The position numbers and the translations under genes were made by a program. A stretch of DNA of 64,000 nucleotides, from contig CAMKNZ010000001.1 in NCBI GenBank assembly GCA_946414315.1, positions 62,001 to 126,000 of the forward strand. Reading direction: 5' to 3'. Source of the DNA: an uncultured Clostridia bacterium (GTDB taxonomy: Bacteria; Bacillota; Clostridia; Christensenellales; Aristaeellaceae). Below are positions 1 through 64,000 of this stretch, piece by piece; positions within the stretch are counted from its first letter, which is position 1; each line of letters opens with the position of its first letter. The notes below the pieces were generated by a model that saw only the letters and a list, made by a program, of their open reading frames with translations, searched no databases and was not told the DNA's origin.

Positions 1-528
1 TCCACCGAAAACAAATATGTGCTCCGGCAGGGAACGGTTTATAAGGACTCCGTGGAGACCTCCCTGGACATGCTGCTGATTGACGAGAACGGAGATATGC
101 ATATCATTCCCGCCAGGCCGGAGCTTGAGACCATGGACAAGACGCAGATCGACGGGAAAGCGGTCCGGAACGTGTTTCAGTTCGGGCCGGGCCTCGTGGT
201 CGACGGAAAGCCTGCGGAAGACGCATATATCCTGGACGAAAACCATTCCCCCAAGTATGCCGTACCGGCCGGCGGCGCGCTGCGCATGGTCCTGATTCAG
301 CGCGGAAGCCTGCACTACATGGCCATCTGTTCCCGCTACCACACCAATCTCGTCCAGCTCAGGGACCTTGTACTCTCCGTAGCGCCGGATTGCGTCAATG
401 CGTATGTGCTGGACGGCGGAGGGTCCAGCCAGATGGTATTCATTGACACCCTGGTCAACAAGCTTACATCAAAACCGCGTCCGATCCCGGATATCATCTA
501 TTTCGCCAGCGCATGGTTTGAACAATAA
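1..528 (+). CDS. Phosphodiester glycosidase family protein, 3' part
   Basis: The frame is open from base 1, so the gene starts outside the window; the GTG at 19 is only the first start-like codon inside it. The last 170 or so residues carry the LDGGGSS motif that marks the NAGPA/phosphodiester glycosidase fold (PF09992), which removes sugars attached through a phosphodiester, as in cell-wall or exopolysaccharide trimming. Members are usually exported, but any signal peptide lies outside the window. The gene ends 10 bases before a strong hairpin terminator, so it is the last gene of its transcript. Family assignment is good; the substrate is unknown. Confidence 0.8.
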   Translation, partial: STENKYVLRQGTVYKDSVETSLDMLLIDENGDMHIIPARPELETMDKTQIDGKAVRNVFQFGPGLVVDGKPAEDAYILDENHSPKYAVPAGGALRMVLIQRGSLHYMAICSRYHTNLVQLRDLVLSVAPDCVNAYVLDGGGSSQMVFIDTLVNKLTSKPRPIPDIIYFASAWFEQ

Positions 529-538
529 AAAAACTCAG

Positions 539-567
539 GGCTCCGGCATATGGCCGGAGCCTTTTTT
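539..567. terminator. Bidirectional intrinsic terminator
   Basis: A perfect 9-bp stem (GGCTCCGGC / GCCGGAGCC) is followed by six T on the plus strand and, a few bases out, by an A-run that reads as T on the minus strand. It separates the convergent glycosidase and MATE genes. Confidence 0.85.
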
Positions 568-610
568 CATGCGTGTCCCGGGGTCTGCCTGTCCATGTTT
601 CCAATGATCT

Positions 611-1963
611 TTATCTTGAAGTCTCCCTGCTTTTTCTCACCAGCATGCTTCGGGAATACCGGATCAGCAGCAGGGTGGAGCACAGGATCCACCCCACCGG
701 ATAGGCCAGCGCGACCGCAATAAATCCCGCGCCCAGCGCTTTGGTCACGGCCAGGTAGATCTGTCGGAATACCACAAAGGACGCCAGCATGATAACCGTC
801 GGCATGGTAGCGTCCCCGATGCCGCGCAGCGCTCCCGCATAGATCTGGTTAAAGCAGACCGCAATATAAAACGGGGTCACAATCCGGATGAACCGGATGC
901 CGTATTCAACGACCTCCTCTTCCGGAGAGAAAAAGCCCATCAGCGGTCTGGCCAGCACAAATACCAGCAAACCCAGCACCGCTGTGGAGACCAGGCTCAT
1001 CAGCGTCGCCTTCCGGACGCCGTCCCTGGCCCGGCCCGGCTGTTTCGCACCCCAGTTCTGGCCGACAAAGGTTGTGGAAGACATGGAGATGCTCTGTACC
1101 GGGATCAGGGCAAAGGCGTCAATCTTGCCGTATACGCCGTACCCGGCCATGCAGGCCGAGCCGAACGCATTAATATAGGACTGGACAAACACATTGGAAA
1201 AAGACGTCACCGCGGCCTGGATGCTGCTGGGCAGGCCCAGCTTCAGGATCATGGTAAGGGAGTACCGGTCGATGCGGACCCTCCGCCACCGGATTCCGTA
1301 ATCCCCCTTTTCCTTCGTCAGGGTAAAGAGAATCAGGAGCGCGGAAAGGATCTGCGACAGGACCGTTGCATAAGCCACCCCGTCCACTCCCATATGGAAA
1401 GCCAGCACAAACAGAAGATCCAGCGCCGTGTTCAGCAGGGCGGAAATGATCAGGAAAATCAGCGGCCTCCGGGAATCCCCCACCGCCCGCAGGATTCCGC
1501 TTCCCAGGTTATAGAACAGGACTCCGGAGATGCCCGCAAAGTAAATGGACAGATAGGTTCCGGATTCCGGCATTACATCTTCCGGCGTCTGCATGAAACG
1601 CAGCATCGGTTCAATGATGAGCCAGCCCAGGGCTGTCGCAATCAGGCTGACGATAAACGTCAGCGCCACGGTCGTATGCACCGCCTTGCCCAGGCCTTCC
1701 CGGTCATGGGCGCCGTACCGCTGGGAAATCACCACGGAGGCGCCCGTGGCCAGCCCCGCGCAGAAACCGACGATCGTGTTAATGATCGGTCCGGTAGAGC
1801 CCACTGCCGCCTGGGCCTGCTGCCCCACAAACTGGCCGACCACCAGGGTATCCACCGTGTTATAGAGCTGCTGGAACAGAAGCCCGATCGCCATCGGGAT
1901 GGAGAACCGCAGCATATGCACCCATATATTTCCTTCTGTCATATCCAGGTCACGCCGCGCCAC
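611..1963 (-). CDS. MATE family multidrug/metabolite efflux transporter
   Basis: A 450-residue polytopic membrane protein of the usual MATE length with about twelve hydrophobic segments. The N-terminal part (IPMAIGLLFQQLYNTVDT, then VGQFVG and a GFCAGLATGASV stretch) is the typical NorM/DinF-like MatE domain, repeated in the second half. It would export cationic drugs or metabolites in exchange for Na+ or H+. The start is a GTG 7 bases after AGGGAGG. It is monocistronic; the upstream DNA holds two dyads that may bind a repressor. The substrate cannot be predicted. Confidence 0.93.
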   Translation of the reverse strand: MARRDLDMTEGNIWVHMLRFSIPMAIGLLFQQLYNTVDTLVVGQFVGQQAQAAVGSTGPIINTIVGFCAGLATGASVVISQRYGAHDREGLGKAVHTTVALTFIVSLIATALGWLIIEPMLRFMQTPEDVMPESGTYLSIYFAGISGVLFYNLGSGILRAVGDSRRPLIFLIISALLNTALDLLFVLAFHMGVDGVAYATVLSQILSALLILFTLTKEKGDYGIRWRRVRIDRYSLTMILKLGLPSSIQAAVTSFSNVFVQSYINAFGSACMAGYGVYGKIDAFALIPVQSISMSSTTFVGQNWGAKQPGRARDGVRKATLMSLVSTAVLGLLVFVLARPLMGFFSPEEEVVEYGIRFIRIVTPFYIAVCFNQIYAGALRGIGDATMPTVIMLASFVVFRQIYLAVTKALGAGFIAVALAYPVGWILCSTLLLIRYSRSMLVRKSRETSR

Positions 1964-2015
1964 TTCATCACCTCCCTGCCGGTTTCTGAATCAATATATA
2001 GTTCGCCGCGACACG

Positions 2016-2075
2016 GAGGATTCCTGTGTGCAGATTTTGCCGATAGGAATCCTCTGCCTTATACAGAACTGTATA
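2016..2075. promoter_or_regulatory. Two dyads upstream of the MATE gene
   Basis: GAGGATTCCT (2016-2025) is repeated inverted as AGGAATCCTC (2045-2054), and TATACAGAACTGTATA (2060-2075) is a perfect palindrome. They lie in the 5' region of the MATE gene among AT-rich -10-like sequences, so they may be operators for a local regulator. No matching regulator gene lies beside them. Confidence 0.4.
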
Positions 2076-2083
2076 TCATAAAG

Positions 2084-2113
2084 AGAAGCCTGCATGACGC
2101 AGGCTTCTTTTTT
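2084..2113. terminator. Hairpin downstream of the tandem YdcF gene
   Basis: A 10-bp stem AGAAGCCTGC / GCAGGCTTCT lies just past the stop of the 519-residue gene. The clear T-run is on the plus strand; the minus-strand tail (TCTCTTTATG) is weaker, so its efficiency for the minus-strand gene is uncertain. Confidence 0.55.
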
Positions 2114-2128
2114 CAGTATGTGCTTCTT

Positions 2129-3688
2129 TCATTTCCGGGCCGGCAGTTCATGGATATCATAGGTATCGTAATAGATCTGGTACGCCAGGTCTTCGTCTCC
2201 GGACAGTTCGATCAGCGCGCCCGCCTGGAACATCACGGACAGGCTTCCGGAAGGCGCTTTATACGCGGCGTTTGATACGACCCTGAACCGGTCCTGCCCG
2301 TCCCCGGCGCGCAGGATGGATTCCGCCTCGAAGAGCAGCGTACCTGTCGCAATGTGATAATCGCTGGAGACGATCGCCAGCTGCCGGACCTGCGGGCAGT
2401 TTTCCTCCAGGATGTTCAGGGAGAACATGGCATTCTGCGCTGTAGTCTTCGATTCATCCTCAACAAAGATCCGGTCCAGGGCGATCCCGTTCTCGGCCAG
2501 CCACTCCGCCATCCTGCCGGCTTCCGTCGCCTCTTCGTTTTCTGCGGCGGTACCGCCGCCCGTACAGATGATCTTCGCGTTCGGGTATTTTTCCGCGCTG
2601 TTCAGCACAACCTTGAGCCGTTCGATCAGTTCATCCCGCATGGACCCGTCCGGATTCAGCTGGAAGCCCAGTGCGACAATGCATAGCTCATCCGTATCCG
2701 GAAGCCCGTCGGGAAGCACATTTTCGTTGACCGGAAGCCCGCTGCTGACTTCCTTCCACAATGCCATGATCTGCTCCCACTTTGCTGCGTTTTCCGGGTT
2801 CAAACCCTGCATCCTTGCAAACAGTTCCGCGTTTCGTTCGTTCGCTTCCTCACCGTAGGCGCCGTAGTTGATAACCATCTCCCGGGCTTCCCTCATCCCG
2901 GAGCGCAGATAAGTGACCATCTGGGACAGCTGCATTGCGGCAATCTGTGCATCCCTGTCCGATTCCCAGGGTGCATCCGCCTCACAGGAAAAATTACCGG
3001 TCAGAACAACCGAATAACCTTCCGTTTCCCGGATGAACTCCGCCAGTGCGGTATAAAGGATATTGGCCCGGCGCTGGTGGTAGTCGGAAGTGACCAGGGT
3101 AATCTCTTCAATCCCCTGTTCCTTCAGGATTTCAAAGCTGTTCAGCGCGTTGCCAACGGTATCCATCGCCTGCTCGTCAATAAAGATCCGGTCCGCGGCA
3201 ATCCCGCACTGCTTCGTCAGGTAGTCCTTCATCAGGCCGGCTTCGGTGTGTCCGTCCGGATTGTTGTCGCCGGTTGCCCCGCCGGAGCAGACCAGGATGG
3301 AATCCGGAAAAGCTTTGGCCGCCGCGGCGGCCGCCTCGCACCGGGCTTTCAGTTCATCCGTCATCTCCCCGTCCGCCAGCGCGAAACCCAGCACGACAAA
3401 GGCGTGTTTTCCGGAAAACTCCAGTACTGCCGGATCGTCAACCCCGTTGATCAGGATACCGTAATCCGGAACCAGATAGGTCTCCTTCCACGTCTTTGAA
3501 ATGGTGGCGAGCAGTTCATCATCGATTGCCAGCTCGTCTTTTTCAATCTGATAATACGCTTTCTGGGCGGCAGCCAGGTCGGAAAAGAACAAGTCCGGAT
3601 CAACAGGCTGTTCCGCTTCTTCCGCCGGGGCGGCACAGCATACCGTGATCAGGATCAAAACAAGCAGCAATGCAAAAAGCTCTTTCAT
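2129..3688 (-). CDS. Exported protein with two YdcF/ElyC-like (DUF218) domains
   Basis: The N-terminus has a charged residue and a hydrophobic core (LFALLLVLILITVCCAAPA), typical of a signal peptide; it does not form a clean lipobox. Two similar domains follow, at roughly residues 95-260 and 335-500. Each has the DUF218 pattern: a beta strand with VLGF or ALGFQL, then CSGGATG or CTGGGTA, then DRIFIDEQA or DRIFVEDES and a SDYH motif. DUF218 proteins such as SanA, ElyC and YdcF act at the envelope, probably on phosphorylated or nucleotide-like substrates. The tandem duplication is unusual, because family members normally have one domain. It is transcribed alone from a good promoter. Confidence 0.8.
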   Translation of the reverse strand: MKELFALLLVLILITVCCAAPAEEAEQPVDPDLFFSDLAAAQKAYYQIEKDELAIDDELLATISKTWKETYLVPDYGILINGVDDPAVLEFSGKHAFVVLGFALADGEMTDELKARCEAAAAAAKAFPDSILVCSGGATGDNNPDGHTEAGLMKDYLTKQCGIAADRIFIDEQAMDTVGNALNSFEILKEQGIEEITLVTSDYHQRRANILYTALAEFIRETEGYSVVLTGNFSCEADAPWESDRDAQIAAMQLSQMVTYLRSGMREAREMVINYGAYGEEANERNAELFARMQGLNPENAAKWEQIMALWKEVSSGLPVNENVLPDGLPDTDELCIVALGFQLNPDGSMRDELIERLKVVLNSAEKYPNAKIICTGGGTAAENEEATEAGRMAEWLAENGIALDRIFVEDESKTTAQNAMFSLNILEENCPQVRQLAIVSSDYHIATGTLLFEAESILRAGDGQDRFRVVSNAAYKAPSGSLSVMFQAGALIELSGDEDLAYQIYYDTYDIHELPARK

Positions 3689-3718
3689 GTTCCTTATTCT
3701 CCTGTGGCCTTTTTGAAT

Positions 3719-3747
3719 ATTTTATCATAGGCGAAAACATGTGACAA
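3719..3747 (-). promoter_or_regulatory. Sigma-A promoter of the tandem YdcF gene
   Basis: On the minus strand TTGTCA and TAAAAT are separated by exactly 17 bases, about 30 bases upstream of the start codon. Confidence 0.75.
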
Positions 3748-3838
3748 GCTCCCGGGCTGATCACGGTAAAGCGCATTGTGTTAAGGCCCGGTATGTTTCC
3801 GGATTCTCTGATTTTCCAGTTTTTGGCAATCGTTCGTC

Positions 3839-3867
3839 TTTCAATCTTCGGATCCACATGGTAAAAT
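3839..3867 (+). promoter_or_regulatory. Probable promoter of the RidA operon
   Basis: TTTCAA and TAAAAT are 17 bases apart, 50 bases before the RidA start. The -35 box is a poor match, so confidence is moderate. Confidence 0.5.
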
Positions 3868-3916
3868 ACAGACAGCAGATCACAGCGTTTGAAAACGTGG
3901 AAATGAGGACGGGAAA

Positions 3917-4282
3917 ATGAGTGAGATCATTCGGAAGGATATCAGCGAAGAATGGGCGCATGCCGGAATTATCAAAGCCGGGGACTACTGCTTCCTGAGC
4001 TACTGCGTCGGCAACATCGGCGGCACCTTTGAGGAACAGGTGAACGGCGCCTTCGACCAGATGGAAAGCCGGCTCGCGCTCTTCGGCCTCACACTGGAAA
4101 ACGTGGTCCATATGGACTGTCTTTTCCGGGACGTATGGAACATCCCGATCATGGAAAAAGTAATCAAGGAGCGCTTCAACGGCAAATACCCCGCCCGCAA
4201 GTCCATCCAGACTGAATTCGCCCATGTGGGCGGAAAAGACGGCCTGCAGTTCCAGGCGGACGCCGTCGCCTATTGCGGATAA
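3917..4282 (+). CDS. RidA/YjgF-family enamine/imine deaminase-like protein
   Basis: A 121-residue single-domain protein of exact RidA length. RidA proteins hydrolyse reactive enamine and imine intermediates produced by PLP enzymes. The region around YPARKSIQTEF holds the conserved arginine expected in the active pocket, and the VVHMDCLFRD stretch fits the family core. It is the first gene of a four-gene plus-strand unit. Because many Rid subfamilies have unknown substrates, imine deaminase activity is an inference. Confidence 0.85.
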   Translation: MSEIIRKDISEEWAHAGIIKAGDYCFLSYCVGNIGGTFEEQVNGAFDQMESRLALFGLTLENVVHMDCLFRDVWNIPIMEKVIKERFNGKYPARKSIQTEFAHVGGKDGLQFQADAVAYCG

Positions 4283-4298
4283 AGAAAGGAAACCCTGT

Positions 4299-5495
4299 AT
4301 GCTGGCCGTCACTCTGGATCAGGCAAGGCAGTTCATCCTGCTTCGGCAGGGGCTGCTCGGAGAGCACCGTTTCATCGGAAAAAACGGTGCGTATCAGTAT
4401 GTCCGCCAGGCCGGCTGCATCCAGTTCGATCCCGTGGACGTCTGCGGACGGAATGCGGAACTGACCCTTCAGTCCCGGGTAAAAGGCATTACCCGGAAAA
4501 CCCTGGGCGACCTGCTCTACCGGGACCGACTCCTGGTGGACTATTCCGACAAGGAACTGTCCATCTGGCCCAGCGAAGACTGGCCGTACTTTGCCGGTTA
4601 CCGGAAAAAAAGCATTGAGCACGGAAACCAGTTCGCCGGCATTCCTGAACTGGAAGAGAAGGCCGTCGCCTATATCCGGAAGCACGGCCCGGTCAGCAGC
4701 GATACCCTGCCGATTGAGGGGACAATCTTCTGGCATTCCTCCATGCACTGGAGCGGGCATTGGGACAAGGATTCCCTGGCCGCCCGGTCCGTGCTGGAAC
4801 AGCTCTATACGGATGGCGTCCTGCTGATCCACCACAAGACCGGTTCCCGGAAGTACTATGACCTGGCAGACAAATATCTCCCCGCGGAACTGCTGTCCGC
4901 CCCGAATCCCTGCCCGGACGAGGCATCCTGGCTCTGCTGGCGGGTAAAGCGGCGGATCGGCGCCGTCGGCCTGCTCTGGAACCGCAACTCCACCGCCTGG
5001 CTGGGAATCAATATGACCACGGAACAGCGGAACGCTTCCTTTGACCGGCTGGAGAAGGACGGCGTTATCATGCCGGTACAGGTGGAAGGAATCCGCTTTC
5101 CGCTGTATATGCTCACAGACGACCTCCCGCTCCTGGAATCCGTAACCGCCGGCCAGGCTTCCCTGAAGCCCCGGCTCGAATTCCTGGCGCCCCTGGATCC
5201 CATGCTCTGGGACCGGAAACTGATCGAAGCCGTCTGGGGATACCGGTATTCCTGGGAGATTTATACGCCGGTTGTCAAACGCAAATACGGTTATTACGTT
5301 CTGCCCGTGCTGTGGGGCGACCGGCTGATCGGCCGGATCGAGCCGAAGGCGGACAGGAAAGCAAAAACCCTCACGGTTCAGAACGTCTGGCTGGAGCCCG
5401 GCGTCCGCCGCACAAAGAAGCTCTCCGGACAGATTGACCGGGCAGTACAGCGGCTGGCCAGGTTCAACGGCTGCAGCGTTTTATCAAACGATTAA
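4299..5495 (+). CDS. Winged-helix DNA glycosylase-like protein (YcaQ/AlkX family)
   Basis: 398 residues; the ORF track begins upstream, but ATG at 4299 has AAGGA 8 bases before it and follows the RidA stop closely. The protein matches the HTH_42/YcaQ family, which are glycosylases that unhook interstrand crosslinks and remove bulky alkyl adducts. Near residue 45 it reads CIQFDPVD, which fits the Q-hydrophobic-D active-site pattern described for the YcaQ branch. Arg-rich winged-helix segments follow, and a conserved C-terminal block (FLAPLDPMLWDR) is typical of the family. Its partners RidA, a methyltransferase and a flavin reductase do not point to a repair pathway. Confidence 0.85.
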   Translation: MLAVTLDQARQFILLRQGLLGEHRFIGKNGAYQYVRQAGCIQFDPVDVCGRNAELTLQSRVKGITRKTLGDLLYRDRLLVDYSDKELSIWPSEDWPYFAGYRKKSIEHGNQFAGIPELEEKAVAYIRKHGPVSSDTLPIEGTIFWHSSMHWSGHWDKDSLAARSVLEQLYTDGVLLIHHKTGSRKYYDLADKYLPAELLSAPNPCPDEASWLCWRVKRRIGAVGLLWNRNSTAWLGINMTTEQRNASFDRLEKDGVIMPVQVEGIRFPLYMLTDDLPLLESVTAGQASLKPRLEFLAPLDPMLWDRKLIEAVWGYRYSWEIYTPVVKRKYGYYVLPVLWGDRLIGRIEPKADRKAKTLTVQNVWLEPGVRRTKKLSGQIDRAVQRLARFNGCSVLSND

Positions 5496-5504
5496 GGAGT
5501 CATC

Positions 5505-6287
5505 ATGGGACAACTGACAGATACACAAACCCTGAATAATCAGTACGGCACGGCGGACAAACTGAATACCCGGATCTCGATCCACGCGAAATATTCGGTC
5601 AACAAACAGGGCTTCGGCAACTGGATCACGGAACACTACTGCTTCCCTGAACACGCTTCCGTGCTTGAACTGGGCTGCGGTACCGGGGATATGTGGAAAG
5701 GAAAGAGCGAAATCATCGCCCGCTGCGACAGGCTGATCCTGTCCGACTTTTCCGCAGGCATGCTGGACCAGGCAAAAGCGAACCTGAAGAACAAAAGCGG
5801 GATCGGGTACCGGGTCATTGATATCCAGGAGATCCCCTGCCCGGATCAGAGCTTTGATGCTGTCATTGCGAACATGATGCTTTATCATGTGCCGGATCTG
5901 GTCAAAGGCCTCAGCGAGGTCCGCCGCGTGCTGAAGGACGGCGGCAGTTTCTACTGTGCAACCTACGGCGAAAACGGCATGATGGAGTATATCGGCAGCC
6001 TGTTCAGCGGATACGGTATCGAAACCCGGGTCAATGCAAACTTTACCCTGCAGAACGGCGCGGAAAAACTCAGCCCGTTCTTTGCGGAGGTCAAACGGGA
6101 TCTGTATGAGGACGCTCTCCTCGTGACCGATGTGGAGGATCTCGTTGATTATATCTTTTCCCTCGCCGGTATGACAGATCTCCGGAAACTCCCGCGGGAA
6201 ACCATCCGGGAAGTGCTCTCCCGCCACATGGTTGACGGTGTACTGCGGATTCCCAAGGAATACGGTATGTTCATTGCCCGCAAATAA
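5505..6287 (+). CDS. Class I SAM-dependent methyltransferase
   Basis: 260 residues with motif I as LELGCGTG, an acidic LSDFS end of strand beta 2, DQSFDAVIANMMLYHV at motif post-II, and LKDGGSFYCATYGE before the last strands. This is a Methyltransf_11/25-type fold. The start follows AAGGAG within 8 bases and the gene lies 9 bases after the glycosylase gene, so they are cotranscribed. The C-terminal third is specific to this protein and gives no clue to substrate; small-molecule O- or N-methylation is the likeliest role. Confidence 0.85.
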   Translation: MGQLTDTQTLNNQYGTADKLNTRISIHAKYSVNKQGFGNWITEHYCFPEHASVLELGCGTGDMWKGKSEIIARCDRLILSDFSAGMLDQAKANLKNKSGIGYRVIDIQEIPCPDQSFDAVIANMMLYHVPDLVKGLSEVRRVLKDGGSFYCATYGENGMMEYIGSLFSGYGIETRVNANFTLQNGAEKLSPFFAEVKRDLYEDALLVTDVEDLVDYIFSLAGMTDLRKLPRETIREVLSRHMVDGVLRIPKEYGMFIARK

Positions 6288-6317
6288 ACCAAACGACGAT
6301 CAGAAAGGAAGATCCCG

Positions 6318-6902
6318 ATGAGTAAGACCAGCCTGACCACCCTCACCAACGATTATTGCCCCCAGACCCTTTTCCTCTACGGCACCTATGATGACGAAGG
6401 CAAAGCGGATTTCGGCCTGTTCTGCTGGTTCAGCTATATCTGGAACGACGAGCTGGGCGTCATGGCCTGCATTGGCGGGAACAAGCTGACAAAGGAAAAC
6501 ATTCATAAGCGGAAAGTGTTCTCCGCCAACCTTGTCACGGAAGAACTGCTCCCCCTGGCGGATTATCTGGGCAACACCCCCGGCCACAGCCCGGAGAAGG
6601 AAAAGCTGGACATCAAAACCGAAGAAGGCCGCGTCCTGCCTGTGCCGGTCCTGACGGCTTCCCCGGTAAACTATGAACTTGAAGTAATCCAGTTCGTTCC
6701 CCTGCACGACGGTGAAGTCATGCTCTGCAGGATCCGCAACATCCTGCAGGAGGATGTCCTGACAGAAAAAGCTGCCGGTTCCACAGAGAAACTGGCAGCC
6801 ATCGCCCCGATCTCAACCACCTGCCGGCGCTATTTCAGCTGGAAAGGCGAAAACCTCGGTGCCTGGGGCGAACCCATGGCAAAGATCGAAAAGCCGGTCT
6901 GA
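6318..6902 (+). CDS. Flavin reductase-like FMN-binding split-barrel protein
   Basis: 194 residues matching the flavin reductase-like domain. The N-terminal half has the usual YGTYDDEGKADFGLF and CIGGNKLTKENI segments that line the FMN site, followed by VFSANLVTEELLPLADYLG. Such proteins reduce flavins with NAD(P)H or bind FMN for small-molecule reduction. It is the last gene of the RidA-headed operon, and a strong terminator follows 22 bases after its stop. Confidence 0.82.
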   Translation: MSKTSLTTLTNDYCPQTLFLYGTYDDEGKADFGLFCWFSYIWNDELGVMACIGGNKLTKENIHKRKVFSANLVTEELLPLADYLGNTPGHSPEKEKLDIKTEEGRVLPVPVLTASPVNYELEVIQFVPLHDGEVMLCRIRNILQEDVLTEKAAGSTEKLAAIAPISTTCRRYFSWKGENLGAWGEPMAKIEKPV

Positions 6903-6924
6903 CCGTTTCCGCCAGCGCCGTATA

Positions 6925-6960
6925 AACAGGCTGCAGGAAATCCCTGCAGCCTGTTTTGTT
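6925..6960. terminator. Bidirectional intrinsic terminator
   Basis: AACAGGCTGCAGG pairs with CCTGCAGCCTGTT (13 bp, 4-nt loop), with T-rich flanks on both strands. It separates the convergent flavin reductase and GNAT genes. Confidence 0.85.
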
Positions 6961-6980
6961 TAATGCAGATGTTCAGTGCA

Positions 6981-7508
6981 TCAGCGCAGTTTTTTGGAAA
7001 GATACAGCACCAGATCGTCGTCAACGGTGCAGACGGTTTCATACTGGACGCACTGTTTATCCCGGTACCATACGCCGGATCCGTCCGGGATATACCCGCG
7101 CTTCACATACATCCGCTGGGCGCTTCCATAGCTGTCGCACACGCCGACGCCCAGGCAGACCGTATCCGCGTACTGTCCGGCAATCTGCTCCGCCGCGTCC
7201 ATCATTCTGCCGCCGATTCCTTTCCGCTGGTATTTCTTCAGCACGCTGAAGTCAACGATCATCGGCCAGCCTTTCCCCTTGAAAGGCCCTTCGTGTACGG
7301 TCAGGTAGACATACACCGTGCCGGCGGGATGTCCCTTATATTCAGCCGTCAGGGCAATACATTTCCCTTCCGCCTGTTCCCTCACCCGCATCCGGTAGTA
7401 TTCAATGTCCGGATGCCAGCCCTGGGCGGTGTATTCGTCAAAAAAGACCTGCGCGTCCGCTTCTTCCATATTGCGGATTGTCAGTTCGTCATCCTGGTAA
7501 TAAATCAT
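6981..7508 (-). CDS. GNAT-family N-acetyltransferase
   Basis: 175 residues with the acetyl-CoA pyrophosphate loop KYQRKGIGGRMMD (motif A) and the usual C-terminal AQRMYVKRGY block. The amino-terminal beta strands fit an Acetyltransf_1 fold. It follows the isochorismatase gene by 9 bases, so the pair is one transcript. The acceptor substrate is unknown. Confidence 0.87.
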   Translation of the reverse strand: MIYYQDDELTIRNMEEADAQVFFDEYTAQGWHPDIEYYRMRVREQAEGKCIALTAEYKGHPAGTVYVYLTVHEGPFKGKGWPMIVDFSVLKKYQRKGIGGRMMDAAEQIAGQYADTVCLGVGVCDSYGSAQRMYVKRGYIPDGSGVWYRDKQCVQYETVCTVDDDLVLYLSKKLR

Positions 7509-7517
7509 CTTTTCCTC

Positions 7518-8042
7518 TCATTCTCCGATCATGTCCATCGCCTCGTCAAACGTTACACATTCGGCGAAGCAGTCCGGCCAGATCTCTTCGTTGTAGTACC
7601 GGTATGTGGTTTCACCGGTCATATAATCGTTGTCAAAGGTGGAATTGGTCTCCTCGGGAACAATCACCTGATATCCCCTTTCAAAAGCGGATTTCACCGT
7701 TGCGTCAATGCACCAGTTGGTCTGCAGGCCGATAATCATCAGCCGCTTGTCTTCCTGCTGCTCCATATACCGCGTGAAATCCTTGTTCCCGAAGCAGCTG
7801 TTGATCGTCTTGACAAAGACTTTCTCTCCCTTTTCCGGAGCCGCCTGATCAACGATCTCAAAATCCTCGTCTCCGGCGGACAGTCCGCTTTCGGGACCTG
7901 CGTCATGCTGAACGAAGACGACTTCCACGTGGTTTTTCCGGGCGGCTCCGATCAGCCGGACCGTCCTGTCCATAAAGGTTTCATAGTTGTACAGCTCGCT
8001 GTCTGCGATGCCTTTCTGCATATCAACCACCAACAGAATCAT
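7518..8042 (-). CDS. Isochorismatase-family cysteine hydrolase
   Basis: 174 residues. The catalytic triad of this superfamily can be placed: Asp in LLVVDMQKG near the start, a Lys in the FVKTINSCF strand, and Cys in the QTNWCIDAT loop. Relatives hydrolyse nicotinamide, isochorismate, ureides or other amides; nothing in the sequence distinguishes these. A strong AGGAGG site and a consensus promoter lie just upstream, and it is the first gene of a two-gene unit with a GNAT. Confidence 0.88.
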   Translation of the reverse strand: MILLVVDMQKGIADSELYNYETFMDRTVRLIGAARKNHVEVVFVQHDAGPESGLSAGDEDFEIVDQAAPEKGEKVFVKTINSCFGNKDFTRYMEQQEDKRLMIIGLQTNWCIDATVKSAFERGYQVIVPEETNSTFDNDYMTGETTYRYYNEEIWPDCFAECVTFDEAMDMIGE

Positions 8043-8074
8043 ATTCCTGTCCTCCTGTAAATCAATCTTTAATC

Positions 8075-8103
8075 AGTATACGGTATCAGAATCCGCCGTG
8101 CAA
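8075..8103 (-). promoter_or_regulatory. Sigma-A promoter of the isochorismatase-GNAT unit
   Basis: TTGCAC and TATACT are separated by 17 bases on the minus strand, about 30 bases before the isochorismatase start. Confidence 0.7.
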
Positions 8104-8115
8104 TCCGGGAAACGG

Positions 8116-9105
8116 TCACCATGCTTCACCGAAGCCTCCGTATGGAATATCGTGGACCAGGCAGTGTACAGCGTTCCCGATGTCCTCCTCTTCCGGTTCT
8201 TCGCCTTCCCGGACGCAGCATTCAAACTCATCGGTCACATACTCGATGATCGTCATGTCGATAAACAGCGGAAGCTTCTCCAGCATTTTTCCCGATACAT
8301 CCGTTTCGCTCCGGTATCCTTCCAGAACTGTCCCGAAATAGTGCTCCATGCAGGCCATGCGTTTCTTCGGATCCGGTTCATGCTGATACCAGCCCACGCC
8401 GTGGGTCCAGAGATGGGCCAGGTCGAACATATACCAGCAGTATATACAGTTGTCGAAATCAAACACTGTGATATCGCCGGTTTCCAGATCCACATGATAA
8501 TTGCCGTCGCAGAAATCAAAATGGACAAGTCCGTAATCCTCTGCGCCCTTCGGAAGCGTCCTGTATTCCTCCAGCCGCCGGCAGATTGCCCGTTTCAGTT
8601 CCCCGTATGAATCCGGAATCAGCCGGTTTATATATTCCGGAGTATATCGGTCCTGAAATGTCCCGCGGCAATGAACCGGTTTGTACTGTTTCGAAAGCCT
8701 GTGAATCACACCAAGCGCCTTGCCGGTGTTGTAGAAGTATTCCTCCAGCGGGGCGCCTTCCCGGTAGCGGTATCCGTTGTCGCTCAGCAGCATCCCTTTG
8801 GCATATTCAAACAGGCTCACAAATACCGTTGTCCCGTCCTGTTCATAGCTTTCGACCAGGTTTCCGTGAACAGAAGGCACCACATCCGCCACGGGCGCCC
8901 CGTTCCGCGCGAGGTATCGGATGAATTCCGTTTCCGCGAGATAATTTTCCCGTGTCCGGTCGCCCAGCGCCGAAATGCGGAGCACATACTTCTTTTCTCC
9001 GTGGAGGCTGCAGATATACACCCGGTTCCGTCCGCCTTCGTGGCCTGGCACCGGCCTGAGATCAAAACCCTCCAGCGCGTACAGCCCGATCGCTTTTTCT
9101 GTCAT
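8116..9105 (-). CDS. APH-family small-molecule kinase
   Basis: 329 residues from the ATG at 9105, which overlaps the rsgA stop as ATGA and follows AGGAAGAG; the longer ORF start would lie well inside rsgA. It has an N-lobe with VYICSLHGEKKYVLRIS and a catalytic loop VHFDFCDGNYHVD (the H-x-D-x4-N signature) followed by VFDFDNC, the metal-binding aspartate. This is the aminoglycoside phosphotransferase/choline kinase superfamily. It could phosphorylate an antibiotic, a sugar or a homoserine-like metabolite. Third in an operon with a methyltransferase and rsgA. Confidence 0.85.
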   Translation of the reverse strand: MTEKAIGLYALEGFDLRPVPGHEGGRNRVYICSLHGEKKYVLRISALGDRTRENYLAETEFIRYLARNGAPVADVVPSVHGNLVESYEQDGTTVFVSLFEYAKGMLLSDNGYRYREGAPLEEYFYNTGKALGVIHRLSKQYKPVHCRGTFQDRYTPEYINRLIPDSYGELKRAICRRLEEYRTLPKGAEDYGLVHFDFCDGNYHVDLETGDITVFDFDNCIYCWYMFDLAHLWTHGVGWYQHEPDPKKRMACMEHYFGTVLEGYRSETDVSGKMLEKLPLFIDMTIIEYVTDEFECCVREGEEPEEEDIGNAVHCLVHDIPYGGFGEAW

Positions 9106-10139
9106 TCTCTTCCTGTCCCCCTTCCGCACCGCTGGAGCGCTGTGTTCCTTTTGCGCCGTTCCATGGCGATGTTCATCATCTTTTCATTCTTCCGGACCTT
9201 GCTCCACTGGTTTTCCTTTTCCAGGTGGCTGAACATTTTCCATCTTTCGGCAGAGAGTGTTCCGTTCTCCAGCGCTTCCCTGACTGCGCAACCCGGTTCG
9301 CTGCGGTGTGTACAGTCTGAAAACGCGCACCGGCTGATCAGTTCCGCGATATCCGCAAAGGTACCGGCGATTCCCTCCTCCGCGTCAATCATACCCAGCT
9401 CCCGTAATCCGGGAGTATCGATGAAACTGACGCCGTCCAGCTCAATCAGTTCCCTGTGGGTAGTCGTGTGCCTGCCCTTCGAGTCTTCTTCCCGGATCCC
9501 GCCGGTCTGCATGATTTCCCGCCCTGCCAGCGTATTGATCAGCGTGGATTTTCCTGCGCCGGAAGATCCCAGCAGCGCAATCGTCGCGCCCGGCCTGAAG
9601 TACGTCCGCAGGCGGTCCAGCCCGTACCCCGTACGGGAGCTGATCGGCACAACCTGCAGGTTCTCGCTCAGGGATGCGGCCTCTGCTTCCAGCTCCTCCA
9701 CATTCGGACAGAGATCCGCCTTTGTCAGCACAGCAACAGGTACTGCGCCTCCGGAAACCGTCATAGCCGCATAGCGGGCAATCCGGCTGACGCTGAAATC
9801 CCGGTTCAGGGAAGTAATGATAAATACATAGTCGATATTGGCGATCAGCGGCTGAACCTGAAGGGTCTTGGCAAAACCATCCGCGTGACCTCCGCGGTCC
9901 GGCCGGCAGAACTGCGTCCTGCGCGGCCGGATCTCCTGGATCAGGCTGTCGCCGTAAGGGTTTTCCGTAACCTCCACATAGTCGCCGACAACGGGGAATT
10001 CGTCCCGGTAACGTCGTCTGCCGGCCAGTATACAGTAAAGTTCCTTTTCTTCATTCCGGACCAGGTACCGGTCCCTGTGGACCAGTACCACACGGTATAT
10101 TTCATTCAAATTCTTTGTTTCCTCCTCATTGTTCACCAT
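9102..10139 (-). CDS. rsgA: Ribosome small-subunit-dependent GTPase RsgA
   Basis: Circularly permuted GTPase of 345 residues that helps late 30S maturation. An N-terminal OB fold (residues 15-80) precedes the G4 motif LTKADL, then G1 [13 protein letters not shown], then G3 IDTPGLRELG. The C-terminal zinc finger CAFSDCTHRSEPGC gives the C-x4-C-x-H-x5-C ligands. The ATG at 10139 overlaps the methyltransferase by 7 bases and has a weak ribosome site. A TTG at 10109 lies 10 bases after GAGGAGG and may be the true start. Confidence 0.95.
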   Translation of the reverse strand: MVNNEEETKNLNEIYRVVLVHRDRYLVRNEEKELYCILAGRRRYRDEFPVVGDYVEVTENPYGDSLIQEIRPRRTQFCRPDRGGHADGFAKTLQVQPLIANIDYVFIITSLNRDFSVSRIARYAAMTVSGGAVPVAVLTKADLCPNVEELEAEAASLSENLQVVPISSRTGYGLDRLRTYFRPGATIALLGSSGAGKSTLINTLAGREIMQTGGIREEDSKGRHTTTHRELIELDGVSFIDTPGLRELGMIDAEEGIAGTFADIAELISRCAFSDCTHRSEPGCAVREALENGTLSAERWKMFSHLEKENQWSKVRKNEKMMNIAMERRKRNTALQRCGRGTGRE

Positions 10140-10933
10140 ACCTGTTTGCGGTAGCGCCAGGTTGTCTTGCCGAAAGTGCCGGTATAAGCCAGTTCCTCCC
10201 AGCCGTCCGCCAGCAGCTGTTCATTCCGGCCGGTTTCACAATGCTGATCGCCGGGCACGTCCAGCAGCCAGCCGCCGGGCTTTGTAATCCGTGTCAGTTC
10301 ATCCACTTCCTCCCGGAAGAAGTCGCCGACCACATGTCCGCTCATCACCACATCAAAGCTGTTGTCCGGAAAAGGCAGGCAGTGACAGAGCCCGTCGCAG
10401 ACCCGCATGTTGCGGATCCCTTTCTGGGCGATTTCGTCCCGTATAAACTCCCGCAGGGAGTCTACCGGCTCGCTGGCCACCGTAAACGCGGCTTTCTCCG
10501 CGGCGGCAAACGCCAGTCTTCCTGTTCCGCTTCCCACGTCCAGGACGGTCTTTCCTTCCAGATCGCACAGTTCAAACAGCCGTTCCTTGTTCCAGCCGTA
10601 GATGAAATCACATTTTTCCGCCATGACTTCCGGCGTCGTATAGATCACAAAATCCTCAAACTCGTCGAGCGTCCGGATTTCCGCCGCCCGGATCTGCTCC
10701 GGCGTTAGGCTGTCCGGTGCCTGTGCTGTCAGCCCTTTCACCCGGCCTGCCATTTCCGGGCACTTGTGTTCAAAGAGCCACGCAACTTTCGGATTTGCCT
10801 TCAGCGCGGCTGCCATCGACGTCTCCGTTTCATCATAAAGATTCTCAAGCATCAGCCTGATCTGAAACCGTTCCAATCGAAGCATACAGTCAAAAGAATA
10901 GTTCTCTGTATTGATCCAACCGATGTTTCCCAT
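10133..10933 (-). CDS. Class I SAM-dependent methyltransferase
   Basis: 266 residues from the ATG at 10933, which has AGGAGG 6 bases upstream; the longer ORF start lacks such a site. After about 100 residues of alpha-helical N-terminal extension, motif I reads VLDVGSGTGRLAF, followed by ASEPVDSLREF, an SFDVVMSGHVVGDF segment and TKPGGWLLDVPG. The DVGSGTG and SGH..GDF pattern fits a Methyltransf_11 fold. It is the first gene after a short leader ORF and terminator and is followed by rsgA and a kinase. Substrate unknown. Confidence 0.85.
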   Translation of the reverse strand: MGNIGWINTENYSFDCMLRLERFQIRLMLENLYDETETSMAAALKANPKVAWLFEHKCPEMAGRVKGLTAQAPDSLTPEQIRAAEIRTLDEFEDFVIYTTPEVMAEKCDFIYGWNKERLFELCDLEGKTVLDVGSGTGRLAFAAAEKAAFTVASEPVDSLREFIRDEIAQKGIRNMRVCDGLCHCLPFPDNSFDVVMSGHVVGDFFREEVDELTRITKPGGWLLDVPGDQHCETGRNEQLLADGWEELAYTGTFGKTTWRYRKQVW

Positions 10934-10957
10934 AAAGTTCCTCCTGTTCAAATGCAC

Positions 10958-10989
10958 AAAAAAACTGCTTATCCGTCACGGATAAGCAG
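10958..10989 (-). terminator. Terminator/attenuator between short ORF and methyltransferase
   Basis: CTGCTTATCCG pairs perfectly with CGGATAAGCAG (11 bp, 3-nt loop) and is followed by seven T on the minus strand. It lies between the 33-codon leader ORF and the methyltransferase gene, with no promoter visible after it, so it may attenuate the downstream operon. Confidence 0.8.
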
Positions 10990-11016
10990 CCGGTCACACC
11001 GAATATATGCCGGGAT

Positions 11017-11118
11017 TTATTCCCGAATGCTCTTCGGATGATCGGACGCAAAGCCGGTACGGATGATTTTTGCAGCGTTCGCGGTCACTGCAGCCCGTTC
11101 ATTCATCACTGTCCGCAT
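11017..11118 (-). CDS. Short leader ORF 1 (33 codons, contains HPKS)
   Basis: Too short for the ORF track. It has its own consensus promoter, an AAAGGGGG ribosome site 9 or so bases before the ATG, and a stop 28 bases before a strong terminator. The C-terminal part contains HPKS, shared with a second short ORF at 34853-34945 that has the same layout. The DNA GCTCTTC beside the start is complementary to GAAGAGC near the end of the ORF, so the element could instead be a structured RNA. It may be a leader peptide controlling methyltransferase-rsgA-kinase. No known family was recognised. Confidence 0.45.
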   Translation of the reverse strand: MRTVMNERAAVTANAAKIIRTGFASDHPKSIRE

Positions 11119-11152
11119 ACGAAGAGCCCCCTTTCTGAACAAGATCACGTTA

Positions 11153-11182
11153 TATATACTATGAAAGCCTTGCTGCTGTCAA
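11153..11182 (-). promoter_or_regulatory. Sigma-A promoter of leader ORF 1
   Basis: TTGACA and TATATA are 18 bases apart on the minus strand, about 35 bases before the short ORF. It lies just past the stop of the next methyltransferase gene, so it begins a separate transcript. Confidence 0.7.
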
Positions 11183-11200
11183 TTCCCTTTTTCGGAATGA

Positions 11201-12130
11201 TCAGATCTCTCCCACCGCCAGCAGGTTATCCTTTCCCATCCCGCAGACATACGGATTGGAATCGTAGCGGTAACAGAAGTCCAGGAAGTCCTGCTTTTGC
11301 TTGGGATCTTTCATGATTTTCATCAGGATTTCCCGCGGAATCGTCCTGCCGTAGGCTCCGGGACCGGACAGCTGAATGTTCTTTACACCGTATCCCTTCA
11401 GGATCCCTTCCAGTTCATCCGGCATAAAGGTATAGGTGATGCACCATGGCGTACCGCCCTGCTCGTACCGGGCAATCTCTTCTTCGCCGCCCATCAGGCC
11501 GTCTGCAAGCAGTTTCTCTGCATTTTGCCGGTTGAATGAAAATCCGCTGATCATCTGTTCCCGGTTTGCGACACACCACTGTACAAAGGGATCGTCAGCG
11601 TTCTCGTCCAGGAAGAACTGGTTCTTCTGAATCGGGTTGGCCAGATAGGGCAGCGAACCCAGCCGGCTGGAAACACTGAACGCGATCCGTTTCCCGGCAA
11701 TCCGCACCAGTTCGCTGATCACCCTGTTCTGATTGGGGTACGTATAGGAAATCGGCGCATCAAAAGATATCACCAGGTCAAACTCCCTGTCTTTATATGC
11801 GTTCAGGTCTTCCAGCGCGCCTTTCACAAAGGTGATCCGGTCTGATACGCCTTCCTTCTCCGCCAGTTCCCGGGCTTTGTCGATCATCGGCCGGGAAATG
11901 TCGAAGTGCGTGACCCGGCAGCCCTGCTTTGCCAGCAGGATCGAAAAACGTCCGCTGCCGGCTCCGCCGTCAAACACGGTACTGATCCCGTCCAGGTGCT
12001 CCAGCAGCTTCCGCTGGATATGGTCCTTCTGGATAATATCGTCGATATAAGTCGTCTCCCGGCGGCTTTCCAGTTCTCCCTTTTCCGGGAGATTCCATTG
12101 CCGTTCCGAGATTTTACGGCTGTAATCCAT
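11201..12130 (-). CDS. Class I SAM-dependent methyltransferase
   Basis: 309 residues with motif I VFDGGAGSGRFSILLA, HFDISRPMID at the end of strand beta 2, and EFDLVISFDAPISY at motif post-II. The GGAGSG loop replaces the more common GCGTG but fits the fold. It has an extra C-terminal domain of about 100 residues ending YDSNPYVCGMGKDNLL. It follows the GH51 gene by 13 bases and is the last gene of the MutS2-like operon. Substrate unknown. Confidence 0.83.
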   Translation of the reverse strand: MDYSRKISERQWNLPEKGELESRRETTYIDDIIQKDHIQRKLLEHLDGISTVFDGGAGSGRFSILLAKQGCRVTHFDISRPMIDKARELAEKEGVSDRITFVKGALEDLNAYKDREFDLVISFDAPISYTYPNQNRVISELVRIAGKRIAFSVSSRLGSLPYLANPIQKNQFFLDENADDPFVQWCVANREQMISGFSFNRQNAEKLLADGLMGGEEEIARYEQGGTPWCITYTFMPDELEGILKGYGVKNIQLSGPGAYGRTIPREILMKIMKDPKQKQDFLDFCYRYDSNPYVCGMGKDNLLAVGEI

Positions 12131-12143
12131 GAATTGTTGCTCC

Positions 12144-14591
12144 TTACTTTTTCGTCAGCGTCAGGATATTCACCGACAGCGCAGGCGCCTCATAGGTAAA
12201 CACCCGGGAGGCTCCGGAAGCCTGAAGCGTCATGTCATGAACGTTCTCCGGCTTCTCAATGCTGTTCTCGTCCGTCGCGTTTCCGGTCAGCAGGCCCACC
12301 GTATAGTTTTCTTTCACATCACAGTCCAGGGTGATCTCCACCGGTTCGGCGCTGTCCGCAAAGTTCACGATCTTGACGAACACATGCTTATCGTCCTCCG
12401 TTGCCACCGTACCCATCGCGGGATAGGACGGCAGTTCCACCGTATCGACGGTCTCGCCGTTTACTTCCAGCGTCACGAAATGTCCGTTCACGGTATACTT
12501 CAGATGATTGAACTCATTCTTTTTCAGGCTGACCTCTTTGATTTCCGAAATGGGTTTGGGCGGAAAACTGTCCCGGGCCACATACGACTTCCCGCCGGAC
12601 AGGATCCACCGGGAAACCTCCAGGAAACGCATGCTCCAGGGATCGCACGGGTTGGGGTTTGTCCGGTCGTAATAGGAAAGCGGCTTCGGAGATACCAGGA
12701 TCCCCAGTGCGATATCCTTCCCCTCCTCGCAGAAAGCGTCCGTCTCAAACACGCCCTGCCGGCATTCCAGATCGTCTCCGAGGGTAACCAGCGGATAAAC
12801 TTTAAAGGAGAATCCGGGCATATCCGGATTCAGTTTCCGATAAACGGTGATCTCGTTTCCTTTGGCCTCCGATTCCGCCATGATATGTCTGGACGGAGTG
12901 ACTGGATCACCGTTCCATACCGGGTCCCGGTACCGGACACCGTCGTCGCCGGACAGGGCGGGCAGGCCGTGAATGTCATAGTGAATCTTTTGGACCACTT
13001 CTTCAGAGACTGCCACCCGGCTGCCCCGGCTGCCGCCGAAAAGCCGCCAGGCGTAATAGGTCGGGATCGCGAAACTCCGGCTGTTGTCGTAGATAATCAG
13101 GTTCGGGAACCAGGATCCGTAGCGCACGTGCTGGAACAGCGGGGCATAGGACGCCAGCTTCACCTTGTCCTGATTACGTTCAAAACCTACCATGAACATA
13201 GCCTCGGCTATAGCCGCCCGCAGTTGCCCTTCATAGGTCTGGTTGACCGAGAATTCCCCGACAAACACGTCCGCGTCCTGCCGGTCATAGCTGTCGTAAT
13301 GGGTGATGCCTTCCGCGAAAAACTCCGGCATATTGTAATAGTGGTCGTCCGCGATGTCCGCTTCCAGCCTGCGGGTCCTTCCGCGGTCGTTCGTGATGAT
13401 GGTCAGGTTCGGATACCGTTCCAGCACGGCTTTCTTCACCAGGTCGAACCGCCATTCATATTCGGGCCCCCAGTTTTCATTGCCGATCTCCAGGTAATCC
13501 AGGCGGAAAGGCGCCTCATGGCCCATTTGAGCGCGCAGCGCACCCCAGCGGGAATCCGCCGGACCCAGCGCATATTCCAGCGCGCCGAGGATATCTTCCA
13601 GCATGTCCGCCTGCTCTTCCTCATTGAAGTACCGGGGATTCCGGCCCTGGCAGGTCATGCCGCAGTTGCACACATACAGCGGCGCCACGCCGAGATCCTC
13701 GCACAACTGCAGGTATTCATGGAAGCCCAGCCCGTTGGTCGCCCGGTAATGCCAGAGAAGCCAGTGGGACGGCCGTTCCCATACGGGGCCCACCGTGTTG
13801 CGGAAATACCAGACGGTCTCCATGGAGAACCCTTCCACAATACAGCCGCCGGGGAAGCGCAGGAAAGCGGGATGAATATCCCGGAGCTTTTCCGCCAGGT
13901 CTTTCCGCAGGCCGTGGCCCATAAAAGTCTCTTTCGGCATAAGGGACATAAAACCGAACCGGACCGTCGTTTTCTCCGCGCAGCGGATGACAAATTCCGC
14001 ACCGCCGGTGGTTTCCTCAGCGGTAAATACCGCGTCATACCGGCCCCAGTCTCCGGGCCGGATCATAACCTCCGCGGACGCGGAAACCTTCCCCTTTTCT
14101 TCAATGCTCAGCGTCAGCAACGTTTCCCGTTCGGCTTTTGCAAACATATAAAAGCGGTATGTCTTGCCCTCTTCCTGGGGAATGCCGCAGAAACCAATGT
14201 TCCGGATGCTGCCGCCCGCACTAAAATCCACCCGCAGGGATACTTTCCGTTTCGGGTTCAGCGTATTCTCCGGATCCGGGATCATCTCCGCCCGGTCAGC
14301 ATACCAGGCCGGCACCGGCGTCGGTATCATTCCGTTGTCCTTTACCCACTGGGTCATTCCTTCCCCGTTGTTGAACTCCTCAATCCAGCCGGTGGGAGAT
14401 ACAAATGTTTTGCCGTCATCCTCCGAAACACATCCCTCCGGCATCAGGGAATCCTCGAAAGACCGGTTCCGAAGCATCTCAGGATAAAGTCCGCCGTCGC
14501 CGGCCCGGCTGATATCTTCAAAAAAGAGGCCGTAAAGATCCGGCGCCACGGGAAAACGCGTTTCTTTCGTCCGGATATTCATTCTGCTCAT
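12144..14591 (-). CDS. GH51-type alpha-L-arabinofuranosidase
   Basis: 815 residues, the length of bacterial GH51 enzymes with an N-terminal carbohydrate-binding-like insert. An opening segment LYGLFFEDISRAGDGGLY is diagnostic. The acid/base glutamate is in LEIGNENWGPEY and the nucleophile in VFVGEFSV. A C-terminal beta domain follows the barrel. The enzyme removes arabinofuranose side chains from arabinoxylan or arabinan. There is no signal peptide, so it should act in the cytosol on imported oligomers. The ATG follows GGAGGGA by 5 bases. It lies in an operon with a GNAT and a methyltransferase, an unexpected company. Confidence 0.93.
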   Translation of the reverse strand: MSRMNIRTKETRFPVAPDLYGLFFEDISRAGDGGLYPEMLRNRSFEDSLMPEGCVSEDDGKTFVSPTGWIEEFNNGEGMTQWVKDNGMIPTPVPAWYADRAEMIPDPENTLNPKRKVSLRVDFSAGGSIRNIGFCGIPQEEGKTYRFYMFAKAERETLLTLSIEEKGKVSASAEVMIRPGDWGRYDAVFTAEETTGGAEFVIRCAEKTTVRFGFMSLMPKETFMGHGLRKDLAEKLRDIHPAFLRFPGGCIVEGFSMETVWYFRNTVGPVWERPSHWLLWHYRATNGLGFHEYLQLCEDLGVAPLYVCNCGMTCQGRNPRYFNEEEQADMLEDILGALEYALGPADSRWGALRAQMGHEAPFRLDYLEIGNENWGPEYEWRFDLVKKAVLERYPNLTIITNDRGRTRRLEADIADDHYYNMPEFFAEGITHYDSYDRQDADVFVGEFSVNQTYEGQLRAAIAEAMFMVGFERNQDKVKLASYAPLFQHVRYGSWFPNLIIYDNSRSFAIPTYYAWRLFGGSRGSRVAVSEEVVQKIHYDIHGLPALSGDDGVRYRDPVWNGDPVTPSRHIMAESEAKGNEITVYRKLNPDMPGFSFKVYPLVTLGDDLECRQGVFETDAFCEEGKDIALGILVSPKPLSYYDRTNPNPCDPWSMRFLEVSRWILSGGKSYVARDSFPPKPISEIKEVSLKKNEFNHLKYTVNGHFVTLEVNGETVDTVELPSYPAMGTVATEDDKHVFVKIVNFADSAEPVEITLDCDVKENYTVGLLTGNATDENSIEKPENVHDMTLQASGASRVFTYEAPALSVNILTLTKK

Positions 14592-14620
14592 GGTAATCCC
14601 TCCGTCTGTTCAGATAAGTT

Positions 14621-15148
14621 TCAGTCTGCTTTGCCCGTTCTGCCGGCGTTCTTAATCCGGACGAAATAATGGCCTTCATCCTGTCCGACGATCCGCCCGC
14701 CGTTGTTCAGCATCACGTGCAGGGAGGCCGGGTTGTCCAGGTTCACCCGCAGGTAGATTTCCTCCTCCGGCACGATGCGGTATGCTTCCTCCAGGGTCAG
14801 GCGCAGCCCTTCCGTTCCGTAGCCCTTTCCCCGGAAGGGTTTGGCGATGAAATAGCCGATATGCCCGGCCCCGGTTCGCAGGGACTCGCACAGGTAATGG
14901 CGGATCCGGAACTGACCGATGATCTCATCGTCCTTCCAGAGAAAGAGAAAGGTCTCCGGCACATATCCTTCCGGAAGATTCTTTCCTTCCATGAAATTCA
15001 TCATAGCCGGAAACGCTTTCTGCTCAAAGTCTTCCCGGGAGATTCCGTGTAAGGAATTGGTCAGGCCGTTCTCATCCTCCGGCATATCCCGGACGAACCG
15101 CCATTCCTTTTCCATGTCTTCCGCGTTGAGTTTTTTGAGGTATAGCAT
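14621..15148 (-). CDS. GNAT-family N-acetyltransferase
   Basis: 175 residues from the ATG at 15148, which lies 8 bases after AAGGAG; the ORF-track GTG is only 2 bases from it. The acetyl-CoA loop is AKPFRGKGYGTEGLRL and the domain ends ASLHVMLNNGGRIVG. The overall pattern is that of acyl-modifying GNATs of Firmicutes. Its start lies 12 bases after the upstream GNAT stop. The acceptor is not predictable. Confidence 0.85.
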   Translation of the reverse strand: MLYLKKLNAEDMEKEWRFVRDMPEDENGLTNSLHGISREDFEQKAFPAMMNFMEGKNLPEGYVPETFLFLWKDDEIIGQFRIRHYLCESLRTGAGHIGYFIAKPFRGKGYGTEGLRLTLEEAYRIVPEEEIYLRVNLDNPASLHVMLNNGGRIVGQDEGHYFVRIKNAGRTGKAD

Positions 15149-15160
15149 ATCCACCGCTCC

Positions 15161-16087
15161 TTATAAAGCTTTTCCCAGAATCAGTTCCCTGGGCTGTTCA
15201 TATCCGGGGAAAGGAAGGTTCAGTTCTCCGCAGTCCCGGTAGCCCACAGCCCGGTAAAAAAGCTGGGCTTCTTCGTCTTCCTGGGTGGAAGTCAGAACCA
15301 GGCCGTACCCTCTTGCCCTCATATCTTTCTCCCAGTATTCCATCAGAATCCGGCCGTATCCCTTGCGCTGTTCCTTTTCCCTGACATACAGGAGCGTACA
15401 GAAAGGAATGCTGTCCCAGAACAGGGAATAACGAAGAACAGCAATCGGCTGATCGTCAGATACCAGCACATATCCCATCTGATCCCGTACCTTACGGGTA
15501 AACTCTGCTTCGCTCAGGTGACAGTCCAGTGTGAACCAGAAGTCCCGGTCCGCTTCTGTCACATAACGGACAGATGCCTGCACTTTATCTGCTTTTTCCA
15601 GGTCAATTTCCATATACCCACAGGTGAACGGGAAAAAGTCGAACTTCTCGGTGCCTGTATGGACCGCGCCGTTTCGTTCGTACCACTTCCGCAGGATGGT
15701 GTTCTCCTCCACGATGCTCAGTTTCATCACGCTGCAATTCTGCTCTCGTGCGGTCTCTGCCGCGTGCTTCAGCAACGCTCCGCCGATACCCCTGTGCCGG
15801 TATTCCGGCAGTACGGAAAGGCTGCCCAGTTCGCAGGTTCCGTCACCGTTCAGACGCAGGGAATAATACCCGCAGATCCGGCTGTCTTCCTCGTCCAGGT
15901 ACATGAGCCTGTGCTCGCAGCACATCTGCCAGGCCAGTCTGTCTTCCGTCGTGGCAAACGCGGTAAACCGGGGCGCGTTCTCCTCGGTAAAGCCGAATTC
16001 ATCCGCCACCGTCTGAAAACTGTTCCTGATCACCTTCACGCATTCGGGCAGGTCCGCCCGTTCCGATTTCCTGATCATATGCATCAC
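15161..16087 (-). CDS. Tandem GNAT-domain acetyltransferase
   Basis: 308 residues with two GNAT domains. The first (about 1-160) has the acetyl-CoA loop LPEYRHRGIGGALLKHA; the second (about 170-305) has EKEQRKGYGRILMEYW and ends with AQLFYRAVGYRD. Tandem GNATs can have one catalytic and one structural domain, but here both loops look intact. It sits between a methyltransferase and another GNAT in the MutS2-like operon. Confidence 0.85.
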   Translation of the reverse strand: MMHMIRKSERADLPECVKVIRNSFQTVADEFGFTEENAPRFTAFATTEDRLAWQMCCEHRLMYLDEEDSRICGYYSLRLNGDGTCELGSLSVLPEYRHRGIGGALLKHAAETAREQNCSVMKLSIVEENTILRKWYERNGAVHTGTEKFDFFPFTCGYMEIDLEKADKVQASVRYVTEADRDFWFTLDCHLSEAEFTRKVRDQMGYVLVSDDQPIAVLRYSLFWDSIPFCTLLYVREKEQRKGYGRILMEYWEKDMRARGYGLVLTSTQEDEEAQLFYRAVGYRDCGELNLPFPGYEQPRELILGKAL

Positions 16088-16111
16088 CGTCCCTGCAGGA
16101 TTGTCACCATT

Positions 16112-16828
16112 TTATCTTCTTTGAACATACATGTAAACGAAATTCAGGATCCGGTTAAGCCCTTTTGACAGGAATTCCCGGTCCCGGACAGCAAACGGGT
16201 GGCCTGTGTTGAACCAGTCTTCCCAGGCCTCATCACAGCATTCGCCTTCCGTGACCGTGATGCCGCACTGATCCCCGCATTCTTCTTCAAGCAATTCCTG
16301 CCACCATTGCACGGTTCTGAAGCAAAGCGCGTCGTCTCCCTCCGCCCAGGTCTCAAAGAGATCCTTCATTTCGCCTTTCGGTTCTTCCTTCAGTCCCGGA
16401 ACCGCGATCATCACCTGCCCGCCTTTATGGACAAAGGGCAGGATCTTTTCAGCAAACACGCCCTTTTTGCACCCGAAATAATGATAGGAATCCACACTGA
16501 CGATGGCGTCGAAAAAACCATGTGCGAAGGGCATATCCGTCGCGTCCCCGTGGATCGGGACAATCCGGTCCTCCAGTCCCAGGCTGCGGATCCGCTCATA
16601 ATTGTCCGTGGCGGAAACCCACAGATCGAAAGCATATACCTGTTTTGCCGGCGTTTCGTTCGCCATGAATACAGAGGTCAGCGCCATACCGCAGCCCAGG
16701 TCCAGTGTCCGGTTATAGCAGGAGCTTTCCGGTGCCCTGCGGATCAGTTCATCCAGCAGCCGGAACGAGTTCGGGCCCATCAGGCAGTCCCTGGTAAAGT
16801 ATTGTCTGTATTTTTCACATCTGCTCAT
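16112..16828 (-). CDS. SAM-dependent methyltransferase
   Basis: 238 residues. The glycine loop is LDLGCGMALTSVFMA, followed by AFDLWVSATDNY, HGDATDMPF and FFDAIVSVDSYHYFG, as in Methyltransf_11 proteins. The shift from GCGTG to GCGMA is a common variant in Firmicutes small-molecule methyltransferases. The start lies 4 bases after the MutS2-like stop, so they are translationally close. The C-terminal half has several Cys residues without a clear metal motif. Confidence 0.85.
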   Translation of the reverse strand: MSRCEKYRQYFTRDCLMGPNSFRLLDELIRRAPESSCYNRTLDLGCGMALTSVFMANETPAKQVYAFDLWVSATDNYERIRSLGLEDRIVPIHGDATDMPFAHGFFDAIVSVDSYHYFGCKKGVFAEKILPFVHKGGQVMIAVPGLKEEPKGEMKDLFETWAEGDDALCFRTVQWWQELLEEECGDQCGITVTEGECCDEAWEDWFNTGHPFAVRDREFLSKGLNRILNFVYMYVQRR

Positions 16829-16832
16829 GCTG

Positions 16833-18740
16833 TCATTCCTCCTTTTTCCCTTCCTTCAGCACGATCACGGCATCAGGGTCAAATTTTCGGTCCATGGTAT
16901 GGGCTGCCTTCCGGTTAGCCACAGTATCAAAGATGATCGAGAAATCATAGTCCGGGGGATAGAGCTCCGCGGCCGGCACCAGCAGTTTCAGCCGGTTATG
17001 CTTTACGGTCATTTTCCGTCCCTGGAACTGGATGACCACGTTCCCATCGTCGTCTGCCGGCTGATAGACGATCGCGTTCTTTTTGTCCGGCAGCAGCATC
17101 ACGCTGTCGCCCATGGTGAATCGTTCGAACGTTCCTTCCGTCTTCGCGGAAAGGCGCTGCAGGCGCCCCGCGGGAATCCGCATCTGTCTTCGTGCCGTTT
17201 CCGGTCTGGCACCCGGCCCGTGATCGGCTACCTGCCTGGCCCGGGAGAGCAGGCCTTCATCCATGCCGAGCCTTCGTGCGATCTCGATCGCGCAGCTCTC
17301 CCCGCTCATGCCCAGTTCCAGATGATAAAGGGGCATCAGGGAAACCTGATCAAAGGCCATCCGAGCGGAGATCACATGATCCGTCTGCTCCGCCCATTGC
17401 TTGATCTGCGGATCGTGGGTCGTCACCATAAAGAAACACCTCCGTCGAAGCAGTTCCTCCAGGATCGCCGCGGCAAGGCCGGATCCCTCCGCCGGATCCG
17501 TTCCGCTGCCCAGTTCGTCCAGCAGTACCAGGCTGTCCCGGCTGCACTCGTCCAGGATGCGGATCACATTGGTCATATGCCCGGAAAAAGTGGACAGGTT
17601 TTGACTGATGCTCTGGCTGTCGCCGATATCGCACAGCACCCGGTCCATCAGGCCGATTACGGTTCCTTCTCCGCAGGGGATATGAAGCCCGCTCTGCGCC
17701 ATCAGGGTCAGCAGGCCTACCGTTTTAAGGCAGACGGTCTTGCCGCCGGTATTCGGCCCGGTCACGGCAATGCCGGAATCCGGCAGGCTCAGCTCCAGGT
17801 TCAGCGGCACGCAGGTCTCCCGGTCCAGTAGCGGGTGCCGGGCGTCCGCAAGGCGGATCCGGCGCTCCCCGGTCAGCTCTGCCGGACGGGCATTCATCTC
17901 CAGGCTCAGCTTCGCCCGGGCAAAAAGCACGTCCAGATCCGTCATGACGCGGATCGCGTCACGCAAAGCCGTTTCTTCGGAAGCGACCCGGTCGCTGAGT
18001 TCCCAGAGAATCCGCCTCTCTTCCGTATCGATATCAATCAGCAGGTTTTCCAGCGCCTGCCGCGCAGACTGTACGGCGGACGGTTCCATGAAGACGGTGC
18101 CGCCCTTGCCGGAAGTATCGATCACATGTCCGGGGAAGGTGCCCTGGAAGCGTTTCTGCACCGGAATGACGAAGATTCCGTTCCGCTGGGTGATATAGCT
18201 GTCCGCCAGTTCCTTTTTATGATGAAGCAGGATCTGGTTCAGTTTTTCCCGGATCCCCTGTTCCGTATGCTCCCGCTGCCGCCGCAGGTTCCGAAGCACG
18301 GGGGAAGCGTCGTCCAGCACAAGGTCCTCCCGGACGGAGCGTTCGATTTCGCTTTGCAGGCCGTCCAGATCCGGCAGCTCCGTATGCCAGGAGGCGATGC
18401 CTGCGCTCCAGATCTGCGCGCCCTGAAGATAGCGGCGAAGCCGCTGGATGGTCGAACAGAACCGCGCAATGGAAGTCAGCTGGGCCGGCAGCAGCATCCC
18501 GCCCCGGGCCGCCTGGATCACGCCTGTATCCGCTCCCTCCGTTTCAGCCAGCGGCGGAGTACCCGCGTTTTCCATCACGCGGCGTGCGGCGGTCGTTTCC
18601 TCCATGCGGGCCCTGCAGAGCCCTTCGCTGAGAATCGGTTCCGTCTCCGCCAGGCGCTGCTTCGCGGCCTGTGAGACCGCCTGTTCCTGAAGTTGTTGAA
18701 TGATCCGGTCAAACCCGAGTGTTATCATATCCTGTGTCAT
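16833..18740 (-). CDS. MutS2-like ATPase lacking the Smr domain
   Basis: 635 residues, against about 780 for canonical MutS2. An N-terminal helical core and clamp region lead to a MutS-type ATPase with Walker A TGPNTGGKT (about 327-335), DIGDSQSISQNLSTFSGH, and Walker B LVLLDELGSGTDP (about 403-415), then TTHDPQIK. After the ATPase the usual long coiled coil is short, and no Smr nuclease (no LDLRG or HGKG-like motif) is present; instead there is about 100 residues ending in a basic, acidic tail. It may act in recombination control or on ribosomes, as MutS2 does, but without the Smr part. It heads a six-gene operon behind a long leader. Confidence 0.85.
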   Translation of the reverse strand: MTQDMITLGFDRIIQQLQEQAVSQAAKQRLAETEPILSEGLCRARMEETTAARRVMENAGTPPLAETEGADTGVIQAARGGMLLPAQLTSIARFCSTIQRLRRYLQGAQIWSAGIASWHTELPDLDGLQSEIERSVREDLVLDDASPVLRNLRRQREHTEQGIREKLNQILLHHKKELADSYITQRNGIFVIPVQKRFQGTFPGHVIDTSGKGGTVFMEPSAVQSARQALENLLIDIDTEERRILWELSDRVASEETALRDAIRVMTDLDVLFARAKLSLEMNARPAELTGERRIRLADARHPLLDRETCVPLNLELSLPDSGIAVTGPNTGGKTVCLKTVGLLTLMAQSGLHIPCGEGTVIGLMDRVLCDIGDSQSISQNLSTFSGHMTNVIRILDECSRDSLVLLDELGSGTDPAEGSGLAAAILEELLRRRCFFMVTTHDPQIKQWAEQTDHVISARMAFDQVSLMPLYHLELGMSGESCAIEIARRLGMDEGLLSRARQVADHGPGARPETARRQMRIPAGRLQRLSAKTEGTFERFTMGDSVMLLPDKKNAIVYQPADDDGNVVIQFQGRKMTVKHNRLKLLVPAAELYPPDYDFSIIFDTVANRKAAHTMDRKFDPDAVIVLKEGKKEE

Positions 18741-18965
18741 GTGATCCCTCTGTTCGTTTTATGATGGACATGAACAGAGTTTCGGAGAATGCGGCACAGG
18801 GAAAAAAGCATACAAAAAAGTGCCCGGTTACGTTCTGTACCGCGTCATGGCATCAGCAAACAAGCTGTCATGTCACAGCTTTCTTTGTTCAACCATGTTC
18901 TCCGTTACAGGACCGTCTCCAAACACACCTCCGGAGGATTGCCCGGTTTGTCCGGGATCCTCTCT
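18741..18965 (-). promoter_or_regulatory. Structured leader of the MutS2-like operon
   Basis: About 225 bases of untranslated leader follow the promoter. It contains several stem-loops: GGATCCCGG/CCGGGCAATCC, and AAGCTGT/ACAGCTT (18862-18881). An imperfect hairpin lies just before a T6 run (18814-18819 on the plus strand reads A6). Only tiny ORFs of up to about 18 codons are present. The layout suggests attenuation, but I recognise no riboswitch. Confidence 0.4.
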
Positions 18966-18971
18966 GCCGTG

Positions 18972-19000
18972 ATTATAGTTCAGCCGTATGGCGCTGTCAA
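18972..19000 (-). promoter_or_regulatory. Consensus sigma-A promoter of the MutS2-like operon
   Basis: A perfect TTGACA and a perfect TATAAT are 17 bases apart on the minus strand, 230 bases upstream of the MutS2-like start. Confidence 0.85.
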
Positions 19001-19016
19001 TCCTGAATTATGCCGG

Positions 19017-19769
19017 TCAGATCAGTTTCCGGATCCTGACCATATATCTGCTCTTCTTTGTCTCATAATCGATTCCGTCATAAACGGCTTTGCCGAAGCC
19101 CCGCACGGAGAAGGTATCGCCTTCTTTCAGCCGAGCGCTCCGGTCCGTAGCCATCCGGCCATTCACAAAGACCTTTTCGGCCGCAAACAGCTTGTCCGTC
19201 TGTCCGCGGGACAGGTTGGCAAAGGCAGCGATCACCGCGTCCAGCCGTTCTGACGACACATTCACCCGAAGCGGGGCATACCGTGGCTGAAGCTCCGGCA
19301 CGTCCGCCGCCGTGATCTCCGCGGTCACCGTTGTCCGGCGCACCTGGTCCAGGGAAGACACGATCATATCCGCGGCGGAACTCAGACAGAAAAGCCAGGC
19401 CCGGTGTTCCCGGACCAGGATATCGCCGATCAGGCTGCGTTCGATCCCCAGGCCCAGAACGGCTCCGAGGTAGTCCCGGTGGGTCAGTTCCTCCGCGTAC
19501 TTTTCAGATTTCGGTTTTACAGCGATCACGCTGACCGGCGGATCGAGCGGCCCCATCTCCGTTTCATTCCCGGCTGCCAGGATCTTTCGTTCCGCATTCT
19601 CATATCCCCCTGACAGAAGAAAAGAAAAGCCGGCCGATTCTTTGCTGCGAAGAAAATCGTCCTGCTCTGCCAGAGAAAGGAAGCCGGAATACTGCCAGCT
19701 CCCTGTCTTTTCGCTTTTCCGGCACAGATCCAGCAGGTGCCGGATCATTACGTCATTTGTCGGTGTCAT
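19017..19769 (-). CDS. ylmH: YlmH-type RNA-binding protein with S4 domain
   Basis: 250 residues matching the YlmH family found beside division genes in Gram-positives. The N-terminal two-thirds fold includes the HRDYLGAVLGLGIERSLIGDI segment; the C-terminal S4 domain (about 170-235) reads SERLDAVIAAFANLSRGQTDKLF. YlmH binds ribosomes or RNA and has been linked to cell division and to rescue of nascent chains. Here it is not beside sepF or divIVA but immediately follows an AlkD-like gene, with TAA and ATG adjacent. Confidence 0.87.
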   Translation of the reverse strand: MTPTNDVMIRHLLDLCRKSEKTGSWQYSGFLSLAEQDDFLRSKESAGFSFLLSGGYENAERKILAAGNETEMGPLDPPVSVIAVKPKSEKYAEELTHRDYLGAVLGLGIERSLIGDILVREHRAWLFCLSSAADMIVSSLDQVRRTTVTAEITAADVPELQPRYAPLRVNVSSERLDAVIAAFANLSRGQTDKLFAAEKVFVNGRMATDRSARLKEGDTFSVRGFGKAVYDGIDYETKKSRYMVRIRKLI

Positions 19770-20459
19770 TTATTTGCTCCTGATTTTCAGGGTTTTCAGG
19801 TATTCCTTCTGTTCCGGCGTAATTCGGTAGCTTTCAATTGCTTTCCGGATCGCCTTGTTGTGCGTCCAGGTGTCCAGCCGGCGGTTTTCGATAAAGGGAA
19901 GCACCGCGTCATACTGCTTTGCCAGCGCCGTGGCAAAATACCAGGCGGTCATCATGTTGACATAATATTCTTCGGACCGGATCTTCGCGACCATCTCCGG
20001 ATACGCGATGTCGAAATCTTCGCCCAGATAGTGTTCCATCAGCATCCCGATCCCGAACCGGATTATATAGGTCTCCCCGGACGCGATCCATTTTTTGATA
20101 GGCTGGAGCAGCTCGGTCCGGTGCTTCCGGAACACCTTCGGCGACATCTGGTCGCAGGTGGCCCAGTTGTCCACATACGGCAGGAAACGCTCCAGTGCAG
20201 CCAGGCATTCCGCATAATCCTTCATGCCGGAGAGAATGAACGCGTGCAGCTGGTTCTCGTCAAAGTAGCGGTGCGGCAGGTCGTTCAGGAATGCGTCAAT
20301 TCCTTCTCTCCCGGCCAGTTCCTTTGCCATCCGCCGCAGTTCCGGGGTCCGTACGCCGATGATGCTTTCCGGCTTTACCGTCGGAATGATCTTCACCTGC
20401 ATCTCCCGGTACTTCAGGTCCTGAAGGCTGAACAGTTCCTTCCGGATTTTGTCGGTCAT
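19770..20459 (-). CDS. AlkD-like DNA alkylation repair protein (HEAT-like)
   Basis: 229 residues from the ATG at 20459, which has AGGAG upstream; the ORF-track start lies within the preceding terminator. It is all-helical with the family signature IIGVRTPELRRMAKEL near the N-terminus, and LPYVDNWATCDQMSPK and TWYFATAL-like motifs (here MTAWYFATALA), typical of AlkD/DNA alkylation repair enzymes that excise 3-methyladenine and 7-methylguanine. It is the first gene of a two-gene unit with ylmH. With the YcaQ-like gene it gives this strain two non-flipping alkylpurine-type glycosylases. Confidence 0.88.
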   Translation of the reverse strand: MTDKIRKELFSLQDLKYREMQVKIIPTVKPESIIGVRTPELRRMAKELAGREGIDAFLNDLPHRYFDENQLHAFILSGMKDYAECLAALERFLPYVDNWATCDQMSPKVFRKHRTELLQPIKKWIASGETYIIRFGIGMLMEHYLGEDFDIAYPEMVAKIRSEEYYVNMMTAWYFATALAKQYDAVLPFIENRRLDTWTHNKAIRKAIESYRITPEQKEYLKTLKIRSK

Positions 20460-20480
20460 CCCGTTCACGCTCCTTACGAT

Positions 20481-20516
20481 TATAAAAACGATCACTTGGC
20501 AAAGACAAGTGATCAT
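20481..20516 (-). terminator. Terminator downstream of the DtxR gene
   Basis: GATCACTT pairs with AAGTGATC around a short loop, and the minus-strand tail is GTTTTTAT. It separates the DtxR regulator from the AlkD-like gene. Confidence 0.75.
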
Positions 20517-20537
20517 CTGATGGTTACCGTTAACAGA

Positions 20538-20897
20538 TTATTTAATCTGTTTGCTGATCGCGGCAAAGGATTCCTCGGAAAGATCATGTTCGATCTTGCA
20601 GGCATCTTCCTTCGCGATCTCCTCCGGCACGCCGATCTGGATCAGATACTTCGTCAGCGCCTGGTGCCGGTCATAGATCTTCCGCGCGATGGCATAGCCC
20701 TTGTCCGTCAGGGAGATCAGGTTATCCGTGCTCATCTTGATATACCCGTTCTCTTTCAGCTTTTTCATGGCCACGCTGACGGAAGGCTTGGAAACGTTCA
20801 GGCCCACGGCGATATCAATGGAGCGCGCATGTCCCTTCTGTTCCAGCAGCATCAGGATCTGCTCCAGATAGTCTTCGCCTGATTCGTAGATATTCAT
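20538..20897 (-). CDS. DtxR/MntR-family metal-dependent repressor
   Basis: 119 residues: winged helix (about 1-65) and a dimerisation domain, without the SH3-like third domain. Metal ligands are visible: GEDYLEQI supplies Asp and Glu, YDRHQAL supplies His, and DACKIEHDLS supplies Cys, Glu and His. The Cys at this position matches iron-sensing DtxR/IdeR rather than MntR, which has Glu. It is the obvious candidate to bind the GTTAG-N6-CTAAC sites upstream of the ABC, ZinT-like and feo genes. Start follows AAAGGAG. Confidence 0.9.
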   Translation of the reverse strand: MNIYESGEDYLEQILMLLEQKGHARSIDIAVGLNVSKPSVSVAMKKLKENGYIKMSTDNLISLTDKGYAIARKIYDRHQALTKYLIQIGVPEEIAKEDACKIEHDLSEESFAAISKQIK

Positions 20898-20925
20898 AAA
20901 AGCGCTCCTTTCCCGGTTCGGGAAA

Positions 20926-20950
20926 CGGGATGCCGGTCTCCGGCATCCCG
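20926..20950 (-). terminator. Hairpin after the FtsX-type permease, in the DtxR leader
   Basis: A perfect 11-bp stem CGGGATGCCGG / CCGGCATCCCG with a 3-nt loop. The T-run is short (GTTTCCC). It lies between the DtxR promoter and gene, followed by a second small hairpin (TTTCCCG/CGGGAAA) that touches the ribosome site. Confidence 0.6.
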
Positions 20951-21001
20951 CCTGAATAACGTCATTCTATATGATCCGGTTTCATTTCTCTAACCAGTCA
21001 C

Positions 21002-21030
21002 AATCTACCATTTTTCGTTTGATTCGTCAA
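21002..21030 (-). promoter_or_regulatory. Promoter of the DtxR regulator gene
   Basis: TTGACG and TAGATT are 17 bases apart on the minus strand, about 105 bases upstream of the start. Confidence 0.6.
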
Positions 21031-21051
21031 TACCGGTCAGACTCCGGTTTG

Positions 21052-23346
21052 TTACTCCGCAGTCTTCAGTGCCGCCACCATATCGATATGCCGGTTCTTC
21101 CGGGCCACCATCAGGCCTACGATCAGCGACACACCGAAGGTCAGCAGGATGCTGACCAGCCAGGTGGGCAGGCCCAGCACCAGTTTCAGCTCATATTCGG
21201 AAGCCAGCGCGGTCAGCAGGTACTGCAGCACGCCGACGCCCACCGGCACACCGATCAGGATACCGAGCACGGTCAGCCACAGGTTCTGGCTGATCAGCAG
21301 CCGGCCGATCTTGGAATCCTTGAAGCCGACCACCTTCAGCGTCGCCATTTCCCGGTACCGTTCCGTGTAGCTCATCACACCCAGGTTGTACAGCACCACG
21401 ATACCCAGGATCACAGCTGCGATCACCAGCAGCCAGATCATCTTGTTCATCAGGTCCATAAACACGTCGAAGGAATCCATGATCGACTGCTTGCTCTGCT
21501 GGTTCAGGATGTGTTTGTCTTCCGGAATCTCCGTAGCGTCCGTAAACACGGAATCCGCCGTATAGGTAATGCCGATGCTGTCCGCGAAGGTGTCCGTCAT
21601 AAAGATCCCTTCCGTCATGGAATCCAGCACGCCGGCCACCGGTACGGTATAATGTTCATTGCTGTCATAGGGCGAGAAGGTCAGTTCGCCTCCGGCTTTC
21701 AGGTTATATTCCCGGGCAATCCGGGAGCAGATATACGCGCCGCCGTCCGTCAGCGGAATGACGTTCATATCCTCGTCGGCAAAGCGGACCTTGTCATGGG
21801 TGACGGAATAGATCTCCAGCGAATAACCCCTGTCCCCGATCTGGATCGCGCGGGAAGCCGCCCAGTCCCCGTCCAGGGCTTCGGCAAGCGCTTTCCCTTC
21901 CTCCATGGTCATGTTGTCCGCGTCCAGGTTCACCCTGGTTTTGTAGTTGATCGACTGCTCATAGAAGATATCCAGGAAAGCGTCCATCGTATCCTTCATG
22001 CCCAGTCCGCCCACCAGCAGCACCATGCATCCGATCACGCCGAACAGGGTCATCAGGCTCCGGGCCTTGTGCCGGACGCAGTCCCGCAGGTTCCACTTCG
22101 TGCCGAAGCCGAGCTTCTTGAACCGTTTTGTCTCTTCAAACCGCAGGTGCTTCATCCGCTTCGGGGAATAGGGACGCAGCGCGTCCGCCGCCGTTCCCTG
22201 CAGCATCTTTCTCACGGACAGGAAACCGATGAAGGTCAGGAATGCAATGATCCCGATAATCACATACCAACTGAATGCCGGCGCATGCAGCGTCCAGGAC
22301 GGCATGTCGATATAGGTGGCCATGGCGCCGTCCGGGTTCATGATGAACCAGCCCAGGCCATAACCAATGGCAATGCCCAGGATCGTTCCCAGCAGGCCGA
22401 TGATCAGCGCATAGGCGGAATAGTGGACCAGGATCCGCCGGTCCTTGAACCCAAGCGCCTTGAATGTGCCGATCTGTGTCTTCTCGCTGGCGCAGATCCG
22501 GTGCATGGTCGTCACCATTGTCAGGATCGCGATGGCCAGGAACAACACCGGCAGGATGGATGCCATCGTCTTGCCCTCGTTTACCTCACCCTGGGCTTCC
22601 GCCCAGGAAACCGTCTCATCCTTGGAAAGGATCAGGCGGGTGGTTCCCAGGGCTTTATCCGCCGCTTCGACAAATGCCGGTTTGTCCAGGGAGGCTTTTA
22701 CATTGATCTGGTGATACAGGGAACCGACAAATGACTTGTACATTGCCGGGATCGCGTTGTCCAGCATAGCCGGAGAGATGTATACGAATCCGTAAGTCGA
22801 GTAATCCGGCATCATCTGGGTGGAATCCGGCAGGCAGATCAGGTATTCGCTGGCTTTGACCAGGCCCTTGACCGTTCCCTTGACCGTGATCATCTGGTAG
22901 GTCAGCGTCAGCGGATCGCCGAGTTTGATTCCGTTGGCGGCGGCATAGGAATCGGAAAGCCAGAAACCATCCGGATCCTCCGCACTGTAAGGCTCGCCTT
23001 CCATCACAAGCACGCCGGAAACATTGCTGTTTTCAGTAACGGTCAGTGCCAGCGTATCCGTGTCATCTTTCACCGAAACGTTCAGGGAAAGGAACCGGGT
23101 CGCGTCCTCCACCCCGTCGATCCCCTTCACCGCTTCCAGGTCCTCCGGGCTGAAACCCTTATCTGAATAGATCCGGAAATCGGCATACCCGGTCGCCTCA
23201 TAAATCTCTTTTGTATTGACTTCCAGGGAATACCATTCCACATTGAATCCCAGGAACACGCCGATGCCCAGCGCCACCATGATCACCATGGAAATAAACT
23301 GAGCCTTGTACTGCCACAGCGTCCTGAACAGTTTTTTCAGCAACAT
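21052..23346 (-). CDS. FtsX-type ABC transporter permease (two FtsX domains)
   Basis: 764 residues from the ATG at 23346, whose codon overlaps the ATPase stop as TAATG. There is one TM near the N-terminus, then a large extracytoplasmic domain (about 40-240). A cluster of TMs follows around residues 260-400, a second extracytoplasmic domain and a final TM group of three at 610-750. This is the arrangement of permeases paired with LolD/MacB-type ATPases that act by mechanotransmission to export lipids, peptides or metal chelators. Its operon has DtxR-type operators, so iron linkage is likely, but the substrate is unknown. Confidence 0.87.
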   Translation of the reverse strand: MLLKKLFRTLWQYKAQFISMVIMVALGIGVFLGFNVEWYSLEVNTKEIYEATGYADFRIYSDKGFSPEDLEAVKGIDGVEDATRFLSLNVSVKDDTDTLALTVTENSNVSGVLVMEGEPYSAEDPDGFWLSDSYAAANGIKLGDPLTLTYQMITVKGTVKGLVKASEYLICLPDSTQMMPDYSTYGFVYISPAMLDNAIPAMYKSFVGSLYHQINVKASLDKPAFVEAADKALGTTRLILSKDETVSWAEAQGEVNEGKTMASILPVLFLAIAILTMVTTMHRICASEKTQIGTFKALGFKDRRILVHYSAYALIIGLLGTILGIAIGYGLGWFIMNPDGAMATYIDMPSWTLHAPAFSWYVIIGIIAFLTFIGFLSVRKMLQGTAADALRPYSPKRMKHLRFEETKRFKKLGFGTKWNLRDCVRHKARSLMTLFGVIGCMVLLVGGLGMKDTMDAFLDIFYEQSINYKTRVNLDADNMTMEEGKALAEALDGDWAASRAIQIGDRGYSLEIYSVTHDKVRFADEDMNVIPLTDGGAYICSRIAREYNLKAGGELTFSPYDSNEHYTVPVAGVLDSMTEGIFMTDTFADSIGITYTADSVFTDATEIPEDKHILNQQSKQSIMDSFDVFMDLMNKMIWLLVIAAVILGIVVLYNLGVMSYTERYREMATLKVVGFKDSKIGRLLISQNLWLTVLGILIGVPVGVGVLQYLLTALASEYELKLVLGLPTWLVSILLTFGVSLIVGLMVARKNRHIDMVAALKTAE

Positions 23347-24047
23347 TACCAATCCACCTCTTCCACCGACAGCGGATTCTCCTGCTCTTCACAGCTCCTG
23401 ATCTTTCCGTTCTTCACCCGGATCACCACGTCCGCCATCTTCGCGATGTTCTGGTTGTGGGTCACAATAATGATCGTCTTGCCCATATCCCTTGCCATGG
23501 AAAGCAGGAGCTTGAGCACCATGACGCCGGTCTCGGAATCCAGCGCGCCGGTGGGCTCGTCGCACAGCAGGATGTGGGGATTCTTTGCCAGAGCCCGGGC
23601 AATGGATACGCGCTGCTGTTCGCCGCCGGACAGCTCGGACGGGAACTGGTGGATATGATCTTCCAGGCCGACAGCCCTGAGCATGTCATGGCTGGAGAGC
23701 GGATTCGGCGCGATCTCCTTTACCAGCGCCACATTCTCCACCACCGTCAGGGTCGGGATCAGGTTATAGCTCTGGAAAACAAAGCCCACGGACGCGGCAC
23801 GGTATTCCGCCAGTTCGTTGGGCGTCAGGGTGGAAATGTCCCTTCCGTTCACAACGATCGTGCCTTCCGTGGGACTGTCCAGGCCGCCGAGCATATTCAG
23901 CAGGGTGCTCTTGCCGGCACCGCTTGGGCCCAGGACCACGATGAACTTCCCTTCCTCCAGGCTCAGGTTCACATGGTCCAACGCCCGCTGTTCATGTTCG
24001 CCGTTCTTATATACTCTTGATACATCCTTGAATTCCACAATTGCCAT
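23346..24047 (-). CDS. ABC transporter ATP-binding protein (LolD/MacB-like)
   Basis: 233 residues with Walker [13 protein letters not shown], the signature [15 protein letters not shown], Walker [13 protein letters not shown] and the H-loop IIVTHN. The [17 protein letters not shown] segment is typical of the MacB/LolD subgroup. It is the partner of the downstream permease, with which it overlaps. Two DtxR-like operators precede it, each just after a -10 box. Confidence 0.92.
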
Positions 24048-24082
24048 GTTCCTCTTTGCTCCTTCATTCGTGGATTGATATT

Positions 24083-24100
24083 GGTTAGTTATATCTAACC
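24083..24100 (-). promoter_or_regulatory. DtxR-type operator of the ABC operon
   Basis: GGTTAG-TTATAT-CTAACC is a perfect 6+6 dyad. It begins 4 bases after a TAAATA -10 box, covering the likely transcription start of the ABC genes. Confidence 0.75.
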
Positions 24101-24104
24101 CATA

Positions 24105-24134
24105 TATTTAAGAAAAATCGCGCTTATGATTCAA
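24105..24134 (-). promoter_or_regulatory. Probable second promoter of the ABC operon
   Basis: TTGAAT and TAAATA are 18 bases apart on the minus strand and overlap a terminator hairpin. Moderate match. Confidence 0.45.
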
Positions 24135-24176
24135 CGGCTATCAACCGCGCGATTCCTTTTGTTAGCTTCTGCTAAC
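24112..24176 (-). ncRNA. Candidate iron-regulated small RNA
   Basis: A consensus promoter (TTGACA-17-TAAAAT) and a DtxR-type operator at its start are followed within 65 bases by a hairpin with outer stem ATCGCGC/GCGCGAT and a TTTTTCTT tail. No ORF fits in this length. The transcript would be a short, iron-repressed RNA, or the first part of an attenuated ABC mRNA. Inference from layout only. Confidence 0.4.
24161..24176 (-). promoter_or_regulatory. DtxR-type operator upstream of the candidate sRNA
   Basis: GTTAGCTTCTGCTAAC, a dyad of GTTAG and CTAAC with six bases between, sits directly after the TAAAAT -10 box. Confidence 0.7.
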
Positions 24177-24182
24177 GTTTGC

Positions 24183-24211
24183 ATTTTATCACCAGTGTTT
24201 GATCTTGTCAA
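24183..24211 (-). promoter_or_regulatory. Sigma-A promoter P1 (sRNA/ABC region)
   Basis: TTGACA and TAAAAT are 17 bases apart on the minus strand, immediately before a DtxR-type operator. Confidence 0.75.
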
Positions 24212-24222
24212 CCCTTTCGGTC

Positions 24223-24255
24223 AAAGAAAACGGGATGCCGTTTCCAGGCATCCTG
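24223..24255 (-). terminator. Terminator after glutathione peroxidase
   Basis: CAGGATGCC pairs with GGCATCCCG and the minus-strand tail is TTTTCTTT. The stem is nearly the same as those at 20926 and 26503. Confidence 0.7.
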
Positions 24256-24340
24256 TTCAGGTGTTATACAAGTCTTACGCAATTTCCCGGGAATCAGCTT
24301 CCTGCCGGCTTTCCGCGAATGTTTTACAGATCTCATCTGC

Positions 24341-24886
24341 TTACAGCGCAGCCTCAACTGCCTTCCGGACTTCCTTCATATCCACCGTGGGCTCGAACCG
24401 CGCAATCACCTTTCCTTCACGGTCCACCAGGAATTTGGTGAAGTTCCACTTGATATAGGCTTTCTCACCGAACTTCTTGTTGTTCATATCCGCGAACTTG
24501 CTCAGTGCCGCCATCTTCAGGCCCTTACCGAAACCTTCAAAGGGCTTTTCGGCTGCCAGATAAGCAAACAGCGGATCGGCAGTTTCCCCGTTCACGTCGA
24601 TCTTGGCAAACTGCGGGAATTCCGTGCCGAACTTCAGCGTGCAGAACTGATGGATCTCATCGGCGTCTCCCGGTGCCTGGTTTGCAAACTGATTGCAGGG
24701 GAAGTCCAGAATTTCCAGTCCCTGATCCTTCATTTCCTTATACATCGCTTCCAGGGGCTCATAATGAGGCGTGAATCCGCAGCCGGTAGCCGTGTTGACA
24801 ATCAGTAGCACCTTTCCCTGGTATTCTGACAGGTTGACCTCCTTCCCCTGTCTGTCTTTTACTGTGAAATCATAAACCGTTTTCAT
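24341..24886 (-). CDS. Glutathione peroxidase-family thiol peroxidase
   Basis: 181 residues, the usual length. The peroxidatic site is NTATGCGFTPHY with Cys in place of Sec; the other conserved boxes LDFPCNQFANQAPG and IKWNFTKFLVDREG supply the Gln, Trp and Asn of the tetrad. Bacterial Cys-type enzymes of this family generally use thioredoxin. It is cytosolic, has a good AGGAG site and its own promoter, and lies in the iron region, which fits a defence against peroxide near iron uptake. Confidence 0.93.
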   Translation of the reverse strand: MKTVYDFTVKDRQGKEVNLSEYQGKVLLIVNTATGCGFTPHYEPLEAMYKEMKDQGLEILDFPCNQFANQAPGDADEIHQFCTLKFGTEFPQFAKIDVNGETADPLFAYLAAEKPFEGFGKGLKMAALSKFADMNNKKFGEKAYIKWNFTKFLVDREGKVIARFEPTVDMKEVRKAVEAAL

Positions 24887-24919
24887 GATCGGTTTCTCCT
24901 TTCTGTTTTATGCGATTAT

Positions 24920-24947
24920 ATTTTATCAAATATTTTATGATTGTCAA
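24920..24947 (-). promoter_or_regulatory. Promoter of the glutathione peroxidase gene
   Basis: TTGACA and TAAAAT are 16 bases apart on the minus strand, about 35 bases upstream of the start, in AT-rich DNA. Confidence 0.65.
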
Positions 24948-25010
24948 CCCCTTTTTTCTGTTGTTCACAATTGTTTTTTCGTCATCACAGTCACAGCATA
25001 ATTTGTTTTT

Positions 25011-25790
25011 TCATCCAAGCGCCACGTCCAGGATCATCATCAGCACAAAGCCAAGTGAAAAAGCAATGGTTCCGGTATTGGAGTGTTTCCCTTCCGACAT
25101 TTCAGGAATCAGTTCCTCCACGACCACATACATCATGGCACCAGCCGCGAAAGCCAGGAAATAAGGCATCACCGGTGTAACCAGTCCCGCTGCCAGGATC
25201 GTAATCACTGCAGCGATCGGTTCGACCGCACCGGAAAGCACGCCCATCCGGAAAGTTTTCCTTCTGGGCATTCCCTCTGCCAGCAGCGGCATGGATACGA
25301 TCGCCCCCTCTGGGAAGTTCTGGATTGCAATCCCAAGTGCCAGCGTCAACGCTCCCCCGGCAGTAATACCGACAGACCCGGCCAGCAGTCCGGCATAGAC
25401 TACGCCAACAGCCATTCCTTCCGGAATATTGTGCAACGTAACGGCCAGGATCAGCTTTGTCGTTCGCTTGAAGCCGCTCTGCGGCCCTTCGTTCTGTTTA
25501 TCCATATGCGTATGCGGAGTAAGTACATCCAGCCCCAGCAGAAAACCGACGCCGATCAGAAAGCCGATGGCCGCGGGCAGGAAAGCCAGTTTCCCCATTT
25601 CCGAACTGCTGTCCAGCGCCGGTTGCAGCAGGCTCCAGAAGGATGCGGCGACCATCACGCCTGCCGCGAAACCAGTCAGCGCTTTCTGTATGCTGTCAGC
25701 AATCTGTTTCTTCAGAAGGAAAACCATCGCTGCGCCCAGGGCAGTGCCCAGGAACGGGATCAGGATGCCTTCGATAATCTGTATATTCAT
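25011..25790 (-). CDS. ZIP-family divalent metal transporter
   Basis: 259 residues from the ATG at 25790, the start most like ZIP homologues; an alternative ATG at 25835 overlaps the upstream methyltransferase stop. Eight TM segments are visible. The metal path motifs are VTLHNIPEGMAVG in TM4 and IAIQNFPEGAIVS in TM5, and a His-containing loop (PHTHMDK) lies between TM3 and TM4, as in ZupT/GufA proteins that import zinc, iron or manganese. Cotranscribed with a methyltransferase. Confidence 0.92.
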   Translation of the reverse strand: MNIQIIEGILIPFLGTALGAAMVFLLKKQIADSIQKALTGFAAGVMVAASFWSLLQPALDSSSEMGKLAFLPAAIGFLIGVGFLLGLDVLTPHTHMDKQNEGPQSGFKRTTKLILAVTLHNIPEGMAVGVVYAGLLAGSVGITAGGALTLALGIAIQNFPEGAIVSMPLLAEGMPRRKTFRMGVLSGAVEPIAAVITILAAGLVTPVMPYFLAFAAGAMMYVVVEELIPEMSEGKHSNTGTIAFSLGFVLMMILDVALG

Positions 25791-25831
25791 GTTTTTCGCC
25801 TCGATGATAAACAGCTGCCGGAGTAAACGCT

Positions 25832-26464
25832 TCATTTATTCCTTTTTTTTGCCAGGACTGTGATCCAGGGTTTTGAGAGATGATGATCGATCTTTACATC
25901 TGAAAACCCTGCTGTTTTCAGCGCATTTTCAATCTGTTCCCTGGTATATACCTTCATTCCGTCAATGATCTTTTCGAACTTTTGGCCAACGGTATCCATT
26001 CCGTCTGATTCATTGCAGATCAGAAACAGGCCGCCCGGTTTCAGGACCCTGTATACCTGTGTAAAGCACTTTTCAAGCCCGGGCCAGAAATAGATTGTTT
26101 CAAAGGCTGTGGCAAGATCATATCGCTCAGACGGAAGATCCAGGGCAGAAACATCGCCCTGCCGTACCGTGCACCGTCCGGAACCAATCGCTTTCTGGTT
26201 GTACTCCCTGGCCTTCTCTACGGACAGTTCAGAATAATCAACGGCTGTAACATGCGCACCGGAATATCTGTTCAGAAGCTCTCCGGCATTCCGTCCGCCT
26301 CCGCATCCAAGATCCGTTATCTCCTCCGGATGAATAACCGGCAGATGGGAAAGTCCCCAGTCTGCCATCCTGGCATGCCCGGAATTCATGCCCTTCAGCA
26401 TCATCTTTCCCAGAAAGCCTTCCGGTTTCCTGGTTTGATTGACATAGTTTTTAAACAATCCCAT
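25832..26464 (-). CDS. SAM-dependent methyltransferase
   Basis: 210 residues with ITDLGCGGGRNAGELL (motif I), TAVDYSELSVEKA, RYDLATAFETIYFWP and LKPGGLFLICNES. It resembles small Methyltransf_11 proteins of Clostridia. The stop overlaps the alternative ATG of the ZIP gene, so the two are probably translated together. A link to metal handling is suggested only by position. Confidence 0.85.
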   Translation of the reverse strand: MGLFKNYVNQTRKPEGFLGKMMLKGMNSGHARMADWGLSHLPVIHPEEITDLGCGGGRNAGELLNRYSGAHVTAVDYSELSVEKAREYNQKAIGSGRCTVRQGDVSALDLPSERYDLATAFETIYFWPGLEKCFTQVYRVLKPGGLFLICNESDGMDTVGQKFEKIIDGMKVYTREQIENALKTAGFSDVKIDHHLSKPWITVLAKKRNK

Positions 26465-26502
26465 CTCTCCATTTACTCCTTCTTTCAGTATTCAGCAGAA
26501 AG

Positions 26503-26530
26503 CGGGATGCCGGTACGCTTCGGCATCCCG
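26503..26530 (-). terminator. Terminator-like hairpin after the ZinT-like gene
   Basis: CGGGATGCCG pairs perfectly with CGGCATCCCG around an 8-nt loop; the minus-strand tail is CTTTCTG. The third copy of this stem in 6 kb. Confidence 0.6.
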
Positions 26531-26607
26531 CCTCTTTGGAGGTAAGTCCATAGGAGGTCAATCCTCTGGTATATCATCCGGGCTGCCCGACCCGGCTGAT
26601 ATCATCG

Positions 26608-27339
26608 TCAAGCGGCGCCTTCCGCCTGTTCTTCCGCCAGGTTCTCTTCACAGAACAAGGTAATCACGTTTTTGATCATTTCTTCATCGGCGTCCACCGG
26701 GAAACCGGCAACCAGCCAGTAAGCATAGGGACCTTCGTTATATTTGGCCAGGTCATCCACGTTGCTGCCGTAACGGAATTCCAGATGATAGGTGGTTGCA
26801 GGAGTATCAGGCATCATATAGAAGTATTTGAATTCGCCCGCGTCCTCGTCAGCCGTTTCATAGAGATAACCTTCCATCATCCCGGCCAGGAGCAGCTTGC
26901 TGACGTAGGTATATTCATGGCTGAACACCTGCGTGCCGTTCTCATCCGCACCGCTGATCCTGGTTCCGTCAAAAGTAATCGTGGAAACACCGTTGATGAA
27001 CAGGCAGTCAAACTGTGCGCCGTTGGAGCCGTCGCCGTAGGCGTCGATTGCTTCCTGTCCGTAGATCGTACCATTGCATGCAGCCTTCAGCATTTCGGCG
27101 ACCATCGGTCCGTTTTCTTCGCCCATAGCCGCAACGCAGGGATCCAGCCAGATCTGATCATATTCCGGTTTGGTGATCACCGGGAACAGGGGTTCATAGG
27201 TACCTTTGATATTTTCCAGCAGCGCCGCGGCTTCCGCGGCTTCATCTGCAGTATCAGCTTTGACATAAGTACCGAGGACAACGAGCATCACAAGTGCCAG
27301 TACAAAGGGGGTCAGCTTTTTCAGAACCTGTTTCATCAT
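26608..27339 (-). CDS. Exported ZinT/AdcA-like calycin-fold protein (tentative)
   Basis: 243 residues from the ATG at 27339 (AAAGGA 8 bases before); the ORF-track start overlaps the ribosome site. Signal peptide LVMLVVLGTYVKA. The C-terminal half (FSHEYTY, KYFYMMPDTPATTYHLEFR and PYAYWLVAGFP) is like the ZinT domain, in which a strand with His residues ends in a short HxH-like motif; here YHLEF replaces it. ZinT and AdcA-type domains bind zinc outside the membrane. Two DtxR-type operators precede it, so iron may be the metal. The family call is moderate. Confidence 0.55.
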   Translation of the reverse strand: MMKQVLKKLTPFVLALVMLVVLGTYVKADTADEAAEAAALLENIKGTYEPLFPVITKPEYDQIWLDPCVAAMGEENGPMVAEMLKAACNGTIYGQEAIDAYGDGSNGAQFDCLFINGVSTITFDGTRISGADENGTQVFSHEYTYVSKLLLAGMMEGYLYETADEDAGEFKYFYMMPDTPATTYHLEFRYGSNVDDLAKYNEGPYAYWLVAGFPVDADEEMIKNVITLFCEENLAEEQAEGAA

Positions 27340-27363
27340 GAAAAACATCCTTTCACTTTTTTA

Positions 27364-27379
27364 TTAGTTTATCCTAACC
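27364..27379 (-). promoter_or_regulatory. DtxR-type operator near the ZinT-like start
   Basis: TTAG-TTTATC-CTAACC, close to the GTTAG-N6-CTAAC consensus, lies 25 bases before the start codon. Confidence 0.6.
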
Positions 27380-27438
27380 TGCGGATTGCGTTTTGCCCAT
27401 ACTCTTTGTTTTCTTACTTCATCTGTATGAGCAACTTG

Positions 27439-27454
27439 TTAGTCTTAGCTAACA
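27439..27454 (-). promoter_or_regulatory. DtxR-type operator after the ZinT-like promoter
   Basis: GTTAGTCTTAGCTAAC is a full dyad, placed 5 bases downstream of the -10 box. Confidence 0.7.
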
Positions 27455-27459
27455 TCTGA

Positions 27460-27488
27460 ACAATATCATGGCAGAGCTGGTTTGTCAA
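27460..27488 (-). promoter_or_regulatory. Internal promoter for the ZinT-like gene
   Basis: TTGACA and TATTGT are 17 bases apart on the minus strand, inside the last codons of the DtxR-like gene. It allows separate iron control of the last gene of the feo operon. Confidence 0.65.
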
Positions 27489-27888
27489 CATGCTCCGCTG
27501 TCGCGATATTATCTTCTTTTTCTTTGCCGTCGTTCAGTCTGTATGCAGATCTGAGTGCTCTGCAGGAAGCATTGCTCAGTTTACGGCTCAACGTCACCGC
27601 ATCATGGTCTGCAACGGAGCTTTCCACGCCAAAGCTTACAAGTAGTTTTCGGAAAAAGACAATGCGTTCATTAATCTGATCAGCGTATTCCCTGAATAAT
27701 GGACTGAATGAAAGATCTCCGTTCACTTTCTTAATAAGATATCCCTGATCACGCAGCTTGCGCAGCGCCAGGCTGACAGCGGATGCCTTGACACCCAGAA
27801 AACGTCCGACATCCGCAGCACATACATATTCCTGCTTCTGTTTCAGCAGGCCGATCACATACAGGTACCGATCCAGCGAGTGTTTCAT
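27466..27888 (-). CDS. Divergent DtxR-like regulator lacking metal ligands
   Basis: 140 residues that align with DtxR/MntR over the winged helix (CAADVGRFLGVKASAVSLALRKLRDQGYL) and into the dimerisation helices. The residues that bind metal are replaced: the Glu of YxEQI is Tyr (YLYVI), the His of RHxLL is Ile, and the Cys-Glu-His set is Val-Ser-Arg (AVTLSRKLS). It lies inside the feo operon, 16 bases after the AraC gene. It may be a metal-blind regulator or a partner of the intact DtxR protein. It could also be a MarR-like protein of similar fold. Confidence 0.72.
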   Translation of the reverse strand: MKHSLDRYLYVIGLLKQKQEYVCAADVGRFLGVKASAVSLALRKLRDQGYLIKKVNGDLSFSPLFREYADQINERIVFFRKLLVSFGVESSVADHDAVTLSRKLSNASCRALRSAYRLNDGKEKEDNIATAEHVDKPALP

Positions 27889-27904
27889 GCTCTTTACTTC
27901 CGAT

Positions 27905-28258
27905 TCACTGCACAGATTCAGTCATTCTGTATTCGGTAGGTGTACAACCCTCAACTTTTTTGAAAACATGTGAAAAATGAGCGGGCGAGACAAATCCGAC
28001 CTGTTCCCCGATTTCAGAAACACTCCTGTCAGAGTGAATCAGCAGCTCCCTGGCCTGTTCGCAGCGCATCCGGTTATGATAGGCCAGCAGGGTGGTCCCT
28101 GTGTGTTTCCTGAAGATACGGGAAAGATAATTGCCGTTTATATATAGTGCGCCGGCAATCTTTTCAAGCGAGAACTTTTCTGCGATGTGTTCCCGGATAT
28201 AAAATTCGGCTTGTTTTGAAAGCCGCTCGCCGGCGCAGATCCTCGTCATTTCCGCCAT
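27905..28258 (-). CDS. AraC-type HTH regulator, DNA-binding domain only
   Basis: 117 residues comprising little more than two HTH motifs (LEKIAGALYINGNYLSRIF and VSEIGEQVGFVSPAHFSHVFK, then GCTPTEYR). No ligand domain is present. It overlaps the end of the HMA gene; starts at 28267 (GTG), 28258 and 28249 are all possible. Its position in the feo operon suggests a role in metal or oxidative response, but the target is unknown. Confidence 0.82.
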   Translation of the reverse strand: MAEMTRICAGERLSKQAEFYIREHIAEKFSLEKIAGALYINGNYLSRIFRKHTGTTLLAYHNRMRCEQARELLIHSDRSVSEIGEQVGFVSPAHFSHVFKKVEGCTPTEYRMTESVQ

Positions 28259-28506
28259 AGCCGCCACATCCTTCCTTTTTTCGTTGTTTCCTGCCCATTT
28301 ACGGAAAGCACAATATAACCAGTCGCGTTTATAACCTGCTTCAGCTTGTCTGTATCGATCGGATTGTCAGACTCGATCACAGTCTCTCCTTTTACCCGGG
28401 ATGAACGCACCTTCCTTACCGTAAAAGCAGAGCGGATTGCGTCGTTCACATGTGTTTCACACATGCCGCAGACCATTCCCGATACTTTGACACAGGTTCT
28501 GATCAT
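28246..28506 (-). CDS. Heavy-metal-associated (HMA) domain protein
   Basis: 86 residues from the ATG at 28506, which has GGAGG 8 bases before it. The motif GMVCGMCETHV is the GMxCxxC copper/zinc-binding loop of HMA domains, here reading CGMC. Such small proteins carry metals between membrane transporters and enzymes. Downstream of feoB and a Cys-rich protein, it may capture iron or guard against copper. The C-terminus is short, basic and unlike the family. Confidence 0.8.
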   Translation of the reverse strand: MIRTCVKVSGMVCGMCETHVNDAIRSAFTVRKVRSSRVKGETVIESDNPIDTDKLKQVINATGYIVLSVNGQETTKKGRMWRLWRK

Positions 28507-28562
28507 TGATGATATCCTCCCTGAAAGAGGAGGCACGGTTATTCCGCCGTGCCTTCTGAAAA

Positions 28563-28736
28563 TCATGATTGTTTATGGCAGGAACCCGACATCGGACAGC
28601 TGCCGCAATTGCAGCCGCAGGTTGATTTTCCTTGTTTCCTGTCTCTTCTCAGCGCGAAGATGATCCGGGCAACCAGCAACAGCAGCCCTAGGCTGACAAG
28701 AATCGTGCCCGCATGATCGATGATTCCCTGTAACAT
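28563..28736 (-). CDS. FeoB-associated Cys-rich membrane protein
   Basis: 57 residues, absent from the ORF track because of its length. One TM helix (TILVSLGLLLLVARIIFAL) is followed by a basic stretch and a cysteine cluster, CGCNCGSCPMSGSCH. This is the known FeoB-associated Cys-rich protein type (PF12669), thought to take part in ferrous iron transport. Its ATG lies 4 bases after the feoB stop, so it belongs to the feo operon. Confidence 0.88.
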   Translation of the reverse strand: MLQGIIDHAGTILVSLGLLLLVARIIFALRRDRKQGKSTCGCNCGSCPMSGSCHKQS

Positions 28737-28740
28737 ATAC

Positions 28741-31203
28741 TCACACTTTCTTTGTCAGCTTCGTAGCCTCCTGATACTTCTTAAAGAACAGCATGTAGAT
28801 CATCACGCCGAGAATAGCGATCGCAGCGATCAGGCCGATCGCGTTCACACCGCCGGTAAAGATCCTGCCAAACTGATAGATCATCAGGGCAACGGCATAG
28901 GCAAAACCGCACTGCCAGGCAATGGCAAACCACGTCCAGCCCGCATTGTTCATCTCCCGTTTGATTGCGCCGATTGCGGCAAAGCAGGGTGCGCACAGCA
29001 GGTTAAATACCAGGAACGCATAAGCGGCGATGCCGGTAAAGGACGCGGCCAAATTGGCATATGTCTCCGTGCCGCCGTACAGGATACCCATGGTGCCGAC
29101 GATGTTCTCCTTGGCGATCAGTCCGGTGAAAGACGCAACCGTCGCCTGCCAGGTGCCAAAGCCCAGGGGCTTGAAGATCCAGGCGATCGCGTTGCCGACT
29201 GTGGCTAGGATGGACAGCTCCAGCTCTTCCTCTTCCAGCATCCGGAAGGTGCCGTCTGCTACACCGAAGCGGCTCAGGAACCAGACCAGGATCGTGGACA
29301 GCAGGATGATCGTACCGGCTTTCTTGATGAAACTCCAGCCGCGTTCCCACATGGAACGGAGCACGTTCCCAAGCGTCGGCCAGTGATAGGCAGGGAGTTC
29401 CATGACGAAAGGAGCAGGCTCGCCGGCAAAACGCTTTGTTTTCTTCAGGATGATACCGCTGACAATAATCGCCGCCATACCAATGAAATAGGCGCTGGTC
29501 GCAACCCAGGCGGATTTATGGAAAATTGCGCCGGCGATCATGGCGATAAAGGGCACTTTCGCGCTGCAGGGGATAAAGGTCGTTGTCATGATCGTCATCC
29601 GGCGGTCACGCTCGTTCTCAATGGTCCGGGAAGCCATAATGCCGGGCACGCCGCAGCCAACGCCGATCAGCATCGGAATGAAAGACTTGCCGGACAGGCC
29701 GAACTTACGGAAAATCCGGTCCAGCACAAAGGCAATACGGGCCATATAACCGCAGGCTTCCAGGAAAGCCAGCAGGAAAAAGAGCACCAGCATCTGGGGT
29801 ACAAATCCCAGCACCGCGCCGACGCCGGCCACAATACCGTCTAGGATCAGGCCCTTCAGCCAGGGCGCCGCATTGGCGGAATCCAGTGCCTGTTCGATCA
29901 GTGCCGGGATTCCGGGCACCCAGGTGCCGTAAGCAGCGGGATCAGGTGCTCCGACATCGGATTTATACCCATCCTCGGTGCTCAGGTATTCTGCCGCAGC
30001 GGCTTCCAGATCCGCTTTTGTTGTGCCTGGGTGGTCTTCCGTTTCCAGGGTTTCCTCATCCTGGGTGATATAGGTCACACTCGCATCATCCGGTGTGGCG
30101 GCGATCAGTTCTTTCAGGGATCCTTCCGGATCTTCCTCACTGATCTCCACGCCGTATTCTCCGGCAAATGCTTCAATGATGGCGTCTGTATCTCCGTACC
30201 TTTCGGCAGCTTCCTCATACTCGGCAGTACCGTTGCCAAACAGGTGATAACCGTCTCCGAAAAGGCCGTCGTTTGCCCAGTCTGTTGCCGGCGCACCGAC
30301 CGCTACCATGGCAATCCAGTATACCGCAAACATAATCGCGGCAAAGATCGGCAGGCCCAGCCAGCGGTTTGTAACTACCTTGTCGATCTTGTCGGAAGTG
30401 CTCAGGCTGCCCGCATTATGTTTTTTGTAGCAGGATTTGATCACCTGCGCGATATAGATATACCGCTCATTGGTAATGATACTTTCCGCGTCATCATCCA
30501 GTTCTTTCTCGGCTGCTTTGATGTCTGACTCGATATGATTCATGGTGTCCGGAGCGACCTTCAGCTGTTCCAGCACCTTGTCGTCCCGTTCAAAAACCTT
30601 GATGGCATACCAGCGCTGCTGTTCCTCCGGCAGGCCATGGAGCGCCGCTTCCTCAATGTGGGCCAGCGCATGTTCCACCGGGCCGGAGAAAGTATGCTGT
30701 GGTACAGTCTTCGTATCCTTTGCTGCCTGGATGGCCGCTTCCGCCGCTTCCATAACTCCGTTCCCCTTCAGGGCGGAGATCTCCACCACTTTGCAGCCCA
30801 GCTGGCGGGAAAGATCCTGGGAGTTCAGCTTGTCTCCGTTTTTCTTCACAACGTCCATCATATTGATGGCAACCACCACCGGTATACCAAGCTCTACCAG
30901 CTGTGTGGTCAGGTACAGGTTTCGTTCCAGGTTGGTTCCGTCAATAATATTCAGGATCGCGTCCGGCCGTTCATTGATCAGGTAGTTCCGGGCGACAACT
31001 TCTTCCAGGGTATAAGGGGACAGGCTGTAGATACCCGGAAGGTCGGTGATCGTAACCCCGTCATGCTTCCTGAGTTTGCCTTCCTTCTTTTCCACCGTAA
31101 CGCCGGGCCAGTTTCCGACAAACTGGTTTGAACCGGTCAGCGAATTGAACAAGGTTGTTTTGCCGCTGTTCGGGTTGCCCGCCAGGGCGATGCGAATATC
31201 CAT
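28741..31203 (-). CDS. feoB: Ferrous iron transport GTPase FeoB
   Basis: 820 residues, longer than most FeoB proteins. N-terminal G domain with G1 GNPNSGKTTLFN, switch NWPGVTVEKK, G3 DLPGIYSL, G4 INMMD. Two Gate domains follow with IGVGCGVPGIMASRTIE and FIPCSAKVPFI, the Cys-containing pore motifs. The extra length is an acidic extracytoplasmic insertion of about 110 residues (about 318-428) between TM1 and TM2. It imports Fe(II) across the membrane. It follows two feoA genes, and a DtxR-type half site lies in the feoA-feoB gap. Confidence 0.96.
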   Translation of the reverse strand: MDIRIALAGNPNSGKTTLFNSLTGSNQFVGNWPGVTVEKKEGKLRKHDGVTITDLPGIYSLSPYTLEEVVARNYLINERPDAILNIIDGTNLERNLYLTTQLVELGIPVVVAINMMDVVKKNGDKLNSQDLSRQLGCKVVEISALKGNGVMEAAEAAIQAAKDTKTVPQHTFSGPVEHALAHIEEAALHGLPEEQQRWYAIKVFERDDKVLEQLKVAPDTMNHIESDIKAAEKELDDDAESIITNERYIYIAQVIKSCYKKHNAGSLSTSDKIDKVVTNRWLGLPIFAAIMFAVYWIAMVAVGAPATDWANDGLFGDGYHLFGNGTAEYEEAAERYGDTDAIIEAFAGEYGVEISEEDPEGSLKELIAATPDDASVTYITQDEETLETEDHPGTTKADLEAAAAEYLSTEDGYKSDVGAPDPAAYGTWVPGIPALIEQALDSANAAPWLKGLILDGIVAGVGAVLGFVPQMLVLFFLLAFLEACGYMARIAFVLDRIFRKFGLSGKSFIPMLIGVGCGVPGIMASRTIENERDRRMTIMTTTFIPCSAKVPFIAMIAGAIFHKSAWVATSAYFIGMAAIIVSGIILKKTKRFAGEPAPFVMELPAYHWPTLGNVLRSMWERGWSFIKKAGTIILLSTILVWFLSRFGVADGTFRMLEEEELELSILATVGNAIAWIFKPLGFGTWQATVASFTGLIAKENIVGTMGILYGGTETYANLAASFTGIAAYAFLVFNLLCAPCFAAIGAIKREMNNAGWTWFAIAWQCGFAYAVALMIYQFGRIFTGGVNAIGLIAAIAILGVMIYMLFFKKYQEATKLTKKV

Positions 31204-31231
31204 GGATTGTATTCCTCCGTCCGTTATGTAA

Positions 31232-31245
31232 TTAGATTAAACTAA
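31232..31245 (-). promoter_or_regulatory. DtxR-type operator before feoB
   Basis: TTAG-ATTAAA-CTAA, a weaker copy of the dyad, lies 30 bases before the feoB start, so repression inside the operon is possible. Confidence 0.55.
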
Positions 31246-31259
31246 CCCTTGTATAAAAA

Positions 31260-31481
31260 TCACTCGACTTCGATGCTTTCAGCATCCGCCTTGCGCAGAG
31301 ACAGTTCATACCCGCGTACTGTAATCTCGATCGGATCTCCCAGCGGCGCCACTTTGCGTACATAGATCTCCACGCCTTTTGTAATCCCCATGTCCATGAT
31401 TCTTCGTTTCACCGCACCTTCTCCATGAATCTTGATGACCTTTGCCGTTCCGCCCACCGGCACTTCCCTGAGATTGTTCAT
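31260..31481 (-). CDS. feoA: FeoA-family protein (second copy)
   Basis: 73 residues from the ATG at 31481; the ORF-track start lies on the AGGAGG site. SH3-like fold with the usual opening LREVPVGGTAKV, then RRIMDMGITKGVEIYVRKVAPLGDPIEI and an end strand YELSLRKADAESI. FeoA proteins bind and modulate FeoB. Immediately upstream of feoB. Confidence 0.93.
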   Translation of the reverse strand: MNNLREVPVGGTAKVIKIHGEGAVKRRIMDMGITKGVEIYVRKVAPLGDPIEITVRGYELSLRKADAESIEVE

Positions 31482-31495
31482 TCCCCTTTTCCTCC

Positions 31496-31708
31496 TCAAA
31501 TCATGATCTTGCGGGCCATTTCATCGTTGATGGCCACGCGGGATTCTTTCACTTTGACGATCACATTCCCGTTCATTGCCGTGATCACAGTCACATTTCC
31601 GCCTACCACAAAGCCGAGGTTTTCCAGGTGCTTTTTCACTTCCGGGCTTCCGCTGACTTTGCGGATCACGGATTCTTCTCCCGGAGTCGCATAGCTTAAT
31701 GGCATCAT
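31496..31708 (-). CDS. feoA: FeoA-family protein (first copy)
   Basis: 70 residues from the ATG at 31708, which has GGAGG 7 bases before it; the ORF-track start 31735 has no site. The pattern MPLSYATPGEESVIRKVSG, HLENLGFVVGGNVTVI and GNVIVKVKESRVAINDEMA is typical of the shorter FeoA type found upstream of a second FeoA. It is the first gene of the feo operon. Confidence 0.9.
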   Translation of the reverse strand: MMPLSYATPGEESVIRKVSGSPEVKKHLENLGFVVGGNVTVITAMNGNVIVKVKESRVAINDEMARKIMI

Positions 31709-31750
31709 CCTGCCGCCTCCCAGCCGAACTGTCATACTCAGCTCGCAATC

Positions 31751-31766
31751 GTTAGATCATTCTAAC
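31751..31766 (-). promoter_or_regulatory. DtxR-type operator at the feo start
   Basis: GTTAGATCATTCTAAC, a full dyad, lies just after the -10 box of the feo promoter. Confidence 0.75.
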
Positions 31767-31774
31767 CGTCGTAC

Positions 31775-31803
31775 AGTTTAGTTATATATTTCTAACTTGT
31801 CAA
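31775..31803 (-). promoter_or_regulatory. Promoter of the feo operon with a built-in operator
   Basis: TTGACA and TAAACT are 17 bases apart on the minus strand. The spacer contains a second repeat pair, GTTAG (31781-31778 side) and CTAAC (31792-31796), so a repressor could cover the polymerase site. Confidence 0.75.
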
Positions 31804-31861
31804 GCCGGTTATTTGTCTGATATTTACTTTTTTCACAGAGATAATCTCCCCCGGGCCACAT

Positions 31862-31889
31862 AAAAAACCGCTGTTCTGTTAAACAGCGG
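31862..31889 (-). terminator. Terminator after the uridine kinase-like gene
   Basis: CCGCTGTT pairs with AACAGCGG around a 6-nt loop, with a T6 tail on the minus strand. Confidence 0.75.
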
Positions 31890-31912
31890 CTTTGTTATTT
31901 AAGCAATTACAG

Positions 31913-32497
31913 TCAGAGACGTTCTGCCGATCCCCCGTCAATCCTTATACATTTCGTATCCGGCAGTCCATACGCAGTGAAGTAGGCTGCTTCCAGCGGG
32001 ATCCACCGGTCATAGAACCGCCTCAGGCTTTCCGGGGATTCCCGTTTCCGGAGGCGCGCCTCCTGAAGATCCCGGGAAACATCCAGAAAGATGCGCACGT
32101 CTGCTTTTTCCCGGATCCCAGGCAGATTGCTGTAGCTTCCTTCCAGGATCAGAACGTCATTCTCAGGAAGGGCTTTTTCAGGAAGAAGTATATCTGCCTT
32201 GCAGTCATACCGGCGCATCCGGACAGGCTGGTACTCTGTCCAGGGGATGACAACTTCCCGAAGGAGGCGCTCCGCGTCACAGTTCCCGCCCGGAATTTTC
32301 AGGCGTTCCGCTGTCTTTTGTACATGCGGAATCACATAATCATCCGTATGCACGACCGAAGCAGATATCTGCGCAGCCAATTCTGATGCCAGCGTCGTCT
32401 TGCCCGAAGCACAGGGTCCGTCAATTGTGATGAGGGGATGTTTGTGCATCCGGACCTGCCGTGCAATCCCTTCAAGGGTTTCCTGATCAAAAAGCAT
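31913..32497 (-). CDS. Uridine kinase-like P-loop protein
   Basis: 194 residues with Walker A DGPCASGKTTLA and a DDYVIPHVQ segment typical of the uridine kinase/phosphoribulokinase-like family, then ILEGSYSNLPGI and a LID helix with RRFYDRWIP. It probably phosphorylates a nucleoside or a vitamin-like alcohol. It ends the DUF3842-ECF unit, whose S component may import its substrate. Confidence 0.8.
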   Translation of the reverse strand: MLFDQETLEGIARQVRMHKHPLITIDGPCASGKTTLASELAAQISASVVHTDDYVIPHVQKTAERLKIPGGNCDAERLLREVVIPWTEYQPVRMRRYDCKADILLPEKALPENDVLILEGSYSNLPGIREKADVRIFLDVSRDLQEARLRKRESPESLRRFYDRWIPLEAAYFTAYGLPDTKCIRIDGGSAERL

Positions 32498-32509
32498 ATA
32501 TTTCTCCGC

Positions 32510-33061
32510 TCAGGCCTTGTTCAGGTTGAGTCCGGCTTTTTCCATTGCATATACGATAGCCGGAATCAGCACCAACTGAGCAATGATACCCGGGATCGCA
32601 GTGGTAATCGCGCCGGACAGAAACATGGCAAAAGTAAATCCATTCCCCTGCACACCGGCCAGAATCAGGCGGACAACGCCCCAGACCAACCGTCCGCAGA
32701 TCATTGCGATCAGCAGAGAAGCATAGATACCTGGGATTGTTTTCGGAAACTTCCGATAGAGAAATCCGGCCAAAGCGCCATAGGTTGCCAGTTCAAAAGC
32801 CATGGCAAGCGCTGTCGGGATCATGGGCGGCATGCCGAAGATCACAGAGCGGAGCAGCGGCGCGATAAATCCGACCGCCAGGCCCCAAGGCCAACCACAC
32901 AGGAAACCGCACAGAAGCACCGGAAGATGCATCGGGCAAAGCGCAGAACCGATCTGCGGAATCTGGCCCGTCAGAAAAGGCAGGACCAGGGCAAGCGCCA
33001 GGCAAAGCGCGGAGTAAGTCATCCTGCGCACCTGCAGGGAATTGGAAGAAGCGTTACTCAT
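32510..33061 (-). CDS. ECF transporter S component
   Basis: 183 residues, six TM segments, and no soluble domain. It has the hydrophobic pattern of energy-coupling-factor substrate-binding subunits (MTYSALCLALALVLPFL near the N-terminus; LCGFLCGWPWGLAVGFIAPLL in the middle). The shared ATPases and T subunit must be encoded elsewhere. The substrate is a vitamin or purine-like compound, not predictable from the sequence. It overlaps the DUF3842 gene end by 8 bases and precedes a kinase. Confidence 0.85.
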   Translation of the reverse strand: MSNASSNSLQVRRMTYSALCLALALVLPFLTGQIPQIGSALCPMHLPVLLCGFLCGWPWGLAVGFIAPLLRSVIFGMPPMIPTALAMAFELATYGALAGFLYRKFPKTIPGIYASLLIAMICGRLVWGVVRLILAGVQGNGFTFAMFLSGAITTAIPGIIAQLVLIPAIVYAMEKAGLNLNKA

Positions 33062-33476
33062 TCGTTTTCCTTTCCGTCAGTTGGCGGATGTGGTCCATTG
33101 CGTCAGCCAGAATGGCCGCGGAGCCCTTGGTTGTGCCGGCTACATAGGTATCGCACAGGTTCATGGGGATCAGTATCCGGTACGCGGTGCTGGAAGCCAC
33201 AGCGTTTGCCATGGCCGGTGAGATCTCTCCCAACATGGCATCCGCCATCGCGATCCCGATCGGTCCCACAATGATCTGTGCTTTCCGGCAGGCTGTGATG
33301 ACCGCGTTCTCCCCGGTCGCAAGATGATCGGCTGCATTAGCCTTCATCATATTGCCCGTGGCGATGCTGTTTGTTCCGACTGCTGTGATAACCGCTTCCG
33401 GGCAGATCTTCCGGATCTCCTCCACAAGCGACCTTCCCATCCGTCCTCCCTGACCGTCAATGATCAGTATATTCAC
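33054..33476 (-). CDS. DUF3842 family protein
   Basis: 140 residues from the GTG at 33476, which has AGGAGGGA 5 bases before it; the ORF-track start is far upstream with no site. The N-terminal IIDGQGGRMGRSLVEEI is a Rossmann-like glycine loop, and a second AIMxxxGPIGIAMADAM helix follows. The function of DUF3842 is unknown. It is translated with the S component and lies behind a leader with terminator, suggesting feedback control by a shared ligand. Confidence 0.82.
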   Translation of the reverse strand: MNILIIDGQGGRMGRSLVEEIRKICPEAVITAVGTNSIATGNMMKANAADHLATGENAVITACRKAQIIVGPIGIAMADAMLGEISPAMANAVASSTAYRILIPMNLCDTYVAGTTKGSAAILADAMDHIRQLTERKTNE

Positions 33477-33551
33477 GCTAATCCCTCCTGCCATTTGTTT
33501 TTCATCACATCTGTACAAGCGGAAACGCGTGATCCGCATGCTTCCATAAAC

Positions 33552-33673
33552 AAAAACGACTCCGGAGGCCGCCGTCAGACAGCCATCGGCACCTTCTGAT
33601 GCCGGATTTTCTGGAGTCGATCTTCTTTATGAAAGCGGGCCGCTTGTGCAAGCCATCGACAGCTTATGCTGAC
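33552..33673 (-). promoter_or_regulatory. Structured leader RNA with terminator, upstream of DUF3842
   Basis: About 120 bases after the promoter. Near the end CGACTCC pairs with GGAGTCG around an inner stem (GGCATC/GGTGCC), followed by GTTTTTG. Earlier bases contain two more arms. The layout fits a transcription-terminating riboswitch for the DUF3842-ECF-kinase genes. I do not recognise a TPP, THF, FMN, preQ1 or cobalamin consensus. Confidence 0.5.
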
Positions 33674-33679
33674 GCGGGT

Positions 33680-33708
33680 ATCATACCGGAATCAGGATGG
33701 AATGTCAA
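33680..33708 (-). promoter_or_regulatory. Sigma-A promoter of the DUF3842 unit
   Basis: TTGACA and TATGAT are 17 bases apart on the minus strand. It lies between the leader and the stop of the tandem GNAT gene. Confidence 0.8.
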
Positions 33709-33713
33709 CGATG

Positions 33714-34760
33714 TCATTTCAGGTGTATTTCCATATATCTCCGGTAGGTGCTGAACCCGACCGCTTCATAGAAGGCCAGAGCACCCCGGTTGAACGTCCA
33801 CATATTCAGTTCCAGCCGGCTGAAGCCCTGCTCCTTCGCCCAGTCCCGGATAAACCGGATCATTTCGCTGGCAGCGCCTTGCCGCCGGCTGTTTTCATCC
33901 ACGCCGAATTCGTCGATGTCCAGGAAGTCACGCTCGAACATAAAGGGGTTCTCCGGCCGGTTGATATGATTCAGCACCGCGAACCCGCAGACTTTCCCTT
34001 CAATCTCTGCCACCACGATCTGCTGGTTCGGATCCTTCCAGATGGTAAAGAGATGATCCCGCAGTTCGTCGCAGAAGCCGGGCTTGAATGTTTCGGACCG
34101 TCCGGCAACATGCAGGTCGTTCACCTGTCTGCGCAGCTCGTTGACCCGGGGCAGATCCTCTTCCCGGGCAAAGCGGACCGTAACCGGACCCTTTTCACGA
34201 GCCGGCTTCGGCGTCCGGTCGCTCCGCAGCAGGGCATAGCAGGCAGTATCGCAGATGCCCTGGTTGTTCTTCCCGCCGCCCCGGCGGACGCCTTCTTTCC
34301 TCAGTCCGGCCTTTTCCATGACCCGGCCGGAGTTGGGATTGTTCACGTCATGCCCGGCGCAGATCCGGTCGATGCCGGCAGTATCAAACAGATAATCCAC
34401 CACAGCGCGCAGGGCTTCCGGCATGATCCCCTGTCCCCACCAGGCCCGGCCCATGCAGTATCCGATCTCGGCTTCCCCGATGGCTTCCTCCAGCCGGACC
34501 ACCGCGATGTTGCCGATGACGCGGCCGGTTTCTTTTAATTCAATGGCCCACTGGAAAAAGCCGCCGTCATCGTAATAAGAGATCCAGGTGTTGAGTATCC
34601 TGCGGGTCACGTCGATGCTCGAATGGGCCGGCCAGGTCAGGAACTTTGTCACTTCCGGATCCGACGCCCAGTTATTGAACATATCCTCCGCGTCCTCGAT
34701 CCGGTATCGCCTGAGGATCAGTCTGTGGGTCTCGATACGCTGCGTTCCGGTCTTGTTCAT
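33714..34760 (-). CDS. Tandem GNAT-domain acetyltransferase (RimJ-like plus GNAT)
   Basis: 348 residues from the ATG at 34760 (AAAGGA about 10 bases before); the ORF-track start crosses the terminator and leader ORF. Domain 1 (about 5-170) is RimJ/RimL-like: RIETHRLILRRYRIEDAEDM, then GRAWWGQGIMPEALRAVV and NPNSGRVMEKAGL. Domain 2 (about 190-345) has ENSRRQGAASEMIRFI and ends ALAFYEAVGFSTY. It is the only gene after leader ORF 2 and its terminator. The acceptor is unknown; antibiotic or peptide acetylation are possible. Confidence 0.85.
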   Translation of the reverse strand: MNKTGTQRIETHRLILRRYRIEDAEDMFNNWASDPEVTKFLTWPAHSSIDVTRRILNTWISYYDDGGFFQWAIELKETGRVIGNIAVVRLEEAIGEAEIGYCMGRAWWGQGIMPEALRAVVDYLFDTAGIDRICAGHDVNNPNSGRVMEKAGLRKEGVRRGGGKNNQGICDTACYALLRSDRTPKPAREKGPVTVRFAREEDLPRVNELRRQVNDLHVAGRSETFKPGFCDELRDHLFTIWKDPNQQIVVAEIEGKVCGFAVLNHINRPENPFMFERDFLDIDEFGVDENSRRQGAASEMIRFIRDWAKEQGFSRLELNMWTFNRGALAFYEAVGFSTYRRYMEIHLK

Positions 34761-34780
34761 GGGGGTCACCATCCTTTTCT

Positions 34781-34824
34781 GAAAATAAAAACGATCACTG
34801 ATCCGTCGAGCGGTCAGTGATCGT
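34781..34824 (-). terminator. Terminator/attenuator after leader ORF 2
   Basis: ACGATCACTGA pairs perfectly with TCAGTGATCGT (11 bp, 12-nt loop), then TTTTATTTTC on the minus strand, just before the tandem GNAT start. Confidence 0.8.
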
Positions 34825-34852
34825 CTGATAACCTGGTTTATCCGGACGTTCT

Positions 34853-34945
34853 TCAGCTCTTCGGATGGCTGCACGTGAAACGATAACCGTAAGCATAACC
34901 GGCTTCGGCCATCATGTTCATGGAATGCATCATGTACAGCGCCAT
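34853..34945 (-). CDS. Short leader ORF 2 (30 codons, ends HPKS)
   Basis: Absent from the ORF track. It has a consensus promoter, AAAGGAG about 9 bases before the ATG, and ends with HPKS followed at once by a stop. It is rich in Met and Tyr. As in leader ORF 1, bases beside the start (AGCTCTTC) are complementary to bases at the end (GAAGAGCT), and both elements share CATCCGAAGAGC. A strong terminator and a modifying-enzyme gene follow. It may be a leader peptide or a structured RNA. Confidence 0.45.
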   Translation of the reverse strand: MALYMMHSMNMMAEAGYAYGYRFTCSHPKS

Positions 34946-34977
34946 GGGAAGAGCTCCTTTCCGGAAAGATTGGTGTG

Positions 34978-35006
34978 AGTATACTCCGGAAAGGACGCTT
35001 CGTCAA
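34978..35006 (-). promoter_or_regulatory. Sigma-A promoter of leader ORF 2
   Basis: TTGACG and TATACT are 17 bases apart on the minus strand, about 30 bases before the short ORF. Confidence 0.75.
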
Positions 35007-35013
35007 GCAGGAT

Positions 35014-35844
35014 TTATGCCTTGTTCAGCGGGACCCAGATGTACACTTTGCTGTCAGACGAGCCTTCTTCCGGAGGCAGGTAGACTTCAATGTCATATTC
35101 CCCGGCCAGCGTGTATCCCTGAAGCGCCGGCAGCCATTCCGTCCAGATCTTTGTGTTGGTGTCCTGCAGCGTTTTAAGCGTGCAGGGGAACTGCGCCCAC
35201 AGGCTTCCGGGAATCATCCGGGTCTCACAGCCTTCCGGGATCTCGTCCCAGGGCCTGTAAAGATCGGCGATCCAGTAGTCGAATTCCTTCCCTTCGCATC
35301 CGATGCAGACCCCGAAGGTGCCCATGATCGGGCGGTTCTCCCCCTGTGCAAGCCATTCGTTCCAGAATTTCGGAACCTCCTGGTAGCTGGTATCGGAATT
35401 GAACGGCCTTTTCACGCCGACAATCGTGAACGGTGCTTTCTCAACAATACGGTAATCCATCATACTTCCACCCTCCAGTGATATCTTGATGTGCAGCGGC
35501 GCGAGTGACTTCAGCAGAGCGCCCGGCTCCCGGGCTCTGGACGGCGACACCCCGTGGAACCGCAGGAAAGCCTTCGTGAAGCTGTCCGGAGAGTCGTAGC
35601 CGTATTTGACCGCCACGTCGATCACTTTTGCTTCCGTTCTGGCCAGTTCCTGGGCCGCCAGCGTCATCCTGCGCGCACGGATATAATCGCCGGCGGTCAT
35701 CCCGCACAAGGCCCCGAAGATGCGCTGATAATAAAAGGGAGACAGCGCGGCTTTTGCTGAGATCTCTTCAATATCCAGCTCATCCGCCAGATGCTGTTCG
35801 ATATAGTCGATCGAACGCTGAATCCCTTCAACCCAGCCCTGCAT
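35014..35844 (-). CDS. AraC-family regulator with GyrI-like effector domain
   Basis: 276 residues from the ATG at 35844, with AAGGAG 8 bases before; the ORF-track GTG lies on that site. N-terminal double HTH (ELDIEEISAKAALSPFYYQRIF and IDVAVKYGYDSPDSFTKAF) and a C-terminal GyrI/SoxS-like ligand domain of about 150 residues. This is the Rob/BmrR-like plan of regulators that sense hydrophobic or cationic compounds. The next gene upstream is a MerR gene. Its target is unknown. Confidence 0.88.
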   Translation of the reverse strand: MQGWVEGIQRSIDYIEQHLADELDIEEISAKAALSPFYYQRIFGALCGMTAGDYIRARRMTLAAQELARTEAKVIDVAVKYGYDSPDSFTKAFLRFHGVSPSRAREPGALLKSLAPLHIKISLEGGSMMDYRIVEKAPFTIVGVKRPFNSDTSYQEVPKFWNEWLAQGENRPIMGTFGVCIGCEGKEFDYWIADLYRPWDEIPEGCETRMIPGSLWAQFPCTLKTLQDTNTKIWTEWLPALQGYTLAGEYDIEVYLPPEEGSSDSKVYIWVPLNKA

Positions 35845-35890
35845 TCCGTTCACTCCTTTCACTGCGTTGTCAGTATATCAGCCCCTGCAG

Positions 35891-35928
35891 AAAAACACCC
35901 GACATTCTGTGCTCACAGAAGACGGGTG
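35891..35928 (-). terminator. Terminator after the MerR gene
   Basis: CACCCG and CGGGTG flank an inner stem (CTTCTGTG/CACAGAA), with TTTTTC following on the minus strand. Confidence 0.75.
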
Positions 35929-35937
35929 CTGTTGAAC

Positions 35938-36324
35938 TTATTTCTTTTCGGCTTTTCCTTCTTCATAGGCCCGGAGCTTCTCGGAAAAGAAGTTCAGTTT
36001 CCAGGTAACCTTGTCCAGATGTTTCTGCATCTCCTCCATCCGCTCCAGTACCCGTTCCCGGTGTTCCCGAAGCAGTTCCACCCGCTCCTTCAGGGTATGG
36101 TCGCCCTCATGGGTCAGCTGGACAAAGCGGGCGATTTCCTGGATGGACATACCGGTGTTTTTCAGGCAGCAGATGAGGCTCAGCCGTTCCAGGTCTTCAT
36201 CCGTATACTGGCGGAAACCGCCCTGGGTGCGCTCCACGCCGGAGAGCAGTCCCTCTTTTTCATAATACCGGAGCGTATGCGCGGTCAGCCCGGTCTTTTT
36301 GCTTACTTCCTGGATCGTATACAT
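35938..36324 (-). CDS. MerR-family transcriptional regulator
   Basis: 128 residues: winged helix with YTIQEVSKKTGLTAHTLRYYEKEGLL, RTQGGFRQYTDEDLERL and a long dimerisation helix (about 75-115) ending in a basic tail. No conserved Cys pair for metal sensing is present, so it resembles the redox or aldehyde-responding NmlR/AdhR group. Between it and the divergent isomerase gene lies a dyad (CTTGGATTGAACTCTAAAG). A very similar dyad precedes the alcohol dehydrogenase gene 2 kb away. Confidence 0.88.
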   Translation of the reverse strand: MYTIQEVSKKTGLTAHTLRYYEKEGLLSGVERTQGGFRQYTDEDLERLSLICCLKNTGMSIQEIARFVQLTHEGDHTLKERVELLREHRERVLERMEEMQKHLDKVTWKLNFFSEKLRAYEEGKAEKK

Positions 36325-36457
36325 GGTGAACCTCCGTCCATTAACTTGGATTGAACTCTAAAGAGCAGGAAAATATTACCTGAAATCAAAAGGCCTGTCA
36401 ATTCGGATTGGCTCTTTCCGGATCGATCCGCATCCTGTATAATCGTGCCGGAGGCGA

Positions 36458-37285
36458 ATGAAGATGATCCAGTATGGGATGCCGACCCTGATCGAAAACC
36501 GCACGCTGCAGGAGAACATCGATCTGTGCAGCCGGCTCGGTCTGCGCTTTATCGAACTGAATATGAACTTTCCCGAATACCAGGTGGACCGGCTGGAAAA
36601 AACCGATCTGTTTCTGGACGCGGCGGATGCCGCGGGGATTTATTACACCATCCACCTGGATGAGAACCTGAACATCGCGGACTTCAACCGGCTCGTCACG
36701 GACGCCTATCTGGAAACCGTGCGGCGGACCATTGAAGTGGCGAAGCAGCTGCTCCCTCTCCGGGACAAATACGGCGACGCTTCGCAGCCGCTGACGATCA
36801 ATATGCATATGCACCACGGGATCTTTATCACCCTGCCGGACCGGAAAGTGCAGATGTATGACCGGGATAAGGACCGGTATCTGGAGGACTGCCGCCGCTT
36901 CCGCGACCTGTGCGGCAGCTGGATCGGAGACGCTCCGGTCCTGATCGCCGTGGAGAATACAGACGGTTTTCGGGGCTATGAGCAGGAAGCGATCGACCTG
37001 TTTCTGAAAAGCCCGTATTTCGGTCTTACCTGGGACATCGGCCATTCCAAAGCGGTTGGCGAAAAGGATGTACCCTTCATCCTGGCCCGTCAGGACCGGC
37101 TGGTCCATTTCCATATCCATGACGGCACAGAACAGCCGCCCCGCAACCATCTGGCGCTGGGCGACGGGGAAATCGACCTGGCTGACCGGCTGGCACTGGC
37201 GGAAAGCCGCCATTGCCGGTGCGTACTGGAAACCAAGACGATCGAAGCCCTGACCCGCTCTGTCGGATGGCTTGCAGATCGGTAA
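36458..37285 (+). CDS. Sugar phosphate isomerase/epimerase-like TIM barrel protein
   Basis: 275 residues of the AP endonuclease 2/xylose isomerase-like fold. Metal-binding residues of the family are spread along the chain: NMHMHH, VENTDGF, WDIGHSK and VHFHIHD. An early FIELNMNFPE strand and a last LETKT strand fit. Members act on inositol or hexose derivatives. It starts after GGAGG and ends before a strong bidirectional terminator, as a single plus-strand gene divergent from MerR. Confidence 0.85.
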   Translation: MKMIQYGMPTLIENRTLQENIDLCSRLGLRFIELNMNFPEYQVDRLEKTDLFLDAADAAGIYYTIHLDENLNIADFNRLVTDAYLETVRRTIEVAKQLLPLRDKYGDASQPLTINMHMHHGIFITLPDRKVQMYDRDKDRYLEDCRRFRDLCGSWIGDAPVLIAVENTDGFRGYEQEAIDLFLKSPYFGLTWDIGHSKAVGEKDVPFILARQDRLVHFHIHDGTEQPPRNHLALGDGEIDLADRLALAESRHCRCVLETKTIEALTRSVGWLADR

Positions 37286-37304
37286 ATGATAAAACGTTCA
37301 TCAG

Positions 37305-37329
37305 ACGGGCGCCCCGAGGCGCCCGTTTT
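37305..37329. terminator. Bidirectional intrinsic terminator
   Basis: ACGGGCGCC pairs with GGCGCCCGT (9 bp, 4-nt loop) and is followed by TTTTG on the plus strand. It lies between convergent genes. Confidence 0.8.
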
Positions 37330-37341
37330 GCTGCGCTCTTC

Positions 37342-38310
37342 TCAGTATCCGATGGCGTTCAGGATCCGGTCCGTCACCCGGGCGGTCATCAGGCTGAATT
37401 CCTTGCTCACGTGCGGTTTTTCTCCGTACAGGATGCACCGGCTCAGCTGCTCCGTCTCCAGGGAATAGTTGTTCGGCGCGCTGACGGTTTTTGTCTCCGC
37501 CACGCCGTTCCGGATAATTGTATACGGAATCTCTCCGCACTGGTTGAACTCCACGGGCGAAATGATCTTTCCTTCCGTTCCGAAAGTGCAGAAACTGTCC
37601 TGCCGTCCCGGGATCAGCAGCATCCCGCAGTCGATCTTCGCCGCCGTGCCGTTGTTGTAAGTCAGGAGCGCCGAGGTGAACAGATCGATCTGTTTTTCCG
37701 AGAACTGTGCCACCGCCTTCACGTCATCCGGTTCCTTTCCAAGCATCCACAGCGCCATGCTCAGGGGATAGCATCCCAGGTCGTAGAAAGCGCCGCCGCC
37801 GGTTTCCTTCTTCAGGCGGATGTCCGTATCCGGCCTGCGGCCGGTTACAAACTCGGATTCAAAATACCGGACCTCCCCGATCACACCGGCGTCCAGTTCC
37901 GCTTTGACGGCTTTGACAAAGGGGCTGTGCAGATAGGCGAAGGCTTCCATCAGCAGGACGCCGTTTTCCTCCGCGGCGGCAAACATCTCTTTTACCTGCG
38001 CTTCGCACAGCGCCAGCGGTTTTTCGCACAGGACATGTTTCTTCGCCTTCAGGGCTTTGACGGTCCATTCGCAGTGGATATCGTTGGGCAGGGGGATATA
38101 GACCGCCTGCACTTCCGGATCGGCCAGCAGTTCATCATAGCTGCCGTACGCCTTCTGAAAGCCGAACTCCTCCTGATAGCTTTTTGCCTTTTCGATCCTG
38201 CGTCCGGCGATTGCATACCGCTCGCAGTGTTCCGCCAGTATCATGCCGGGAATCGTCTGTCCCCGGGCGATATCTGCTGTTCCCAGCACACCCCATTTCA
38301 CTTTTTCCAT
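37342..38310 (-). CDS. Gfo/Idh/MocA-family NAD(P)-dependent oxidoreductase
   Basis: 322 residues from the ATG at 38310 (GGGAG 8 bases before). Rossmann motif WGVLGTADIARGQTIPG, then VYIPLPNDIHCEW and HVLCEKPLAL with the catalytic Lys of the family, and a C-terminal alpha/beta domain with GGGAFYDLGCYPLSMALWMLG. Members oxidise or reduce sugars and inositols, and the TIM barrel isomerase next door may share the pathway. Start is divergent from the alcohol dehydrogenase. Confidence 0.9.
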   Translation of the reverse strand: MEKVKWGVLGTADIARGQTIPGMILAEHCERYAIAGRRIEKAKSYQEEFGFQKAYGSYDELLADPEVQAVYIPLPNDIHCEWTVKALKAKKHVLCEKPLALCEAQVKEMFAAAEENGVLLMEAFAYLHSPFVKAVKAELDAGVIGEVRYFESEFVTGRRPDTDIRLKKETGGGAFYDLGCYPLSMALWMLGKEPDDVKAVAQFSEKQIDLFTSALLTYNNGTAAKIDCGMLLIPGRQDSFCTFGTEGKIISPVEFNQCGEIPYTIIRNGVAETKTVSAPNNYSLETEQLSRCILYGEKPHVSKEFSLMTARVTDRILNAIGY

Positions 38311-38393
38311 ACCGGTTCTCCCTTCTTTTCTGATCACGGATCATTTTTCGTCATTCTTTGCGAATTTTGTACGGACTTTTTTGCTTTTGACTA

Positions 38394-38424
38394 TTGACTT
38401 AGAGTTAACTTTAAGGATTATCAT
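38394..38424 (+). promoter_or_regulatory. MerR-type promoter with 19-base spacer
   Basis: TTGACT and TATCAT are 19 bases apart, and the spacer holds the dyad CTTAGAGTTAACTTTAAG. A 19-base spacer with a dyad between the boxes is the mark of MerR-activated promoters. It faces the alcohol dehydrogenase gene. Confidence 0.65.
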
Positions 38425-38490
38425 CATTATAACCGATGTAATCAATAGTGTCAATCGCCCCGAAAAGGCGTCAGGAAAGGATGGTCGATC

Positions 38491-39666
38491 ATGGATAACT
38501 TTATGTTTTATTCCCCCACCTGTTTTGTCTTCGGCAAAGATGCAGAAAACCAGGCCGGCGCGCTGGTCAGGCGCTTCGGCGGCACCCGGGTGCTGATCCA
38601 CTATGGCGGCGGCAGTGCGGTGCGTTCCGGGCTGATCGACCGGGTGCAGGCCTCCCTGAAAGCCGAAGGACTTCCCTGTTTCCTGCTGGGCGGCGTCAAA
38701 CCCAATCCGCGCAGCGGTCTGGTCTATGAAGGGATCAATCTGTGCCGGAAGGAAAAAATCGATTTTATCCTCGCCGTAGGCGGCGGCAGTTCCATTGACT
38801 CCGCCAAGGCCATCGCGGCCGGTACCGTCTATGACGGCGATTTCTGGGATTTCTACAGCGGAAAGCGCATTGAGGAAGCGCTTCCGGTCGGCACGGTGCT
38901 GACCATCGCCGCCGCGGGCAGCGAAGGCAGCCCGGACAGCGTGATCACCCGGGAGGACGGCATGTTCAAGCGCGGCGCCAGCGGTGACGCGATCCGGCCG
39001 AAGTTCTCCATCCTGAACCCGGCCCTGACCCAGACACTACCCGCCTTCCAGACCGCTGCCGGCATTACGGACATCATGGCCCACCTGTATGAGCGGTATC
39101 TGACCAACACAAAAGAGGTGGAGGTCACCGACCGCCTGATTGAGGCCCTGCTCCTGACCATGATCCATGAAGGTCCCCGCGTCATCGCCAATCCGGACAA
39201 CTACGAAGCCCGGGCGAATATCATGTGGGCCGGCATGATGGCGCACAATAATTCCTGCGGCGTCGGCCGGAGCCAGGACTGGAACAGCCATAATATCGAG
39301 CATGAACTTTCCGCCCTGTATGACTGCGCCCATGGCGCAGGCCTGGCGGTCACCCTGCCCGCGGTCTTCGCCTATGTCATGAAGCACGACGTCATGCGCT
39401 TCGCCCAGGTTGCCGTTCGGGTCTGGGGCTGCCAGATGGACTTTGCCAATCCGGAAGCAACCGCCCGTGAAGGTATCAAAAAGCTGCAGCAGTTCTTCAT
39501 CTCCATCGGCATGCCCCGGAATTTCGCGGAACTCGGCGCGAAGGAAGAAGACATCCCGGCGCTGGTCAAGTCCCTCTGTTGGGGCGACGGCCGCCAGGGC
39601 AGCATCTCCGGTTTCGTGACCCTGAATGAGGATGACTGCGCAAAGATCTATCAGCTGATGGTCTGA
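38491..39666 (+). CDS. Iron-containing alcohol dehydrogenase (YqhD/BdhA-like)
   Basis: 391 residues. The NAD(P) loop is GGGSSIDSAKAIAAG, and the metal ligands fit the pattern Asp in TDIMAHL, His in the same helix, His in WNSHNIEHEL and His in DCAHGAGLAV. The family reduces aldehydes to alcohols, often to detoxify aldehydes. It leads a plus-strand operon of exporter and hydrolase genes from a MerR-type promoter, which fits induction by reactive carbonyls. Confidence 0.93.
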   Translation: MDNFMFYSPTCFVFGKDAENQAGALVRRFGGTRVLIHYGGGSAVRSGLIDRVQASLKAEGLPCFLLGGVKPNPRSGLVYEGINLCRKEKIDFILAVGGGSSIDSAKAIAAGTVYDGDFWDFYSGKRIEEALPVGTVLTIAAAGSEGSPDSVITREDGMFKRGASGDAIRPKFSILNPALTQTLPAFQTAAGITDIMAHLYERYLTNTKEVEVTDRLIEALLLTMIHEGPRVIANPDNYEARANIMWAGMMAHNNSCGVGRSQDWNSHNIEHELSALYDCAHGAGLAVTLPAVFAYVMKHDVMRFAQVAVRVWGCQMDFANPEATAREGIKKLQQFFISIGMPRNFAELGAKEEDIPALVKSLCWGDGRQGSISGFVTLNEDDCAKIYQLMV

Positions 39667-39703
39667 CCTTACCGTATCACGATGCAAAGGACATCAATGC
39701 TTT

Positions 39704-41449
39704 ATGCACAAACAATTTGAGTGGCTGTGGAAGAACATGGACGCGCCATTCCGGCGCCGCCATGTCATCGCGCTGTGCGTCTGCGCGTTTACCTGCCTGC
39801 TCCTGCTGGTGAATCCTGCCCTTTCCCGCCGCCTGATCGACGACGTGATCATGGCGGGCAACCCGGAGCCGCTTCTGTCCATCCTGGCCGTCATGCTGGT
39901 GGTCAAGCTGGGACGCGAGGGACTGCGCTATATGATGGTGATCTTTCTGGAGAAGGATTCCCAGAACGTCGTCTTCAATCTGCGCCGCCGTCTGTTCACC
40001 AAAATGCAGTACAGCGATATGCCCTTCTTCGACGCGCACCGCACCGGCGACCTGATGACCCGCATGAGCGCGGACCTGGACTGGTGCCGCCATTTCCTGG
40101 CTTATATCGATTACCGCATCATTGACGCGGTCTGCACCTTCGTTTTCGCCACGATCTATCTGGTCACGGTCAACTGGAAGCTGACCCTGCTGCTGATCGT
40201 CATCACACCCATCCTGCTGGTGATCTCCCGCTTCCTGTCCCGGCATATCCGGCCCCGGTTCATGTTCATGCGTGAACGACTGGCGGATATGAACACCGCT
40301 GCTCAGGAAAACATCGCCGGCAACCGGGTCGTGAAGGCCTTTGCCCGGGAGGAATACGAAAAAGAACGCTTTGAAAAAAAGAATAAAGCTTTTATGGACA
40401 GCCACCTGCGCATCAACAAACTGTGGCTTTCCTTCTTTCCCGTAATCGAGCTGCTGGTAAATGCCATCCAGCTGGTGACAGTCTTCGTGGGCGGTCTGTT
40501 CATCATTCAGGGAGAACTGACGCCCGGCGAACTGGCGATCTTCACCGGCCTGAGCTGGGCGGTATCCAATCCGATGCGGGAACTGGGCAACCTGATCAAC
40601 GACCTGCAGCGTTTCTCCACCTCCGCGGCGAAAGTCATGGAGCTCTATTATGCAAACTCTTCCATTGCGGACGCGCCGGACGCGGTAACGCATGAACGGA
40701 TACAAGGAAAAATCGAATTCGATCATGTTTCTTTCGCCTATGACAGCAAACCGGTCCTGACCGATGTGTCCTTCTCCGTGGAGCCCGGGAAAACGGTCGC
40801 CGTCATGGGACCCACCGGCAGCGGCAAGACCACCCTGATCAGCCTGCTTGCCCGCTTCTATGACGTGACCGAAGGCGCGGTACGCGTGGACGGCTGCGAT
40901 GTAAAGCAGTGGAAGCTGGACGAGCTTCGCGGCGGCATCGGCACCGCCACCCAGGATGTATTCCTGTTTTCGGACACGGTGGAAGGCAACATCGCATTCG
41001 GCAACCAGGAGCTGACCCTGGACGAGGTGAAGGATTTTGCCCGCCGGGCAGACGCCGCGGAATTCGCGGACAAACTGCCGGAAGGGTATGACACGATCAT
41101 CGGTGAGCGCGGCGTCGGGCTTTCCGGCGGACAGCGCCAGCGGATCGCCCTGGCCCGTGCCATGGCAGTTCGTCCCGGCATCCTCATCATGGACGATACC
41201 ACCTCCGCCGTGGACAGTGAAACAGAGCAGTATATCCAGGACCAGCTCAGGCATCTTCCTTTCGAATGCACCAAATTTATCATTGCCCAGCGGATCTCCT
41301 CCATGCGGGACGCGGATCTGATCCTGGTCCTGCAGGACGGAAAGATCACCGAGCAGGGCACCCATAAGGAACTGCTGGAAAAGCGCGGATACTACTGGCA
41401 GACCTACTGCCTGCAGTACGGACTGCAAATGGAAAGGGAGGTGGGATAA
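39704..41449 (+). CDS. ABC exporter half-transporter with degenerate ATP site
   Basis: 581 residues: six-TM domain (about 1-320) and ATPase. Walker A is GPTGSGKTTL and the signature LSGGQRQRIALARA, but Walker B ends in IMDDTTSAVD, with Asp where the catalytic Glu should be. That is the mark of the degenerate subunit in heterodimeric type-IV exporters such as BmrCD or TM287/288. Its stop is directly followed by the ATG of the partner. Possible substrates are drugs, lipids or peptides. Confidence 0.92.
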   Translation: MHKQFEWLWKNMDAPFRRRHVIALCVCAFTCLLLLVNPALSRRLIDDVIMAGNPEPLLSILAVMLVVKLGREGLRYMMVIFLEKDSQNVVFNLRRRLFTKMQYSDMPFFDAHRTGDLMTRMSADLDWCRHFLAYIDYRIIDAVCTFVFATIYLVTVNWKLTLLLIVITPILLVISRFLSRHIRPRFMFMRERLADMNTAAQENIAGNRVVKAFAREEYEKERFEKKNKAFMDSHLRINKLWLSFFPVIELLVNAIQLVTVFVGGLFIIQGELTPGELAIFTGLSWAVSNPMRELGNLINDLQRFSTSAAKVMELYYANSSIADAPDAVTHERIQGKIEFDHVSFAYDSKPVLTDVSFSVEPGKTVAVMGPTGSGKTTLISLLARFYDVTEGAVRVDGCDVKQWKLDELRGGIGTATQDVFLFSDTVEGNIAFGNQELTLDEVKDFARRADAAEFADKLPEGYDTIIGERGVGLSGGQRQRIALARAMAVRPGILIMDDTTSAVDSETEQYIQDQLRHLPFECTKFIIAQRISSMRDADLILVLQDGKITEQGTHKELLEKRGYYWQTYCLQYGLQMEREVG

Positions 41450-43249
41450 ATGGCGCGGAATAAGTTTGACGTTGACGAGCGTCTGGAATCCCCCTTCCGG
41501 TGGAAACATCTGAAGCGGGCCGGAAAATACATTGTCCGGCACAAGTACAAGATGCTTGCGGCGCTCCTCATGAGCGCGCTGGCCAGCATCGCTTCCCTGT
41601 TTATCCCCAAAATCACCCAGTGGGTGCTGGACGAAGCGGTTCCGAATCAGGACACGGCCATGATCGGCCGGATGGCGCTGATGTTTGTCGGAATCATCGC
41701 GCTGAGCATCGTGTTCACTACCATCCGTTCACGCATGATGGCCCATGTCAGCCAGCGGATCATCTACGACATCCGCAGCGACCTGTTCGCCCACCTGCAG
41801 AAGCTGCCCTTCAGCTACTACGACAGCCGCCCTGCCGGCAAGATCCTGGTGCGGGTCATCAACTACGTAAACTCCGTTTCGGATATCCTCTCCAACGGAA
41901 TCATCAACATGATCCTGGAGATCATCAACCTGATCTTCATCGTGGTCTTCATGTTCTCCACCGACGCCACCCTGGCCACGGTGATCATCGCGGGCCTCCC
42001 CGTCTTCATCGGAATCATCATCCTGATCAAGCCGCGGCAGCGCCGCGCCTGGCAGAACCAGAGCAACAAAAACAGCAATTACAATGCCTATCTGGCGGAA
42101 TCCATCGACGGCGTCCGGGTCAGCCAGCTGTTTGACCGGCAGGAAGTCAACATCTCCATCATGGAACGCCTGGCCACGGCCTGCCGTCAGGCCTGGCTGC
42201 GGGCAATAAAGATCAGCAACTGCGTCTGGCTTTCCAGCGAAACCATGACCCAGTTGGTTCTGACCTTCCTCTACATCGCCGGCGTATACTGGATGGGCGG
42301 CGGAAAAATGGTATCCTTCGGCGTAATCCTGGCCATGGGCCAGTATGTAAGCCGCTTCTGGCAGCCCATTACCAACCTTGCGAATATCTACAACTCCTTC
42401 GTCAACAACATCGCTTATCTGGAGCGGATTTTTGAAACCATGGACGAACCCGTGGTCGTGGATGACGCGCCGGACGCGGAAACGCTGCCGCCCATCACCG
42501 GCGAGGTGGATTTTGAAGACGTGACTTTCGCCTATGAAGAAGACCTGAATGTGCTGGAACATATGAACCTGCATGTCAACGCGGGCGAGAGTATCGCCCT
42601 GGTCGGCCCTACCGGCGCGGGAAAAAGCACGGTCATCAACCTGCTCTGCCGTTTCTACAACCTGAACGGCGGCCGGATCATCCTGCACGACGAAAGCGGC
42701 GAAGCCCATGATATCAGCCGCGTAACGCTCCACTCCCTCCGCAGCCAGCTGGGAATCATGCTGCAGGACAGCTTTATCTTCTCCGGCACCCTGATGGACA
42801 ATATCCGCTACGGCCGCCTGGACGCCACCGACGCGGAAGTCATCGAGGCAGCCCGCCGGGTCCGCGCCGACGAGCTGATCCGGAAAATGCCCCAGGGTTA
42901 TCAGACGGAGATCCGGGAACGGGGCGGTAACCTCAGCCAGGGTGAGAAACAGCTGGTCGCCTTCGCGCGGACCCTGCTTTCTGACCCGGCAATCCTGATC
43001 CTGGATGAAGCGACTTCCTCCATTGATACCCAGACGGAAAAGCTCCTGCAGGAAGGCATCCAGGAGATGCTCAAAGGCCGGACCAGCATCATCGTTGCCC
43101 ACAGGCTCAGCACCATCAAGAACTGCGACCGGATCCTCTACATCAGCAACAAGGGCATTGCCGAAATGGGCAGCCATGAGGAGCTGATGGCAAAGAAAGG
43201 TTTATATTATCAGCTGTACACCGCCCAGGTACGGGATGATGCAGCTTAA
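41450..43249 (+). CDS. ABC exporter half-transporter with catalytic ATP site
   Basis: 599 residues with the same layout as its partner. Walker A GPTGAGKSTVIN, signature LSQGEKQLVAFA, Walker B LILDEATSSID with catalytic Glu, and H-loop VAHRLST. It and the previous gene form the heterodimer. The TAA-ATG junction suggests coupled translation and an equal ratio. The GH10 gene follows 28 bases later on the same transcript. Confidence 0.93.
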   Translation: MARNKFDVDERLESPFRWKHLKRAGKYIVRHKYKMLAALLMSALASIASLFIPKITQWVLDEAVPNQDTAMIGRMALMFVGIIALSIVFTTIRSRMMAHVSQRIIYDIRSDLFAHLQKLPFSYYDSRPAGKILVRVINYVNSVSDILSNGIINMILEIINLIFIVVFMFSTDATLATVIIAGLPVFIGIIILIKPRQRRAWQNQSNKNSNYNAYLAESIDGVRVSQLFDRQEVNISIMERLATACRQAWLRAIKISNCVWLSSETMTQLVLTFLYIAGVYWMGGGKMVSFGVILAMGQYVSRFWQPITNLANIYNSFVNNIAYLERIFETMDEPVVVDDAPDAETLPPITGEVDFEDVTFAYEEDLNVLEHMNLHVNAGESIALVGPTGAGKSTVINLLCRFYNLNGGRIILHDESGEAHDISRVTLHSLRSQLGIMLQDSFIFSGTLMDNIRYGRLDATDAEVIEAARRVRADELIRKMPQGYQTEIRERGGNLSQGEKQLVAFARTLLSDPAILILDEATSSIDTQTEKLLQEGIQEMLKGRTSIIVAHRLSTIKNCDRILYISNKGIAEMGSHEELMAKKGLYYQLYTAQVRDDAA

Positions 43250-43277
43250 AAGAATGAAATCATAAGGAGGCAGACAC

Positions 43278-44498
43278 ATGGACCAACTGAAACACCGCAA
43301 AGCTGAGGCAAAACTTCAGATCCTCAATCCCGACGGTTCCCCGGCGGCCGGACGTTCCGTCCGCGTGGACCAGGTCTCCCATCAGTTCCTTTTCGGCTGC
43401 GGCGCGTTTGACACCGTGGAAATCATGAAAACAGACGATGAAAAGAAGCGCGCCTTCCTGCAGGAACGTATGGAAAAATGGCTGGGGCTGTTTAACTACG
43501 GCACCCTTCCCTTCTACTGGGGCCGGTATGAACCCGTAGAGGGCCGGACCGCCTATACCGAGACCATGGCGGCCGCCCGCTGGCTGCGGGAAAAGGGCGT
43601 TACCGTCAAGGGACACCCGCTGTGCTGGCACACCGCCTGCGCCCCGTGGCTCATGCAGTATTCCAACGAAGAGATTCTCCGCCGCCAGATCGAACGGATC
43701 CACCGTGATATGTCCGCCTTCAAAGGCGTGATCGGACTGTGGGACGTGATCAACGAAGTCGTGATCATGCCGGTCTTCGACAAGTATGACAATGCAATCA
43801 CCCGCGTCTGCAAGGACCTGGGCCGCGTCGGCATCGTGAAGGAAGTCTTCGCCGCCGCGAAGGAGACCGATCCGGACGCTGTGCTGCTCATCAACGATTT
43901 CAACACCAGCAAGCATTATGAAGACCTGATTGAAGACCTGCTGGAAGCCGGTGTTCCCATCGGCACGATCGGAATCCAGAGCCATCAGCATCAGGGCTAC
44001 TGGGGACTGGAGAAACTCAACGACGTCCTGGAACGTTTTTCCCGGTTCGGCCTGCCCATCCATTTCACTGAGAATACCCTGATCTCCGGCGACATCATGC
44101 CCGCGCACATTGTCGACCTGAACGACTGGCAGGTGGACGAATGGCCAAGCACGCCCGAAGGCGAAGAGCGCCAGGCCCGGGAGATCTCGGAAATGTATAC
44201 CGTGCTGTTCAGCCATCCGCTGGTGGAAGCCATCACGACCTGGGACTTCAACGATGGCTGCTGGCTGAAAGCGCCCTCCGGCTTCGTGCATGAAGACAAC
44301 AGCATCAAACCCTCCTATGAAGCGCTGAAACAGCTGATCCACGGAGACTGGGAAACCCACGAAGTCCTGACTGCTGACGCTGAAGGGTTCGTATCCTTCA
44401 CCGGTTTCAGGGGCGGTTATTCCGTACAGGCTGATGCAGAAAAAGCCGGCTTCACGCTGAATAATAACCTGTGTGAAAAACTGATCCTGAAAGCATAA
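43278..44498 (+). CDS. GH10 endo-beta-1,4-xylanase, cytosolic type
   Basis: 406 residues. Typical GH10 motifs: KGHPLCWHTACAPWL, WDVINEV (acid/base Glu), IGIQSHQHQGYW, IHFTENT (nucleophile Glu) and TTWDFNDGCWLKAP. A beta-rich segment of about 25 residues precedes the barrel, and a C-terminal extension follows it. There is no signal peptide, so it should cleave imported xylo-oligosaccharides. AGGAGG lies 8 bases before the start. The Glu-Asn-Thr nucleophile context is a variant of the usual TELDI. Confidence 0.92.
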   Translation: MDQLKHRKAEAKLQILNPDGSPAAGRSVRVDQVSHQFLFGCGAFDTVEIMKTDDEKKRAFLQERMEKWLGLFNYGTLPFYWGRYEPVEGRTAYTETMAAARWLREKGVTVKGHPLCWHTACAPWLMQYSNEEILRRQIERIHRDMSAFKGVIGLWDVINEVVIMPVFDKYDNAITRVCKDLGRVGIVKEVFAAAKETDPDAVLLINDFNTSKHYEDLIEDLLEAGVPIGTIGIQSHQHQGYWGLEKLNDVLERFSRFGLPIHFTENTLISGDIMPAHIVDLNDWQVDEWPSTPEGEERQAREISEMYTVLFSHPLVEAITTWDFNDGCWLKAPSGFVHEDNSIKPSYEALKQLIHGDWETHEVLTADAEGFVSFTGFRGGYSVQADAEKAGFTLNNNLCEKLILKA

Positions 44499-44514
44499 AG
44501 GAGATATCGCATCC

Positions 44515-46125
44515 ATGCATTCCCAGCCGTCTGTTTTCCGCATCAATCAGTCAGGTTATGCCACAGGGCTGCCGGTGACTGCCGCCGTACTGGGAGACGG
44601 GCCTGTCATCCTGAAAAACGCAGCGGGAGAAACCCTCCGCAGCATTGATTATGACACGCCGCAAACCGATCCCGCCTCCGCGGACAAGGTTGCGCTGGTG
44701 AACCTGGGCGTCCTGGCGGAAGGAAACTATGTGCTTGAATGCGGGAACGCCAGCCGTCAGCTGACCGTATGCTCCTCCCCCTGGAACACAGTGACCCACA
44801 CGCTGATCAAAGGCCTGTATTACCAGCGGTGCGGCTGCGGTCTGCTGCCGGAGCATGCAGGCGTTTACGCTCATCCGCCGTGCCATACGGCTCCCGCGCA
44901 GGAATGGACGGATCAAAGCGTCAGCCGCAGGATCACCGGCGGCTGGCACGATGCCGGGGATTACGGCAAATACGTCGCTCCCGGGGCCGTTACAGTGGCG
45001 CATCTGCTGTATACCTGGAAGCTGTTTCCGCAGGGATGCGGAGACGATCTGAACATCCCTGAGACCGGGAACGGCCTTCCGGATATTCTCAATGAAGCTC
45101 GGTTTGAACTGGAATGGATCCTGCAGATGCAGCGTTCCGACGGCTCGTTCCACCATAAGCTGACCAAGTCGCATTTTGCGGCCTTTATCATGCCTCAGGA
45201 CGACCTGGAACAGGAATATCTCATGCCTGTATGCTGGTGCGCGACGGCGGACGCCGCCGCCTGCCTGGCGCTGGCTTTCCGGGTATACCATTCCTTTGAC
45301 GAACCCTTTGCCAACCGTATGCTGCTGGCTGCGAAGCATGCCTGGACATGGCTGCAGGCGCATCCTGATTTCGTGCCCTTTATGAATCCGGAAGGGGTCC
45401 GCACAGGCTGGTACGGCGGCCGGAGCGATATCAGCAACCGGTTCTGGGCAGCCTGCGAGCTCTTTGCATCCACCGGGGAAGACGCATACCGTCTGGCGGC
45501 GGAGAAATTATATACGACGAACCTGAACCTGACCGAATTCGGCTGGATGGAAGTCGGCGGTCTTGGCGCTCTGTGCTGCCTGACCGATCTGAAGGATCAC
45601 GCCGGCGACGTACTGTATAACCGGCTGAAAGAAGACTTCCTCCGCCGGAGCGAAGAAGCGCTCACCCTGTCCCATGACTCCGGCTACGGAACATCCATCG
45701 CTCCGGACCGGTATATCTGGGGAAGCATCCTGCCGGTCATGAGCCATGCCATGGCGATGATCATCAATACGATCCTCACCGGGAGACAGGATATGCGGGA
45801 CGCCGCCCTGCTGCAGTGGCATTACGCCCTGGGCATGAACGCCATGGACCTCTGTTTTGTCACCGGGTTCGGAGAAAACACCGTATTGCATCCCCATCAC
45901 CGTCCCTCCGGCGCGGACGGTATCGAAGCGCCGGTTCCCGGGCTGATCTCCGGCGGGCCGAACAAATGCTTCTGCTATCCCCAGACGAAGGAAAAACTCA
46001 GGCCTGACACGCCCCCGGCCAAATACTTCCTGGACGAGACGCCTTCCGCCGATACCAACGAGATTGCGATCTACTGGAATTCTCCGGCGGTCTTTGTCGG
46101 AGCATACTTCAATTCGCCTTCCTGA
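44515..46125 (+). CDS. GH9-family glycoside hydrolase
   Basis: 536 residues. An N-terminal Ig-like domain (about 1-85, starting FRINQSGYATG) precedes the alpha6/alpha6 barrel. Active-site pieces are ITGGWHDAGDYGKYV (nucleophilic-water Asp pair), HHRPSG, and DTNEIAIYWNSP (acid Glu near the end). This is the CelD-like or cellodextrinase plan. No signal peptide is seen, which suggests action on imported cello- or glucan oligomers. Last gene of the alcohol dehydrogenase-led operon, 16 bases from GH10. Confidence 0.92.
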   Translation: MHSQPSVFRINQSGYATGLPVTAAVLGDGPVILKNAAGETLRSIDYDTPQTDPASADKVALVNLGVLAEGNYVLECGNASRQLTVCSSPWNTVTHTLIKGLYYQRCGCGLLPEHAGVYAHPPCHTAPAQEWTDQSVSRRITGGWHDAGDYGKYVAPGAVTVAHLLYTWKLFPQGCGDDLNIPETGNGLPDILNEARFELEWILQMQRSDGSFHHKLTKSHFAAFIMPQDDLEQEYLMPVCWCATADAAACLALAFRVYHSFDEPFANRMLLAAKHAWTWLQAHPDFVPFMNPEGVRTGWYGGRSDISNRFWAACELFASTGEDAYRLAAEKLYTTNLNLTEFGWMEVGGLGALCCLTDLKDHAGDVLYNRLKEDFLRRSEEALTLSHDSGYGTSIAPDRYIWGSILPVMSHAMAMIINTILTGRQDMRDAALLQWHYALGMNAMDLCFVTGFGENTVLHPHHRPSGADGIEAPVPGLISGGPNKCFCYPQTKEKLRPDTPPAKYFLDETPSADTNEIAIYWNSPAVFVGAYFNSPS

Positions 46126-46141
46126 CTTTTATGGACATTTT

Positions 46142-46169
46142 AACGCCCGGCCTGCACGGCCGGGCGTTT
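46142..46169 (+). terminator. Terminator after the GH9 gene
   Basis: AACGCCCGGCC pairs with GGCCGGGCGTT (11 bp, 5-nt loop). The T-run is short (TTTCGTT). Confidence 0.75.
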
Positions 46170-46171
46170 CG

Positions 46172-46200
46172 TTGAAAAAGCCGCTGCAATCTGATATACT
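46172..46200 (+). promoter_or_regulatory. Sigma-A promoter of the TIR receptor-like gene
   Basis: TTGAAA and TATACT are 17 bases apart and follow the GH9 terminator at once. The start at 46251 would give a leader of about 45 bases. Confidence 0.75.
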
Positions 46201-46250
46201 TCACTTTGATAAAGACAAAGCCATACAGACCGAAAGCGAGGGACCGTTCC

Positions 46251-49166
46251 ATGATCTCCACACAGTATTCGGCTTTCATCAGCTACCGCCATCAGACGCC
46301 CGACCAGGAGATTGCAAAAAAGCTGCATCACCTGATCGAAACCTATTCCGTTCCCTCCGCGCTGCGGACGGACGGAGCCCGGCATCCCGGCAAGGTGTTC
46401 CGCGACCAGGAAGAACTTCCGCTTTCTTCTGATCTGGGCAGGGATATCGAGGCCGCCCTGGATAACAGCGACTGGCTGATCTGCATCTGTTCCCCGCGTT
46501 ACCTGGAGAGCCGGTGGTGCCAGCGCGAACTGGAATACTTCATTGAGCACAAGGGACGGGACCGCGTCCTGACCGTACTGGCAGAGGGAGAACCCCAGGA
46601 CAGCTTCCCGGAATTGCTGCGTTTTGAAACAGACGAAAACGGAAATCAGGTCGAACGGGAACCGCTGGCCGCAGATGTCCGCAGCACGGATCTTGCAGAA
46701 AGTCTGAAAAAACTGAAAAAAGAAAAATACCGGATTCTCGCGCCGATGGTCGGGACTTCCTTCGACGGACTGTACCAGCGGCAGCGCAGGAGAACCATGC
46801 GGAACGTCCTGGCTGCCGCGCTGGCCGCGGTCGCAATCCTGGGCGGCTTCCTCACTTACGCGCTGATCCAGAATGCGAAGATCACCGAGCAGAACGAACA
46901 GATCAAAGCCCAGAATGAAAAGATCAGCACCCAGAATGCCGAACTGACCGAAAAGAATAAAAAGATCGAGACACAGAATACCGAGCTTTCGGAGAAAAAC
47001 GAGCAGATCGAAACACAGAATGCCGAACTGACGAAGAAAAACGCTCAGATCGAACAGCAGAACACCGAGCTTTCGGAGAAAAACGAACAGATCGAAGCGC
47101 AAAATACACAGCTGACCGAAAAAAACGAGCAGATCGAAACACAGAATGCTGAGCTGACAAGGAAAAACGAACAGATTGAACAGCAGAACACCGAGCTTTC
47201 GGAGAAAAACGAACAGATCGAAGCGCAAAATACGCAGCTGACCGAAAAGAACGAGCAGATCGAAGCACAGAATATCCGGATCGAGGAAGAACGGATCACC
47301 GCTGCCCGGAATGAATGCGATCTGCTGGTTGAAAAATCCATATACTACTCTTCCGTCAACCGGAAAAACGAAGCGACCCGTCTTGGTCTGGAAGCGCTTG
47401 CCGTTTCCGAAACGCTGGACGGATACGCGAAAGACAGTATCCGGGAAGCGCTCGCCGTTTCCTGCTCCATGGGCGATTTCGCCGTGGAAGCGGAGCTGGA
47501 TTTCCCCGGCATTGTGAATTATGACCCGTCCTGCTGCTTCTCTCCGGACGGCTCGAAGCTGGCAGTCGCTGATTCCCGTTCCGGCCTGTCACTGTGTGAC
47601 ACGGTAACCGGCGAGCGTCTGTGGGTCTCTTCTCCCTTCAGCCACGATATCACGTCCGTCCGCTGGAAGGAGGACAGTTCCCTGCTGGTCGTCACCGCCC
47701 AATGGGGCCATACGGTTTGCCTGGTTGACGCGGCCACCGGAGAACACCTGAAGGAACTCTATATCCCTTGGGCCAGCAACGCGGTTTTTGACGGGGACAA
47801 TGTGCTTATCGCCTTTGCGCAGGGTATTATCAAATGGGAAACCGCTGTCAGTGACGAAAATTTCCCCTGGGTCTACCAGGTTGACGAGGACCAGCACGCC
47901 ACTTCAAAATGTCTTCTGAACGAGCGGTTCATCTCCTTCTGTCAGGGGATTACCTTCACGAAACCCCGCATCTTTGTCAAGGAAAAAGGATCGGATGAGG
48001 CCTTTGTCACAGAACTGGAAAGCAGCAAGGTTGTCAGCGGATACACCCTGTCTCCGGACGGAGAATGGATCTTCGTCCATCAGTACGATCAGTGTATGGT
48101 CATTAACCTGCGCACGGATGAGATCCGGTGGCAGATCACCCGGGAGGAGGGCCTCTTCACCGGCTCGGACTGCGGACCGGTCTGGACCGGCAATATCATC
48201 CTCGACTGCGGAAAAGCATATGACGCCATGACCGGCGAAGTGCTTTATGACACGAAAAACCAGGCCTATGTCGGCGTCTTCCCGGACGGACAGTTCTTTG
48301 CCGATTCCGAAGCTGTTTACCGCCTGTCGGACGGCAGCTGGTTTGCCGATATCCCCGGAAACCTGAAAGCGATCGATCCTACCGGGAAACATCTGGTTGT
48401 GTACCACACCCTGGAATACGGGCGCGGCGCCCCGGGCAATCCGGATGCACTTATTTCCCGGAAACAGACCGCATATCTGGAAAAGTCTCCCGGAACCGGA
48501 AGCCAGTATATGGCAGAGCAGTATGACGGCACAGTCCTGGATATTCCTGATTTCACGGAACCGGAGCATGAAGAAGGAACGATCCTCGCGCTGAACGATC
48601 CCTACGGAACCGCCAGTACATCCGGTTATCTGCAGGCGAAGTCTTTCTTCAGTCCCAACAACGGCCGGTATTATCTGGTAATCAACCAGGGCGCCTATAT
48701 CCCGATCTACGACCTGGAAAAAAGCAATGAGCCTTCCTTCCGGATCTACGACTTCAGCGTCGGAGATCATGTGGAAGCAAAAGACGTCGGCTTCTCCGCA
48801 GACGGGCGTCTTGCAGCCATAACCGGCGCAAACGGGCAGGTGGCAGTCTATGAACTGGAAACCGGCAGTATGGTCTGCTCCTTCACCGATACTTATCTGG
48901 CACGATCCCTGTCCGATGTCAGGTTCAACGCAGGCAGCAGCCATCTGATGGTAGCGGATTTCAATCTGAGCAGCTTCCGTATCTATTCAGTGACCAACGG
49001 CCAGACGCTGTATGTGATGCACGCGGTGAAAGAAGTAGATTCCTGGGGTTTTGATGAACAGACCGGCGACGCCGTCGTGAAGTATACGGACGGCAGCGCG
49101 CTGATCGCCCGGATGTTTGAGGATGAAGAAACGCTGCTCAGCTATGCCCGGGAAAACGTGAAATAA
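46251..49166 (+). CDS. TIR-transmembrane-coiled-coil-beta-propeller protein
   Basis: 971 residues from the ATG at 46251 (GAGGGA 7 bases before); the TTG at 46206 lies at the expected transcription start and is excluded. TIR domain (about 1-170): YSAFISYRHQ, RDQEELPLSSDLG, and SRWCQRELEYF, whose Glu is at the catalytic position of TIR NADases. Four Arg precede one TM (about 186-206), predicting TIR inside and the rest outside. A coiled coil of about 19 heptads (about 210-346), a helical link, and a WD40/quinoprotein-like propeller follow (FSPDGSKLAVA, LSPDGEWIFV, FSADGRLAAITG). It is solitary. The cofactor, ligand and downstream effect are unknown. Confidence 0.88.
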   Translation: MISTQYSAFISYRHQTPDQEIAKKLHHLIETYSVPSALRTDGARHPGKVFRDQEELPLSSDLGRDIEAALDNSDWLICICSPRYLESRWCQRELEYFIEHKGRDRVLTVLAEGEPQDSFPELLRFETDENGNQVEREPLAADVRSTDLAESLKKLKKEKYRILAPMVGTSFDGLYQRQRRRTMRNVLAAALAAVAILGGFLTYALIQNAKITEQNEQIKAQNEKISTQNAELTEKNKKIETQNTELSEKNEQIETQNAELTKKNAQIEQQNTELSEKNEQIEAQNTQLTEKNEQIETQNAELTRKNEQIEQQNTELSEKNEQIEAQNTQLTEKNEQIEAQNIRIEEERITAARNECDLLVEKSIYYSSVNRKNEATRLGLEALAVSETLDGYAKDSIREALAVSCSMGDFAVEAELDFPGIVNYDPSCCFSPDGSKLAVADSRSGLSLCDTVTGERLWVSSPFSHDITSVRWKEDSSLLVVTAQWGHTVCLVDAATGEHLKELYIPWASNAVFDGDNVLIAFAQGIIKWETAVSDENFPWVYQVDEDQHATSKCLLNERFISFCQGITFTKPRIFVKEKGSDEAFVTELESSKVVSGYTLSPDGEWIFVHQYDQCMVINLRTDEIRWQITREEGLFTGSDCGPVWTGNIILDCGKAYDAMTGEVLYDTKNQAYVGVFPDGQFFADSEAVYRLSDGSWFADIPGNLKAIDPTGKHLVVYHTLEYGRGAPGNPDALISRKQTAYLEKSPGTGSQYMAEQYDGTVLDIPDFTEPEHEEGTILALNDPYGTASTSGYLQAKSFFSPNNGRYYLVINQGAYIPIYDLEKSNEPSFRIYDFSVGDHVEAKDVGFSADGRLAAITGANGQVAVYELETGSMVCSFTDTYLARSLSDVRFNAGSSHLMVADFNLSSFRIYSVTNGQTLYVMHAVKEVDSWGFDEQTGDAVVKYTDGSALIARMFEDEETLLSYARENVK
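46881..47285 (+). repeat. Heptad-coding tandem repeat with a 126-bp duplication
   Basis: About 19 units of 21 bp encode heptads of the form xxNxxIE/xxNxxLT. The last twelve fall into two nearly identical 126-bp blocks (47034-47159 and 47160-47285), differing at only a few bases. It is an in-frame minisatellite inside the coiled coil, able to change stalk length. Confidence 0.85.
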
Positions 49167-49174
49167 AGGCGGAA

Positions 49175-49427
49175 AAAATAGGCAAGCCCTTGCTGACGCA
49201 AGGGCTTTGTTTGATTTATTTTATTCAAATCGTTTATCCCCCCGTCTTCCGGTAGGGACCGCTGTACCGGGTCTCCTTTGCCGCTCCGGATCTACCCTCT
49301 TGCCATGAGCGCCTCCGGCCGGTCACCGAACAGCTTCCGACGGATTCCTGATACCTTTTCAGGGTCTCCTCTCTTCTTTTCACCTCCCTGTTTCTGCGCT
49401 TATTCTGAAACGTTCTTTTTCTTTGTG
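49175..49427 (-). ncRNA. Candidate small transcript between TIR gene and tcdA
   Basis: A consensus promoter (TTGACA-17-AATAAT) opposite the TIR gene gives a transcript of about 240 bases ending at a hairpin with a T6 tail. It contains several stems, such as CAGGG/CCCTG and CCGGTA/TACCGG. A 49-codon GTG ORF (49234-49383) lies inside, but its start touches AGGGAGG with no spacer. I cannot place it in a known RNA family. Confidence 0.4.
49184..49207. terminator. Bidirectional intrinsic terminator
   Basis: AAGCCCTTGC pairs with GCAAGGGCTT (10 bp, 4-nt loop); T-rich on the plus side and TTTTTT on the minus side. Serves the TIR gene and the candidate small transcript. Confidence 0.8.
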
Positions 49428-49432
49428 GCTAC

Positions 49433-49461
49433 ATTATTACACAATTATTTTTGTTTGTCAA
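49433..49461 (-). promoter_or_regulatory. Sigma-A promoter of the candidate small transcript
   Basis: TTGACA and AATAAT are 17 bases apart on the minus strand in an AT-rich stretch (49430-49510) downstream of tcdA. Confidence 0.65.
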
Positions 49462-49511
49462 CACTTTTTTAACAATTTTGTAAAATATTTTTTTATTTTT
49501 TAAAATTTATG

Positions 49512-50255
49512 TCAGATTCCTTTGTTTTCACGGCCGGCAGCGCACAGGTCTTTAATCACTTCCCCGGCGATAATCAGTCCCGCCGCCGCAGGCACGAAAG
49601 CCGTGGAACCGGGGATATCCCGGCGGCTGCTCCCGGGTCTCTCATCTGCGGGGATTTCACCGAGGGGCCTGGTCGGCGTCTCCCTTGAATAGACCACCTT
49701 CAGCTTTTTTATTCCTCTCCTGCGGCATTCGGTGCGCATCACCCGGGCCAGCGGACATACGGAGGTCTGATAGATATCGGCAACCCGGAATGCCGTGGGA
49801 TCCAGTTTGTTCCCCGCGCCCATGGCGCAGATGATGGGCGTACCGGCCGCCTGCGCCTTCTCCGCCAGGGCCAGCTTGCCCTTTACCGTATCGATGGCGT
49901 CCACTACATAGTCGTATTGCGAAAAATCGAACTGATCCTCCGTTTCCGGCAGGAAGAATGTTTTGTATGTTGTCACACGGCAGTCCGGATTGATATCCCG
50001 GATCCGCTGTTCTGCCACGTCCACTTTATACTTTCCCACGGTGCTGTGCGTCGCGTGCAGCTGCCGGTTCAGGTTGGTCAGGCATACCTTGTCGTCATCG
50101 ATCAGATCCAGCGCGCCGATGCCGGAACGGGCCAGCGCTTCCACCGCATATCCGCCCACGCCGCCGACCCCGAAAACCGCCACGCGGCACTGCGCAAGGT
50201 ATTCCATTGCTTCGGGTCCCAGCAGCAACTGTGTCCTGGAAAACTGGTTCAGCAT
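49512..50255 (-). CDS. tcdA: tRNA threonylcarbamoyladenosine dehydratase (TcdA)
   Basis: 247 residues of the ThiF/E1-like fold. The ATP loop is VFGVGGVGGYAVEALARSGIG, the adenylation site has DDDKVCLTNLNRQLHA, and a DAIDTVKGKLAL segment follows. It converts t6A37 in ANN-decoding tRNAs to the cyclic hydantoin form. CsdA/CsdE-type partners are not nearby. Cytosolic and monocistronic. Confidence 0.92.
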   Translation of the reverse strand: MLNQFSRTQLLLGPEAMEYLAQCRVAVFGVGGVGGYAVEALARSGIGALDLIDDDKVCLTNLNRQLHATHSTVGKYKVDVAEQRIRDINPDCRVTTYKTFFLPETEDQFDFSQYDYVVDAIDTVKGKLALAEKAQAAGTPIICAMGAGNKLDPTAFRVADIYQTSVCPLARVMRTECRRRGIKKLKVVYSRETPTRPLGEIPADERPGSSRRDIPGSTAFVPAAAGLIIAGEVIKDLCAAGRENKGI

Positions 50256-50338
50256 GCGTCAACGCTCCGTTCCGTCAAAATCGGGTTCATTATCTCATTT
50301 TCTTTTCTCATTTTCAATAAAAAACATGTCCGTACTGC

Positions 50339-50367
50339 TTTACCTTTTTACTGTATTCATATATAAT
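50339..50367 (+). promoter_or_regulatory. Promoter of the GH43 pair
   Basis: TTTACC and TATAAT are 17 bases apart, 60 bases before the first GH43 start. Confidence 0.65.
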
Positions 50368-50426
50368 TAACCGGATGATTATGTATCGTTCCCTATTCTG
50401 AACCAAGCATAAAGGAGTGCACCCAC

Positions 50427-51401
50427 ATGAGCGAACAGCGCAGGCCCCTGGTTTCCCACATTTTCACCGCGGATCCCTCCGCCCATGTGTTCAACGGAAA
50501 GCTCTATATCTATCCCTCCCACGATATTCCCCACGACGGAGAGGATAACGACGACGGCGACGAGTATCGCATGGAGGATTACCACATCCTGTCCATGGAC
50601 AACCCGGACGCGCCCTGCGTGGATCACGGCTGCGCCCTCCACATGAAGGACATTCCCTGGGTCAGCAAGCAGATGTGGGCACCGGACGCCGCCGAAAAAG
50701 ACGGCAAATACTATCTGTATTTCCCCGCCCGGGACAAAGACGGCATCTTCCGTCTCGGCGTCGCCGTATCGGACGATCCCGCCGGTCCCTTTACGCCTGA
50801 AAAAGATTATATTCCCGGCAGCTACAGCATTGACCCCGCCGTGCTGATGGACGACGACGGCCGCGGCTATGTATACTACGGCGGCCTGTGGGGCGGCCAG
50901 CTGGAAATGTGGCAGAGCGGAAGTTTCGATCCGGACGCTCACCGGCCCGAAGGCAGCGAGCCCGCTCTCGGACCGATGTTCGCGGAACTGGATCCGGACA
51001 TGAAGCACTTTAAGACCGAACCGAAACACCTGCAGATCCTGGACGAAAACGGCAGCCCCCTCACCGCCGGCGATGAGGACCGCCGCTACTTCGAAGGCCC
51101 CTGGATGCACAAGTTCAACGGAAAATATTACCTGTCCTATTCCACCGGCACCACCCACTACCTGGTTTACGCCGAAGGCGACAAGCCGGACGGCCCCTTC
51201 ACCTACAAGGGCCGGATCATGGAACCCGTACTCGGCTGGACCACCCATCACTCCATTGTGGAGTATCAGGGAAAATGGTACCTGTTCTATCATGACTGTG
51301 AGCTGTCCAACGGGATCAACCACCGCCGCAATGTAAAGTTCACCGAGCTGACCATCCATGAGGACGGCACAATTGATACCATCCGTCCTTACGAAGCATG
51401 A
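50427..51401 (+). CDS. GH43-family glycosidase (xylosidase/arabinofuranosidase type)
   Basis: 324 residues of five-bladed propeller. Active-site residues of GH43: Asp in FTADPSAHVF (base), Asp in SYSIDPAVLMDDDG (pKa modulator) and Glu in RYFEGPWMHKF (acid). Start follows AAAGGAG. No signal peptide, so it is presumably cytosolic and splits imported arabinoxylan fragments. Its TGA overlaps the next gene start as ATGA. Confidence 0.92.
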   Translation: MSEQRRPLVSHIFTADPSAHVFNGKLYIYPSHDIPHDGEDNDDGDEYRMEDYHILSMDNPDAPCVDHGCALHMKDIPWVSKQMWAPDAAEKDGKYYLYFPARDKDGIFRLGVAVSDDPAGPFTPEKDYIPGSYSIDPAVLMDDDGRGYVYYGGLWGGQLEMWQSGSFDPDAHRPEGSEPALGPMFAELDPDMKHFKTEPKHLQILDENGSPLTAGDEDRRYFEGPWMHKFNGKYYLSYSTGTTHYLVYAEGDKPDGPFTYKGRIMEPVLGWTTHHSIVEYQGKWYLFYHDCELSNGINHRRNVKFTELTIHEDGTIDTIRPYEA

Positions 51402-52885
51402 CTGCCATAAAAAGCGCCGTCCGCCGGGCGGCGCTCTTTCTGTTGATCCTGCCGTTACTGGCGATCTGTGCAAAAGGAGAGGAAACCGAAATGAGCACCG
51501 TTCCCGTTACCCTGCAGAAATCCTACAAGAAAGCCTCCGAAAACAATCCGCTCTATACCCAGCGTTTCGGTGCCGATCCGGGCGTCATGGAGTATAACGG
51601 CCGGCTGTATGTCTACATGACCGACGATCTCCTGGAGTATGACGGCAAAGGCAACGTAAAGGAAAACTCCTACCAGCAGATCAGGACCATCAACTGCATT
51701 TCCTCGGACGACCTGGTCAACTGGACGGATCATGGAAAGATCTATGTCGCCGGTCCGAGGGGCGCCGCCACCTGGGCGGCCCACTCCTGGGCTCCCTGCG
51801 CAGCCCATAAAACGATCGACGGAAAAGAAAAGTTCTTCCTGTATTTCTGCAACGGCGGAGACGGCATCGGCGTGCTGTGCGCCGACAGCCCGGTCGGTCC
51901 CTGGCGGGATGAGCGGGGCAGTCTGCTGATCACCCGTGCCGTTCCGAACTGTGCCGACGTTACCTGGCTGTTCGATCCCGCCGTCATGGTGGATGAAGAC
52001 GGGACCGGTTATCTTGCTTTCGGCGGCGGCATTCCGGAAGGGAAACAGAGCGCGCCCGGTACCGGACGCATCGTAAAGCTGGCGGATGACATGATCCACA
52101 TTGACGGAGAACCGGTCCGGTTGGACGTTCCGTGGCTGTTCGAGGATTCCGGTATCAACCGGATCGGGGATAAGTATTACTATACCTACTGTTCCAACTT
52201 CATGACCAAAGGCAACGACATGAAAATCACGGACGGCGCGATCCAGTATATGATTGCGGACGATCCGCTGGGACCCTATACCTATATGGGCGAGCTCTTC
52301 CCCAATGAAGGACATTTCTTCGGAATGTACGGCAACAACCATCACTCTCTCGCCTGCCTGAACGGCGAATGGTACCTGTTCTATCATAACCGTCCCGTGG
52401 AAAAGGCCATGGGGATCACCGGCAACTACCGCAGCCCGCAGGCGAACCGGATCTTCTTTGGAGAGGACGGCCTGCCGAAACAGGTGAAGGGCACCATGAA
52501 AGGGCTTGATCAGCTGAAGCCGGTGGATCCGTTCCATACGGTCTCCGCCTCCACCATGTCCCATCAGGCCGGAATCACGGTCTACGGCGCCGACGGCAGA
52601 TCCTGGATCACCGGTGAAGCCGGCAGCTGGATCCGGATCTCCGGCGTGGATTTCGGAACGGAAGCCGCTGCCTTGGCCATCACGGCCATGGCGCCGACGG
52701 ACTGCACCGTCTACGCAGTCCTGGATGATCCGGACGGTTCCGTCGTCTCTCAGGTCCGGATCAGCATCCCGGATGACGGTCAGCCGGCAGCCTTCTCCGC
52801 GCCGATCCGGGCGGAGGGCGTCCACGATCTGTACCTGATCACGGACGGACCGATGAAACTGTTCTCCTGGATCGTCAAAAAGTAA
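51398..52885 (+). CDS. GH43-family glycosidase with C-terminal beta domain
   Basis: 495 residues from the ATG at 51398. Catalytic region (about 45-360): RFGADPGVMEYNG (base Asp), WLFDPAVMVDEDG and LFEDSGINRIGDKYY (acid Glu). A C-terminal CBM6-like beta domain follows (about 390-495). Starting at 51398 gives a signal peptide-like end (AALFLLILPLLAICA), so it would be exported. A second start at 51491 has GGAGAGG 8 bases before and would be cytosolic; a hairpin overlaps the first codons. Related to arabinan- or xylan-acting enzymes. Confidence 0.85.
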   Translation: MTAIKSAVRRAALFLLILPLLAICAKGEETEMSTVPVTLQKSYKKASENNPLYTQRFGADPGVMEYNGRLYVYMTDDLLEYDGKGNVKENSYQQIRTINCISSDDLVNWTDHGKIYVAGPRGAATWAAHSWAPCAAHKTIDGKEKFFLYFCNGGDGIGVLCADSPVGPWRDERGSLLITRAVPNCADVTWLFDPAVMVDEDGTGYLAFGGGIPEGKQSAPGTGRIVKLADDMIHIDGEPVRLDVPWLFEDSGINRIGDKYYYTYCSNFMTKGNDMKITDGAIQYMIADDPLGPYTYMGELFPNEGHFFGMYGNNHHSLACLNGEWYLFYHNRPVEKAMGITGNYRSPQANRIFFGEDGLPKQVKGTMKGLDQLKPVDPFHTVSASTMSHQAGITVYGADGRSWITGEAGSWIRISGVDFGTEAAALAITAMAPTDCTVYAVLDDPDGSVVSQVRISIPDDGQPAAFSAPIRAEGVHDLYLITDGPMKLFSWIVKK

Positions 52886-52895
52886 GCCGGAACAT

Positions 52896-52930
52896 AAAAG
52901 GTCCCGCGGCTTCCGGCCGCGGGACCTTTT
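52896..52930. terminator. Bidirectional intrinsic terminator
   Basis: AAAAGGTCCCGCGGC pairs with GCCGCGGGACCTTTT (15 bp, 5-nt loop), between GH43 and the convergent GH5 gene. Confidence 0.88.
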
Positions 52931-52940
52931 CTTTTATACA

Positions 52941-53897
52941 TCACAGGTATTTGATCAGTTCATCCCGGACGCCGTCCAGCCGGGCGTCGCTCAGGCCGAA
53001 GTCCATCTGGCGGTAGGACCAGGCGCTGCGGGCAATCTGATGCTTCTCAAACACCTCATTGATCGTCCGGAACCATTTGACCGTATCCTCCGGCGTCGCT
53101 TTATCGATCACGCCGTATTCTCCGCAGTACAGGGTGGTTCCGCGTTCCGCGGCCGTGCTGATCGCGGAGGCGAACTGCACTTCAAAGTACTCAGGAGTAA
53201 TCTCCATCTGCTCAAAGGCAACGCGCCGGCCGGGGTCAAACGCCGGATCCGGGATCCAGGTCGCACCCTGATGGGTAAAGTCCAGGGGATCGTAGCAATG
53301 GAAATTGTAGATCACCCGGTCGTCCGCCGGCAGATCCAGGTCCTTTACCGCAGCAGGGCTGTTGTTCCAGTAGCTGCCTACAAGGATCAGGCTCTTGGGA
53401 GCAATCTGCCGGATCCGGCGGATGCATTCCGCAGCGATCCGGTTCCATTCACCGATCACGGACTGGTCCGTCACTTCATTCAGCAGTTCAAACGCAATCC
53501 GGTCCGGTTCGTTGAACCGGGCAGCCAGGCCCTCCCACAGCCGGTAAAAGCGTTCCTGATATGCTTCGCTGTGGAAGAAACCGCCTTCATTCTCCCCTGC
53601 GTCAAAGGAGTACCCGGCTGTTTTGTGCAGATCCAGCACCACTTTCAGGCCGCGCTTCTCACACCAGCCCACCGCCCGGGCAATCCGGTCAAATCCTTCC
53701 GGATTCAGGGAGCCGTCCTCTTTTTCCAGTACGTTATAGTCCATCGGAATCCGGACATGGTCCAGTCCCCATCCGGCGATCACGTCAATATCCTTTTCCT
53801 CGATAAAATGATCCAGCCGTTCCCGGGAGTAGTCGCACTGGGAAAACCAGCCGCCGAGGTTCACACCCCGGTAAAACCCGAAATCTTTCATCTGCAT
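52941..53897 (-). CDS. GH5-family cellulase-like glycoside hydrolase
   Basis: 318 residues from the ATG at 53897 (AGGAG 9 bases before); the ORF-track start lies far upstream inside tyrA. TIM barrel with YRGVNLGGWF, DHVRIPMDYN, VVLDLHKTAGY, FELLNEV (acid/base Glu) and LYCGEYGV (nucleophile Glu). No signal peptide, so it is a cytosolic beta-glucanase or glucosidase. It follows tyrA by about 90 bases, perhaps with its own promoter. Confidence 0.92.
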   Translation of the reverse strand: MQMKDFGFYRGVNLGGWFSQCDYSRERLDHFIEEKDIDVIAGWGLDHVRIPMDYNVLEKEDGSLNPEGFDRIARAVGWCEKRGLKVVLDLHKTAGYSFDAGENEGGFFHSEAYQERFYRLWEGLAARFNEPDRIAFELLNEVTDQSVIGEWNRIAAECIRRIRQIAPKSLILVGSYWNNSPAAVKDLDLPADDRVIYNFHCYDPLDFTHQGATWIPDPAFDPGRRVAFEQMEITPEYFEVQFASAISTAAERGTTLYCGEYGVIDKATPEDTVKWFRTINEVFEKHQIARSAWSYRQMDFGLSDARLDGVRDELIKYL

Positions 53898-53989
53898 TGC
53901 GGTACGCTCCTGTTCTGTTTTTCGTTTCTCTGCTGAAAGCATAACACAAACCGGCCGCGTCGGTCTACCCCCTGCAGCCGGTTGGTTTT

Positions 53990-54847
53990 TTATTTCTTTT
54001 CCTTCCACTCCGTATCGATCGATTCCTTGCGTTCCCGGCCTTCCCGCAGCAGCCGGCACAGCGTCTGTGCGTCTCCTACCGCGATGGCGTCACGGTATTC
54101 CTGCAGGGAATGGATAATACAGTCCAGTTCAAAGCCCAGATGCTCCGCGTTGTCCAGGAACAGTTCCGTCCACATGGTCTCGTTCAGTTTCGCCACCCGG
54201 GTCAGGTCCCGGTAGCTTCCCGCGGAGAAGGACAGGTGTTCAGCGGCCGTAGGGGATTTGATGTAGGCGTTGGAGACCACATGAGCCAGCTGGGAAGTAA
54301 AGGCGATCATCTCGTCGTGTTTTTCCGCTGTGGTAACCGTCACGGAACGGAAACCGGTTTCCCGCAGCAGTTCGCTGAGCCGGCTGACCAGGAACAGGTC
54401 TTCCTTTTCCCGCGGAACCAGGATCATCGTAGCGTTCCGGAAAAGTTCCCCGTCCGCGTACTTGATCCCCGAAAACTGTTTTCCGGCCATCGGATGGCCG
54501 CCTATAAACGTAAAACCGTATTCTCCTGCAATCTTAAAGCAGGGTTCGCAGACCGCACGTTTCACACCGCACAGGTCGCATACAACCGCGTCTTTCCGGA
54601 GAAGCGGCGCCGCCTGCTTCAATGCTTCCACCGCCGCGCCGGGATAGATCGCCAGAAACAGATAGTCGCACTCGGCGATCCGGTCATCTGTCAGGTCTTC
54701 CCGGATCGTATCGGTCAGCCGGGCGTATTTCTGAACATGTTCGTCCGTATCCCTGCCCAGGATTCTGTGCCCGCAGGCGCCCAAAGCCTTGCACAGGGAA
54801 GCGCCCATCAGTCCGAGCCCGATGACGCCGATCGTTTTGCTCTCCAT
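53990..54847 (-). CDS. tyrA: Prephenate dehydrogenase
   Basis: 285 residues, no ACT domain. NAD loop GVIGLGLMGASLCKAL, catalytic region FIGGHPMAGKQFSG (the active-site His) and AHVVSNAY in the helical domain. Makes 4-hydroxyphenylpyruvate, the last step before tyrosine. It follows aroF by 22 bases, so the first and last steps of tyrosine synthesis are cotranscribed. Confidence 0.93.
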   Translation of the reverse strand: MESKTIGVIGLGLMGASLCKALGACGHRILGRDTDEHVQKYARLTDTIREDLTDDRIAECDYLFLAIYPGAAVEALKQAAPLLRKDAVVCDLCGVKRAVCEPCFKIAGEYGFTFIGGHPMAGKQFSGIKYADGELFRNATMILVPREKEDLFLVSRLSELLRETGFRSVTVTTAEKHDEMIAFTSQLAHVVSNAYIKSPTAAEHLSFSAGSYRDLTRVAKLNETMWTELFLDNAEHLGFELDCIIHSLQEYRDAIAVGDAQTLCRLLREGRERKESIDTEWKEKK

Positions 54848-54869
54848 TTTTCCGTTCCTCTGCTTTGCG

Positions 54870-55874
54870 TTATGCCACTACGGAGCGGATCTTCGCTACC
54901 GCCCGGGCTACATCGTCAAACTGTTCCGGCGTCAGGCTCTGGGGACCGTCGCACCGGGCATGGGCCGGATCGTTGTGCACCTCGATCATCAGGCCGTCTG
55001 CTCCGCAGGCAGCCGCCGCCATGGCCATCGGCTTCACATACCGTGCAGCGCCTGTCGCATGGCTGGGATCCACTACCACCGGCAGATGGCTGAGCTCATG
55101 CAGCACCGCCACAGCTGAAAGATCCAGTGTGTTCCGGGTATAGGTCTCAAAAGTGCGCACTCCGCGCTCGCACAGGATCACCTGCTCGTTGCCGCCGGAC
55201 ATAATATATTCAGCGCTCATCAGCAGTTCTTTGATATTGTTGGCCAGGCCGCGCTTAAGCAGGATCGGTTTGTCGATCCGGCCAAGTTCCTTAAGCAGTT
55301 CAAAATTCTGCATGTTGCGGGCGCCAACCTGGATCACGTCCACCTGTTCAAACAGCGGCAGATGTCCGATATCCATAATCTCGGTAATAATCGGCATACC
55401 TGTGCGCTTTTTCACTTCCAGCAGGATCCGGATTCCTTCGCCGTGAAGGCCTTGGAAATCATAGGGAGAAGTCCGCGGTTTGAACGCGCCGCCCCGGAGC
55501 ATCCCTGCCCCGCTGGCCTTCACAGCCCGGGCGATTGTTTCAACCTGATTCTCCGTTTCCACGGAGCAGGGACCGGCGATCAGCTGGAAGTGCCCTCCGC
55601 CGAGAGCAACCTGATCCGTCACCTGTACAACCGTATCATCCGGATGAAATTTCCGGTTCGCTTTCTTGAATGGCTCGGAGATCCTGGTCACGCTCTGGAC
55701 GATATCCAGGCCGCTGATCAGGTCCGTATCGATCCGGGTCGTATCGCCGACCAGGCCGACCACTGTCTGGAATTCTCCCTCGGAGATATGCGTCCGTACG
55801 CCGTAACTTTCCAGCCAGGCAATCAGGCGGTCCTGTTCCTCTTTGCGGATATCTTTTTTCAGTGCGATGATCAT
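54870..55874 (-). CDS. aroF: 3-deoxy-7-phosphoheptulonate synthase, type I-beta
   Basis: 334 residues. An N-terminal ferredoxin-like domain (about 1-70) precedes the TIM barrel, as in the Thermotoga-type enzyme where it gives feedback inhibition by tyrosine. Barrel motifs: LIAGPCSVE, RGGAFKPRTSPYDFQG, VGARNMQNFELL and VDPSHATG. It commits carbon to the shikimate pathway. Start follows GGGGAGGAG closely. Pairing with tyrA supports tyrosine control. Confidence 0.95.
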   Translation of the reverse strand: MIIALKKDIRKEEQDRLIAWLESYGVRTHISEGEFQTVVGLVGDTTRIDTDLISGLDIVQSVTRISEPFKKANRKFHPDDTVVQVTDQVALGGGHFQLIAGPCSVETENQVETIARAVKASGAGMLRGGAFKPRTSPYDFQGLHGEGIRILLEVKKRTGMPIITEIMDIGHLPLFEQVDVIQVGARNMQNFELLKELGRIDKPILLKRGLANNIKELLMSAEYIMSGGNEQVILCERGVRTFETYTRNTLDLSAVAVLHELSHLPVVVDPSHATGAARYVKPMAMAAAACGADGLMIEVHNDPAHARCDGPQSLTPEQFDDVARAVAKIRSVVA

Positions 55875-55918
55875 GGTCGTTACTCCTCCCCGGGAAAGCC
55901 TCTGTATTCAGATGCCGT

Positions 55919-55948
55919 ATTTTATCACCTGCATTCCCTCTCTGACAA
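55919..55948 (-). promoter_or_regulatory. Promoter of aroF-tyrA
   Basis: TTGTCA and TAAAAT are 18 bases apart on the minus strand, 45 bases before aroF. Confidence 0.65.
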
Positions 55949-55968
55949 GAACTCCTTTTCAGCTGACA

Positions 55969-56021
55969 GCCGAAAACAGTCCCTGATGCAGAAGAAATAC
56001 ATTCCTGCCGCTGTTTTCGGC
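55969..56021. promoter_or_regulatory. Inverted repeat upstream of the aroF promoter
   Basis: GCCGAAAACAG (55969-55979) and CTGTTTTCGGC (56011-56021) form a perfect 11-bp dyad with 31 bases between. It is just upstream of the -35 box, so it may be an activator site or a hairpin of a short transcript. Confidence 0.4.
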
Positions 56022-56089
56022 CATCGGCCGTCTTCCGTCCGCAGGAATACGGATTTCCCGGCTGCTCCCGCCGAAAAGCAGTACAACAG

Positions 56090-56120
56090 AAAAAGACGGG
56101 CCGACCGGATCCGTCAGCCC
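56090..56120 (-). terminator. Terminator after the histidine kinase
   Basis: GGGCTGAC pairs with GTCGGCCC around GGATCC-like bases, followed by GTCTTTTTC on the minus strand. Confidence 0.7.
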
Positions 56121-56129
56121 ATCTTCCTG

Positions 56130-57410
56130 TTACTGTTTTTCCTTTGGCATCTGGCAGGTTATGACCAGCCGGTTCTCTTCCATGGCGGCAGCGATCCTGC
56201 CGCCGTGTTTTTCCGCAATCGCTGCCGCGATCGCCAGGCCGATCCCGAATCCGCTCTTCTTTTCCTTGTTACGGGACGGGTCCACCCGGTAGAACCTGTT
56301 GAAAAGCTGCTCGCATTGCTGCTTTGTCAGCGGTTCCTCCACAGGATTGGACAGCTGGAGGATAATGTTCTTTCCTTCACCCCGGATCTCAGCGCGGATC
56401 GGGCCGGCGGAAGCATATTTGACCGCATTGTCGCACAGGGTCGATATCAGCCGCTGAATCGAAGCCCTGTCGCCGTTCATCTGCAGGTTCTTTTCTGCAA
56501 TGACCGTCATTTCAAGTCCGTTGTATTCAGCCATGGCGGCAAAAGGCTCAGCCGTTTCTTTCAGCAGTTCGCCCGGGTCAAGCGTTTCAAACTCCAGCGT
56601 CGGGCTCACCTCTTCCATGCGGGAGAGATAGACCAGTTCGTCTACCAGCCGCCGCATAGCCGCTGCCTGATTCCGGGTGGATCTGACCCATGGATTTCCT
56701 TCATTCTCCATCTCCAGCAATTCCATATTGGTGGAGATCACCGTCAGCGGCGTCTTCAGTTCATGGGACGCGTTGGTAATAAACTGCTTCTGCTGTTCCA
56801 TGTTCCGGATCGTCGGCTGGATGGCTCTGCGCGAAAACAGCATGACAAGCATCAGTGCCAGCAGGATACCCCCTGCACAGGCAATCGCGGAGATCAGGAT
56901 CAGGGTCCTGACCGTCGCCAGGCGGGTTTCGCAGTTCAGCACCATGACTTCCCTGTTTCCGTTCTGCCAGGTCGTGATCCGGAAGAGATAATCCTGCAGG
57001 AAGCCTTCCGTCCTCCCGTCCGCCACGATCTGACGAATGAGTTCCCGGGCTGTTTCCTCCTCCAGGTTTTCAATTCTTGCCAGCATCACACGTTCCACTT
57101 CACCGGTTTCAGACACCATCGCGGAAAACCAGTTGGATTCCGCCATCATGTTCCGGAAATGCCTGGAGGGTCTCGGAAATGGAGATTTACGGCCGTTTTC
57201 CGACTCAGACTGATCGTGGCGCTCTTCTTCAGACTCCGCAATCTTTTCCATTTCCGATTCATTTTCACCAAGCAGATTCAGCGTACCGAACAGTTCGTTC
57301 CGTACGCTGATCCAGTTGGCGATATTAACAATCGCCACCACCAGTATCATCGCCATCGTCAGGGAGATGACGGCGATGCGGATAAACCGCCTCTGCAGCT
57401 GCCTGATCAT
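56130..57410 (-). CDS. Sensor histidine kinase
   Basis: 426 residues. TM1 (about 12-33), an extracytoplasmic domain (about 35-160), TM2 (about 165-190) and no clear HAMP domain. H-box ITNASHELKTPLTVI, N-box LISTLCDNAVKYA and G-box KKSGFGIGLAIAAAIAE mark a complete HisKA/HATPase kinase. It phosphorylates the response regulator encoded just upstream, whose stop overlaps its start (ATGA). The signal is unknown. It lies in the same operon as the ABC export complex, so it probably senses an envelope-active compound. Confidence 0.93.
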   Translation of the reverse strand: MIRQLQRRFIRIAVISLTMAMILVVAIVNIANWISVRNELFGTLNLLGENESEMEKIAESEEERHDQSESENGRKSPFPRPSRHFRNMMAESNWFSAMVSETGEVERVMLARIENLEEETARELIRQIVADGRTEGFLQDYLFRITTWQNGNREVMVLNCETRLATVRTLILISAIACAGGILLALMLVMLFSRRAIQPTIRNMEQQKQFITNASHELKTPLTVISTNMELLEMENEGNPWVRSTRNQAAAMRRLVDELVYLSRMEEVSPTLEFETLDPGELLKETAEPFAAMAEYNGLEMTVIAEKNLQMNGDRASIQRLISTLCDNAVKYASAGPIRAEIRGEGKNIILQLSNPVEEPLTKQQCEQLFNRFYRVDPSRNKEKKSGFGIGLAIAAAIAEKHGGRIAAAMEENRLVITCQMPKEKQ

Positions 57411-58081
57411 TCTTGCTTCTCCAATGCATAGCCTGTTCCGCGGTAAACCCTGATCTCTGTGTCCGAACCAAGCTCGCTCAGTTTTTTCCGAAGTTGGGAG
57501 ATGTTGACCCAGACTACGTTGATCTCAGCTTCGGAGTCCCAGCCCCATACTCTGTCCATCAGCTGCTGGGCGGAAAAAAGATGCTTCGGGTTTTCCATGA
57601 AAAGCTCCGTCATCTGATACATCTTTCCCGTCAGCCGGACGCTTTGGGTCCCGCATCTCAGTTCGCAGCTGCCCTTGTCCAGCTGCAGGTCTTCCCAGGT
57701 GATTACATCCGGCACATAGGTCTCGCGCCGCCGCATCATTGCCCTGACCCGTGCCAGCAGTTCCTTGCCGTTGAAAGGTTTCGGCAGGTAGTCATCCGCC
57801 CCCGCGTCGAGTCCGGTTACCCGGTCTTCGATCGCGTCCCTTGCTGTCAGCAGCAGGCATGGCGTCGTAATTCCCTTGGAACGCATCTCCCTCAGGGTTT
57901 CCACGCCGTCCTTTTCCGGCATCATCCAGTCCAGGATCATGCCGTCATAGGATTCCGCTTCCGCATAAGCCAGCGCTTCCGCGCCGTCATGTACGGTATC
58001 TACCAGATATCCGGTCCGCTCCAGCAGCGTCTTCACCGCTATGGAAAGGTCCCGGTCATCCTCCGCAAACAGGATTTTCAT
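57407..58081 (-). CDS. OmpR-family response regulator
   Basis: 224 residues. Receiver with acidic pocket FAEDDRD, phosphorylated Asp in MILDWMMPEKDG, Thr in LLLTARD and Lys in DYLPKPF; the winged helix ends EINVVWVNISQLRKKL and VYRGTGYAL. Starts 2 bases after the adaptor gene. A direct repeat over the -35 region of its own operon promoter suggests autoactivation. Confidence 0.95.
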   Translation of the reverse strand: MKILFAEDDRDLSIAVKTLLERTGYLVDTVHDGAEALAYAEAESYDGMILDWMMPEKDGVETLREMRSKGITTPCLLLTARDAIEDRVTGLDAGADDYLPKPFNGKELLARVRAMMRRRETYVPDVITWEDLQLDKGSCELRCGTQSVRLTGKMYQMTELFMENPKHLFSAQQLMDRVWGWDSEAEINVVWVNISQLRKKLSELGSDTEIRVYRGTGYALEKQE

Positions 58082-58083
58082 CT

Positions 58084-59166
58084 TTATTCACCCGGGTTCA
58101 TGGTAGCAGAATTCTCTTCGGATGTCACTACCACGGTCATGCCGAAATACACGTTTTCATCCGGCGTAAAATCGATCACCGCTTTATAGGTTACTTCCTC
58201 CGCGTCCTCTTCCGGCATTTCGGCGATGTATCTGACCGTTCCTTCATAGGTCCTGCTGTCATCCGACTCCAGCTCGATCGTTACCTTGTCGCCGGCTTTC
58301 AGGGACAGACGTTCATCAGCACCGACAGCCGCTTCCACCCGCATGCCGCTGATCGGGGCAATCTGGGCTGCCACATCGCCTTTGCTGACCGTTGCGCCGA
58401 CTTCCGCGGAAACGGACACGATCACACCTTCCTCAGCGGCGGCCACAGCCGTACCGGTCATTTCATATCCTTCAAAAGTGCCGCTCAGCGTCTCCATCAG
58501 CAGATCGCCGCGTTTCACCCGGTCGCCGTCCTTGACCGCGATACTGACGATCGCACCGGTCGCATTCACGGCTGTCGGATTGACGCGGGAAACAGAGCCG
58601 CGGCCCAGGCGTTGTTTTTCGCTGTACGCCTCGTCACGGTATACCGTGATAGAATCACCGGGAATGAAGTTCCCTTCAGTAATCAGCACCGTATAACTGG
58701 TTCCGTCGACTGCCGTGATGACACCCACACCCTTCCGGGTTGCGTCTGTCCGGCACACGACATAAACCGTTTCTCCCGTATGGACAAGCGTTGTCTCAAT
58801 GGAACTGTACGCCTTGGACGTGCTGGCACTGACAGTGTACAGTGCCGTGCCTTCAATATACAAATCCGCGCCGTACTGTTCCGTCACCGTTTCCGCGTCG
58901 TCACCGGCTTTGGCGAACACACCCGTTACCGTTCCGTCTCCGGAGGCGTAGGTCTTCTCTGTCCGGTAGCTGAACAGCGTGTCGCCTGCGGCAACATGCA
59001 TCCCTGCTTCCACAGCCACATTTTCCACCGTTCCGCCGATCGGCGCATATACCGGCACCGTAATCCCGGCTTCCACTGTTCCGTTCAGGCTCAGGGTTTC
59101 CGCCTGGGCGGCGCATGCGGCCAGCATCATCACCATCAGGATCATCGCAATTCGTTTCATTTTCAT
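58084..59166 (-). CDS. Lipoprotein adaptor of the HlyD/MacA type
   Basis: 360 residues from the ATG at 59166, placed 8 bases after GGAGGG; the first ATG is too close. Signal with lipobox-like MMLAACAA, then a lipoyl-type hairpin split by other domains (VYAPIGGTVENVAVEAGMHVAAGDTL) and a second swap half (VAAAEEGVIVSVSAEVGATVSKGD). It is a second adaptor for the MacB-type pair and unusual in that position. It lies between the permease and the response regulator. Confidence 0.8.
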   Translation of the reverse strand: MKMKRIAMILMVMMLAACAAQAETLSLNGTVEAGITVPVYAPIGGTVENVAVEAGMHVAAGDTLFSYRTEKTYASGDGTVTGVFAKAGDDAETVTEQYGADLYIEGTALYTVSASTSKAYSSIETTLVHTGETVYVVCRTDATRKGVGVITAVDGTSYTVLITEGNFIPGDSITVYRDEAYSEKQRLGRGSVSRVNPTAVNATGAIVSIAVKDGDRVKRGDLLMETLSGTFEGYEMTGTAVAAAEEGVIVSVSAEVGATVSKGDVAAQIAPISGMRVEAAVGADERLSLKAGDKVTIELESDDSRTYEGTVRYIAEMPEEDAEEVTYKAVIDFTPDENVYFGMTVVVTSEENSATMNPGE

Positions 59167-59213
59167 CTTCATTACCCTCCATAATGATCATTATGATTCA
59201 TTGTTCATTTTGT

Positions 59214-60425
59214 TTATACCGCACGCAGTGCGTCAATCGGATTCAGCTTGCTGGCTTTCCTGGCCGGTGCCCAGCCGAAAATAATGCCCACCGCCGCGGA
59301 GAATCCCACGCCCAAGAATACAGCGCCCATGTTCAGCACGAACCCGGTCCCAAGCAGCCGGCACAGTCCGAAGGACAGCGCCAGGCCAAATACAACGCCC
59401 AGCAGGCCGCCGATCATGGAGAGCAGGAAGCTTTCCAGCAGGAACTGCATCTGGATCTGTCCGGGCACTGCGCCAAGGGCTTTCTTCAGGCCGATTTCCG
59501 CCGTCCGCTCCGTCACGGTCGTCAGCATCATATTCATAATCCCGATACCGCCGACCAGCAGCGCAATGGAGGCAATGCCGGCCAGGAGCGAACTGAGCAT
59601 GGTGGTCATCGTATTCATGGTCTCTTCGATGCTCTCCATCGACGAGACCGTAAAGCAGTCTTCTTCAAAGTCAAACAGCACGTCCATGGCGTCCTCAATC
59701 TCCTCCTGCGCCGCGGAAGAATCCGCGCCCGCCTTCAGATAGACGGTAAAGGAGTTGATGTCGGTGGAGTTGTTCACCTTCATGGCCGTGGTATAGGGGA
59801 TCAGCACAGCCGGCGAGCCGCTGAAGATCGAGGCAATACCGCCGCCGCTGTCTTCTTCATACCGTCCGACGATCGTAAAGGGAAGTCCGGATACATACAG
59901 CGTCTCCCCGATGGGATTGACGCCCAGGAAAAACTCGTCAACAATCTCCTGGCTGATCACACAGACATAACTGCTGTTATCATCGTCAATAAAGTTCAGC
60001 GCCCTTCCCTGGATAATCATATCCTCGTTCAGGAAGAAATAATAAGCGTTCCTGCCGGATACGGAGATCCGCGACTGTACGTCGCTGCCGTAAGAAACAC
60101 GGCCGTTCAGGCTGACGCTCGGAACTACGCCGTCCACGTTTTCCAGAGCAGTAATCACTTCCAGGTCTTCCGGGGTTACCCCGCTCTTCAGGTCGCTGCC
60201 GGTCACGCTCACCGTCAGGGTACCTACACCCATGCTTGAGAAGGAGGAAGAGATCGTTCCGGATACGCCGGATACCGTCGAGATCAGGGTAATGACCGCC
60301 ATGACGCCGATCATGATGCCAAGCAGGGTCAGGAAGGATCGGACCTTGTTGCTCCGGATATTGTCCAGCGCCATGACTGTACTCTCGTGGATCATGATCA
60401 GCTTTTTCCGGATCGTTTCAAACAT
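59214..60425 (-). CDS. MacB/YknZ-type ABC transporter permease
   Basis: 403 residues. An N-terminal TM and MacB periplasmic core domain (about 45-250) lead to three TMs with [28 protein letters not shown], the FtsX/MacB core. The TM1 region is [16 protein letters not shown]. It acts with the ATPase by coupling to adaptors rather than by a classic channel. In B. subtilis YknXYZ exports or protects against an antimicrobial peptide. ATG overlaps the ATPase stop. Confidence 0.93.
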
Positions 60426-61116
60426 TCCGGATCACCTCCCCTTCGGAGATTTCTCCGTCAACGATATGTACGACCCGCCGCGCATTGGAGGCGATCTTCA
60501 TATCATGGGTGATCATGATCACCGTACGTTTTTCTTCGTTCAGTTCCCGGAACAGCTGCATAATCTGCGCACCGGTCTTCTGGTCCAGGGCGCCGGTGGG
60601 TTCGTCTGCCAGCAGGATAGAGGGATTCCCCACCATCGCCCGGGCGATGGCTACACGCTGCTGCTGTCCGCCGGACAGCTGGCTGGGCAGATGATCCATC
60701 CGGTCCTTGAGCCCGACCCGTTCCAGCATCGCTTCCGCCCGTTCCCGGCGTTCTTTCGGCCGGATCCCCGTGTAGATCAGGGGAAGTTCTACGTTTTTCA
60801 GTGCGGTCAGCCGGGGAAGCAGCTGGGAATTCTGGAAGATAAAACCGATTTCCCGGTTCCTCAGCTCCGCCAGTTCCTGCTCATCCAGGTCTTCCACCTC
60901 GCGGCCCCGCAGGGTATATTCGCCGGAAGTAGGCGTATCCAGGCAGCCGATAATGTTCATCAGGGTTGTTTTGCCGCTGCCGGACGGTCCCAGCACCGAA
61001 AGGTATTCCCCTTCCTCCAGGGTCAGGGAGACCTTCTTCAGGGCGTGGACGTTTTCCCCTTCCAGCGGATAGATCTTGTCAATCTCCCGCATCCGGAAGA
61101 ATACTTCATCTGCCAT
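60418..61116 (-). CDS. MacB/YknY-type ABC transporter ATPase
   Basis: 232 residues. Walker [13 protein letters not shown], signature [15 protein letters not shown], Walker [13 protein letters not shown] and H-loop IMITHDMK. It has the extended sequence common to MacB, LolD and YknY. Starts 2 bases after the first adaptor. Confidence 0.95.
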
Positions 61117-61118
61117 CG

Positions 61119-62261
61119 TCAGTTCCCCCGTGATCCGCCGCCCGGGAATCCGCTTCCGCCGCCATTACCGCCGTTTCCGCCCGGGGATCCGCCGCTGGGC
61201 ATATTGCTGAAGTCAGGCATATCTCCGAATTCCGACGTGCTGTTCCCGTTCCGGTTCTGCCAGTTCCGGTTGGAACGGTTCACCTGCCGGTTGGTAAACA
61301 GGCCGGAGAACAGCGCGGCCAGTCCGGTCACCTCTTCTTCCTTCTCTGCGATCTTATAGACCGTTTCACCGGGTTCGATGCCGTCTTTGATCTCCACATA
61401 GTTGCCGTTGCTCACGCCTACGATCACAGGAGATTCCACCATTTCGCCGTTTTCGTCTTCTTTGTAGACGTAGGCGGTATTGTCCCGCGCCGTGCTCAGG
61501 CCTTCCATTTTCATCACCGTCACGTTCTGTGCCTCTTCCAGCGGAACAATAACCGTTGCCTGCATACCTGGCCATATATTCTCCGTCTCAGAGGTGTCCA
61601 CATTGACCGTAGTCGTATAATAGGCAACATTGTTGCCGCTGTACGATACATGATCGATCTTGTCGATCACGGACTCAAACGTCGCTCCGGCCGAGGAAAC
61701 CGTCACACGGCAGCTCTGCCCTTCGCTGACCTGGCCGATGTTGCTCTCACCCACGCGGACAGACACCGTCATATGGTCAAAATCCGCCACGGTGATCAGA
61801 CTGGCTTCGGCTTTAACCTCGTCACCCTTTTCCACGTCGATGGAGCTGACGGTTCCGTCAAACTCCGCTTCGATCGTTTCGCCGCCGGAAAGGCGCATCA
61901 GCTTGTCGCCTTCCCTGACTTTATCGCCTTCGGCTACATAGATCTCCTTGACCTTGCAATCCGACGACGCAGTATAGTTTGCGCTGTTGATCAGCTGCAT
62001 GCTGCCGGTAAAGGACAGCGAATTGGAAATGCTGCCTGTTGTCGCCGTATAGGGATCATAAGTGATTTTGTATTCCGCCTTCAGCTTGCTGTAGATTGAC
62101 CAGACAGCCACGCCGACCACCAGAAGGATCACCAGCATCCAGATCAGCCGTTTTACGATCCTGCGTTTCCGGCCTTTCTTTTTCTTCTTTCCTTCCGTTT
62201 TTTCAGCCGTCACGGCTATTTCTTCCGTTTCGGCTGTTTTCTTTTCCAGCTTTTCCGCCAT
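61119..62261 (-). CDS. HlyD/MacA-type periplasmic adaptor (YknX-like)
   Basis: 380 residues. A cytosolic Lys/Glu-rich N-terminus, one TM (LIWMLVILLVVGVAVWSIY), then the adaptor body with a lipoyl half-motif (DCKVKEIYVAEGDKVREGD) and a beta-barrel domain. The C-terminus is Gly-rich (GGNGGNGGGSGFPGGG), which is unusual and may be flexible or cell-wall contacting. It is the first gene of the six-gene export/sensor operon. Confidence 0.9.
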   Translation of the reverse strand: MAEKLEKKTAETEEIAVTAEKTEGKKKKKGRKRRIVKRLIWMLVILLVVGVAVWSIYSKLKAEYKITYDPYTATTGSISNSLSFTGSMQLINSANYTASSDCKVKEIYVAEGDKVREGDKLMRLSGGETIEAEFDGTVSSIDVEKGDEVKAEASLITVADFDHMTVSVRVGESNIGQVSEGQSCRVTVSSAGATFESVIDKIDHVSYSGNNVAYYTTTVNVDTSETENIWPGMQATVIVPLEEAQNVTVMKMEGLSTARDNTAYVYKEDENGEMVESPVIVGVSNGNYVEIKDGIEPGETVYKIAEKEEEVTGLAALFSGLFTNRQVNRSNRNWQNRNGNSTSEFGDMPDFSNMPSGGSPGGNGGNGGGSGFPGGGSRGN

Positions 62262-62303
62262 CTTTCAGTCATCCTTTCCTTGTGTACCTCTTTGACGGTA
62301 TCC

Positions 62304-62339
62304 ATGATACAAAGCCAACTTAAAACGAAACTTAAAAAA
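62304..62339 (-). promoter_or_regulatory. Activator-type promoter of the export/sensor operon
   Basis: On the minus strand TTTAAGTTTC and TTTTAAGTTG form a 12-base-spaced direct repeat over a poor -35 region, with TATCAT as -10. OmpR-family regulators often bind such repeats, so the operon's own regulator is a candidate. Confidence 0.45.
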
Positions 62340-62342
62340 ACT

Positions 62343-62375
62343 GCAAAAAATCCCGGTTTCCTCATGGAAACCGGG
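62343..62375 (-). terminator. Terminator after gyrA
   Basis: CCCGGTTTCC pairs perfectly with GGAAACCGGG (10 bp, 4-nt loop), and the minus-strand tail is ATTTTTTGC. Confidence 0.85.
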
Positions 62376-62395
62376 AAATGGATGATTCTTTCCTG

Positions 62396-64000
62396 TTACG
62401 GGATTTCTTCAGGTGCGGGGCTTTCCGTCTCCGGCGCGGATGCGCTTTCGACAGCTTCTGCGGCCGTTTCCGGTGCTTCCGCGGTCTCGGACGGCTGGAT
62501 GTCTTCCGGAACTTCTTCCTCTTCTTTTTCCGCCCTGCAGACGCCGACGACGGTGCTTCCCTCCGCCAGCCGCATAATCCGGACGCCCTGGGTTGCGCGG
62601 CCGCACAGGCGGACGTCCGCAGCCCTGGCCCGGATAATCGTGCCGTCATCGGTGATCAGCAGGATATCCTCGTCTTCATGCACAAACATCAGCGCAGCAA
62701 GATCGCCGGTCTTTTCCGTCAGCTGCATGGCCTTGATCCCCATGCCGCCGCGGCCCTGTTCACGGTATTCGTCCGGATCGGTCCGCTTGCCGTAGCCGCC
62801 GGTAGTGATCGCCAGCACGGTCGTCTCCGGTTCCACTGCGGCGATGTCGATCACTTCGTCGCCTTCCGCAATCCGCATGGAGCGGACGCCGATGGAGTTA
62901 CGGCCCACGTTGCGGACGTGCCGCTCGTTGAAGCGGATGCACTTGCCCTTCCGTGTGGAAACGAGCATTTCGTCGTCTCCGTTGCTCAGCCGTACGCCGA
63001 TCAGTTCGTCTTCCTCCTTCAGGGCAATGGCGATCAGGCCGTTCTTGCGCAGGTTGCGGAACTCTTCCAGTGCTGTCTTCTTGATCATACCCCTGCGGGT
63101 CGCCATAACCAGGTTGTGTTCCTGCTCCGTTTCCTTCGGCATGGGCAGCATCGTGGAGACCTTTTCCCCGCCGGCAATGTGCAGCAGGTTGATGATCGCC
63201 GTACCGCGGGCCTGGCGCCCGGCCTCGGGGATCTGGTAGCATTTCAGACTGTAGACCCGGCCGAGATTTGTGAAGAACATGATCTCCTGATGGGTGCTGA
63301 CCACGAACATCTGGGTCGTGTAGTCGGTATCCTTCACATTCATGCCGCTCACGCCGCGGCCGCCGCGGTGCTGCGCCCGGTAGACGGAGGAAGCGACCCG
63401 CTTCACATAGCCGTCGTGCGTCAGCGTAACCACCATGTTCTCTTCCTGGATCAGATCCTCGATATCGATATCGTCTTCCGCGATGGTCAGTTCACTGCGC
63501 CGTTCGTCTCCGAACTTGTCCCGGATCTCGCTGATCTCGGTTTTGATGACTTCCATCAGAAGATGCTCGTCCCCGAGGATCGCGGTCAGCCGTGCAATGG
63601 TTTTCTCCAGCTCCTGGTATTCCTCCTGGAGTTTCTCGCGTTCCAGGCCGGTCAGGCGGGCAAGACGCATGTCCAGGATTGCCTGGGCTTGTTTGTCGGA
63701 AAACTCAAAGCGGAGCATCAGGGCTTCCTTGGCGGTGTTGGTATCCTTGCTGGCCCGGATGATGGCGACGATCTCGTCGATATGATCCAGCGCTTTCAGC
63801 AGGCCTTCGACGATATGTGCCCTGGCCTGCGCCTTGTTCAGCTCAAACCGGGTCCGGCGGGTAACGACATCCTTCTGGTGCTCCAGATAGAAGTAGATCA
63901 TTTCCCGCAGGTTCAGCACCTGCGGCTTTCCGTCTACCAGCGCCAGCATATTCGCGCCGAAGTTTTCCTGCATGGGGGTATGCTTGTAGAGCATGTTCAG
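62396..64000 (-). CDS. gyrA: DNA gyrase subunit A, C-terminal part
   Basis: The frame stays open to the window end, so the N-terminal breakage-rejoining domain is missing here. The visible part contains the end of the tower/coiled-coil region (LVDGKPQVLNLREMIYFYLEHQ) and the six-bladed wrapping domain, with the GyrA-box as QHRGGRG near residue 210 of this part. It ends in a long acidic, Ala/Pro/Glu-rich tail of about 45 residues, longer than in many homologues. The tail may tune DNA wrapping. An intrinsic terminator follows. Confidence 0.97.
   Translation of the reverse strand: MNMLYKHTPMQENFGANMLALVDGKPQVLNLREMIYFYLEHQKDVVTRRTRFELNKAQARAHIVEGLLKALDHIDEIVAIIRASKDTNTAKEALMLRFEFSDKQAQAILDMRLARLTGLEREKLQEEYQELEKTIARLTAILGDEHLLMEVIKTEISEIRDKFGDERRSELTIAEDDIDIEDLIQEENMVVTLTHDGYVKRVASSVYRAQHRGGRGVSGMNVKDTDYTTQMFVVSTHQEIMFFTNLGRVYSLKCYQIPEAGRQARGTAIINLLHIAGGEKVSTMLPMPKETEQEHNLVMATRRGMIKKTALEEFRNLRKNGLIAIALKEEDELIGVRLSNGDDEMLVSTRKGKCIRFNERHVRNVGRNSIGVRSMRIAEGDEVIDIAAVEPETTVLAITTGGYGKRTDPDEYREQGRGGMGIKAMQLTEKTGDLAALMFVHEDEDILLITDDGTIIRARAADVRLCGRATQGVRIMRLAEGSTVVGVCRAEKEEEEVPEDIQPSETAEAPETAAEAVESASAPETESPAPEEIP

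Follow-up and report, generated by a model that had tools for sequence, protein, structure and literature searches.

TIR signalling in bacteria is known as an internal alarm. The locus described here raises the question of whether a bacterial TIR domain can also be fixed in the membrane and report on the outside of the cell; if the protein does span the membrane and face outward, it would be a bacterial counterpart of surface immune receptors. The window, i.e. the whole stretch of DNA analysed (64,000 nucleotides from an uncultured Clostridia bacterium), holds an open reading frame at positions 46251-49166 (+ strand) that encodes a 971-aa protein, with a start codon backed by the alignment of relatives. 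Its domains follow in the order TIR, Arg-rich stop, one transmembrane (TM) helix, coil, helical hairpin and tandem WD40-type propellers. The initial annotation had described this frame as a receptor-like TIR protein with an outward stalk and a beta-propeller; the observation was confirmed by our analysis, and the interpretation taken overall was partly supported.

Domain architecture and membrane topology

The gene is preceded by a promoter (TTGAAA, 17 nt, TATACT, with a TG ahead of the -10; positions 46172-46200, + strand; 10/12 matches in a consensus scan) and followed by an intrinsic terminator with a 10-pair stem (49184-49207, +); it is therefore its own transcription unit, as had been claimed. 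A likely ribosome-binding site, agcgaggga, was read from the sequence at 46235-46243 (+), 7 nt upstream of the ATG at 46251. Hemicellulose enzymes (GH10, GH9 and two GH43) are encoded on both sides of the gene, at 43278-46125 and 50427-52885, and a ThiF-family (TcdA-like) protein is encoded on the opposite strand at 49512-50255 (-), divergent from the GH43 genes.

The TIR domain, which is predicted to be cytosolic, covers residues 5-127 (46263-46631, +). Residues 9-115 match the Pfam family TIR_2 (PF13676) with 54.5 bits against a cut-off of 28, and the structure prediction that the initial annotation had put forward as a check gave a confident TIR fold in AlphaFold2 (pLDDT mostly >85). The predicted catalytic Glu, Glu-93 (codon 46527-46529, +; SRWCQREL), is part of SPRYLESRWCQREL and corresponds, in an alignment, to the WC..EL Glu of the plant L6 TIR domain. 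The profile match, the fold and this alignment together bear out the earlier reading of an N-terminal TIR domain with an NADase-type Glu. Glu-93 is retained in 109/111 unique relatives and the surrounding pocket residues are likewise invariant in 109/111, which speaks against a catalytic pocket that is inactive in all homologues, a possibility that had been raised. The domain is thus likely to be active as an NADase or cyclase, a prediction strongly supported by the 111 relatives. At two loci (L060 and L086), TIR-TM genes stand in tandem with one copy lacking the catalytic Glu, which suggests that active and inactive TIR domains may form mixed complexes.

The alignment of relatives defines a family-specific linker, EPLAADVR...LRILAPMVGTSFDGLYQ, and the Arg-rich stop-transfer sequence QRQRRRTMRN (together 46632-46811, +). 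Directly after it comes the single TM helix, residues 188-206 (46812-46868, +), recognized by hydropathy and in the relatives; these 19 residues have a mean hydropathy of 2.16, and the hydropathy scan found no second strong hydrophobic segment elsewhere in the 971-aa protein. The single TM helix described before thus stood, although the Arg residues ahead of it are five rather than four (QRQRRRTMR). It recurs in 109/111 unique relatives, which answers the earlier concern that a TM helix might be lacking. In all of the 109 TM-bearing relatives, the 15 residues before the helix carry more Lys and Arg than the 15 after it (means 6.0 vs 2.3), so the earlier assignment of the TIR end to the cytosol by the positive-inside rule holds; a second TM helix is absent from all 109. 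As far as sequence decides, this charge bias and the lack of a second helix indicate a single-pass, TIR-inside topology. In addition, paralogs in the same genome have a Pro/Thr-rich stalk after the same TM helix, and such stalks are typical of exported regions. The cysteine content of the propeller (1.9%, not depleted, compared with an average of 1.4% in exported-like proteins of the same genome) does not favour an external position and speaks, if anything, slightly against it; cysteine exclusion was uninformative as a topology test and was dropped. Overall, an inward TIR domain and an outward propeller are strongly supported across the 111 relatives, the external location of the propeller being a prediction.

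A predicted external coiled-coil stalk of 144 aa follows (residues 207-350; 46869-47300, +). The coil had been described with about 19 heptads; it is indeed present, with the count corrected to 20. Position 'a' is Asn in 20/21 cases and position 'd' is Ile or Leu in 20/20, and the underlying DNA is a 42-bp tandem repeat inside a 126-bp higher unit. A conserved helical hairpin (47301-47483, +; pLDDT ~90) leads into tandem WD40-type beta-propellers, the predicted extracytoplasmic sensor (residues 412-953; 47484-49109, +). The AlphaFold2 model, built from 23 aligned sequences and with a mean pLDDT of 83, shows a continuous helix at 171-288 and 296-368 through the TM segment and the coil, then the hairpin and an all-beta region at 412-953. 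Several Pfam WD40/beta-propeller families match across residues 420-920, and the Foldseek matches are tandem WD40 propellers, e.g. Pwp2, Aip1 and Apaf-1, in agreement with the C-terminal propeller noted initially.

Distribution and variation of the family

The initial annotation had treated this architecture as exceptional; it belongs instead to a large Clostridia-wide family. A scan of GTDB genomes gave at least 584 confirmed relatives, and a class-level search found a relative in 43/391 genomes. The best 80 of these at least 584 relatives are nearly all from Bacillota, many of them from the gut or rumen. When the TIR-TM part was used as a query against 150 genomes of the same family, 26 were positive, in 15 of 50 genera. 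The search of Clostridia for the same domain order and its neighbours, as had been proposed, thus revealed widespread relatives as well as the recurrent partner genes described below.

Orthologs share 65-84% identity in the TIR domain and linker and 36-68% in the ectodomain, a difference that fits the expectation for a sensor. Against the 144 aa found here, the stalk reaches 221 aa in one ortholog of the same genus and shrinks to 46 in another and to 11-16 across the other members of the group; the coil is therefore an expandable spacer, and the same range of lengths among close orthologs rules it out as the key functional part. Across the relatives, the TIR-TM module is constant and is joined to propeller, Sel1, LRR or YD-like repeat ectodomains. 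In one TIR-TM protein (L064:4018-8598), YD-like repeats (FGTDGEP...YDENGN) make up an ectodomain of 1.3 kaa. The genome of the window itself has, on contig C12 (L006:3411-16625), four tandem proteins of 373, 461, 1361 and 2191 aa with a TIR or TIR-like domain, a TM helix and a Pro/Thr stalk. Pfam finds an LRR ectodomain in three of the four, and only the 461-aa protein has a TIR domain above the Pfam cut-off together with the Glu; the other three TIR domains look degenerate. In a same-genus genome, a TIR-like-TM-LRR gene (1876 aa) overlaps a SLOG-TM gene (L173:8147-15365).

Partner genes and RyR ligand residues

The ORFs flanking the relatives were compared all against all, and a partner was counted if it lay within 2.5 kb. 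Three kinds recurred: RyR-domain proteins, a SLOG-TM protein (~540 aa) and a DHH-DHHA1 phosphodiesterase. The RyR partners take the forms K+ channel-Rossmann-like-RyR, TM-Rossmann-RyR and HD-RyR, and there are also stand-alone RyR proteins. An RyR-type match was found at 26 of the 106 unique TIR-TM loci, or 24 after discounting two RyR-model matches (L094, where Pfam shows an ion channel only, and L089, a similar short ORF treated alike). SLOG-TM was found at 7/106 and DHH at 24/106, one of the latter being weak; 53/106 loci had no partner within this distance, and for 22 of those 53 the flanking sequence is short on one or both sides. RyR and DHH never occurred together at any of the 106 unique loci, which may reflect lineage. 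The initial annotation had stated that no defence gene lies beside the receptor gene; this is correct within the window, yet misleading, as the TIR-TM genes of relatives adjoin RyR-channel, HD-RyR, SLOG-TM and DHH genes.

The association of RyR with TIR-TM genes also appeared in an independent PF02026 scan of the same 150 genomes, which found RyR in 17 genomes at 18 places, 10 of them adjoining a TIR-TM gene; the chance adjacency per RyR place is ~0.1% by a rough count (~37 TIR-TM places in ~420 Mb). At the genome level, TIR-TM is present in 20 of 25 genomes with any RyR and in 6 of 125 others (Fisher p = 2.7e-15), and in 7 of 8 genomes with SLOG-TM against 19 of 142 others (p = 1.6e-5), both p values being inflated by shared ancestry. 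The RyR/TIR-TM co-occurrence data span 15 genera.

Several of these loci have a distinct organization. At L063, L066-L069 and L129, a K+ channel-RyR gene, a TM-Rossmann-RyR gene and a TIR-TM-ectodomain gene (Sel1 in L063 and L066-L069) form an operon, which is a candidate NAD-nucleotide-gated channel system in bacteria. L177:345-9419 holds, in one row, SLOG-TM, a 1020-aa protein with a Ser/Thr-kinase-like start, a 740-aa TIR-like protein and HD-RyR. DHH-DHHA1 lies directly beside many Lachnospiraceae TIR-TM copies, at a median distance of 35 bp; at ~23 loci among L100-L148 (Lachnospiraceae and others), it adjoins the TIR-TM gene and has an extra C-terminal region. This neighbour is possibly a messenger-removing enzyme.

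The channel-RyR partner has a TVGYGD filter and matches Ion_trans_2 (51.5 bits) and RyR (37.1 bits) in Pfam. A stand-alone RyR partner matches PF02026 with 112 bits, and one stand-alone RyR protein matches animal ryanodine receptors, with at most 78 bits per domain. The phage protein RyDEP holds 2'/3'cADPR through H75, W78, H100 and D117 (PMC13232231, preprint). In 9/9 channel-RyR partners, H, W, H and D occur at exactly +0, +3, +25 and +42, matching these ligand residues; this conservation could have failed, and it supports a cADPR-type nucleotide as the predicted ligand of the channel-RyR partners. Among the non-channel RyR partners, most keep HxxW and many have the second H with insertions, with several lacking the second H or the D. 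The HD-RyR family scores below the Pfam cut-offs (member L088: HD 20.2 against 22; RyR 13.7 against 27.4), the AlphaFold2 model of HD-RyR is weak (pLDDT 66) and a structure search with that model gave no significant PDB match, so the RyR membership of this family rests on a profile-profile comparison with channel-RyR (E = 2.9e-8).

The window itself holds no RyR, SLOG or DHH partner gene, and no partner lies in cis beside the two nearest orthologs (L039 and L070). In a close ortholog (L041; 68% identity in the TIR domain), a TM-Rossmann-RyR gene follows after 18 bp in the same orientation, and in another (L071) such a gene is divergently placed. A single HD-RyR gene is present in the genome of the window, with 63% identity to its L088 counterpart; it lies on the opposite strand beside the TIR-TM-LRR cluster on contig C12 and was found by protein search, the PF02026 profile giving no match in this genome. 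SLOG-TM was not found in this genome, which is 60% complete. A same-genus genome carries a complete TIR-TM-WD40/SLOG-TM/HD-RyR operon (L051), with the ortholog of the window protein standing as an orphan elsewhere (L039). Because of this arrangement, the simplest reading, which we infer for the window copy, is that the orphan receptor shares a partner in trans; the gene for that partner would lie outside the window, and the HD-RyR gene on contig C12 is the candidate.

Proposed signalling route, alternatives and related systems

The RyR, SLOG and DHH neighbours argue for a nucleotide messenger rather than, or besides, simple NAD depletion. At a probability of roughly 60%, we propose an outside-in receptor whose TIR domain makes an NAD-derived nucleotide that is read by RyR/SLOG effectors. 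The tandem propeller, held outside on the coiled-coil stalk, would bind an external ligand or be clustered by it, and the change would pass through the coil and the single TM helix so that cytosolic TIR domains are brought together. With Glu-93 as the catalytic residue, the assembled TIR domains may then turn NAD+ into a nucleotide, for which an isomer of cyclic ADP-ribose is the likeliest candidate. Cytosolic RyR/SLOG partners would sense this nucleotide and open a channel or activate a different effector, either membrane-bound or with an HD domain, and its removal may fall to a DHH or HD phosphohydrolase. The ligands suggested in the initial annotation (a wall fragment, polymer or phage) gained no support and are speculative; the role of the receptor might lie in phage defence, envelope sensing or competition. 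We hold more tentatively, at somewhat less than even odds, that Clostridia possess a large class of such outside-in TIR receptors, with an NAD-derived cyclic nucleotide gating RyR-domain K+ channels as a bacterial cADPR-RyR axis, and with swappable external sensors (propeller, LRR or Sel1) on variable stalks.

It is unlikely that the TIR domains, clustered by an outside cue, simply destroy NAD+ and thereby kill or arrest the cell with neither messenger nor partner. The retention of the catalytic Glu in 109/111 relatives suits such an NADase, as does the lack of a nearby partner for the window copy and at 53/106 loci; however, some of these 53 loci are cut by contig ends, and both the recurrent RyR, SLOG-TM and DHH neighbours, all nucleotide-linked, and the genome-level co-occurrence of RyR with TIR-TM (20/25 vs 6/125) tell against it. 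A still less probable alternative is a membrane scaffold, in which a non-catalytic TIR domain would build a signalling complex by recruiting other TIR proteins, as in Toll-like receptors. Mixed complexes of this kind would accord with the tandem TIR-TM genes of which some lack the Glu (L060, L086 and three of the four paralogs in L006), but Glu-93 and the pocket residues, invariant in 109/111, would be needless in a pure scaffold. The adjacent GH10, GH9 and two GH43 genes might point to an envelope or nutrient sensor linked to hemicellulose use. We consider this highly improbable and rejected the link, since the receptor gene has its own promoter and terminator and none of the flanking GH genes recurs at any of the nine orthologs compared.

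A different kind of claim concerns the purpose of the receptor and is compatible with the messenger-producing receptor that we favour, namely that it is a Thoeris-type anti-phage receptor that responds at the cell surface to phage particles or to injection. This purpose is possible but doubtful. Thoeris and the phage proteins that antagonize it rely on the same pairing of TIR with SLOG/RyR logic (PMC11204291, PMC13232231), and the sensor here evolves fast. On the other hand, no phage link was found in our analysis, and PADLOC gave neither the receptor nor its partners a fitting model; the PADLOC/NCBIfam matches to the receptor were set aside as coil artefacts (JetC, SMC) or weak TIR matches, and these collections gave no defence model for the partner proteins. 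Moreover, one studied Thoeris TIR protein senses phage capsid proteins and not an external cue (PMC12578639).

The component parts are of known kinds. In the literature searched, no report of a TIR membrane receptor paired with RyR channels turned up, and an earlier genomics prediction is possible; the 2015 work of Burroughs and Aravind on nucleotide-centred conflict systems reportedly discusses SLOG, TIR and RyR. As in Thoeris (ThsB TIR with ThsA SIR2-SLOG or TM-macro), the TIR domain is the presumed nucleotide maker, some relatives have SLOG-bearing partners and the partner may be a membrane protein. Unlike in Thoeris, the TIR domain is membrane-anchored and linked to a predicted external sensor, and the partners are RyR channels, HD-RyR, SLOG-TM and DHH proteins; no SIR2 or macro domain was found among the partners scanned, and no ThsA-type effector with SLOG or macro lies beside the receptor in the window. 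As for CBASS TIR-STING, the protein and the ten flanking ORFs scanned gave no STING or CD-NTase Pfam match. Bacterial TIR-STAND-WD40 proteins likewise have an N-terminal TIR domain and a C-terminal WD40 propeller; here, in contrast, Pfam finds no NTPase domain (STAND/NB-ARC) between the two, and a TM helix and coil take its place.

Toll and Toll-like receptors likewise have a single TM helix, a cytosolic TIR domain and an external repeat ectodomain, the last being predicted here and LRR in the same-genome paralogs. The order is reversed here, with the TIR domain N-terminal and the ectodomain, a propeller rather than LRR, C-terminal, so the initial description of a receptor turned end-for-end relative to Toll-like receptors was a fair one; the TIR domain also carries a catalytic Glu instead of serving adaptor recruitment. 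The reversed domain order and the interchangeable propeller and LRR sensors would represent an independent solution. With phage RyDEP (PF02026), the channel-RyR domains adjacent to relatives share the residues that hold 2'/3'cADPR (PMC13232231), although these RyR domains belong to bacterial channels and, in other partners, HD proteins beside TIR genes and not to phage antagonists. The proposed route would share the logic of the animal axis of SARM1/CD38, cADPR and the ryanodine receptor, in which an NAD-derived nucleotide acts on a cation channel with RyR domains; the present system differs in being bacterial, in its K+-channel pore (TVGYGD) and in a TIR domain that is itself part of a transmembrane receptor. 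Direct action of cADPR-type nucleotides on RyR domains has long been disputed, and the pairing of a TIR enzyme with an RyR-domain K+ channel that has the cADPR-binding residues makes this dispute testable in a small bacterial operon.
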